A stretch of DNA of 35,917 nucleotides from Deltaproteobacteria bacterium (GTDB taxonomy: Bacteria > Desulfobacterota > Desulfobulbia > Desulfobulbales > Desulfobulbaceae): assembly GCA_024280455.1 (NCBI GenBank), contig JAJRQC010000001.1:1-35917 (forward strand), given 5' to 3'. Of this stretch, positions 1-35,917 are shown in pieces. The translations under genes were made by a program, and so were the position numbers. Every line of letters starts with the position of its first letter. Positions within the stretch are counted from its first letter, which is position 1. Below the pieces are notes generated by a model. It had not been told where the DNA came from. It worked only from the letters and a program-made list of their open reading frames with translations, and did no database searches.

Positions 1-30
1 GATGGGTGCTGGAAATTCGCATAACCACCG

Positions 31-160
31 GCTGTAACTGTTCAGATGTGCCTGAGATTCAGGTAATCAGGCCAACGAATCTATAGCCCGCCTATGTGAG
101 GCGCCTGATCGCCTGAAGATTGGGTGCAGCTGAACAGTTACCATTTTTGTTTTTATTAGA
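31..160 (+). ncRNA. Putative structured RNA (unclassified)
   Basis: A perfect 12-bp inverted repeat (34-45 and 130-141) encloses 84 bases with further pairings: CCTGA/TCAGG at 51-55/59-63, ATCAGGC/GCCTGAT at 66-72/103-109, CGCCT/AGGCG at 89-93/99-103, and AATCT/AGATT at 78-82/117-121, not all mutually compatible. A T-rich run (ATTTTTGTTTTTA) follows the distal arm, as expected for a plus-strand transcript end. Extra copies of CCTGA and TCAGG would allow alternative folds. The shape, a long closing stem around a branched interior, resembles stable small RNAs such as 6S, but I recognise no known family. It could also be a leader element for the downstream operon. Observed: repeats and T-run. 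Inferred: transcription. Confidence 0.4.
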
Positions 161-192
161 ACTGATACTCGAGACATTCAGACGGGTATTGC

Positions 193-229
193 TTGACTGA
201 AATAAGCGCAAAGGGTACTACATGCGCTT
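193..229 (+). promoter_or_regulatory. Candidate promoter with inverted repeat for the lptF-like operon
   Basis: TTGACT (193-198), a 17-base spacer and TACTAC (216-221) resemble a sigma-70 promoter with a good -35 and a weak -10. A 7-bp inverted repeat, AAGCGCA/TGCGCTT (204-210 and 223-229), spans the -10, so it could be an operator or an early transcript hairpin. The start codon lies about 50 bases further on. This is only a motif match. Confidence 0.3.
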
Positions 230-279
230 TACCTAGACAATAAAAAACCCGTCCAACGACAATCACGGACTATCGCCCA

Positions 280-1362
280 GTGAAACTTCTCTATCGCTAT
301 ATTTTACAGCTGTTTATTAAAAATATTTTCATGTTGATGGCCAGCTTCATTGCCATCTATGTGTTGATCGATTTTTTCGAAAAAATCGACAACTTCATGG
401 AAAAGGGAAAATCCATGGGACTGGTGATCAAATTTTTCCTGCTCAACATTCCCTTTATCCTCGACCAGATGGGTCCTATCTGTATCCTGCTGGCTGGAGT
501 CATCACCCTGGGCGTCCTCAACCACAGCAATGAGCTTATTGCCCTCAAAGCCTGCGGCATTCCCTTAAAAAAGATAACCGCCCCTATCATTGGTGCCGGA
601 CTTGCTTTTACCCTGCTTTTTCTTGCCATGTCCCAGTTTGTACTTCCCAAGACGATCTCGGTGACCCACCGGATATGGAACAAGGAGGTCAAGGGCAGAG
701 TTGCGCTGGGCATTTACCGGAACGGCCGCTTTTATTATCGGGGACAGGACGGATTCTATTCCTTTGCCCGACCGGATCTTAAACGAGATAATTTCTACAA
801 CTTCTCTTATGCCTCCTGGGATGCCGATTATCGGCTCAGTTCATTGATTGCCGCGGAACGGGCACTCTGGGATGCCGGGACCTGGACCCTGTTCAACGGC
901 CAGGTCCAGACCAGTATTGACCACGAAAAATTCATCTCCGAAACCTTCAGCGATCGAGTCTTTGCCTTTCCGGAGAAACCAGCCGATTTTTTTGTCCCTG
1001 AGTATTACTCGAAAGAACTCTCCCTCACCGGCCTCTATCAGGAGGCCCTGCGAAAAAATTCTCCTGAAGAAAAAAACAGGGCCTGGGTCGAATTTTACGG
1101 ACGAATTTCCTATATTTTGCTGGGCCTGCCTCTGCTGCTGCTGGGGCTGCCCCTGCTGCTCTTTGTCTATCGTTCCTGGGGGAGGGACTTATCCCTGGCC
1201 ATCCCGGTCAGCTGCGGCATGGCCTTTGCCTGCTGGGGAACCTGGGGCACGCTGCAGTCGCTGGCAAAAGCCGGGTATATCAATCCGCTCCTTGCAGCAG
1301 GTTCAATCCATATCTTTGGTATTCTGCTGGGCATAATCCTACTCATGCGGGAAGACAGCTAA
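280..1362 (+). CDS. LptF/LptG-family (YjgP/YjgQ) LPS transport permease
   Basis: This is an inner-membrane permease of the type that works with the LptB ATPase to extract lipopolysaccharide and pass it to the periplasmic LptC/A bridge. The 360-residue length is usual for the family. Hydrophobic segments lie at about 13-31, 56-80 and 101-120, then a hydrophilic periplasmic region (about 125-268), then three C-terminal segments (about 272-355). The family motif NELIALKACGI starts at about residue 84. The start codon is GTG at 280 with no strong ribosome site; the following Met-Lys-Leu-Leu-Tyr-Arg-Tyr matches family N-termini. I cannot tell LptF from LptG; the usual partner gene is not beside it here. 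The next gene starts 22 bases after its stop, so they are probably co-transcribed. Confidence 0.9.
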   Translation: MKLLYRYILQLFIKNIFMLMASFIAIYVLIDFFEKIDNFMEKGKSMGLVIKFFLLNIPFILDQMGPICILLAGVITLGVLNHSNELIALKACGIPLKKITAPIIGAGLAFTLLFLAMSQFVLPKTISVTHRIWNKEVKGRVALGIYRNGRFYYRGQDGFYSFARPDLKRDNFYNFSYASWDADYRLSSLIAAERALWDAGTWTLFNGQVQTSIDHEKFISETFSDRVFAFPEKPADFFVPEYYSKELSLTGLYQEALRKNSPEEKNRAWVEFYGRISYILLGLPLLLLGLPLLLFVYRSWGRDLSLAIPVSCGMAFACWGTWGTLQSLAKAGYINPLLAAGSIHIFGILLGIILLMREDS

Positions 1363-1384
1363 GCACGCCGCCTTTTGAGGAACA

Positions 1385-2146
1385 ATGAAAGAAAAAGTCG
1401 GTATTGTCGGTATTCCGCCGCTTGAAATCATCAAAGAACTGCACCGTAAAAAGGTCGAGATAATCGATCTGGATGAGCCACAGGTTCAGGCGTCTCTGGA
1501 GTTGACGGCAGCCCACCTGCCCCGGGTCTACTGCGCTATCCTGCGGACGGTGATTCTCAATGCCATGCACATTGAACTGGACCGGATCTATATTGATGTA
1601 GGGCCGGGTAAATGCGACTGTGCGCTCCATGTCTCTATAATCCTCAAGGACATGCTCTCCATCCCCATTATCCCCACTCGTAATCAGGATATGGAAGGGC
1701 TTGGTTTCCCCCTCTGCAGAACCCGGATGCCGCTCCTGGACAAAATGCTCACCATTACTAAAAACGTCCGTTCCATTAACCGAGACGAAGGAAAAAAATA
1801 TCCTTCCTGCCCCCCGACGGCCGGGTTCTGGGGTGTCCCCCCCAGAGATTTCAACCTGCTGACCCTCTTTCCGGACACCACCCATATCTACGGCTGGACC
1901 CGCTGCATGGAAAACAAGACCCCGTCCGATCTCAGCCTTGAATCGCAGATCAACCCGGGAGTGCCGACAGTGTTCTTTGCCCAGTCCTTCTGTGCCAAAA
2001 CCGCACTGGCCAGACACCTGGCCGATCGGCATCCAAGGGGACTGTACCTTGACTGTGACGTTGCAGCGGGCAGCAGTGCGCGGGCAAAAATAGAGGCTTT
2101 TTTTGAGCTCTCGGGCACACCTGTTCTCCGAAAGGAGAAGTCCTGA
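1385..2146 (+). CDS. Cysteine-rich protein of unknown function, partner of the downstream activase
   Basis: I do not recognise this 253-residue protein with certainty. It has eight cysteines (50, 77, 79, 111, 142, 174, 203, 224), including a CDC at 77-79 and a Ser-Cys-Pro-Pro at 141-144. There is no signal peptide or membrane segment, so it is probably cytoplasmic. The stretch from Tyr49-Cys50 to about residue 97 loosely resembles the region of 2-hydroxyacyl-CoA dehydratase subunits (HgdB/YjiM type) that carries iron-sulfur ligands; this is a weak, by-eye likeness. The start is ATG at 1385 with GAGG upstream. Its TGA overlaps the ATG of the BadF/HgdC-type ATPase by one base, so translational coupling is likely. 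The natural inference is a protein that receives electrons or conformational energy from that ATPase. Confidence 0.75.
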   Translation: MKEKVGIVGIPPLEIIKELHRKKVEIIDLDEPQVQASLELTAAHLPRVYCAILRTVILNAMHIELDRIYIDVGPGKCDCALHVSIILKDMLSIPIIPTRNQDMEGLGFPLCRTRMPLLDKMLTITKNVRSINRDEGKKYPSCPPTAGFWGVPPRDFNLLTLFPDTTHIYGWTRCMENKTPSDLSLESQINPGVPTVFFAQSFCAKTALARHLADRHPRGLYLDCDVAAGSSARAKIEAFFELSGTPVLRKEKS

Positions 2147-2805
2147 TGCTGCTGGCTGATTTTGGTACATCCTACAGTAAAATTCTGCAAACAGATTCCG
2201 GCAAAGACCCGGCCATTGTCGCCACCCGGGATATTGGCCCTGATTTCTGCGCCGATCTGGCCACCGGCCATAATGCAGCCAGACGCAGCGCAAGAAGCAT
2301 TAATGAACTGACCGCCCTGGCCCGGGGAGGAGAAATTCTGATTGAGGAAGATGATTTTGTTCTGCTCGATTGCGGTAGCCGGGATATCAAATTTATTCGC
2401 TACCATCAGGGCCAGGTGGTTGACATGGGCTGGAACGCTGAATGCGGTGCCTCCATGGGATTTACCATCGAAATGCTGGCCACCTATTACAAACTCGATT
2501 ATTCGGAAATCGCCATCCCGAAAACAGGCTTTTCCATAACCTGCGGTGTTCTCGGCATGAGTCATATCTTTGATGCCGTCATCTCGGGCGCTTCGGAAGC
2601 TGAAGCCGTGGCAAAATTTGTCCGCGGTATCGCCCGCAACGCCTATCGCTTTGCCGGCTCCCCTGACCGGTTGTATCTTTCCGGCGGTCTCTGTGACAAC
2701 CCCTTATTTACCGGCAGTTTCCCCTGCAACATCGTACCACTTGGCAGATTCGTCCTGCTCAAAGGTTTGCTGGCCACTCTGGAATCCGAACAGAACAAAG
2801 AGTGA
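2146..2805 (+). CDS. Mini BadF/BadG/BcrA/BcrD (HgdC-type) activase ATPase
   Basis: This belongs to the ASKHA ATPase family that activates 2-hydroxyacyl-CoA dehydratases and benzoyl-CoA reductases by ATP-driven electron transfer from a [4Fe-4S] cluster held between two subunits. Visible motifs are phosphate-1 DFGTSYSK (residues 5-12), phosphate-2 LLDCGSRD (73-80), and an adenosine-type LSGGLCDN (178-185). Cys100 (AECGASMG) and Cys133 (ITCGVLG) match the two cluster ligands of classical activases. At 219 residues it is shorter than the usual 250-270, with most of the loss before phosphate-2. It has a strong ribosome site (AAAGGAG) and its ATG overlaps the preceding stop. No recognisable full dehydratase or reductase subunits are nearby, so the target is probably the upstream cysteine-rich protein. 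Confidence 0.85.
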   Translation: MLLADFGTSYSKILQTDSGKDPAIVATRDIGPDFCADLATGHNAARRSARSINELTALARGGEILIEEDDFVLLDCGSRDIKFIRYHQGQVVDMGWNAECGASMGFTIEMLATYYKLDYSEIAIPKTGFSITCGVLGMSHIFDAVISGASEAEAVAKFVRGIARNAYRFAGSPDRLYLSGGLCDNPLFTGSFPCNIVPLGRFVLLKGLLATLESEQNKE

Positions 2806-3623
2806 TGAACCTGGGCACGGTCTATACCTGCGGCAATGTACCGCTGCGAAAAAATCTCGAAAGGCTGCTGGACGCAAGCGGGCTCGGAGAGCAGGTTCAG
2901 GCGACAGAAACCGTATTGATCAAGCCCAATCTGGTCAATGTTCTGCCACCACCGATCACTACCCCGGTTGAACTTATCGCCCATTTGATTGATTACCTGC
3001 AGGCAATAACCGCTGCCGAGATCATCATCGGAGAAGGAACAGCTTCCGCCCGACACGACACCTTTCATGTTTTTACAGAACTCGGCTATACGAAAATGGC
3101 GGCCGAAAAAGGGGTGCGGTTGCTGGATCTCAACGACGAGGAAACCGTCTGCCGCAGGCGCAAAGAGTGCCTCCGCTGGCCGGAGATGCACCTGCCGAAG
3201 ATTGTGTACGAGAGTTTTCTGCTCTCAGTCCCGGTCTTGAAGGCTCATACTCTGGCCGGGGTGACCTTGAGCTTGAAAAATATGATGGGACTGGCCCCGC
3301 CTGCTCATTATCAGCAGGGAAAAAGCAGCTGGAAAAAAACAGCCTTTCACCGAAAAATCGGACAAGCGGTGGCCGATCTCAACCGCTATCGCCGTCCTGA
3401 CTTCACCCTGCTTGATGCCGGAGTGGGCATGGTCGAATCCCATCTCCGGGGGGCGACCTGTGAACCGCCGGTGGGCCTTTTGATTACGGGTTCCGACCCA
3501 GTGGCAGTTGATAGCCATGGGGCAGGACTTCTCGGTAAAAACTGGCGCAATATTGAATACATCCGTGAGCTGGACGGAGAGCTTGGTCAGGCCGCACCGC
3601 TGACCATAATCAGAACCGATTAA
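2805..3623 (+). CDS. DUF362 domain protein
   Basis: The 272-residue protein is nearly all DUF362 domain. Signature segments are IKPNLV (39-44), TTP (52-54), IIGEGTA (74-80), SVPVLKAHT (141-149), SLKNMMG (156-162) and TGSDPVAVD (228-236). Some DUF362 proteins carry a ferredoxin-like CxxC cluster; none is visible here, only scattered cysteines (9, 116, 122, 219). The family's biochemistry is not well defined; members often sit beside iron-sulfur or corrinoid/anaerobic enzymes. The start chosen is ATG at 2805, which shares one base with the activase stop (TGATG); a GTG three bases upstream is the alternative. It ends the plus-strand operon, facing the minus-strand mini-gene 84 bases away. Confidence 0.85.
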   Translation: MNLGTVYTCGNVPLRKNLERLLDASGLGEQVQATETVLIKPNLVNVLPPPITTPVELIAHLIDYLQAITAAEIIIGEGTASARHDTFHVFTELGYTKMAAEKGVRLLDLNDEETVCRRRKECLRWPEMHLPKIVYESFLLSVPVLKAHTLAGVTLSLKNMMGLAPPAHYQQGKSSWKKTAFHRKIGQAVADLNRYRRPDFTLLDAGVGMVESHLRGATCEPPVGLLITGSDPVAVDSHGAGLLGKNWRNIEYIRELDGELGQAAPLTIIRTD

Positions 3624-3707
3624 CGGTCATTTCAACAAGTTGAACAAACCATGGTGGTTGTTGAATGGCATGTTCATACTCAGGGCAACCAGAGGAGGAA
3701 AAACAGC

Positions 3708-3869
3708 TTATTTTTTCTTCTTCTTTTTCTTCTTTAGCGCGGCCTTTTCCTTTGTCAACTGTTTACACTTCTTCTTGATCAGGACCGGACACTTGCTGCA
3801 ATGCTTCCCCTTTTTCAGGTACTTACCACAACAGCTTTTTTTTACTTTTTTCTTCTTTTTTTTACCCAT
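3708..3869 (-). CDS. 53-residue lysine-rich, cysteine-containing small protein
   Basis: An ATG at 3869 with GGAGG at correct spacing opens a 53-residue frame. Residues 3-8 are lysines, the tail ends in eight lysines, and the middle holds CC (13-14), Cys24, Cys27 and Cys35 in the pattern CC-x9-C-x2-C-x7-C. About half of all residues are Lys. The cysteine spacing suggests a metal site, and the charge suggests binding to nucleic acid or the ribosome; both are inference. It lies 87 bases downstream of the FKBP gene on the same strand, with a hairpin between them. The complementary frame gives a phenylalanine-run protein that is only its shadow. I know no name for it, though the perfect ribosome site and composition argue for a real gene. 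Confidence 0.75.
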   Translation of the reverse strand: MGKKKKKKVKKSCCGKYLKKGKHCSKCPVLIKKKCKQLTKEKAALKKKKKKKK

Positions 3870-3888
3870 AACAGACCTCCGAGAATGC

Positions 3889-3930
3889 AGGCCGGCACGA
3901 CCTTGCTCGCTTTGCAGGAAGTGTCGGCCT
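3889..3930 (-). promoter_or_regulatory. Intergenic hairpin between FKBP gene and mini-protein gene
   Basis: AGGCCGGCAC (3889-3898) pairs with GTGTCGGCCT (3921-3930), 10 bp with one G-U, around a 22-base loop. No T-run follows in the minus-strand direction, so it is more likely an RNA processing or stability element than an intrinsic terminator. Confidence 0.4.
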
Positions 3931-3956
3931 GAAACGATAACAGGCGGTCGCTTGAC

Positions 3957-4676
3957 TTACTCCTTTGCAGGCTCGCCTTCCTTTGCGGGAATGTCAAGCA
4001 GTTCCACCTGAAAGATCAGCATGGAACCGGGCTCTATAACCGGTGGCGCACCCCGGTCGCCATAGGCAAGATCAGGCGGCAGGTACAACTCAAAAGTCGA
4101 GCCCACATTCATTAACTGCAGGGCCTCCTGCCAGCCGGTAATGACCTGGCCGACCTGAAAAACAGCCGGTTCCTTTCGCTTGTATGAGCTGTCGAATTCC
4201 GTTCCGTCAATCAGAGTTCCCTTGTAATGGACTTTCACCATATCATCGACGGCAGGTTTCTTACCCTTACCCTCTTTGATCACCTTATACTGCAGGCCGG
4301 ACTCAGTGACCTTGACACCCTCTTTCTTCTTGTTTTCAGCAAGAAAGCTGTCTGCGGCTTCACGATTTTTAGTGACCATTTCCACAGTTTTCTGAATCTG
4401 CTGTTGCTGCTGTCTGGCGGCAAACTTCTGTTGCACTTCCGCCGCCTCCTCAGGTGTCATCAGAGTCTTTTTTCCAGTATACGAATCCACCATACCCTGC
4501 TGAAGAATCTTCAAGTCAAAATCCTCGCCCAGACCCTTGAAATACGAACCTAGATCAAGGCCCATTGCATAGCTGAGCTGCTGTTGTTCAGTTTTCAGCT
4601 CCGTAGCCTTTTCCGCAGCAAAGGCTGAACCGGTTACCAGAAATACTCCTATCAGACCAATAACAATCTTTTTCAT
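3957..4676 (-). CDS. FKBP-type peptidyl-prolyl isomerase, exported (FkpA/Mip-like)
   Basis: This protein catalyses cis-trans isomerisation of prolyl bonds, probably assisting folding in the periplasm. The first 20 residues form a typical signal peptide (Lys-Lys, hydrophobic core, Ala-Phe-Ala before the cut). Residues about 25-125 form the charged, helical dimerisation domain of the Mip/FkpA type (QLSYAMGLDLG near the start). Residues about 128-232 form the FKBP domain, with VHYKGTLIDGTEFDSSY, VITGWQEAL and LAYGDRGAPPVIEPGSMLIF. The length of 239 is normal. The ATG at 4676 follows GGGAG at good spacing. It is separated from the upstream smr-like gene by about 280 bases, so it probably has its own promoter. 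Confidence 0.95.
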   Translation of the reverse strand: MKKIVIGLIGVFLVTGSAFAAEKATELKTEQQQLSYAMGLDLGSYFKGLGEDFDLKILQQGMVDSYTGKKTLMTPEEAAEVQQKFAARQQQQQIQKTVEMVTKNREAADSFLAENKKKEGVKVTESGLQYKVIKEGKGKKPAVDDMVKVHYKGTLIDGTEFDSSYKRKEPAVFQVGQVITGWQEALQLMNVGSTFELYLPPDLAYGDRGAPPVIEPGSMLIFQVELLDIPAKEGEPAKE

Positions 4677-4959
4677 TTTTACTCCCTGGATTGAACTGAC
4701 TAAAAACTAGTCATTATTGAGTACACAAAGTATTGGGTACGCAAATGAATAGCTGCCAAAAGCATATGGCTCGAGTTAGAACACGAAAATAGAGCGAACC
4801 TCAAGTTTTTTTTTAAGGTTCCCCTGCCTTAATCGAAAATATTCCGACTAATCTCTATAATAACAAGTAGTTATGTGACATTACGGCGGAGCATCAGACC
4901 CGGACCTGCTGAAACGAAAATTTGCCGAAAGTGGATACTTTTTACACAGTTGGAGCAGA
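4677..4959. other. Gene-free interval upstream of the FKBP gene
   Basis: I see no credible coding frame. The interval is AT-rich in parts and holds an imperfect direct repeat, ATTGAGTAC (4716-4724) and ATTGGGTAC (4732-4740), upstream of the minus-strand FKBP start, which could be a regulator site. It presumably contains the FKBP promoter, but no convincing -35/-10 pair stands out. No clear intrinsic terminator follows the smr-like gene. Confidence 0.5.
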
Positions 4960-5403
4960 TCAGAGGACAACTAGGGTAATGCCCGGGTTGTTCCTGTTTA
5001 AATCGGTGTGCGTTGCAAGGGCCGGAAAACGACGAACCAGTTGACGGCCTGCCCCTGAACGGCTGTTGAAATCCTCGCCGGCAACCACATCGTTTATGCG
5101 TCCCTTGTGTTTGTAATAGTGCAGTTGACGACGGGCCTCATCTTTTATTGCCCCGCCCTTACCACTTGAGCCGTAACCGTGGATCAGGGTCAGCACCCGG
5201 TAGCCCTGCCGGTGCGATACTTCAAGTTCCGTATCAAGACGCTGCAGCGCCATGGCCACAGTCGGCAGTCCTTTCTCAAGGTTCACAATCCTATGGAGCA
5301 GGCCCGATGCCTGGACAACCGGGCACGTGGATACCGTTCCACAGTAAGGGCAGGTGGTTACTCCCGGGCCAAGCTCATTTCCGCACACCTCACAGACAAT
5401 CAT
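4960..5403 (-). CDS. Zinc-ribbon protein with Smr-like domain
   Basis: The N-terminus has a zinc ribbon of pattern C-x2-C-x10-C-x2-C (Cys4, 7, 18, 21). Residues about 40-147 resemble the Smr domain of MutS2-type nucleases: a helical start, then VLTLIHGYGSSGKGGAIKDEA (70-90), where the HGxGS loop is the family signature, and a final hydrophobic strand ITLVVL. The usual LDLHG motif at the domain start is replaced by VNLEKGLP. Smr domains nick or bind DNA or RNA, and some act on collided ribosomes; which applies here is unknown. I chose ATG at 5403 (147 residues), directly before the ribbon; the frame stays open to a TTG at 5457 abutting the rel stop, but that adds an 18-residue stretch unlike the family. 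It probably ends the proS-rel operon. Confidence 0.75.
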   Translation of the reverse strand: MIVCEVCGNELGPGVTTCPYCGTVSTCPVVQASGLLHRIVNLEKGLPTVAMALQRLDTELEVSHRQGYRVLTLIHGYGSSGKGGAIKDEARRQLHYYKHKGRINDVVAGEDFNSRSGAGRQLVRRFPALATHTDLNRNNPGITLVVL

Positions 5404-5457
5404 TTTTTTCTGTATCGCACCTGTTCTGAAGCAGCCGGTATCTGTCACTCGGGCCAA

Positions 5458-7620
5458 TTAGCGCCTGCGGACTTCGATGACTTCAGGCATCTGCTGCAGA
5501 TGCTGCTGCAGCAGGCGGAGATGCTGCAGGTCGGAGACCTCCACCACCACATCGAAAAGGGCGACGTTTTCCGGGGTTGTTCGTGCCTTCAACTCCACGA
5601 TATCCGCGTCAGCAGCAGAAATAATACCACTGATATCGGCTAAAATATTTCTTTTGTTTTCCGAGCGGATAAACAGCTCCGCCCTGTGCTGCGTTTTACT
5701 GGATGCGGACCAGTTCACCGGCAGCCAGCGCTGGGGATCCATGGCCAGCAGGTTGGGGCAGTCCGCCTTATGGATGGAGATCCCGGAGCCGGTGGTGATA
5801 AAGCCCATGATCTCGTCACCGGGGACCGGCTTGCAGCACTGACTCACCTTGACCAGCATGTCATCGATGCCTTCAATGTCAAGCCCTTCCTTGGAAACCG
5901 CCCGCGCCCTGCTCTCTTCACCGCGTTTGGCTTTCTCCAGCAGTTCCGCCTGTCGCCGTTTTTCTTCCTCCTCCCGGATCTCCTTGGGCTGCATGGCTTT
6001 CAGCAGCTGCTGCAGGCTGATTTTTCCCGATCCGACCTTGGCCAGCATATCGTCCAGACTGTTGCAGCGCAGCTTTTTGAGCAATAAACGAATATGGCCG
6101 CTTTTTATCAGCTTTTTGAGGGTGACATCGTGCTTTTTCAGCTCACGTTCACAGATCTCCAGTCCGAGCCTGGTTGCCCGCTCATTTCCCTCACGCCGCA
6201 ACCAATGTCGGATCCTGTTTTTGGCCCGACTGGTCTTGACGATCTGCAGCCAGGCCCGCTTGGGTTGCTGGTTCTTGGCGGTCAGTATTTCTACAATGTC
6301 GCCATTTTGGAGCTCATGCTTGAGTTGAACCAGCTGACCATTTACCTTGGCCCCGACACAGGAATCTCCGACCGCTGTGTGGATGGAGTAGGCAAAATCA
6401 ATCGGGGTTGAGCCCCTGGGCAGTTCCCGTACCTCACCGGTCGGGGTCAGGGCATAGACATCCGGGTGAAACAGCTCACCTCGTACCGACTCCATGAACT
6501 CATTGGGATCTTCGACTTCCTGCAAGGTCTTGACCAGCGTCTTGAGATCACGAAACAGACGGGCATCGTTGCTGGTAATTTTCTGCCCTTCCTTGTAGGC
6601 CCAGTGGGCGGCGACACCTTCCTGGGCCACCCGGTCCATCTCCTCGGTACGAATCTGAATCTCTATGAAATGGCCCTGCGGCCCGGCCACAGTGGTGTGC
6701 AGTGACTGATAGTTGTTCGATTTGGGCGCACTGACAAAGTCTTTGATCCGTCCCGGCACCGGTGTCCAGTCGGCATGCACGATTCCCAGGGCCTCATAGC
6801 ACTCCTTGACGGTGTGGACGATGATCCGGAAAGCCACCTTGTCATACACCCGCTCAAGGGGAATATCCTGGGCCACCAGTTTTTTATATATGGAGTACAG
6901 GTGCTTGGGACGACCGATAATCCGCACCGGGGTAATATTATTCTTCTTCAATTTTTCATAAAGAATAGCAATCAGTTCATCGACATAGGCCTGCCGCTCG
7001 GTAAGCGAACTTTCAAGATGGGTCGTCAGATCCTTATATTCGTTCGGAAAGAGATAGGCAAAGGCATGATCTTCAAGTTCCCGCTTCATCCAGTCAATAC
7101 CGAGTCGACTGGCAAGGGGTGCGTAGAGATCCATGGTCTCCCGGGCCACATGACGGCGGACCTCTTCCGGCGCCGGGTCCAGGGTGACCATGTCCTGCAG
7201 GCGATCAGCAAGCCTGACCAGAAGAACACGGATATCCGCTCCCATGGCAAGGAAAAGTTTACGAATATTCTCGGCCTGACTGGCCAACCTGGAATTGTAC
7301 TGAACATTTGTAATCCTGGTGGCGCCGTCGACAATGTTGGCTACCCCCTGACCGAAATGCTTTTCCAGTTCCGCGATCGTGGCCACGTGCTCCTTCAACA
7401 CACCATGGAGCAGGCCGGCAATAATGGTCTCACGATCCAGTTTCATAGACGCCAGGGTGGAGGCCACCTCAAGCAGATGCTGGATATACGGATCCCCGCA
7501 GGCATGAAACTTGCCGGCATGTCGCTCGCTGACAAACGCGTACGCTTCCGTCAGGGGGACAAGATCGGACTTTTGCAGATAACTTGCGGCTATGGAATAG
7601 AGACCCTTGAAATCAGACAT
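5458..7620 (-). CDS. rel: RelA/SpoT-family (p)ppGpp synthetase with degraded hydrolase site
   Basis: This 720-residue long RSH protein makes the alarmone (p)ppGpp in the stringent response. Domains in order: HD hydrolase (about 25-170), synthetase (about 230-345), TGS (about 386-450), helical region, CC-type zinc-finger segment (Cys596, Cys597, His618, Cys622), ACT (about 645-718). The synthetase keeps its catalytic residues: Asp260 in VYDKVAFRI, an RxKD motif (291-294), NNYQSLHT (302-309) and Glu320 before IQIRT. The hydrolase keeps His48 and His72 but the HDxxED motif reads HGVLKE (72-77), and RLHNM reads RLQDM (140-144). So Asp78, Glu81, His147 and Asn148 of Streptococcus Rel numbering appear replaced. 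The protein is probably synthetase-only. It sits 30 bases downstream of proS and is probably co-transcribed with it. Confidence 0.95.
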   Translation of the reverse strand: MSDFKGLYSIAASYLQKSDLVPLTEAYAFVSERHAGKFHACGDPYIQHLLEVASTLASMKLDRETIIAGLLHGVLKEHVATIAELEKHFGQGVANIVDGATRITNVQYNSRLASQAENIRKLFLAMGADIRVLLVRLADRLQDMVTLDPAPEEVRRHVARETMDLYAPLASRLGIDWMKRELEDHAFAYLFPNEYKDLTTHLESSLTERQAYVDELIAILYEKLKKNNITPVRIIGRPKHLYSIYKKLVAQDIPLERVYDKVAFRIIVHTVKECYEALGIVHADWTPVPGRIKDFVSAPKSNNYQSLHTTVAGPQGHFIEIQIRTEEMDRVAQEGVAAHWAYKEGQKITSNDARLFRDLKTLVKTLQEVEDPNEFMESVRGELFHPDVYALTPTGEVRELPRGSTPIDFAYSIHTAVGDSCVGAKVNGQLVQLKHELQNGDIVEILTAKNQQPKRAWLQIVKTSRAKNRIRHWLRREGNERATRLGLEICERELKKHDVTLKKLIKSGHIRLLLKKLRCNSLDDMLAKVGSGKISLQQLLKAMQPKEIREEEEKRRQAELLEKAKRGEESRARAVSKEGLDIEGIDDMLVKVSQCCKPVPGDEIMGFITTGSGISIHKADCPNLLAMDPQRWLPVNWSASSKTQHRAELFIRSENKRNILADISGIISAADADIVELKARTTPENVALFDVVVEVSDLQHLRLLQQHLQQMPEVIEVRRR

Positions 7621-7650
7621 AATGTTTTTCTATTTCCTTAGAGAAAACAA

Positions 7651-9384
7651 TCAATCAAACGATTGCTGCAGCTGTTCAAGTTCTTCACGGATCATGGTTG
7701 CGATCTGCTTCCCGGCGCTCTCAAAGGGAAGCATCGTTGTTTCACCGGTTGCCCGCAGACGCAACTCCACCATACCGTCCTTTTCATAGACCTTTCCTAC
7801 CGTCGCCCGATAGGGAATCCCTATCAAATCGGCATCTTTGAACTTGGATCCGGGCCGTTCATCCCGATCATCCAGCAGCACTTCGATGCCTCTGTCCTGC
7901 AGATCCCTGTACAGTTGCTCGGCCGCCGAACTGATCGCTTCATTCTTCATACCCAGATTCAGAACAATAACCTGAAAAGGGGCCAGCGGCAGGGGGAAAA
8001 TAATGCCGTTGTCATCGTGATTCTGCTCAATAGCCGCCGCAACAACCCGGCTGACACCGATACCATAACAGCCCATGACAAAGGGTTTATCAACCCCGTC
8101 CTTATCCTGGTAGGTGGCCTTCAAAGCCTCGGAATAGCTGGTGCCAAGTTTAAAAATATGACCGACCTCAATGCCTTCGGTGAACGAAAGCCTGCCGCCG
8201 CAGGCTGGACAACCATCTTCGCTGGTAATCTGGCGGAGATCGCCGACCAGCTCGGGGGTGAAATCACGACCCGGGTTGACCCCTCTCAGATGCATTCCCT
8301 TTTCATTGGCACCGGCAATCGCATCCGTCATCCGCATGACCTCCTGATCGGCAACCAGCCGGATCTGGATATCAACCGGCCCCATATAGCCAACCGGCAG
8401 CTTGGTCAGTTTCCAGACGGTGTCATCGTCGATCGGTTCGACCTCGGCCGCACCCAGCAGATTCTTCAGCTTAACCTCCTGGACCTGACGATCACCGCGG
8501 ACAAGTACGGCCACCGGTTCGCCATCGGCCAGAAAGACCATGGTCTTGATGATATCAGCCGGAGTCACGTCCAGAAAGTCCGCCACCCGGTCCACCTTTT
8601 TCATGCCCGGCGTTTCCACCCGGGTCAGCGCGGCCGTGCCTTCAGCTGCAGAACCGGCTTCCGACAGGGCAACAGCAGCCTTCTCCACATTGGCCGCATA
8701 CTCGCAGGAGGAACAGATGACAAGGGTGTCCTCACCGGTATCGGCCAGGACCATGAATTCATGGGAAAATGAACCGCCGATGGAGCCGGAATCAGCCTCC
8801 ACCGCCCGGAAAGAAAGTCCGCAACGCTGAAAGATGCGATGATAGGCCTCTTTCATTATTCGATAACTCTTGCCTGCCGCCTCGTCATCAACATCAAAGG
8901 AGTAGGCATCTTTCATGACAAACTCACGCCCGCGCATGAGTCCGAATCTGGGCCTGATCTCGTCGCGGAACTTGGTCTGGACCTGATAGAGGTTGACCGG
9001 CAGCTGACGATAGGAATGGAGTTCGCGGCGGGCGATATCGGTTATGACCTCTTCGTGGGTCGGTCCGAGGCAGTAGTCCCGTTGGTGGCGATCCTTGAAA
9101 CGAAGCAACTCGGCCCCGTACTTCTGCCAGCGTCCGGATTCCTGCCAGAGATCAGCCGGCTGCACCATGGGCATGAGCAGTTCCTGGGCACCGGCCCGGT
9201 TCATCTCTTCGCGGACGATGGCGGCAACTTTCTGCATGGCCATCAAGCCAAGGGGCAGATAGGTGTACAGGCCTGATGTCAGTTTTCGAATGCATCCGGC
9301 CCGGAGCAGCAGCTGATGACTGATAACCTCGGCCTCGGCCGGGGTCTCCCTGGTGGTGGGTAAAAAAAGTTTTGAGTAACGCAT
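7651..9384 (-). CDS. proS: Prolyl-tRNA synthetase (bacterial type, with editing domain)
   Basis: This enzyme charges tRNA-Pro with proline and clears mischarged alanyl-tRNA-Pro. It is a 577-residue class II synthetase. Visible are the N-terminal [20 protein letters not shown], the motif 2 region [19 protein letters not shown] (about 135-153), an inserted YbaK-type editing domain (about 240-380), motif 3 [16 protein letters not shown] (about 444-459) and the C-terminal anticodon-binding domain. The N-terminus matches the family, so ATG at 9384 is secure, although the leader has no Shine-Dalgarno and is extremely A-rich. It is followed after 30 bases by rel. Confidence 0.98.
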
Positions 9385-9432
9385 TATTTTTTATTTTTTT
9401 TATTTTTTTTAAAAATTATTTTTATTTTTTAA
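9385..9432 (-). promoter_or_regulatory. A-rich proS leader without Shine-Dalgarno
   Basis: Read on the minus strand, about 45 bases directly before the proS ATG consist almost only of A and T, mostly A-runs broken by single T, with no purine-rich GGAG element. Such leaders can be used through ribosomal protein S1 and low structure. The tract may also hold an AT-rich promoter. Confidence 0.5.
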
Positions 9433-9453
9433 GGTTTAGGGTTCAGGGTTCAG
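9433..9453 (+). repeat. Three-copy GGTTYAG heptamer array
   Basis: Three tandem heptamers (GGTTTAG, then GGTTCAG twice) lie upstream of proS. A degenerate array of the same type, opposite in orientation, lies at 10479-10508. Confidence 0.6.
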
Positions 9454-9670
9454 AAGTCGACAAGAATGAAAAAAAATTTGTATTGCCGAGGTTGTTGTTC
9501 ATATACTTGGTTGGAATACGTCTTGAAATTGGTTTCCTTTTGCAGCAAGACGTTCAATTGTATCATCAGAACGCATTAAAAACAATTCAGTCCGTTCAAC
9601 GAGTTGAAGATACCAACAGGTCCCGTTTGTCACAGAGCTGCAGACACACGTCTGTTGGTGTCTGCACCGC
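9454..9670. repeat. Gene-free interval with hairpin
   Basis: No supported gene is seen between the heptamer array and the stop of the prenyltransferase-like gene. The most regular structure is an 8-bp inverted repeat, GCAGACAC (9640-9647) and GTGTCTGC (9658-9665), with a 10-base loop, just downstream of the minus-strand stop at 9671. No T-run follows, so it may be a transcript 3' end or processing hairpin, but not a classical intrinsic terminator. Confidence 0.45.
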
Positions 9671-10429
9671 TCACCCCAATATTTGCGCGATCTTGACCGC
9701 ATGCCAGGATGATTCCGGAAAAGGCACGCCGACAATACTTCTGGCACATCCGCCCGCCCCGGTCTGGCAGGAGACAATAAACTGTTCCGCCCGTTGCCGA
9801 TCAGCAGGGCTTGCTTCAATTAAAGACAGGGCTGAAAGACAGTAATAACTGTTTTCCAGAAACGAAGTGGTGCCCGGAAAAAAACCAAAACCGCCATCGC
9901 CGTTTTGACAGGCCCGGAGCCAGGCAGTAATGGTCTCAAGCGGCGGTAACGTATCCGGTGTCGGAACCAGCAGAAGAGAATGGAAAACATCCTTGCAGGT
10001 GCACTCCGCAAGGTCCAGCGGCATGAGGCGCTCCCTGGCCTCGGCAGTTACCCGTTCAAGCTCCTGCAGATAAAAAAAATTCTCAAAAGTTAACTTCGTA
10101 TAGACAAACCTGTCCCTGGAAAAAACGGGCACACCCGGAATACGCTGACCGATCCGGTGAAGATAATACCTCAACCTCAGCGGCAGGCGGCTCTGTTCCT
10201 CATCATGTTTTCTGCGGATAAAATCGGACAATCGCTGTGCATCTATTCGGGAAAGAAGATCAAGGCCCTTGTCCAACTGCTCCAGAAGACCGAGGATATC
10301 CGTTATGTAAAAGGTGTCTTCTATGGTTGCCGGCAGACTCGGAGCGGTTGAAAACCCACCTTCTTCGGTATATCTCTGAAAAAGAAATGCAATCAGTTGA
10401 TCAACATTTATCCTTGCAAAGATACCCAT
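9671..10429 (-). CDS. Prenyltransferase/squalene-cyclase repeat protein (GGTase-beta-like)
   Basis: The 252-residue protein has repeats of the alpha-alpha barrel family that includes protein prenyltransferase beta subunits and triterpene cyclases: EEGGFSTAPSLPATIEDTFY (22-41), CQNGDGGFGFFPGTTSFLEN (174-193) and CQTGAGGCARSIVGVPFPES (221-240). The barrel would be small and the middle of the protein (about 50-170) has no clear repeat. The zinc ligands (Asp, Cys, His) of eukaryotic beta subunits are not obvious, so an enzyme role is unproven. It has no signal peptide. The ATG at 10429 follows an AGAGGGGGG ribosome site. It lies between ispG and proS, 71 bases after ispG, and is flanked by facing heptamer arrays. 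An isoprenoid link is suggestive only. Confidence 0.7.
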   Translation of the reverse strand: MGIFARINVDQLIAFLFQRYTEEGGFSTAPSLPATIEDTFYITDILGLLEQLDKGLDLLSRIDAQRLSDFIRRKHDEEQSRLPLRLRYYLHRIGQRIPGVPVFSRDRFVYTKLTFENFFYLQELERVTAEARERLMPLDLAECTCKDVFHSLLLVPTPDTLPPLETITAWLRACQNGDGGFGFFPGTTSFLENSYYCLSALSLIEASPADRQRAEQFIVSCQTGAGGCARSIVGVPFPESSWHAVKIAQILG

Positions 10430-10478
10430 TTCCCCCCTCTCTCCCTCGGCAATCCTGCCGAAGGCAGCAAGCTTCAGG

Positions 10479-10508
10479 CTAACCCCGAATCCCTAAACCC
10501 TCAACCCT
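10479..10508 (-). repeat. Degenerate GGGTTYA heptamer array at the ispG 3' end
   Basis: On the minus strand it reads GGGTTGA, GGGTTTA, GGGATTC, then GGGGTTAG. The first heptamer contains the ispG stop codon TGA. It points towards the array at 9433-9453 across the prenyltransferase-like gene. Confidence 0.55.
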
Positions 10509-11577
10509 GTTCTTTCTCCATTTTCTTGAGCTCCTCCAGAAAAACCGGCAGCAGTTCTTCTTCAGGCAGTTTCTTCCAGACCTCGCCCTTCTTGAAAATG
10601 ATCCCGACCCCGACACCGCCGGCAATGCCGATATCCGCTTCTCTGGCCTCACCCGGTCCGTTGACCACACAGCCCATGACCGCAACCTTAATGGTGCTCT
10701 TCATGGTCTGCAGGACACGTTCTATCTCTTCGGCCATGGGAAAGAGATCAATCTTGGTCCGGCCGCAGGTAGGACAGGAGATCATCTCCGGCCCTCGTTC
10801 ACGAATGCGGAGCGAGCGCAGCAGTTCCCAGCCGACTTTTATTTCTTCTTCCGGGTCCCTGGTCAGGGAAATACGAAAGGTATCGCCGATGCCTTCAAAA
10901 AGTAAGTTGCCAAGGGCTACACTGGATTTGACCGTCCCGGCAATCAGTCCGCCAGCCTCGGTCACCCCGATGTGGAGGGGATAGTCGGTTTTTTGGGAAA
11001 GCTCGCGGTATCCGGCAATGGTGGTCAGGGTATCGGAAGATTTAATAGAGATCTTGATTTCTTCAAAACCCTGTTCTTCCAGGAGACGAACATTTCTGAG
11101 TGCCGAATTGATCAGGGAATCCGGTTTCTCCGGGGTCGGGTAGCCGAACTTTTGGAGCAGATCCTTTTCAATGGAGCCGGAGTTGACGCCGACCCGGATC
11201 GGTACCCGGTGCAGCTTGGCCGCATCCACCACCCGGGCCAGCATCTCCGGACCGCCGAGGTTGCCGGGATTAATACGAATTGCCTGGGCCCCATGCTCCA
11301 TGGCGGCCACCGCCAGCCTGGGATCAAAATGGATATCGGCAATCAGAGGGATATTGATCTGCTCCCGAATGAGTTTAATGGCTCCGGCCGCCTCCGGATC
11401 GGGCACGGCCACCCGGATGATCTCACAACCGACCTTTTCCAGCCGATGAATCTGGGCCACGGTCGCCTCAACATCGGCGGTATCGGTATTGGTCATCGAC
11501 TGGACGGCAATGGGGGCATCGCCGCCGATCCCGACCTGACCGACTTTTATTTCTTTTGTTTTCTTTCGCTCAATCAT
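10501..11577 (-). CDS. ispG: 4-hydroxy-3-methylbut-2-en-1-yl diphosphate synthase (flavodoxin/ferredoxin type)
   Basis: This [4Fe-4S] enzyme makes HMBPP from MEcPP in the methylerythritol phosphate isoprenoid pathway. The 358-residue length fits the compact bacterial form. The TIM-barrel domain starts with IKVGQVGIGGDAPIAVQSMTN-like residues (about 10-30) and includes IADIHFDPRLA (79-89) and VGVNSGSIEKDLL (129-141). Cluster ligands are Cys268, Cys271, Cys303 and Glu310 (SCPTCGRTKID, GCVVNGPGEA). Together with dxr in the same window it shows that the organism uses the MEP route. It starts 126 bases after tsaB and may have its own promoter, though none is clear. Confidence 0.98.
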   Translation of the reverse strand: MIERKKTKEIKVGQVGIGGDAPIAVQSMTNTDTADVEATVAQIHRLEKVGCEIIRVAVPDPEAAGAIKLIREQINIPLIADIHFDPRLAVAAMEHGAQAIRINPGNLGGPEMLARVVDAAKLHRVPIRVGVNSGSIEKDLLQKFGYPTPEKPDSLINSALRNVRLLEEQGFEEIKISIKSSDTLTTIAGYRELSQKTDYPLHIGVTEAGGLIAGTVKSSVALGNLLFEGIGDTFRISLTRDPEEEIKVGWELLRSLRIRERGPEMISCPTCGRTKIDLFPMAEEIERVLQTMKSTIKVAVMGCVVNGPGEAREADIGIAGGVGVGIIFKKGEVWKKLPEEELLPVFLEELKKMEKEQG

Positions 11578-11703
11578 GATTTCTTTTTAATAAAAGCCGG
11601 CGTCTGCAGAGACAACATAAAAAAACTATCTACGAGTAATAGCCGGAATCACAGTTTGATACAGACGACCCCAAATATCACGCCTGTTGGTACTATACGA
11701 ATT

Positions 11704-12417
11704 TCAGTCCTTAGATTTAATGCGTAAATTTATCTCGGCTTCCGAGGCCCGGACGTACAGGGGTGTGGCGGTGACCGGATCAAGAATTTCTCCCCGATCG
11801 ACAAACTCAGCGGCGAGAAAACCCACCCGGGCCGCTCTTGGACTACCCAGGGCTGCCGAAATCAGCTGCACATCCGGAACCTGAGCAAAAAGCTCATGAT
11901 ATTCATCCACTCCCGGCCCGGCCAGGATGGAGGGTTCGGAAATATTTTTCACCAGCAGATCCGGACGAATTGCCAGGGCCGGAGAGACCTGTTCAGGCCT
12001 GCCCCCAGGCCCCGGCCGGTAACAGGCCGCATAGACCTCCTGTTTTCGGGCATCAAGCAGGCACCAGAGCGGCCGGTCGATAACCGGGCAGGAAAGAGCC
12101 AGCCCGTCAAGGGTCGGCACCCCGATCAGCGGGAGATCGGCGGCAAGGGCGATGCCCTTGGCTGCGGCCATACCGATACGGAGGCCGGTAAAAGAGCCGG
12201 GGCCAAGACTGACCGCAATACCGTCCACCTCCGTCCAGCCCAATCCTGCCCCCTTCATGACCCAGTCGACGGAGCCCAGAAGCTGTCTGGAATGGGTCTT
12301 CTCAGGCTGGGCAATGGCCTCGGCCAGCAGGCGGCCGTTAACCACCCCCCCGCGGGTAAGCGCAACAGAGCCGCAGCCGGTTGCAGTCTCTATGGAGAGA
12401 ATCAGGAGCCCATCCAC
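11704..12417 (-). CDS. tsaB: tRNA threonylcarbamoyladenosine biosynthesis protein TsaB
   Basis: TsaB is the scaffold partner of TsaD/TsaE, which put threonylcarbamoyl on A37 of ANN-reading tRNAs. The 237-residue protein shows the ASKHA N-terminal fold: LSIETATGCGSVAL (about 7-20), HSRQLLGSVDWVM (42-54) and SLGPGSFTGLRIGMAAAKGIA (69-89), a diagnostic stretch. The start is a GTG at 12417, inside the last codons of rseP (16-base overlap); no in-frame ATG lies nearby. Its position at the end of an envelope/lipid operon is probably for convenience of expression, not a functional link. Confidence 0.93.
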   Translation of the reverse strand: MDGLLILSIETATGCGSVALTRGGVVNGRLLAEAIAQPEKTHSRQLLGSVDWVMKGAGLGWTEVDGIAVSLGPGSFTGLRIGMAAAKGIALAADLPLIGVPTLDGLALSCPVIDRPLWCLLDARKQEVYAACYRPGPGGRPEQVSPALAIRPDLLVKNISEPSILAGPGVDEYHELFAQVPDVQLISAALGSPRAARVGFLAAEFVDRGEILDPVTATPLYVRASEAEINLRIKSKD

Positions 12418-13487
12418 CGCTGCACAACCCTGAGAATATCATTGTAAAAAACAAACAACATCAGGCTTCCCAACAGGGCGATTCCCGCCTTCTGACTTAT
12501 CTCCATGACCCGGTCGGACAGGGGTTTACGGCGAATGGCCTCCACCGACAGGAAAACCAGGTGACCGCCGTCAAGAACCGGGATCGGCAACAGGTTCAAA
12601 ATACCCAGATTCACGCTCAGCAGCCCCATGAAATAGAGCAGGTTCATCCAGCCCGCTTCCAGCTGCTGACCGGCGATCTCGGCAATCCGGATCGGGCCGC
12701 CGAGCTCGGTAGCCGGAATCACCCGCTGCACAATTTTGACGATTCCCATAATCGTAAGATAGATGAGGTTCCAGGTTTGAATAAAGGCTGCTTTGGCCGA
12801 TTCAACAATTCCGACCGCCCGGTAGTCTACCTCATCGCTGCGGGTAATCCCAAGGAGATAGCGTTCACCCACGTCTTCGCCGAAAAGATTTTTTATTTTT
12901 TCCATGACCGGAACGGCCTTGATCTTCATCCTGGTGCCGTCCCGGTTTATAACAAGCTCAACTTCCTGGCCGCCGCTGTTTTTTATCATTTCAGAGACCT
13001 GTATCCACGAGGTCGTTTCCTGGCCGTCGATGGACAGGATAACATCGTTGATCTGCAGCCCGGCTTTCTCGGCCGCGGATCCTGGCGAGACCTGACCGAC
13101 CAGGGTGTTGTCCACCGGCTCGGGCAGACCGGCAATACTGAATATGGCAAAAAATAACAGGACCGCAAACAACAGATTAAAAAGCGGACCGCCGAAAACG
13201 ATCCCGAAACGCTGCCAGACCGGTTTATGGGAAAAAGATATCGTTTTATCTTCCTCGGAAACTTCTTCCCCCTGCTGCTCGCCGAACATCTTGACGTAGC
13301 CCCCTAAGGGGAAGGCGGAGATCAGATACTCAGTGTCACCCCATTTCCGGCCGATCAGCTTGTTGCCGAAGCCAAGGGAAAACTTGAGGACTCGAACGCC
13401 GAAGATCTTGGCAAAAAGAAAATGGCCGAACTCATGAACAAAGATGAGAACGCCGAGAACAAGGATAAATGAGAGAAGTGAATTCAT
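12402..13487 (-). CDS. rseP: RseP site-2 zinc metalloprotease
   Basis: This inner-membrane protease cuts membrane-embedded anti-sigma factors and remnant signal peptides. Evidence: the zinc motif HEFGH (residues 18-22) in the first membrane segment; FGGPLFNLLFAVLLFFAIF marking the second; one PDZ domain (about 113-200: LVGQVSPGSAAEKAGLQINDVI); and the C-terminal NLLPIPVLDGGHL with the third ligand Asp. At 361 residues with a single PDZ domain it is of the shorter type, where E. coli RseP has two. It lies 28 bases after dxr and overlaps tsaB, in the usual cdsA-dxr-rseP order. Confidence 0.97.
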   Translation of the reverse strand: MNSLLSFILVLGVLIFVHEFGHFLFAKIFGVRVLKFSLGFGNKLIGRKWGDTEYLISAFPLGGYVKMFGEQQGEEVSEEDKTISFSHKPVWQRFGIVFGGPLFNLLFAVLLFFAIFSIAGLPEPVDNTLVGQVSPGSAAEKAGLQINDVILSIDGQETTSWIQVSEMIKNSGGQEVELVINRDGTRMKIKAVPVMEKIKNLFGEDVGERYLLGITRSDEVDYRAVGIVESAKAAFIQTWNLIYLTIMGIVKIVQRVIPATELGGPIRIAEIAGQQLEAGWMNLLYFMGLLSVNLGILNLLPIPVLDGGHLVFLSVEAIRRKPLSDRVMEISQKAGIALLGSLMLFVFYNDILRVVQRWMGS

Positions 13488-13515
13488 GTTTTTTCAATAT
13501 AATAGAAGTAATAGA

Positions 13516-14679
13516 TTAGCGTGCGCGGAAAGCGACTTCCTGCTCGGCAAGTGTACGTGCTTTGCGATCGGCGGCAAGAATCTCCTGCAGATCCAGGTCG
13601 TCACCCGCCTCAATAGCGGACAGGGCAACTGCAACTGTAGCCGTAATATCGGTAAAACCGATCCGCTCATCTAGAAAGGCCGCAACCGCGACCTCGTTGG
13701 CGGCATTGAGGACAGCCGGTTTCACTCCGCCCTCTTCCAGGGCATCAAAGGCCATCTGCAGAGCGGGAAAACGCGCATAATCGGGTTTCTCAAAACTCAG
13801 TTTCCCGCATTGGGAAAGACTCAACCGTGACAGTTCAAGATTCAGCCGTTCAGGATAGGCGAGTGCATAGGCTATGGGAATACGCATATCGGGAATGCCG
13901 AGCTGGGCCACAACCGAACCATCGATATATTCAACCAGGGAGTGGACAATGGACTCGGGATGAACCACGACCCGGATGCGGTCTGCATTGACATCAAAAA
14001 GCCAGCGGGCCTCGATAACCTCAAGCCCCTTATTCATCAGGGTGGCGGAATCAATAGAAATTTTCCGTCCCATGTCCCAGTTCGGATGGGCCAGGGCCTG
14101 TACAGGTGTAATGTCTGCAAATGCTTCCGACTCAAGAGTGCGAAAGGGTCCGCCGGAAGCGGTGAGCAGGATCTTGGCCACGTCCTGCTTTCTTCCGGCC
14201 TCAAGGGCCTGAAAAATCGCACTGTGCTCAGAGTCAATCGGCAGCAGCCGGACCCCGTTGTCGTGGACCGCCTGCATGATCAACCGGCCGGCCATGACCA
14301 AAGTTTCTTTATTGGCAAGCCCTATATCCTTACCGGCCCGGATCGCTTCAAGAGTCGGCATCAGGCCGACCGCCCCGACAACGGCGGAGACCACCATATC
14401 CGCCTCTTCGACCGTGGCAACTTTTTGATTGCCCTCATCGCCGGAGAAAATTTGGCCACGATAGTCGGGCCCGAGTTTTTCAACCAGCGGTGCAACCAGA
14501 ACCGCATCCCCGACACTGACACACGAGGGCTTAAACTCCTGGACCTGCTGGGCCAGCAGGTCAATATTTGTCCCGGCTGCCAGCCCGCAGACTTGGAAAC
14601 GGTCGCTGAACTGGCGGATAACGGCCAGAGTATTACGGCCGATTGAGCCGGTGGAACCAAGCAGAGAGATATGTTTCAT
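13516..14679 (-). CDS. dxr: 1-deoxy-D-xylulose 5-phosphate reductoisomerase
   Basis: This enzyme catalyses the committed step of the MEP pathway, DXP to MEP, with NADPH and a divalent metal. The N-terminal nucleotide motif [16 protein letters not shown] (5-20) is diagnostic. Others are [11 protein letters not shown] (about 135-145), [10 protein letters not shown] (156-165; metal ligands Asp and Glu), [34 protein letters not shown] (split here only for naming) and [12 protein letters not shown]. Length 387 is typical. Its start overlaps the cdsA stop by four bases (ATGA), so both are read from one message. Confidence 0.98.
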
Positions 14680-15473
14680 GCCAATACTCTGAAGTAGTGC
14701 AGATAATAGAAAACCGGGGCCGTCAGCAGCAGGCTGTCCACCCGATCGAGCAGACCGCCGTGACCGCCGAGCAGAGTTCCGGAGTCTTTGACGTCCATTG
14801 AACGTTTAATGACCGATTCGATCAGATCCCCGGCAATACCAATAATCACCAGAACGACGGCAATCAGACCGATTTCAATTACCGAAGGAGTTGTCGGCAG
14901 AATTAGACTGACGACCTCGGCGGTGAGAATTCCCGCGATAATACCGCCGACACCACCGGCCACTGTCTTGCCCGGGCTGATGGCGGGACAGAGCTTTTTC
15001 CGGCCGAATGCCCGCCCGGCATAGTAGGCCCCGGTATCGGACCCCGCCGTCATCGCCGTCAGGACAATCACCCAGTAAGCTCCGTCGGGAAGGGCGTGCA
15101 GCAGGACAAGATGGGCCGTACATAAACCGACATACAGAATCCCGAGGCCGCCGATACTTAAGAAACGAAAGACATCGTCAATCCTGGAATAGAGACGGAG
15201 AACAAGAAACACCAGGCCGAGCAGACCGGCAATCAGACCGGCCATGACCGCTTCCGTGGTTTTAAAATACGAGGCCAGGACGGGAAAAGAGGCGATGAGA
15301 ATAAGCGTCCAGAATGGGAAGCCGCTCAGCTTTCGGTCCGTCATCCGAAAATATTCATAGAGGCCCACACCCGAACCGATGACAATAACCGACCAGAAGA
15401 GGAGAAACGGGCCGAACAACAGGAGAAGCAGCCAGGCGGCCGCCATGATAAGCCCAGGTATAACCCGTTCCAT
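14676..15473 (-). CDS. cdsA: Phosphatidate cytidylyltransferase
   Basis: This integral membrane enzyme makes CDP-diacylglycerol from phosphatidate and CTP, the precursor of all phospholipid head groups. The 265-residue protein is mostly membrane segments. The C-terminal family signature runs from Ser-Val-Ile-Lys-Arg through [20 protein letters not shown] (about 226-250), with metal- and CTP-binding Asp residues. A conserved [19 protein letters not shown] stretch lies in the middle (about 144-162). It begins five bases after uppS and overlaps dxr. Confidence 0.97.
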
Positions 15474-15478
15474 ATCAG

Positions 15479-16225
15479 TCAGCCCGTGTTGAGCTGAGCA
15501 CCGGTTTTGCCGAAACGACGCTGCTTACGGCCATAGGCGGCAACGGCCTCAAGCAGTTGGTCCTTTCTGAAATCCGGCCACTTGGTCTCGGTAAAATAAA
15601 GTTCAGCATAGGAAGCCTGCCAGAGAAGAAAATTAGAGAGCCGGTGTTCGCCACCGGTGCGGATCAACAGATCAGGATCCGGCTGACCCGCGGTGTCAAG
15701 CAGGTTGGTGAGCATATCCTCGGACAGGGACCGGTAGTCCAGTTCTCCATCAACACACTGTTTTGCCAGTTGCCGAACCGCCCGCATCATCTCGTTGCGG
15801 CCGCCATAGCTCAAGGCCAGGTTCAGGGTCATACCTGAACAGTCGGCAGTCTCCTCCATCACCGTGCCGAGCACTCTTCGGACGTCGACGGGCAGCCGTT
15901 CCCGCTGTCCCAGACAGAAGAGGCGGATATCATTTTTCAGCATGGTGCGAAGTTCCGATTCCAGATAGGTTCGGAGCAGCTTCATCAGGCCGGTGACTTC
16001 GGTGGGTGGCCGCTGCCAGTTTTCGGTGGAAAAGGCATACAGGGTCAGGTGGCGAACCCCTATATCTCTGGCTGTTTCAACGACTGCGCGGACCGAATCA
16101 ACCCCGGCCTTGTGCCCTGCCAGCCGCGGTTTATTCCGTTCTTCCGCCCACCTGCCGTTGCCGTCCATAATAATGGCAACATGGGTCGGAACAAGGCGAA
16201 TATCAAAAGATGTAGTCTCGTCCAT
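15479..16225 (-). CDS. uppS: Undecaprenyl diphosphate synthase (cis-prenyltransferase)
   Basis: UppS adds eight isoprene units to farnesyl diphosphate to make the C55 carrier for peptidoglycan and O-antigen. The 248-residue protein shows HVAIIMDGNGRWAEERN (about 15-31; catalytic Asp in MDGNGRWA), LTLYAFSTENWQRP (60-73) and the C-terminal RTGGEHRLSNFLLWQASYAE (about 199-218). The ATG at 16225 has no good ribosome site close by, and lies 25 bases after frr; it may be translated by coupling. It uses the isoprenoids made by Dxr and IspG, also in this window. Confidence 0.97.
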   Translation of the reverse strand: MDETTSFDIRLVPTHVAIIMDGNGRWAEERNKPRLAGHKAGVDSVRAVVETARDIGVRHLTLYAFSTENWQRPPTEVTGLMKLLRTYLESELRTMLKNDIRLFCLGQRERLPVDVRRVLGTVMEETADCSGMTLNLALSYGGRNEMMRAVRQLAKQCVDGELDYRSLSEDMLTNLLDTAGQPDPDLLIRTGGEHRLSNFLLWQASYAELYFTETKWPDFRKDQLLEAVAAYGRKQRRFGKTGAQLNTG

Positions 16226-16250
16226 GAAAACGTAAATACAGTCAGAGAGC

Positions 16251-16808
16251 CTACACCTCCATGACTTCCTTCTCCTTATTGGCGGTTATTTCATCAAGCT
16301 GCTTGATAAAATCATCGGTCGCCTTTTGCGCTTCTTCCTGAAGACGGAACATATCATCTTCAGATATCTCCTTGTCTTTTTTCTGTTTTTTAAACAGATC
16401 ATTGCCGTCCCGGCGGACATTGCGGATAGCAACCTTGAATTCCTCGCCTATTTTCTTGACCTGTTTGACCAGCTCCCTGCGACGATCCTCGGTCAGAGGC
16501 GGAATATTCAAGCGGATGACATTGCCGTCATTGGCAGGGGTCAACCCTAAAGAAGAGGAAAGGATCGCCTTTTCAATCGGCGCAATCATCTGCGGATCCC
16601 AGGGTTTGATGGCAATCATACTCGACTCAGGGATAGTCAGTGTTCCAACCTGATCCATGGGTAACATAGAACCATAGGCATCAACCTTGATGCCGTCGAG
16701 CAAGGCAAGGGAGGCGCGACCGGTTCTGATCTTGGTCAGTTCACGCTTATAGGCATCCACACTCCCCTGCATCTTTTCCTTGAGTTCTTCTACCTGTTCA
16801 CTGCTCAT
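16251..16808 (-). CDS. frr: Ribosome recycling factor
   Basis: RRF splits the post-termination ribosome together with EF-G. Length is 185 residues, as usual. Characteristic stretches are LTKIRTGRASLALLDGIKVD (about 24-43), GSMLPMDQVGTLTIPESSMI (46-65), ANDGNVIRLNIPPLTEDRR (about 97-115) and the C-terminal helical region LQEEAQKATDDFIKQLDEI. A strong ribosome site (AAGGAGG) precedes the ATG. It follows pyrH after 124 bases. Confidence 0.98.
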   Translation of the reverse strand: MSSEQVEELKEKMQGSVDAYKRELTKIRTGRASLALLDGIKVDAYGSMLPMDQVGTLTIPESSMIAIKPWDPQMIAPIEKAILSSSLGLTPANDGNVIRLNIPPLTEDRRRELVKQVKKIGEEFKVAIRNVRRDGNDLFKKQKKDKEISEDDMFRLQEEAQKATDDFIKQLDEITANKEKEVMEV

Positions 16809-16932
16809 GATGTCCTCCTTAGGATTTCCTCAACCATTTAAACCAAACTACCAGACAGAACTTTTCTTTATTTTCCATCGCCTTGGAGCCCTGGACCGGC
16901 ATGGTTATTCCAGGCCCTGCTGGCAGAATCTC

Positions 16933-17640
16933 TTATCCGCTGATCAGCGTACCGATATCTTCTCCTGCAGCTGCCCTGGCAATATTACCGGGTTCTTTCA
17001 TGTTAAAGACAAAAATCGGCAGATCATTGTCCCTGGCAAGAGAAATACCTGCGGCATCCATGACCCGCAGGTCATCCTGCAGCACCCGCGTATAGCTCAA
17101 ACGGTCAAATCGGACTGCGCTTTCATCTTTTTCAGGATCGCGGTCATAGACCCCGTCCACCCGGGTTGCCTTCATGATGACATCGGCCTGAATCTCCAGG
17201 GCCCGCAGCACGCCTGCGGTATCGGTTGTGAAAAACGGATTACCGGTACCGGCGGCGAAGATGACCACCCGTTGCTGCTCCAGATGACGCAGTGCCTCGG
17301 CCCGGACATAGGGTTCACAGACATTGCGCATGCTAATTGCCGACATGACCCGGGCGGATATACCGCATTTTTCCAGGCCGTCCTGCATGGCAAGAGAATT
17401 TATGACCGTGGCAAGCATGCCCATGTTATCAGCCGAACTCCGGTCCATACCGCCGGCGGCACCGGCAACTCCACGAAAAATATTTCCGGCCCCGATGACC
17501 AGGGCCAGCTCAACGCCGCGTTCATGGACGGTCTTGATCTCGGAGGCCACAAAACGAATCATCTCAGGGCTGATGCCGTAGGTTCCCGCACCCATCAGGG
17601 CTTCACCGCTGATCTTCAAAAGAATGCGTCTAAACTTCAT
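16933..17640 (-). CDS. pyrH: UMP kinase
   Basis: PyrH phosphorylates UMP to UDP; the bacterial enzyme is a hexamer of the amino-acid-kinase fold, unrelated to eukaryotic UMP/CMP kinase. The 235-residue protein shows [16 protein letters not shown] (2-17), [13 protein letters not shown] (about 48-60), [13 protein letters not shown] (about 77-89), [20 protein letters not shown] (131-150) and [16 protein letters not shown] (about 156-171). A good ribosome site (GGAGG) lies upstream of the ATG. Position between tsf and frr is the common bacterial order. Confidence 0.98.
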
Positions 17641-17717
17641 TCAACCTCCTGAGATGCTTGATCCGTTTTAAAATATGTTTGCCGAGTCAATATCGTGCCC
17701 GTTGCAAACGCTTTAGC

Positions 17718-18311
17718 TTAAGCGCCGATCTGAAAACGGGAAAAACGCTTGATGGAGATATTCTCACCCATCTTTGCCACCAGCTCGTTGAGCAGGTCCT
17801 GGATACTGAGATCGGGATTCTTGACATACTTCTGTTCCATCAGGCAGATCTCGGAAAGGTATTTTTCAATCTTGCCGGTAACGATCTTTTCAACGATATT
17901 TTCTGGCTTACCGGATTCCAGGGCCTGGGCGGTATAAATCTCTTTTTCCCGCTCCACCATCTCGGCCGGCACATCGTCCCGACCAACGGAAACTGGATTT
18001 ACGGCCGCAATGTGCATGGCTATATCGCGGGCAAACTCTTTAAAACCGTCGGTTTTGGCAACAAAATCAGTTTCACAGCCGACCTCGACCATGACTCCGA
18101 GCTTACCGCCGCCGTGAATATAACACTCAACCACGCCTTCACTGGTCACCCGGTCCGCTCGCTTGGCAGCGACGGCAAGACCTTTCTGCCGTAGATGGTC
18201 CACGGCTTTCTCCATATCACCCTCTGTCTCTCCCAGGGCTTTTTTGCAGTCCATCATACCGGCATTGGTCTTATCACGCAGCTCTTTGACCATCTGGGCT
18301 GTAATCTTCAC
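17718..18311 (-). CDS. tsf: Elongation factor Ts, short form
   Basis: EF-Ts exchanges GDP on EF-Tu. The N-terminal domain ITAQMVKELRDKTNAGMMDC (3-22) and the core VEVGCETDFVAKTDGF (75-90) are diagnostic. At 197 residues it is the short type that lacks part of the core/coiled-coil region of the 283-residue E. coli protein. It follows rpsB with an intergenic hairpin in between, an arrangement that can set the S2:EF-Ts ratio. Confidence 0.98.
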   Translation of the reverse strand: MKITAQMVKELRDKTNAGMMDCKKALGETEGDMEKAVDHLRQKGLAVAAKRADRVTSEGVVECYIHGGGKLGVMVEVGCETDFVAKTDGFKEFARDIAMHIAAVNPVSVGRDDVPAEMVEREKEIYTAQALESGKPENIVEKIVTGKIEKYLSEICLMEQKYVKNPDLSIQDLLNELVAKMGENISIKRFSRFQIGA

Positions 18312-18422
18312 GATTGCAATCTCCTTTCTACTGTTAACAAATCATAAACAGAATGTTTTATCTTCTCGACTTTCCGTAAATTCTATTTCTTTTCGGGCAA
18401 TACACCCGTTATCAGCACAGAA

Positions 18423-18444
18423 GAAGGGGCTAAAAAGCCCCTTC
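18423..18444 (-). terminator. Perfect 9-bp hairpin between rpsB and tsf (attenuator-like)
   Basis: GAAGGGGCT (18423-18431) and AGCCCCTTC (18436-18444) form a 9-bp stem with a four-base loop, 34 bases after the rpsB stop. The minus strand continues TTCTTCTG, only a weak T-rich tail, so partial termination or 3' stabilisation is more likely than full termination. Confidence 0.5.
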
Positions 18445-18477
18445 CAGTACAACACAGTTTTCGCTGAGCAGGCAGAA

Positions 18478-19371
18478 CTATTCGGTAGTCTTCTCTGCTG
18501 TTGCCACAACATCCTCAATCTTCTCTGCTGTTGCCACAACATCCTCAATCTTCTCTGCTGTTGCCACAACATCCTCAGTCTTCTCTGTCGTTGCCGCAGT
18601 ATCTTCACTTTTCTCTGCAACCGGCTCCTGACCACCCATGGCAGCCTCGAGTTCCTCGACATCGACATCGACATCCGGCTCAGCACCACTCTTGGCTTTG
18701 CCTTCCTTAACAGCCTCGGCTATCAATGAGGAAATCAGCTTGATGGCACGAATAGCATCATCGTTGCCGGGAATAATATAGTCGATTCCATCGGGATCAC
18801 AGTTGGTATCGGTGAGGGCAACTACTGGAATTCCCAGTTTATTTGCCTCACTCACGGCAATTTCTTCTTTTTTCGGATCAACAACAAACAACACATCGGG
18901 CAGGCTTCTCATATTTTTGATTCCGCCGATATTCCGATCAAGTTTGATGCGCTCTTTTTCCATCAGCAGGATCTCTTTTTTCGGAAAGCGGTTGATCGAC
19001 CCGTCCTCCTGCATGGCTTCAATCTTTTTCAAACGGTCAACAGAGTTTTTGATGGTCTGAAAGTTCGTCATCATACCACCAAGCCAGCGATGGTTGACAA
19101 AATACATGCCGCAGTGCTCGGCCTGTTCGCGGATATGGGCCTGGGCCTGACGCTTGGTGCCGACAAACAGCACGGTTCCGTCGTTGGCTATTACGTCGAC
19201 GATATAGGCGTAGGCCCGGCGGAACATCTTCATGGTTACATCGAGGTTGACGATATAAATCCCGTTGCGGGGCCCATAGATATAGGGTTTCATCTTCGGG
19301 TTCCATCGCCTTGTCTGATGGCCGAAATGCAGGCCGGCCTCAAGCATCTGTCGCATTGTTACGTTTGCCAT
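18478..19371 (-). CDS. rpsB: 30S ribosomal protein S2 with long repetitive acidic tail
   Basis: S2 binds the back of the 30S subunit and is needed for S1 binding. The conserved core (about 1-235) shows [20 protein letters not shown] (6-25), [17 protein letters not shown] and [20 protein letters not shown] (split). At 297 residues it is about 40-50 longer than usual. The added tail (about 250-297) is rich in Glu, Ala, Val, Thr and has a ten-residue unit [10 protein letters not shown] repeated three times plus a diverged fourth copy, encoded by a 30-bp DNA repeat. The ATG at 19371 has AGGAGA upstream. It heads the operon rpsB-tsf-pyrH-frr-uppS-cdsA-dxr-rseP-tsaB. Confidence 0.97.
18489..18608 (-). 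repeat. 30-bp tandem repeat inside the 3' end of rpsB
   Basis: Four units of 30 bp: 18489-18518, 18519-18548 and 18549-18578 are nearly identical (the third differs at its last base), while 18579-18608 is diverged. The length is a multiple of three, so unit gain or loss keeps the frame. Confidence 0.85.
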
Positions 19372-19407
19372 AAACTTCTCCTGTTTTTGGTTTTTCCTCC
19401 ATCCCTG

Positions 19408-19439
19408 TATCCAATCCGCAGAGCGGACACCAAAGGATT
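19408..19439 (-). promoter_or_regulatory. rpsB leader hairpin
   Basis: TCCGC (19415-19419) and GCGGA (19423-19427) form a tight stem, extended after an internal loop by ATCC (19409-19412) with GGAT (19435-19438). It lies 37 bases upstream of the rpsB ATG. Leaders of rpsB are known sites of S2 autoregulation in some bacteria; that role here is inference. Confidence 0.4.
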
Positions 19440-19509
19440 AATGCGGGATGTGTGTAGTACATTAAGCTCTCCGACACCATGCCGAAGGCCATTTAAACAT
19501 AAAACTTTC

Positions 19510-19538
19510 TTAATACCACGTTGTCTCGTTGTTTTCAA
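19510..19538 (-). promoter_or_regulatory. rpsB promoter
   Basis: On the minus strand TTGAAA (19538-19533), a 17-base spacer and TATTAA (19515-19510) form a good sigma-70 promoter about 140 bases before the rpsB start codon. Confidence 0.6.
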
Positions 19539-19727
19539 GCAGATCAAATGAAAAATTGCGGCCAAGCCATTGCCTGCCTGTGCAATAGGGAACTTTGGTC
19601 GAAAATGAACAAGGGGCTGCTTTGACTTTGAACGATGTGGATGCAAGAGTAGAACAACCGATGATGTTTTTTTGGGTTTTCATACCGCCAAGAGGGCTAC
19701 CGGCTGCTGCCGGTCGGCAAAATGAAA

Positions 19728-20501
19728 TTACCGCGGTGTTAAGGTCCGACGATCTCCTAGAGTAAACTGCAGCCATTGAAAGCCGAATTTCAGGAGTTCG
19801 GCATCGTCACGTTTAATCCGCCGGCGCTCGTCCTTGCTTAATCGAAAACCGGACAACAGGTTGTGGCGACTGACGTAGGAACGAAATTCATCCAGGTTAT
19901 AGCATGCCATAAAGGCCATCTGCTGGCGATGACCGGCCTCTCCTTCGCCCTGCCACGGGTTGGTGGCAAAAAAAGCATCGACTTCAGCCCAATAATCATT
20001 CATCAGGTTATACTCATGAATGAATTGATCCCTTTCCCATTCAGATACCGTGTAGGTCCGTTCTTCCTGATGTCCTTTACAATAGGGGTGATGGGTCATG
20101 AAATAATGAACCTGCAGAGACTTTTTCCCGGGCAGTCGTTCAACGGCCCGCTCAAGGGGGTAGGTCCGGCAGGATGAAGGACGATCCTTATAGACCGAGC
20201 AGCCGGCCTTTTTTAGAAATGGACAGGGATACCCGTCTTCATCGGCCATATTGAGCATCACTGCAGGAAAATAGGGATGAGAGCCCTCGGCAATCCGGGT
20301 ATGGCGCTCCATAAAATCACGGGAATGAAGGCCAAGCCTGTTTTTCAACCTGAGCACATCGTACGGATAGAGATACATCTCCACCTTATGGCAACAGACC
20401 AGGTAACAGGGGACCTCGGGATGACAGTGAAAATGAAATCGCTCTTGACCAACCGGAGTTCGTCCTTCGGGAATCGGGAATGGATTTTCATGTTCGCTCA
20501 T
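19728..20501 (-). CDS. YkgJ-family (UPF0153) cysteine-cluster protein
   Basis: The 257-residue protein resembles the YkgJ family of presumed zinc- or iron-binding proteins. It has an N-terminal cluster C-x5-C-x3-CC (26, 32, 36, 37) and a second set at Cys93, Cys101 and Cys111 in the family pattern PCPFLKKAGCSVYKDRP, then SSCRTYPL. The first cluster is spaced more widely than the usual CxxC-type start. The C-terminal half (about 130-257) is not recognised. I chose ATG at 20501, with a GGGGG run before it; an ATG at 20513 directly abuts the T-run of the upstream terminator and would have no leader. It is a lone gene between two ribosomal transcription units. Confidence 0.8.
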   Translation of the reverse strand: MSEHENPFPIPEGRTPVGQERFHFHCHPEVPCYLVCCHKVEMYLYPYDVLRLKNRLGLHSRDFMERHTRIAEGSHPYFPAVMLNMADEDGYPCPFLKKAGCSVYKDRPSSCRTYPLERAVERLPGKKSLQVHYFMTHHPYCKGHQEERTYTVSEWERDQFIHEYNLMNDYWAEVDAFFATNPWQGEGEAGHRQQMAFMACYNLDEFRSYVSRHNLLSGFRLSKDERRRIKRDDAELLKFGFQWLQFTLGDRRTLTPR

Positions 20502-20512
20502 CGTTACCCCCA

Positions 20513-20552
20513 TAAAAAAAGGCTGGTCGGTGAATCATCACCGTCCCAGCCT
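20513..20552 (-). terminator. Rho-independent terminator of the alpha operon (after rplQ)
   Basis: On the minus strand AGGCTGG and CGGTGA pair with TCACCG and CCAGCCT around a four-base loop (20520-20552), followed by seven T (20519-20513). It lies 36 bases after the rplQ stop and ends the ribosomal supercluster. Confidence 0.9.
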
Positions 20553-20588
20553 GAAAGTATTAAAAAAAGGTACAGCTATACCATATGA

Positions 20589-20984
20589 CTACTCTTCCTC
20601 GTCAACCTCGGGTTCTTCATAGGCTTCTTCGTAGCCGACAAGTTCAATGATGGCCATGGGTGCAGCATCTCCACTCCGGGTACCGGTGCGGATAATTCTG
20701 GTATAGCCACCCTGACGATCGGCATACTGTTCGCTCAGATCGTCAAAGAGTTTGGCAACCACGGCCTTGGATCGGATATAGGTCATGGCCTGACGACGGG
20801 CATGCAGATCACCACGTTTACCAAGTGTGATCATTTTCTCGGCAACCCTGCGAACTTCTTTAGCCTTAGGTACTGTAGTCACAATTCGTTCATGCTCAAG
20901 CAGGGAAGTTACCATATTGCGAAACATAGCCTTCCGGTGTGACGCATTTCGGCCGAGTTTGCGGCCGACTATTTTATGTCTCAT
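20589..20984 (-). CDS. rplQ: 50S ribosomal protein L17
   Basis: L17 stabilises the bottom of the large subunit near the tunnel exit. The 131-residue protein starts with [20 protein letters not shown] (1-20), includes [21 protein letters not shown] (about 36-56) and ends with an acidic tail (EEPEVDEEE) beyond the conserved body. It is the last gene of the alpha operon, 75 bases after rpoA, followed by a strong terminator. Confidence 0.98.
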
Positions 20985-21059
20985 TGTCCTGTCCTTCTAT
21001 CTACACTAAAAATTTGTTCTCTGTCTGTATACCAAAAAAGAGGTCTGGTTTCAGAACAG

Positions 21060-22103
21060 TTAACCTTCTTCGCCGTTTTCACTCTTTTCTCCGGGAGCTT
21101 TCCAACCATCGGCTTTCATGCCGAGGGTCAGTTCATGCTCGGAGAGCAGTGCCTTAATCTCATTGAGTGATTTACGACCAAAATTCTTGGTTTTCAGCAT
21201 TTCCGCATCGGTCTTCTGAACAAGCTGTCCAATAAATTGAATATCTGCGTTTTTAAGACAGTTTGCAGAACGTACCGACAGCTCAAGATCCTCAACATTT
21301 TTATCCAGGAATGGGGGATATTCTACATCATCTCCGTCCCCTTCCACCTTGTCGGGTACCTTGGCTGCTTCTTCATCAAAGTTGATAAAGATAGTCATCT
21401 GTTCTTTGAGAATTTTAGCGGCATAGGCAAGTGCATTTTCCGGTCGCACACTGCCGTCAGTCTCGATCTCAATAGTCAGACGATCATAATCCGTACGCTG
21501 CCCAACCCGGGCCGAGCTCACAACATACTGAATACGGACAATCGGTGCAAAAACAGAATCAATGGGAATGACGCCGATGGCCTGGCCTTCTTTTTTATTC
21601 TGTTCCGCGGTTACGTAACCTTTACCCCAGCACACCTCAAGTTCCGCCCGAAAGGTAGTGTCACCGGTTATAGTGCATATGGGCTGTTCAGGATTCATGA
21701 CCTCAACATACGCACCACCGTTGATGTCACCTGCGGTAACAACCCCGGTTCCGGTTTTTTCTACAACCACATTGGCTATATCCGGACCATTGAGTTTCAG
21801 TCGAACCTGTTTTAGATTAAGAATAATTTCTGCTACGTCTTCATGAATACCGTCAATGGTTGTGAACTCATGAAGTGCATTATCAATCTTTACCGATGTT
21901 ATCGCAGCTCCCCTGATGGATGAGAGCAGGATTCTACGTAAAGAGTTGCCGATTGTTGCTGCGAATCCACGTTCAAAAGGCTGGCATATGAATTTCCCGT
22001 ATCGTTCACTATGGGTCTGTTCCGTGACCTCCAAGCGCTCCGGTGAGATGAGTTCATGCCAGTTTTTGTAAAAAGGATTGTCGTCCTGGATTTCCTGTAC
22101 CAT
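21060..22103 (-). CDS. rpoA: DNA-directed RNA polymerase subunit alpha
   Basis: The alpha dimer seeds polymerase assembly, and its C-terminal domain contacts UP elements and activators. The 347-residue protein shows the N-terminal domain ([20 protein letters not shown], about 33-52) and the C-terminal domain with [20 protein letters not shown] (split) and [14 protein letters not shown]. Length is slightly above the usual 330-340, mainly through a short insertion in the linker (DGDDVEYPP) and a charged tail. It follows rpsD after 20 bases. Confidence 0.98.
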
Positions 22104-22123
22104 GCAATACCTGATTCTTAAGG

Positions 22124-22753
22124 TTACTTGGAGTACAATTCTACGATGAGCTGTTCCTGAATCGGCAGGGTGATCTCTTCACGGTTAGGCAATGCCTTGA
22201 CCGTTCCCTGGAAATTCTGCTGAGCAAGCTCAAGCCAACTTGGGACGCCGCGACGTGCAGCACCCTCAATGTTGTCGATGATTATCTCATTTTTCCGGCT
22301 TTTCTCTTTCAGACTGATAACATCGCCGGGCTTAACGAATGCGGAAGGAATATTGACTTTCCTTCCGTTCAAAGTGAAATGATTGTGCCTGATAAGTTGT
22401 CGGGCCTGATCTCGTGAGCTGGCAAAACCAAGACGATATACGGTATTGTCAAGACGACGCTCAAGCATGACAAGCAGGTTCTCACCTGTGACCCCTCTTG
22501 CCTGATCGGCCATTTGAAAATATCGCTTGAATTGCTTTTCAAGCATACCGTACATATGTTTAACTTTCTGCTTCTCACGAAGCTGAATAGCGTAGTCGGA
22601 GACTTTACGGAAACGATTTTGGCCGTGTTGTCCCGGGCTGTAAGCCCTACGTTCAAAAGAGCATTTATCCGAATAACAACGGTCGCCCTTTAAATAAAGT
22701 TTCAAATTCTCGCGTCTGCAGGTCCTGCAGGATGCTCCTGTATATCTGGCCAA
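22124..22753 (-). CDS. rpsD: 30S ribosomal protein S4 (zinc-binding form)
   Basis: S4 nucleates 16S rRNA folding and often represses the alpha operon by binding its mRNA. The 209-residue protein has Cys9, Cys12, Cys26 and Cys31 in its N-terminus, so it is the zinc (C+) form. The S4 RNA-binding domain ([20 protein letters not shown], about 92-111) is intact. It lies 94 bases after rpsK. Confidence 0.98.
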
Positions 22754-22847
22754 CGTAAATCTCCTTCTCTAATCGGTATCGGTTTTACGCAGCGGACAGT
22801 CGTTCTACTGACTGCAACCGTACAATTAAACACGCACCAGCAGCGTG

Positions 22848-23243
22848 TTATACTCTTCTTCGCTTAGGCGGCTTACAGCCGTTATGCGGAATTGTTGTAA
22901 CATCAACTATCTTGCTGACTTCAAGTTCGGTGGTGGTCAGTGCACGCAAAGCGGCCTCACGACCAGGGCCAGGCCCCTTTACCCGGACTTCAACTTTGCG
23001 AACTCCTTGGTCGCGTGCTTTTGCCACTGCATCACTCAAGGCTTTCTGGGCTGCGAATGGGGTTGATTTACGCGAACCTTTGAAACCGATCACCCCTGCG
23101 CTTGACCAGGCAAGTGTGTTACCCTGCCGATCGGCAATTGTAACAACGGTATTGTTGAAGGTTGAATATATAAAGATAATCCCTTCCGGAATATTTTTCT
23201 TTTCACGGCGTTTTGAACGAACGCCTTTTACTGCCTTAGCCAT
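22848..23243 (-). CDS. rpsK: 30S ribosomal protein S11
   Basis: S11 lines the platform near the E site. The frame is open to 23357, but homologues start at [20 protein letters not shown], so I place the start at ATG 23243 (131 residues). Typical stretches are [20 protein letters not shown] and [17 protein letters not shown], and the C-terminal [14 protein letters not shown]. The longer frame would run into rpsM. Confidence 0.98.
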
Positions 23244-23284
23244 ACCTGCTCCATTAGTTGAACTAAAACGTTCGAGTGATCTGA

Positions 23285-23647
23285 TTACCTGCGCACTGCT
23301 CCACGCCGCGGCCCCTTGCAGGTCCTGGCGTTGGTTTTCGTCCTCTGTCCGCGGCAAGGCAGACTGCGACGATGGCGGCGGCCGCGGTAGCAGCCAAGAT
23401 CCATCAGTCGTTTGATATCCATGGAGACTTCCCGGCGCCGGTCACCTTCAACGACATAGTCGTTTTCAATGATCTTTCTGATTCGGGTTACATCCTCACC
23501 ATTAAGATCGTCGCTGTTCATCTGATAAGGGAGATCAGCTTTGTCGAGAATTGCCCGAGCCGTAGTCAGCCCGATTCCGTAAATATAGGTCAAAGCCCGA
23601 TCCAAATGTTTATTCCGTGGCAAATCCACGCCTGCTATCCGTGCCAA
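23285..23647 (-). CDS. rpsM: 30S ribosomal protein S13
   Basis: S13 sits in the head and forms bridges with the large subunit. The 120-residue protein starts [20 protein letters not shown] and ends with the basic [17 protein letters not shown] tail that reaches the P-site tRNA. A Cys replaces the usual Arg in the segment ARTxKGP. It lies between rpmJ and rpsK. Confidence 0.98.
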
Positions 23648-23692
23648 GATATTACTCCTTGTTAAACTGTGAACAGGTGGTTAACCGTGGGG

Positions 23693-23806
23693 TTATCCCT
23701 GTCTTTGTTTATGTTTTTTATTCTTGCAGCTGACACGCACAACACCTTTGCGTTTGAATATCCTGCAGTCACTGCACATTTTTTTCACTGAAGATCGTAC
23801 CTTCAT
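23693..23806 (-). CDS. rpmJ: 50S ribosomal protein L36 (zinc-binding form)
   Basis: This is a 37-residue protein starting [20 protein letters not shown] and ending HKQRQG. Zinc ligands are Cys11, Cys14, Cys27 and His32, so it is the C+ form. L36 binds 23S rRNA near the peptidyl-transferase side. It lies between infA and rpsM, the standard place. Confidence 0.97.
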
Positions 23807-23833
23807 TGTATTCTCCCCAAGCTGCTGACAGCC

Positions 23834-24070
23834 TTATTTTTTTCCTTTCCCACCTTTGGATCTAAAGGTGACTCTGCCCCTGGTGAGATCATAGGGAGAC
23901 AGTTCGACTGTTACCTGATCCCCGGGTAGAATTTTTATATAATGCATGCGCATTTTACCTGATATATGCGCCAACACTTTATGTCCGTTTTCCAGCTCCA
24001 CGCGAAACATGGCGTTGGGCAACGGCTCTATAATAGTTCCTTCTACCTCAATGGCTTCTTCTTTGGCCAT
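23834..24070 (-). CDS. infA: Translation initiation factor IF-1
   Basis: IF-1 occupies the A site on the 30S subunit during initiation. The 78-residue protein is one S1/OB-fold domain: [20 protein letters not shown] (9-28), [20 protein letters not shown] and LTRGRVTFR. It is a few residues longer than the common 72, at both ends. A perfect TATAAT lies about 40 bases upstream of its start, so transcription may restart here. Confidence 0.97.
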
Positions 24071-24110
24071 AACACCTTCCGTTAATTAATTTTTGAGCCA
24101 AATTTTACAT

Positions 24111-24137
24111 ATTATAGTATCCGCTCATTTATTTCAA
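24111..24137 (-). promoter_or_regulatory. Candidate internal promoter upstream of infA
   Basis: On the minus strand TTGAAA (24137-24132), a 15-base spacer and a perfect TATAAT (24116-24111). The spacer is short by two bases. It lies in the 125-base gap between map and infA, one of the widest gaps in the supercluster, where an independent alpha-operon promoter would be expected. Confidence 0.45.
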
Positions 24138-24195
24138 CTCTTTTTGCCGGCACTCAGGATAAAAAGAATTTCCTGTGTGTTCTAAAAAGCTCCTC

Positions 24196-24975
24196 TTATT
24201 TTTTTCGTTCACTCAAGATAACCGGTCCATCGCTTGTAACGGCGACAGAGTGTTCAAAATGGGCGGAGAGTTTTCTATCTGCAGTAACACCAGTCCAGCG
24301 GTCTCGGAGTACTTTAACCTTACAGGTGCCTACAGTGACCATTGGCTCAATGGCTACAACCATTCCTTTCTGGATCCGAGGTGATGCCTGCTTCTGGACA
24401 TAGTTAGGGATCTCGGGTCCCTCGTGCAGGTTCGCTCCGATACCGTGACCGACGAATTGCCTGACCACGGAAAAGCCGTTACCCTCAACATGATTTTGTA
24501 CGGCCTTTGATATATCAGAGATCCTTTTACCGATTTGAACCTGAGCAATGGCCTTGTACAACGCCTCATTGGTGACCTGAAGTAGCCGTTGTACCTCTTC
24601 ACTGATTTCACCAACAGCAATTGTGACCGCACTGTCACCAAAAAATCCCTTATACCTGGTGCCGAAATCAACCGAGACAATATCTCCTTCCCGAACCCTG
24701 ATTTTTCTGGAAGGAATCCCGTGTACAACTTCTTCGTTGAGTGAAACACAAAGGGCTGCAGGATAGCCGCGATAGCCCTTGAACGCAGGCTCAGCGCCAT
24801 GGTCTCGGCAGTATTCTTCAGCCCAGGTATCGAGTTTCAGCGTAGTCAGACCAGGTCGCATCTCCTGCTTGAGCATGCTGAGCACACCGGCGACTATCTG
24901 GTTCGCCTCATACATCACCTGAATCTCTTCAGGAGTTTTGACGGTAATCGCTTTGTCGGGTCCGGCCTCGGTCAC
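24196..24975 (-). CDS. map: Methionine aminopeptidase, type I
   Basis: Map removes the initiator Met from nascent proteins. The 259-residue protein has the five metal ligands in VSVDFGTRYKGFFGDSAVT (two Asp), VGHGIG (His), IEPMVTVG (Glu) and HFEHSVAV (Glu). The start is a GTG at 24975, with GAGG upstream, ten bases from the secY stop. The linkage secY-map-infA is common, although adk usually lies between secY and map. Confidence 0.97.
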   Translation of the reverse strand: MTEAGPDKAITVKTPEEIQVMYEANQIVAGVLSMLKQEMRPGLTTLKLDTWAEEYCRDHGAEPAFKGYRGYPAALCVSLNEEVVHGIPSRKIRVREGDIVSVDFGTRYKGFFGDSAVTIAVGEISEEVQRLLQVTNEALYKAIAQVQIGKRISDISKAVQNHVEGNGFSVVRQFVGHGIGANLHEGPEIPNYVQKQASPRIQKGMVVAIEPMVTVGTCKVKVLRDRWTGVTADRKLSAHFEHSVAVTSDGPVILSERKK

Positions 24976-24982
24976 AACAACC

Positions 24983-26287
24983 TCAACGACGCCCCTTGAT
25001 GCGACCGGCTTTCATGAAGCCGTCATAATTACGCATGACGAGATGAGACTCGATCTGTGAAATAGTATCTATTGCAACACCGACAACGATGAGCAGCGCA
25101 GTGCCACCGAAATAAAAGGGTACATTAAATCTGCTGATGAGAAGTGTCGGCATGACACAAACTGCTGAGAGATAAATCGCTCCGACAACCGTCAATCTCG
25201 TCAGGACAAAGTCTATGAATTCAGCGGTCTTCTTACCCGGCCTGATCCCAGGAATAAAACCGCCGTTTTTCTTTAAATTTTCAGATACATCATCGGGTTT
25301 GAAGGTAACGGCCGTATAGAAGAAGCAGAAAAAGACGATCATCACGATATAGAGAAAGTAATAGTATATGGTCCCCGGCGACAGGGCAGCTGAGGCCCTT
25401 TGAACCCAGTCAATCTGTATAAATGAACCGATAGTTGCCGGGAACATCATTATTGACGAGGCAAAAATAGGTGGAATAACCCCTGAAATATTAATCTTCA
25501 GGGGCAGGTGTGAAGATTGGCCGCCGTACACTTTACGACCGACAACTCGTTTTGCGTACTGGATGGGAATCCTTCGCTGGGCGGTTTCAACAAAGATGAT
25601 AAAGGCCACGATCATAACCATCAGAGCCAGCATTATTGGAACAAAAACAACCGCAATCTCACCGGCCTTGACAAGTTGAATGGAGTTGCCGATAGCGGCA
25701 GGGGTCCGGGCAACGATACCGGCAAAAATGATCAGAGAGATACCATTGCCGATTCCACGTTCCGTAATCTGCTCACCAAGCCACATGATAAAAGCAGTTC
25801 CCGAGGTCAGGGTCAGCACGGTCATCAATTTGAACTGTATACTTGGATCCATCACAATAGCGGCTCCGCCGGGACCACTCATGCCTTCGAGTCCGGAGGC
25901 AATAAAAAAACCCTGGATGATGGAAAGTCCGACCGTACTGTAACGGGTATACTGGGTGATTTTACGTCGTCCGGCCTCGCCCTCTTTGGAAAGAGCTTCG
26001 AGCTGAGGGATAACAACGGTCAGCAACTGAATGATAATGGATGCCGAGATATACGGCATGATACCGAGGGCAAAAATGGAAAAGTTTTCCAGAGCTCCAC
26101 CGGAAAACATATTGAACATGCCGAAAAGGGTTCCTGCATTCTGTTGAAAAAAAGCAGCGAGCGCCTCGCCATTTATTCCCGGAGTCGGAATCTGAACCCC
26201 CATCCGATAGACAAAAAGCATAAAGAGGGTGAAGATCACCCTCTTTCTCAGTTCCGGAATATTAGCAGCCCTGGCAAGTCCGCTCAT
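24983..26287 (-). CDS. secY: Preprotein translocase subunit SecY
   Basis: SecY forms the protein-conducting channel in the inner membrane with SecE and SecG. The 434-residue protein has ten membrane segments in the usual spacing. It starts with the family stretch [20 protein letters not shown] (10-29) and IPTPGI, and shows ASIIIQLLT (plug and TM2 area), [20 protein letters not shown] and the C-terminal [11 protein letters not shown]. It follows rplO after four bases. Confidence 0.98.
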
Positions 26288-26291
26288 TGGC

Positions 26292-26732
26292 CTACTCCTT
26301 TACGGTGCCGCCTGCGGCGGTTATCTTCTCAGCAGCAGCCCGGCTGATCTTGTCCAAATCAACGGTTACGGCCTTGGTGATTTCACCATTGGCCAGAACT
26401 TTAATCAGTTCATCCGTTTCTTTGATAAGACCGGCGTCAAGCAGGGCCTGACGGTCAATGACAGCTCCGGCCTCGAATGTGTCGAGAGAGGTCAAGGAAA
26501 TTATCCGATATTCTTTCTTAAAGATATTGGTAAAACCCCGCTTGGGCAAACGGCGATGCAGAGGCATCTGGCCGCCTTCAAACCCTGGTTTTGCGGTGTA
26601 GCCTGACCGTGAACGGGCACCTTTATGACCGCGCCCTGCGGTCTTGCCTAGTCCACTGCCGGAACCGCGACCAACACGTTTCTTGTTGCGACGTGCGCCC
26701 TTTTCCGGGGAAAGATTATTCAATTTCAACAT
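26292..26732 (-). CDS. rplO: 50S ribosomal protein L15
   Basis: The 146-residue protein shows the L15 N-terminal basic arm: [20 protein letters not shown] (8-27), [17 protein letters not shown] and [19 protein letters not shown]. The C-terminal globular half is intact. It starts three bases after the rpmD stop. Confidence 0.98.
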
Positions 26733-26735
26733 GTT

Positions 26736-26915
26736 TTATTCCTCCACCCGTACAAGATGTTGAACCTTGGCAATCATGCCGCGGATTTCAGGAGTATCCT
26801 TCCTGGTAACGGTTTTGTACATCTTGGTTAAGCCGAGGCCGACCAAGGTGGCACGGATTTTCTTTGTGCTGCCGATCCCACTCTTTATCTGGGTAACTGT
26901 TAGAGTATCACTCAT
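26736..26915 (-). CDS. rpmD: 50S ribosomal protein L30
   Basis: This 59-residue frame (ATG 26915) reads MSDTLTVTQIKSGIGSTKKI, then a Thr-Leu-Val-Gly-Leu-Gly-Leu segment, and ends MIAKVQHLVRVEE, which is standard bacterial L30. It lies between rpsE and rplO, its usual place. Confidence 0.97.
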   Translation of the reverse strand: MSDTLTVTQIKSGIGSTKKIRATLVGLGLTKMYKTVTRKDTPEIRGMIAKVQHLVRVEE

Positions 26916-26949
26916 TTTTTCAACCTGCTTAGTGAATGAAATTTAGATG

Positions 26950-27462
26950 CTACGCAACCATCTCTTTAACCTTGAGACCACGCAGTCCGGCAATTTGCTC
27001 AGCAGAACGCAATCTTCTCAGGCCATTAATGGTTGCCTTAACCAGGTTGTGCGGGTTATTTGAACCCAGACACTTAGTCAGAATATTCTGTACACCGGCA
27101 GCCTCAAGGACTGCACGAACTGCACCACCTGCGATAACTCCGGTACCATCGGATGCCGGTTTCAGCATGACGGAACCGGACTTGAATTTGCCGATTATAT
27201 CATGGGGAATTGAGACATCGGTCAAAGAGACATGCTCCATGTCCTTTCTCGCACGTTCAATACCCTTTCGTATCGCCTCGGGAACCTGATTTGCCTTACC
27301 AAGGCCATATCCAACTTTTCCCTTTCCGTCACCAACAACAACTATTGCGCTGAAGCTGAAGCGGCGGCCACCTTTTACAACTTTGGCAACCCGGTTGATA
27401 AATACTATTTTTTCAATGAGCTCTTCCTGATTCGCATCTTTAGCTCGTCTAAAATCAGCCAA
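26950..27462 (-). CDS. rpsE: 30S ribosomal protein S5
   Basis: S5 contributes to decoding accuracy and mRNA helicase activity. The 170-residue protein has the double-stranded RNA-binding-like N-terminal domain ([20 protein letters not shown], 22-41; [20 protein letters not shown], 42-61) and the C-terminal domain with [20 protein letters not shown] (104-123). Confidence 0.98.
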
Positions 27463-27516
27463 GAAACACCCCCGTATATTTTCAAGTTCGCTTTAGTTAA
27501 AGCTACTCAGTTTCAA

Positions 27517-27882
27517 TTAGAACTTGAGCCCGCCTTCACGAGCACCATCCGACAAGGCTTTAACCCGGCCATGATACAGGTTACCTCCGCGGTCGAAAAT
27601 AACCTCGGTCATACCTGTGGCAAGGGCTTTTTGAGCAATTAACTCGCCAACCTTTTTCGCCTGTTCACACTTGTTACTTACTTCCGCACCATCATAATCC
27701 TTGTCGCCTGAAGAGGCGGAAACCAGTGTCATCTGCTTTTCATCATCAATGATTTGAACAGATATATGACGGTTACTTCGAAAAACCCGCATTCTTGGTT
27801 TGTCAGCCGTACCAAAAATATTTTTTCGGATACGCCTGATCCTTTTTCTGCGGGCAGTAAGTTTTTGACTTGTTTTTGCCAT
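27517..27882 (-). CDS. rplR: 50S ribosomal protein L18
   Basis: L18 binds 5S rRNA with L5. The 121-residue protein has the basic N-terminus ([20 protein letters not shown], 7-26) and [19 protein letters not shown], and ends [20 protein letters not shown], then the family EGGLKF. It lies between rplF and rpsE. Confidence 0.98.
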
Positions 27883-27906
27883 GATGCCTTTTTAACCTCT
27901 GTTCTC

Positions 27907-28449
27907 TTATGCTGCAGCGCCGGCCTTACCAACCTTGCGTACAATGTGCTCGTCAAAATAACGAATACCTTTGCCTTTATAGGGCTCGGGTTTACGTATC
28001 TGTCTGATCTGTGCTGCGGTCATCCCGACCAGTTCTTTATCAATTCCGGTCAAGGTGATGGTGTTATCCTTGTCCACCTCAATACCAATCCCTTTGGGAA
28101 TGGTAAAGTCAACCGGATTAGAATATCCGACACTGAGAGTCAAAGTAGAGCTGCTGGCTTTGGCGCGATAGCCGACACCTTCAACCAGAAGTTTCTTCTC
28201 AAACCCCTGCTCAACCCCGACAACCATATTGTTGACCAGTGAACGAGTCATACCCCAGAAAGCCATAACCCGTTTTGTTGTTCCCCTTGGGGTACAAACA
28301 AGTTCGTCACCTTCCTGGTTTATCTCTATTTCCGGGCGGATATCACGCTCAAGGCTTCCCTTACCGCCTGTAACCTTGATGTGTGTTCCCTGAATTTCAA
28401 TCTTTACACCGGTCGGAACCGGAATAGGCTGTTTACCAATCCTGGACAT
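27907..28449 (-). CDS. rplF: 50S ribosomal protein L6
   Basis: L6 lies near the factor-binding site. The frame is open to 28470, but homologues start MSRIGKQPIPVPTGVKIEIQ, so I place the start at ATG 28449 (180 residues), with GGAGG upstream. Two similar domains are present, and the C-terminal EPYKGKGIRYFDEHIVRKVGK is typical. Confidence 0.98.
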   Translation of the reverse strand: MSRIGKQPIPVPTGVKIEIQGTHIKVTGGKGSLERDIRPEIEINQEGDELVCTPRGTTKRVMAFWGMTRSLVNNMVVGVEQGFEKKLLVEGVGYRAKASSSTLTLSVGYSNPVDFTIPKGIGIEVDKDNTITLTGIDKELVGMTAAQIRQIRKPEPYKGKGIRYFDEHIVRKVGKAGAAA

Positions 28450-28479
28450 TATCTGCCTCCTGTTATCCAAATAGAGCGA

Positions 28480-28878
28480 TTACCAAACCTCACAGAGCAA
28501 TTCACCGCCAATATTAAGCTCGCGAGCTCTACGGTCTGTAACCACTCCCTGGGAGGTTGAGAGAATACCAACACCAAGACCACTCATCACCTTTGGAATA
28601 TTGGAACCTTTCTTATACTGTCGAAGACCGGGCTTACTTACTCTGCGAATACCGGTGATAACCTGTTCGCTGTTTGACCCGTATTTCAGATCAACACGCA
28701 GCGTTCCCTGAACACCCTGATCAATGATATGATAATCATTGACGTATCCCTCTTCCTTCAACACTTTGGCGACCCCGACCTTCAACTTGGAGAGCGGGAT
28801 ATCGACTGAATCAAATCGAGCCTTTACCCCATTTCTGATTCGGGTGAGCATATCAGCCAGCGGATCACTCATTGACAT
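28480..28878 (-). CDS. rpsH: 30S ribosomal protein S8
   Basis: S8 binds helix 21 of 16S rRNA and, in E. coli, the spc mRNA near rplE. The 132-residue protein shows DPLADMLTRIRNGVKARFDS (5-24), PLSKLKVGVAKVLKEEGYV and the C-terminal GVGILSTSQGVVTDRRAREL. The ATG at 28878 has GAGG at better spacing than the ATG six bases downstream. Confidence 0.98.
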   Translation of the reverse strand: MSMSDPLADMLTRIRNGVKARFDSVDIPLSKLKVGVAKVLKEEGYVNDYHIIDQGVQGTLRVDLKYGSNSEQVITGIRRVSKPGLRQYKKGSNIPKVMSGLGVGILSTSQGVVTDRRARELNIGGELLCEVW

Positions 28879-28954
28879 GAGACTTTACCTCTTTTCAATA
28901 TTGCGTCAAATACACAAAAAATTCGTGTAGATATAATACAATTCTTCTTGTTTA

Positions 28955-29140
28955 TTACCAACTGGACTTGGTTACCCCGGTAATTTCTCCCTGGGATGCA
29001 AGTTTACGAAAACAGAGCCTGCACATACCAAACTTACGTAAATAGGCTCTTGAACGTCCACAAAGTGGACATCTGTTATACGAACGGACCTTGAATTTCG
29101 GGGTGCGTCCTGCCTTGGCAATGAGTGATTTTTTTGCCAC
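28955..29140 (-). CDS. rpsN: 30S ribosomal protein S14, type Z
   Basis: The 61-residue zinc form has Cys24, Cys27, Cys40 and Cys43 ([20 protein letters not shown], 22-41), instead of the longer zinc-free S14 of E. coli. It lies between rplE and rpsH, as usual for spc operons. Confidence 0.98.
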
Positions 29141-29189
29141 AGCTTCCTCCTGTGCAATGCAGTAATGCAGTTGCCTTATCTAATGTGGA

Positions 29190-29732
29190 TTAATTCTTTT
29201 TAAACGGCATACCTATCAGAGAGAGCAGTTCTTTTCCCTCTTCATCCGTTTTGGCCGATGTAACAATCGTAATATTCAGTCCTCTGATCTTATCAATTTT
29301 ATCGTAATCGATCTCGGGAAAGATAAGATGTTCGTTTATGCCCATTGAATAATTGCCGTTCCCGTCAAATCCTTTCGGAGAAACCCCGCGAAAGTCACGT
29401 ACACGCGGTAGAGCTATGTTGACAAGTTTGGACAGAAAATCATACATCCGATCCTGACGCAGTGTAACTCGAGCACCTATAGGCATTCCCTCACGTAATT
29501 TAAAGGTTGCAATAGATTTTTTCGCCTTGGTTACAACAGCCTTCTGACAGGCGATAAGGGTCAATTCCTGAGCAGCCTTTTCTACAATCTTAGGATTCTG
29601 CACAGCCTCTCCAAGACCCATATTGAGAACGACTTTTTCAACTTTAGGAATGTCCATGACATTCTTGAGGCCAAGTTTCTCCTGCAGCCGGGGCCGCAGA
29701 TCTTGTTCGTAGTATTCTTTCAGTGATGCCAT
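29190..29732 (-). CDS. rplE: 50S ribosomal protein L5
   Basis: L5 carries 5S rRNA and contacts P-site tRNA. The 180-residue protein has [20 protein letters not shown] (23-42), [20 protein letters not shown] and [20 protein letters not shown] near the C-terminus. It starts 27 bases after rplX. Confidence 0.98.
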
Positions 29733-29759
29733 CCTGTACTCCGTAAACCGAACGTTGAG

Positions 29760-30098
29760 CTATTTCTTTGAGGTTTCGATGGTTGCACCGCAACTCTTAC
29801 AAACCCGCACCTTATTTCCGTCTTCAAGAAACTTCTTACCGGTACGTACGGTTTCCGTACATTCCGGGCAAACCAGCATCAAGTTGGAAATATGTATGGA
29901 TGCCTCGCGATCAATAATCTGACCAGGCTGGGTCGCATCAACGGGTTTCTGATGCTTCTTGATCATATTGATCCGCTCAACCGTCGCGCGATTTTTTTCT
30001 TTATCGATCTTCAGGATTTTGCCGACTCGGCCTTTATCCTTTCCGGCGATTACCTCAACCTGATCGTTGGTCCTCAGACTCGTCTGTCCCTGCCGCAT
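29760..30098 (-). CDS. rplX: 50S ribosomal protein L24 with C-terminal zinc ribbon
   Basis: L24 is an assembly initiator that binds the 5' part of 23S rRNA and lies at the tunnel exit. The KOW domain is at about 10-45 ([20 protein letters not shown], 11-30). The C-terminal half has a C-x2-C-x19-C-x2-C ribbon (Cys77, 80, 100, 103: LVCPEC, then VCKSCG). Many bacterial L24 proteins lack most of these cysteines. Length 112 is a little above the usual 102-105. Confidence 0.97.
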
Positions 30099-30157
30099 AT
30101 AATGCCTCTTTATTCCCTCGTGTCTCTCTACAACGTAAGTACTTCTGTCTGTAAATC

Positions 30158-30526
30158 TTACAGTACTTCCGGCGCAAGAGATATAATCTTCATAAAGCCA
30201 AGTGAGCGCAACTCACGGGCCACCGGACCAAAAATTCGGGTTCCAACCGGTTCACCGGAACCGGATAATAGAACAGCAGCATTCTCGTCAAAACGCACCG
30301 TTGTATCTTCAGGACGTTTGATCTCTTTTTTGGTTCGGACAACAACAGCATCGAGCACGTCACCCTTTTTCACTTTTGCGTGCGGAATTGCTTCTTTCAC
30401 AGTCACAACAATTACATCGCCGATACTTGCATATCGTCTCCGGGTTCCGCCAAGGACCCTGATACAGAGAACCTTTTTCGCCCCGGAGTTATCGGCGACG
30501 TTGAGTATGGTTTCGGTTTGAATCAT
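30158..30526 (-). CDS. rplN: 50S ribosomal protein L14
   Basis: L14 forms an intersubunit bridge and is the target of the silencing factor RsfS. The 122-residue protein shows [20 protein letters not shown] (1-20), [20 protein letters not shown] and the C-terminal [20 protein letters not shown]. Confidence 0.98.
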
Positions 30527-30582
30527 GCTTTCACCTGAAAAACGTTCAATTTACTGCCGGTTATAAGCCAACTGATTTTAAT

Positions 30583-30837
30583 TTATACTGCACGCTCAAG
30601 AATGCTCATCACTCGCCAGCGTTTGTTTTTGGAGAGTGGTCGACATTCTTCAATCAAAACGGTATCACCAATATTGCAAGAATTATCATTATCGTGAGCC
30701 ATATATTTGACGCGTTTTCTGATATACTTTCCGTATAATTTATGTTTCACTTTACGTTCAACCTGGACAACAACGCTCTTGTCCATATTGTTACTCACTA
30801 CAGAACCCTGCTGGGTTTTTCTGGTCGTATCACTCAT
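30583..30837 (-). CDS. rpsQ: 30S ribosomal protein S17
   Basis: This 84-residue OB-fold protein binds helix 11 of 16S rRNA. Visible motifs are [20 protein letters not shown] (11-30), then [18 protein letters not shown] and [13 protein letters not shown]. It lies between rpmC and rplN. Confidence 0.98.
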
Positions 30838-30880
30838 TCTTCAGTTCCAGTGAAGTGTTTCATTGATCAACAGCGTATTG

Positions 30881-31072
30881 CTATTGACTGGCCTGTTCAG
30901 TCCTAATTGTTTGAATTCGAGCTATATTCCGGCGCAACAGAGATAACCGGGCGGGATTTTCAAGTTTGCGGATTCCGTGTTGGAACCTCAACTTAAATAA
31001 ATCTTCACGAATATCCTGCTCTTTTTTCCGTAAGTCCTCTGGACTCAGTTCACGAAGTTCCTTGGCCTTCAT
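30881..31072 (-). CDS. rpmC: 50S ribosomal protein L29
   Basis: L29 is a 63-residue two-helix protein at the tunnel exit and part of the docking site for trigger factor and SRP. It begins [20 protein letters not shown] and has [20 protein letters not shown] and [10 protein letters not shown]. Its ATG overlaps the rplP stop by four bases (ATGA). Confidence 0.98.
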
Positions 31073-31485
31073 ATCGTCGTGCTCCTTGTGATGACCTTTG
31101 TCGGAAAGGGGAATTTAAAACTGGCAAGTCGTAATGCCTCCATCGCAAGTTCCTCAGGTACACCCTTGAGCTCATAAATGACTTTGCCCGGGCGAATAGT
31201 GGCAACCCAGTACTCAGGCGACCCCTTACCTTTACCCATCCTGGTCTCTGCAGGTTTTTTGGTGATCGGTTTAGCCGGAAAGACTCGTATCCACATTTGA
31301 CCGCCACGCTTAATATGCCTGTTGATGGCAATACGTCCGGCTTCAATCTGCGCAGCAGTCAATCGACCGCAGCTCATAGCCTTCAGAGCGAAATCACCAA
31401 AAGCAAGATCAGAACCGCGTTGAGCAGTGCCACGCATACGGCCTTTATGCTGTTTTCTGTATTTTACCTTTCGTGGACTTAACAT
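31069..31485 (-). CDS. rplP: 50S ribosomal protein L16
   Basis: L16 helps to position A-site tRNA. The 138-residue protein begins [20 protein letters not shown] and includes [20 protein letters not shown] and [19 protein letters not shown]. It overlaps rpmC by four bases. A 7-bp inverted repeat lies upstream of it in the rpsC-rplP gap. Confidence 0.98.
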
Positions 31486-31519
31486 TATTTATAACTCCTG
31501 TTGGAGCCCTTCAAAACAA

Positions 31520-31540
31520 AATTCAATAGTATCTTGAATT
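31520..31540 (-). promoter_or_regulatory. Inverted repeat in the rpsC-rplP gap
   Basis: AATTCAA (31520-31526) and TTGAATT (31534-31540) flank a 7-base loop, 35 bases upstream of the rplP ATG. It is AU-rich, with no T-run, so an RNA cleavage or stability element is possible. Chance is also possible. Confidence 0.3.
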
Positions 31541-31557
31541 CAGGGGGCAAATAGTAA

Positions 31558-32208
31558 TTACTGGTTCATGGCCATCTCTGAATCAGAGAGGACTTCACCT
31601 TTAAAAATCCAGACCTTAACACCAATGATGCCATAGGTGGTTTTAGCTTCAGCTGTGCCGTAATCAATATCTGCACGAAGAGTATGGAGCGGTACACGTC
31701 CTTCTTTGAACCATTCCGTTCTCGACATCTCCGCCCCGCCGAGACGACCGGCACAGGAAATTTTGATTCCCTTGACACCAAAGCGCAGGGCAGAATTAAT
31801 CGATTTTTTCATGGCCCGGCGAAAGGCAATACGTCGTTCGAGCTGCATGGCGATATTTTCGGCAACAAGTTGCGCGTCGGCTTCCGGTCGGCGAATCTCC
31901 TGAATATCTATCAGGCACTCTCGATCAAACTTGCGCTCAAGATCCTTTTTGAGCAGTTCGATTTCCGAGCCTTTCTTACCGATAACTATACCAGGACGAG
32001 CAGTGAACAACTTAACCCGAACCTTATTGCCGGTTCGCTCAATAACGATCCGTGCAATTCCGGCATGGTAAAGACGCTTTTTAAGATATTTCCTAATCTG
32101 TAGATCCTGATACAGATTAGCTGCATAGTCCTTATTCGCATACCAGATTGATTCCCAAGAGCGGGTTATGCCCAACCGCAATCCAATGGGATTAACTTTT
32201 TGTCCCAA
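31558..32208 (-). CDS. rpsC: 30S ribosomal protein S3
   Basis: S3 lines the mRNA entry tunnel. The 216-residue protein has [20 protein letters not shown] (1-20), a KH domain with the GxxG loop in [20 protein letters not shown] (about 73-92), and the C-terminal [20 protein letters not shown] region. It starts 67 bases after rplV. Confidence 0.98.
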
Positions 32209-32275
32209 GGTTTTCCTCCGTTCCCTCTAACAGTTGATTTCTACACATAGAAAAGTACACCAGGAATGAGTCCAA

Positions 32276-32608
32276 TCAGGACTCATCCACAACCACTGTA
32301 ATATGGCTGGTTCTCTTTATAATTCGCGTTGCCCGCCCCATAGCCCGAGGACGAAATCTCTTCAGGCTCGGACCGCCATCGATCAGGATAGTTTTGACGT
32401 AGAGACTGTCGACGTCAATAGTTTCCATCTGATCGGCATTGGCCACCGCGGATTCAATGACCTTACGTAAGATACGTGCGGCCTTTTTCGGCATGAAACG
32501 CAGAGTTGTAATAGCGGTTTCAACATCCATCCCCCGAACGACGTCGGCAACCAGCCGGGTCTTTTGCGGGGAGATACGAATATATTTTGCGACGGCTTTA
32601 GTTTCCAT
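32276..32608 (-). CDS. rplV: 50S ribosomal protein L22
   Basis: L22 reaches into the peptide exit tunnel through a beta-hairpin. The 110-residue protein shows [20 protein letters not shown] (6-25), [20 protein letters not shown] and [20 protein letters not shown] near the loop tip. It lies between rpsS and rpsC. Confidence 0.98.
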
Positions 32609-32645
32609 CGTAGTGCTCCTTATCTTAACCTTCAGCGATCAGCTT

Positions 32646-32918
32646 TTACCGACTCTTTCTATCCGAGGCATGCCCGTAATAAGTACGGGTCGGAGAAAAT
32701 TCTCCGAGCTTATGGCCAACCATATTTTCAGTCACGTACACCGGAATGAACTTCTTACCGTTATGTACGGCAAAGGTCAGTCCAACCATATCCGGAATGA
32801 TGTCTGATCGTCTCGACCAGGTTTTTATAACCTTGCGAGATCCTGCCTCCTGGGCCAGTTCAACCTTCTTTAAAAGGTGTTCATCAATAAAAGGACCCTT
32901 TTTTACGGAACGAGCCAT
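32646..32918 (-). CDS. rpsS: 30S ribosomal protein S19
   Basis: S19 forms the head complex with S13. The 90-residue protein shows [20 protein letters not shown] (1-20), [20 protein letters not shown] and [20 protein letters not shown] with [13 protein letters not shown]. It starts 21 bases after rplB. Confidence 0.98.
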
Positions 32919-32939
32919 TGTTTTATTCTCCTGATAGTA

Positions 32940-33758
32940 CTAACGCTTGGTAATGATATCGCGATCGGAACCTTTCCGCTTTCTCGTCTTGAATCCTTTG
33001 GTAGGTACGCCCCATGGAGTACAGGGATGTCGACCACCGGAACTCTTTCCTTCACCGCCGCCCATTGGGTGATCAACGGGGTTCATGGCAACACCACGAA
33101 CAGAAGGCCGACGCCCTTTCCAACGGGAGCGTCCCGCCTTACCCAATTTTTCACTGCCGTGCTCTGAGTTGCCTACCGCACCAATACAGGCCCGACATTC
33201 TTTACGAAATCTGCGAACCTCACCGGAGGGCAGCTTGACCAGAACAAAGTCATCATCTTTGGCCATTAACTGCGCTGCAGCTCCAGCCGAACGAACCATC
33301 TGGGCACCCTTGCCGATTTTCATTTCCACATTATGGATAATGGTACCGAGCGGAATATTGACCATGGGCAGACAGTTACCTGGTTTGATATCAACTTCGG
33401 CTCCGGCCATAATGGTATCTCCGACAGCTACATTACTCGGAGCAAGAATATATCGTTTCTCACCGTCACTGTAGGTCAACAGGGCGATGTGTGCTGAACG
33501 GTTCGGATCGTATTCGATGGCCGTAACAGTTGCGGTAATTCCGGTCTTGTTTCGTTTCCAATCGATAATACGATATTTTCGTTTATGTCCGCCGCCACGA
33601 TGTCGTACCGTGATACGGCCATAGTTGTTACGACCACCGCTGCTCTTTAAAGGCGCTACAAGTGATTTTTCAGGTCTCTTTGAAGATATATCCGGGTTGT
33701 GTATCGATACCTGATGCCTCTTCCCGGGAGATGTCGGTTTATGTGTCTTGATTGCCAT
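32940..33758 (-). CDS. rplB: 50S ribosomal protein L2
   Basis: L2 is near the peptidyl-transferase centre and is needed for subunit joining. The 272-residue protein has the C-terminal [20 protein letters not shown] with the conserved His of that loop, preceded by [15 protein letters not shown]-type sequence, and [20 protein letters not shown] in the N-terminal half. It lies between rplW and rpsS. Confidence 0.98.
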
Positions 33759-33815
33759 TGTTTTTCCCGTTAACTTATCTCAATACGAGTTTTCCAACCT
33801 ACCAGATAAAGCGGC

Positions 33816-34106
33816 CTACAACTCATCAAGAAAATTGATCTCACCCTCTGACAGTGTAATATAGGCTTTCTTCCAATCGCTTGTACGACCCGTGGATTTT
33901 GCGCCTACTCTTTTTTGCTTGCCCCGCATGTTCGCAGTTTTGACACTGGCGACCTTGACATCAAACAGGCTTTCAACCGCCTGTTTGATCTCAATCTTGT
34001 TTGCGCGCGGATCAACCTTAAAGACTATTGTTCCCTGCAGTTCCTGAAGAGTATTACTTTTTTCAGTCAGGCAAGGGCTCTTAACTACTTCATACAGAAC
34101 CTTCAT
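33816..34106 (-). CDS. rplW: 50S ribosomal protein L23
   Basis: L23 is the main docking site for trigger factor and SRP at the tunnel exit. The 96-residue protein shows VVKSPCLTEKSNTLQELQGT (7-26), VDPRANKIEIKQAVESLFDV and VKTANMRGKQKRVGAKSTGR. Its ATG overlaps the rplD stop by four bases. Confidence 0.98.
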   Translation of the reverse strand: MKVLYEVVKSPCLTEKSNTLQELQGTIVFKVDPRANKIEIKQAVESLFDVKVASVKTANMRGKQKRVGAKSTGRTSDWKKAYITLSEGEINFLDEL

Positions 34107-34726
34107 ACCATCAACCTCTCTTCAAGCTGCGCTATGGATCCCTGAACCAGCATCAGCTTGGAATGTTTCAGGATATCATATACATTCACTCCGGCTACCG
34201 GCAGTACTTTATATCCAACAGCATTTCTGGCAGATTTTGCGACAACAGTATTTTCTCCAGCCGTCACAATCAGACAGTCCTTGAACTCAAAATTCTTCAT
34301 GACCTGGACAAAGTCTTTGGTCCTGATTTCCGCAAGGTTCAGATCGTCAACCACCACCATATTTCCTTCAGTATTACGGGCGGATATTGCCATTTTCAGA
34401 GCAAGTCGACGAACCTTTTTGGGCAACTGGTAACTGTAATCTCTGGTCTTGGGACCAAAGGTCACTCCACCGCCGCGCCAGATAGGTGATGTCCGCGATC
34501 CTGCTCGTGCACGACCGGTACCCTTCTGACGCCAGGGCTTTGCCCCACCGCCGCGTACTTGACCGCGACTTTTTGTGCAGGCATTACCTGATCGACGATT
34601 AGCCCGTTGCATACAGACCACTTCGTGTAATATGGAGGTTTTAATCTCTACATTAAACAGAGCTTCATTAAGCTCAACTTCTCCGACTTTTTCAGCGGAG
34701 CTGTTAACAACATCGCAAACTGCCAT
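34103..34726 (-). CDS. rplD: 50S ribosomal protein L4
   Basis: L4 extends a loop into the exit tunnel; in E. coli it also represses the S10 operon. The frame opens five codons further upstream at a TTG (34741), but those codons contain the ribosome site AAGGAG, so ATG 34726 is the start (207 residues). Tunnel-loop sequence: TKSRGQVRGGGAKPWRQKGT, then GRARAGSRTSPIWRGGGVTFGP (split for length). Confidence 0.97.
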   Translation of the reverse strand: MAVCDVVNSSAEKVGEVELNEALFNVEIKTSILHEVVCMQRANRRSGNACTKSRGQVRGGGAKPWRQKGTGRARAGSRTSPIWRGGGVTFGPKTRDYSYQLPKKVRRLALKMAISARNTEGNMVVVDDLNLAEIRTKDFVQVMKNFEFKDCLIVTAGENTVVAKSARNAVGYKVLPVAGVNVYDILKHSKLMLVQGSIAQLEERLMV

Positions 34727-34755
34727 GTGTTTCTCCTTCAACAGCAGATGGAAAT

Positions 34756-35388
34756 CTATGCTTTTGTATAGATACTGAGTAACCCGTTTTTCGCACCGGG
34801 CACGGTCCCCTCAACGAGAAGAACGTTCTCTTCATCCCTGATATCAATAATAGTCAAATTTTTCTGGGTCACAGTGTTGTTTCCCATCCGACCAGGCATT
34901 TTCTTTCCCTTGATAACCCGACCGGGATAGGCGGAACAACCAATTGAACCTGGCGCTCTATGAAATCCCGAGCCATGGGATGCCTTACCACCGGCAAATC
35001 CATGCCGCTTCATGACCCCCTGAAATCCACGTCCCTTAACTTTACCGGTAATGTCTACCTTATCGCCGACCTGAAGAATCTCGTTAAGATTGATCTCCTG
35101 GCCAAGATCGAAAGATTCCGGATCTGCAACCCTGAACTCTCGAACATGGTAGAACCCCTTACCGCCTGAACGTTTGAAATGACCGGCTTCCGGCTTATTC
35201 AATCGCGCATCTTTCTTCTCAAGAAAACCAACCTGAATAGCATTATAGCCTTCTTTGGCTTCGGTTTTCTTTTGCAATATGGTACACGGACCCGCTTCAA
35301 TAACGGTAACAGGAATTGATCGACCATTCTCATTATAGATCCTGGTCATTCCAATCTTTCGTCCAAGTATTCCTTTTGTTTTCGGCAT
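34756..35388 (-). CDS. rplC: 50S ribosomal protein L3
   Basis: L3 folds near the peptidyl-transferase centre. The 210-residue protein begins [20 protein letters not shown] and shows [20 protein letters not shown] and [20 protein letters not shown], the central extension and loop. It starts 59 bases after rpsJ. Confidence 0.98.
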
Positions 35389-35447
35389 TTGTTTACCTGT
35401 AATTCTTCAATTACCCGTTGTGACTCCCTGACCGGCTTTACTCTTGA

Positions 35448-35762
35448 TCAGGGAAGTTTGATCTCCACATCAACGCCGGCAGACAACTCAAGTTTCATCA
35501 ATGAGTCAATAGTCTGTTGTGTCGGCTCAAGGATATCAAGCAGTCGACGATGGGTACGCATTTCAAACTGCTCACGAGACTTTTTGTTCACATGCGGTGA
35601 ACGAAGAACCGTATATTTGTTGATGCTGGTCGGCAATGGAATCGGACCGGCAACAGTAGCACCGGTTCGCCTGGCCGTCTCTACGATTTCTTTCGTCGAC
35701 TGGTCGAGCAGTTTATGATCGTAACCCTTCAACCTGATACGAATTTTATCTGTCGGTATCAT
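35448..35762 (-). CDS. rpsJ: 30S ribosomal protein S10
   Basis: S10 is a head protein and also the NusE antitermination factor. The frame is open upstream, but homologues start [19 protein letters not shown], so the start is ATG 35762 (104 residues). [20 protein letters not shown] and [20 protein letters not shown] are typical. It starts ten bases after the tuf stop, so both are probably co-transcribed. Confidence 0.98.
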
Positions 35763-35772
35763 TATTTCCCAC

Positions 35773-35917
35773 TTATTCGATAATTTCGCTGATGACGCCG
35801 GCGCCAACAGTACGGCCACCTTCGCGAATTGCAAAGCGCAGCCCTTCTTCCATGGCGATAGGGGTGATCAGCTCACCGGTGATGTGAATATTATCACCAG
35901 GCATAACCATCTCTACA
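35773..35917 (-). CDS. tuf: Elongation factor Tu, C-terminal end (partial)
   Basis: Only the last 48 codons are in the window; the 5' part lies beyond the right edge. The sequence [40 protein letters not shown] and the final SEIIE are the domain 3 end of EF-Tu. The tuf-rpsJ order is the standard str/S10 junction. Confidence 0.97.

Follow-up and report, generated by a model that had tools for sequence, protein, structure and literature searches.

A conserved gene pair of a Desulfobulbaceae bacterium that looks like a minimal ATP-driven low-potential electron-transfer enzyme

Three short genes follow an lptG-type gene in the window, by which we mean the whole 35,917-nucleotide stretch of DNA analysed, and they raise the question of what their products do and whether the three belong together. 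An initial annotation had described them as a translationally coupled trio encoding a cysteine-rich protein, a short activase and a DUF362 protein, with ATP-driven low-potential electron transfer as a plausible role. The open reading frames and the one-base TGATG overlaps that join O1, O2 and O3 are present as claimed there. The features of the locus are as follows.

1..279, no strand: most of the intergenic stretch between the lptG-type gene and a divergent RACo-type gene, C4 (blastn)
280..1362, + strand: LPS export permease gene of the lptG type, GTG start (PF03739, 224.5 bits; TIGR04408, 188.9 bits, below its cut-off of 240)
1385..2146, + strand: O1, open reading frame for a minimal two-domain HGD-D-fold protein of 253 aa, with predicted [4Fe-4S] ligands C50, C77 and C203 and a fourth invariant cysteine, C174
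2146..2805, + strand: O2, open reading frame for a minimal activase (ASKHA ATPase) of the HgdC/BadF/DCCP-R type, 219 aa, with cluster cysteines C100 and C133
2805..3623, + strand: O3, DUF362 protein (PF04015, 139.5 bits), overlapping O2 by one base; ATG start at 2805, in-frame GTG at 2802

Neither Pfam, PF06050 included, nor NCBIfam gave a match to O1 of the window, which had been credited with only a faint likeness to dehydratase subunits. Structure prediction and profile comparison gave this likeness substance as a distant kinship with the dehydratase / benzoyl-CoA reductase / double-cubane (HGD-D) fold, with a Z of about 15 over 231 residues. The AlphaFold (AF2) model of O1 (pLDDT 93.9, pTM 0.89) is predicted to follow this fold along its entire length, with the two alpha/beta domains in the HGD-D arrangement. 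The top seven Foldseek matches were all MBR, DCCP and BzdN chains (E 7e-7 to 9e-5), and the superpositions were loose (query-length TM 0.56-0.61, and 7.4-9.1 A across alignments with gaps). Against ten HGD-D-fold entries (MBR, BzdN, DCCP and HadC) VIA gave Z scores of 11.8 to 15.2, the best being HadC (3o3n_B; 231 residues aligned at 3.3 A), and the first unrelated chain scored 5.6. Comparison of profiles by hhalign matched the N-terminal half of O1 to the N-terminal half of HGD-D (E 8.3e-7) and the C-terminal half to its counterpart (E 2.2e-4), as compared to 0.14 to 0.89 for the cross-half controls; the probabilities were 72%, 92% and 45%. PF06050 was detected at E<=1 in 11 of 45 O1 relatives (best E 9e-4), with bit scores of 13.8 and 11.8 in two of them, below the curated cut-off of 28.4. 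A direct search of O1 against PDB sequences was unconvincing, phmmer returning a single match at E 0.94 and a profile search none at E<=10, so the kinship is visible only through structure, PF06050 and profile-profile comparison. Among the matches listed, O1 proteins were 55-87% identical to the copy in the window, and the O1 locus is therefore far more than a product of chance.

The cysteines of O1 fit this assignment. O1 contains exactly the eight that had been counted (50, 77, 79, 111, 142, 174, 203 and 224), and four of them, C50, C77, C174 and C203, were invariant in 45/45 sequences. In the hhalign alignments C50 and C77 fell on HGD-D cysteines and C203 on the last one, which would put these three residues at the positions of the ligands of the catalytic (proximal) [4Fe-4S] cluster. 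The same columns correspond to Cys73, Cys100 and Cys327 of BzdN, which are among the [8Fe-9S] ligands given in PMC11971306. The match of C174 is ambiguous: the order of secondary structure points to BzdN Cys263 and hhalign to the Cys293 column. If C174 takes the Cys263 position, its spacing from C77 is 97 residues as compared to 163 between Cys100 and Cys263 in BzdN. The four invariant cysteines of O1 compare with six shared invariant positions in both an HGD-D set (A6) and a DCCP-like set (A7).

O2 was modelled with an ASKHA fold (AF2, pLDDT 94.2), and both the ATP motifs and the two [4Fe-4S] ligand cysteines that had been noted for the activase were retained. The ASKHA motif residues (D5, G7 and K12; D75, G77, D80 and K82; S179-G180-G181) were invariant in 24/24 sequences, as were C100 and C133, which align with the cysteines of the DKCAAGTG and TCTVF motifs of HgdC. 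An O2 profile matched PDB 1hux at 7e-15 with the cysteines aligned. The six best VIA entries were all activases (Z 19.7-20.9), with DCCP-R (7yyl_E, Z 20.9) structurally nearest and a pantothenate kinase next at Z 16.4. O2 scored below the curated cut-offs of TIGR00241 (35.7 against 125.4 bits) and PF01869 (21.9 against 31.5 bits). The description of this activase as unusually short holds against the HgdC and HadI chains (219 aa against 270-276) but not against DCCP-R, whose chain, at 243 aa, is only slightly longer than O2.

We surveyed 192 genomes of the bacterial class of the window, together with a collection of loci that includes other lineages. O1 was present in 152/192 class genomes and O2 in 154/192, and all 152 genomes with O1 also had O2. 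The two genes were adjacent in 72/80 collection loci; where O2 was not adjacent (8 genomes), 6 carried a strong O2 elsewhere (E <= 6e-77). In the small genomes of loci L071 and L131 O1 was present and no convincing O2 was found. One genome (G165) had the pair twice. The distance matrices of O1 and O2 were correlated over 72 loci (r 0.87), and none of 500 permutations reached a value as high. The pair is thus common in most of the class and scattered in other bacteria; as O1 was not seen in 40/192 class genomes, it is not essential in general. The Gastranaerophilales were considered as a second stronghold and rejected, as the pair occurred in 1/77 genomes, that one being the centre of the search. 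Among the papers listed in a literature search, mostly of work outside subscription, none described the pair or assigned it a role.

The kinship of O1 with dehydratase, benzoyl-CoA reductase and DCCP subunits, together with its pairing with a mini-activase, makes ATP-driven low-potential electron transfer the best reading of the pair; the initial annotation had suggested this without assigning a target, and the sequences and models continue to favour it. We consider it probable that O1 and O2 form a CoA-independent, two-component enzyme of the archerase kind. By analogy with known activases, an O2 dimer would bind one [4Fe-4S] cluster through two cysteines per monomer (C100 and C133), and ATP binding and hydrolysis would push a very-low-potential electron into O1. 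O1 would probably be a homodimer, as is DCCP, and alignment and fold suggest that C50, C77 and C203 of each subunit carry one [4Fe-4S] cluster. The fourth iron of this cluster may be open, water-bound or facing C174; were C174 its ligand, the cluster would serve only to relay electrons and not as a catalytic site. O1 appears to retain the two alpha/beta half-domains only, the N-terminal helix and the intermediate helical domain being absent by length and by the topology of the model, in which the first strand begins at residue 4. In BzdNO both elements contribute to the CoA channel (PMC11971306). From lengths, spacings and that domain description we infer that the CoA channel is missing in O1, which makes a CoA thioester an improbable final acceptor; the electrons would probably end on a small metabolite without CoA or on a cofactor, which might be protein-bound.

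Comparison with known systems suggests that the pair resembles a stripped-down ATP-powered low-potential electron machine lacking the part that holds the CoA substrate. DCCP/DCCP-R (PDB 6eno, 7yyl, 7yzm) likewise combines a single HGD-D-fold partner with a short activase; O2 is nearest to DCCP-R, and O1 aligned to DCCP with Z up to 15.1. Unlike DCCP, however, O1 has 253 aa instead of about 420, by its length has no middle domain, and has four invariant cysteines against the six [8Fe-9S] ligands of DCCP. Full-length PF06050 proteins were also independent of O1 (15/22 genomes with O1 against 11/15 without it, in 37 selected genomes), and with no anticorrelation we rejected the idea that such proteins replace the pair. 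The 2-hydroxyacyl-CoA dehydratases HgdAB/HadBC with HgdC/HadI share with the pair the fold (3o3n_B), the positions of three cluster cysteines and an ATP-driven activase; they differ in having two different subunits where O1 is one gene, and O1 falls below the Pfam cut-off and by length appears to lack their CoA-binding middle domain and N-terminal helix. The class I benzoyl-CoA reductases (BzdNOPQ, MbdONPQ) are similar in fold (9g87_B, E 6.9e-7; Z 14.7) and in activase type, whereas O1 is not one of two different D-component subunits in a heterodimer, has by length no CoA channel and carries part of the [8Fe-9S] ligand set only. As had been noted, no dehydratase or benzoyl-CoA reductase subunits were seen near the pair; PF06050 gave 0 matches at E<=0.001 across the whole genome that carries it, so no other PF06050 protein was found there.

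Among the alternatives, the least unlikely, which is also the boldest, names the acceptor. C4 lies just outside the window on contig C133, divergently oriented from the lptG-type gene, and blastn showed that C133 ends in the same 137 bases with which the window begins; the same arrangement was found on one contig in three loci of the same genus (L198, L199 and L200). C4 is a RACo-type protein (464 bits to NF040756, below the cut-off of 800), and like RACo, AcsV and RamA, the corrinoid-protein reductive activases, O2 is an ASKHA ATPase of the kind used for low-potential reduction. Unlike these, O2 matches the HgdC branch and C4 lacks the N-terminal [2Fe-2S] domain: Fer2 was found in 0/4 C4 copies scanned (E<=0.01) and in 3/3 other RACo proteins of the same genome. 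O1, O2 and C4 might then be a split reactivase that gives low-potential electrons to a corrinoid protein, a reading we hold to be possible but unlikely. C4 was present in 117/152 genomes with O1 and in 4/40 without it; the completeness of these four is 77-85%, and G131 among them has O2. C4 lay <=5.7 kb from O1 in 92/92 same-contig cases (25 further cases were not measurable). These counts are not independent, because they come from related genomes in which C4 and O1 lie in one neighbourhood. O3, equally close to O1, showed no such association in 37 genomes tested, and C4 was thus better associated with the pair than was DUF362. Three lptG-O3 loci without the pair also showed no C4. The Hebobacteria locus that was scanned has a URO-D-like gene close to the pair, which adds little, since inspection by eye showed a gene of similar appearance close to O1 in L070, a Poribacteria locus. 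Against this reading, 35 genomes with O1 had no close C4 orthologue, yet two of them (G007 and G009) carried, less than 5 kb from O1, a PF14574 gene that is more divergent, and no RACo gene was recognised by eye in 19 loci, all outside the Desulfobulbales. The MetH activation domain (PF02965), considered as a complement to the pair, occurred in genomes with and without O1 alike and gave no clean split. Equally doubtful in our view is the specific form in which C4 would hold the corrinoid protein and O1-O2 would pass electrons to it by way of a single [4Fe-4S] cluster. In this split corrinoid-reactivation machine, if it is real, an archerase would act on a protein-bound cofactor instead of a CoA thioester.

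A second alternative is that O1 is a non-redox sulfur-transfer enzyme and that the activase merely repairs its cluster. The thiouridine desulfidase TudS (DUF523) is a shortened relative of the HGD-D fold, equivalent to one of its domains, in which three cysteines serve as ligands and one iron is open (PMC10611767 and PMC11971306). TudS is a monomer of one domain, and an activase partner is not mentioned in the accessible parts of these papers, as compared to the two domains and the strictly co-occurring activase of O1; we regard a TudS-like role as very unlikely.

The DUF362 protein had been proposed as an accessory of the pair, and the one-base overlaps in the window are consistent with this. 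In the neighbourhood survey the O1-O2 pair was conserved and the DUF362 gene beside it was not, so the claim of a conserved system stands for the pair and fails for the trio. A DUF362 gene adjoined O2 on its 3' side in 13/81 eligible loci, and O3 orthologues (E < 1e-60) were about equally common with and without the pair (10/22 and 7/15 of the 37 selected genomes). In 3/4 loci viewed from genomes without O1 (L185, L186 and L188) the lptG-type gene was followed by O3 with neither O1 nor O2 present. On adjacency, genome counts and these loci we rejected DUF362 as a third component. An lptG-type gene lay upstream of O1 in 61/88 loci with enough flank, and none of 23 loci from other lineages (L053-L072, L109, L110 and L131; some flanks were short) gave an lptG-like match, bearing out the suspicion that the Lpt link is only operon position. 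Two further lineages also had envelope genes close to the pair, namely genes resembling lolC, lolD, lpxD and fabZ (identified by eye) and, in L062, one for a Kdo transferase, but elsewhere its neighbours were glycine-cleavage, tRNA-modification and metallo-beta-lactamase-type genes (several named by eye). The loci viewed showed no metabolic context conserved across lineages, and as the neighbours differ between lineages we draw no function from them. An envelope- or LPS-related unit of the pair with DUF362 or LptG is therefore highly improbable; both are neighbours of the pair and not parts of it.

The preferred reading, a minimal archerase pair, bears on what such systems can act on. To our knowledge CoA thioesters are the substrates of those archerase systems whose role is defined, and we know of no physiological role for DCCP. 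PMC11971306 identifies the confinement to CoA esters as what currently limits enzymatic Birch reduction. The presence, in 152 of the 192 genomes sampled from the class, of a two-domain archerase seemingly without a CoA channel suggests that a non-CoA target is reduced anaerobically at low flux. The small O1 would be a handy model for cutting an [8Fe-9S] protein down to a single cluster, and the link to RACo makes one candidate answer directly testable.

O1, the first Cys-rich protein, and O2, a mini activase, follow an lptG-type permease gene in the window and precede O3, a DUF362 protein, with one-base TGATG overlaps joining the O1, O2 and O3 reading frames. C4, a RACo/AcsV-type ATPase gene, lies on contig C133 of the same genome; the final 137 bases of this contig match the opening 137 bases of the window exactly.

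Genes of the O1-O2 locus
280-1362, plus strand: lptG-type permease, clear LptF/LptG-family match
1385-2146, plus strand: O1, 253 aa
2146-2805, plus strand: O2, 219 aa
2805 (ATG) to 3623, plus strand: O3, 272 aa, clear DUF362 match
C133, L194:10921-12549, minus strand: C4, matching PF14574, PF17651 and PF17650

With a threshold as loose as E 10, O1 still matched nothing in Pfam or NCBIfam, and O2 matched PF01869 and TIGR00241 weakly, under both cut-offs. A 53-aa Lys- and Cys-rich ORF (3708-3869, minus strand) lies between O3 and an FKBP-type isomerase gene, and small ORFs of similar look adjoin the FKBP-type gene at L189 (6581-6856) and L190 (6574-6870). Another Cys-rich ORF, amid housekeeping genes (19728-20513, minus strand), presumably resembles YkgJ-type metal-binding proteins.

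The conserved unit is the pair O1 and O2. We drew 192 genomes from the window's class: 152 had O1, every one of them with O2 as well, and 154 had O2; the two genomes with O2 only had a match beginning at a contig edge (G131) or a weak match (G114, E 1.6e-5). Scanning a genome collection yielded 319 relatives, and 80 of these were listed with their loci. O2 adjoined O1 in 72 of these 80 and, with 20 more loci, at least some of them repeats of the same places, in 92 of 100 (87 by the distance rule, plus 5 whose gap was 0). Six of the eight genomes lacking an adjacent O2 held a strong O2 elsewhere, and in the other two, both small, O1 was present and no strong O2 was found; at one locus with O2 elsewhere (L065) O1 sits at a contig end, so both genes may be neighbours. 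Across 72 loci the tree distances of O1 and O2 correlated at r 0.87, a value that none of 500 permutations reached. One genome (G165) carries two copies each of O1 and O2, on contigs C33 and C27, duplicated as a pair, and also two copies of C4.

The 80 listed relatives were mostly Desulfobulbales, including the cable bacteria Electronema and Electrothrix, and the others were MAGs labelled Hebobacteria, Bacillota, Glassbacteria, Gemmatimonadales, Poribacteria, Zipacnadia, Gastranaerophilales and others. O1 is rare beyond the window's class: a phylum draw of 394 genomes (completeness 90 or more) contained 25 with O1, 7 of them (two families) outside the window's order, and a Gastranaerophilales class draw had O1 in only 1 of 77. 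In a Gastranaerophilales MAG (L109:6755-9376) three genes form an overlapping series, O1 with the end of a glycine-cleavage P-protein gene and then O2 with O1. In a Gemmatimonadales MAG (L146:9346-14370) an O2 is not linked to O1; it overlaps a gene that encodes NFACT-R and ThiI domains, and mnmE- and mnmG-like genes (named by eye) come next.

The initial annotation had proposed a translationally coupled trio with O3 as an accessory, and only the O1-O2 part of that proposal held. Of the 81 eligible loci, 13 had O3 within 1.2 kb after O2 (L079 by partial match only), and O3 orthologues (E < 1e-60) were about equally spread in 37 hand-picked genomes, occurring in 10/22 of those with O1 and 7/15 of those without. 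O3 also stands without the pair. Four loci were viewed in genomes lacking O1; in three (L185, L186, L188) O3 followed an lptG-type gene sharing 54-70% identity with that of the window, and O1, O2 and C4 gave no match there, an arrangement that looks like an empty site for O1-O2. The fourth (L187) had no lptG-type gene near O3. In five genomes with O1 (L189-L193) O3 was apart from the pair. We therefore rejected O3 as part of the unit.

C4 is the neighbour better associated with O1-O2. It is transcribed divergently from lptG, and three genomes of the genus have this arrangement with lptG-O1-O2 on a single contig. Taking orthologues at about 55% identity or more, selected by eye, C4 was present in 117/152 genomes with O1 and 4/40 without, counts for which a Fisher value ignores relatedness and gives no true probability. 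The four exceptions were 77-85% complete and one has O2. C4 was at most 5.7 kb from O1 in 92/92 same-contig cases, the remaining 25 being on another contig or with the place of O1 not given. O3 served as a control, equally close yet not associated with O1. Counting against a strict link, 35 genomes with O1 had no close C4, although two of them (G007, G009) carried a PF14574 gene of greater divergence no more than 5 kb away, and by eye no RACo gene was recognised in 19 listed loci outside Desulfobulbales. Scanning detected the Fer2 ([2Fe-2S]) domain in none of 4 C4 copies and in 3/3 other RACo proteins of the window's genome. The MetH activation domain PF02965 was patchy across 37 genomes, being strong in 3/3 of genus g17 (G013, G017, G035), 3/3 of g3, 5/7 of g2 and G118, while the other genomes had it weakly or not at all; the way cobalamin is reactivated may thus vary from genus to genus.

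Structure prediction indicates that O1 is a cut-down fold of the dehydratase/BCR/DCCP superfamily (HGD-D, PF06050; DCCP, double-cubane cluster protein). Searches against PDB sequences, by single sequence and by profile, returned nothing convincing. An AlphaFold2 model from an alignment of 45 sequences (mean pLDDT 93.9, pTM 0.89) matched 3-methylbenzoyl-CoA reductase, DCCP and BzdN chains at Foldseek ranks 1-7 (E 7e-7 to 9e-5), though the overall superposition was loose (TM by query length 0.56-0.61). VIA-align returned ten entries of the superfamily at Z 11.8-15.2, aligning 229-238 residues of O1 at rmsd 3.0-3.7 A, and the next chain, unrelated, scored only Z 5.6. PF06050 was the family most matched by the 45 sequences, reached by 11 at E<=1 (best 9e-4), the runner-up being reached by 4. 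Profile-profile comparison with 14 superfamily proteins gave E 3.5e-5 (probability 72%); split in half, the N-halves matched at E 8.3e-7 (92%) and the C-halves at E 2.2e-4 (45%), against E 0.14-0.89 for crossed-half controls. The faint likeness to dehydratase subunits noticed in the initial annotation is supported by both predicted structure and profiles.

The 14 superfamily proteins have six invariant cysteines, which align to BzdN Cys36, 73, 100, 263, 293 and 327, described in PMC11971306 as [8Fe-9S] ligands; the same paper puts the [4Fe-4S] cluster of BzdO (Cys95, 128, 380) in the position of the proximal sub-cluster. O1 has a reduced set of four, C50, C77, C174 and C203, invariant in 45/45 sequences, whereas C79, C111, C142 and C224 are not. 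C50, C77 and C203 fall on the Cys73, Cys100 and Cys327 columns; C174 would take the place of Cys263 by strand/helix order, but hhalign puts it in the Cys293 column. Because residues invariant in 45/45 surround these cysteines (e.g. K76, D155, W171, R173, E176, Q200, K205), O1 appears to hold a defined site rather than to be a decaying protein. BzdN has domains at 1-155, 156-227 and 228-376, and in the middle one three helices are packed against the N-terminal helix and form part of the CoA-tail channel (PMC11971306). O1 begins at its first strand and spaces C77 and C174 by 97 residues, compared with 163 between Cys100 and Cys263 of BzdN. Judged by length and topology, O1 is without the N-terminal helix and middle domain, and we infer that CoA thioesters are probably not its substrates.

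O2 is predicted to be a minimal activase. Its profile (24 sequences) matched HgdC (1hux, 7e-15), HadI (4eht, 2e-13), the DCCP reductase DCCP-R (7yyl_E, 1e-12) and MbdP (9gai_C, 2e-5) in the PDB, with C100 and C133 aligned to the cysteines of DKCAAGTG and TCTVF. The top six hits of its model (pLDDT 94.2) were activase entries at Z 19.7-20.9, with DCCP-R scoring highest; pantothenate kinases came after them (Z 16.4). The window's genome gave no PF06050 match, so the search turned up no classical dehydratase, BCR or DCCP as a partner for O2.

We propose that an O2 dimer would hold a bridging [4Fe-4S] cluster and use ATP, and that an electron would pass from it to a putative [4Fe-4S] of O1 and on to a non-CoA acceptor; the O2-side steps follow the mechanism described for activases in PMC11574389. 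The acceptor may be a small metabolite or cofactor or, most boldly, a corrinoid protein with C4. None of the papers listed by our literature searches deals with the O1-O2 pair. The pair shares its fold and activase with known archerase systems and differs in its partner, so that O1-O2 is a known fold and activase in altered form: two-domain, with fewer cysteines and, by length, without the CoA channel.
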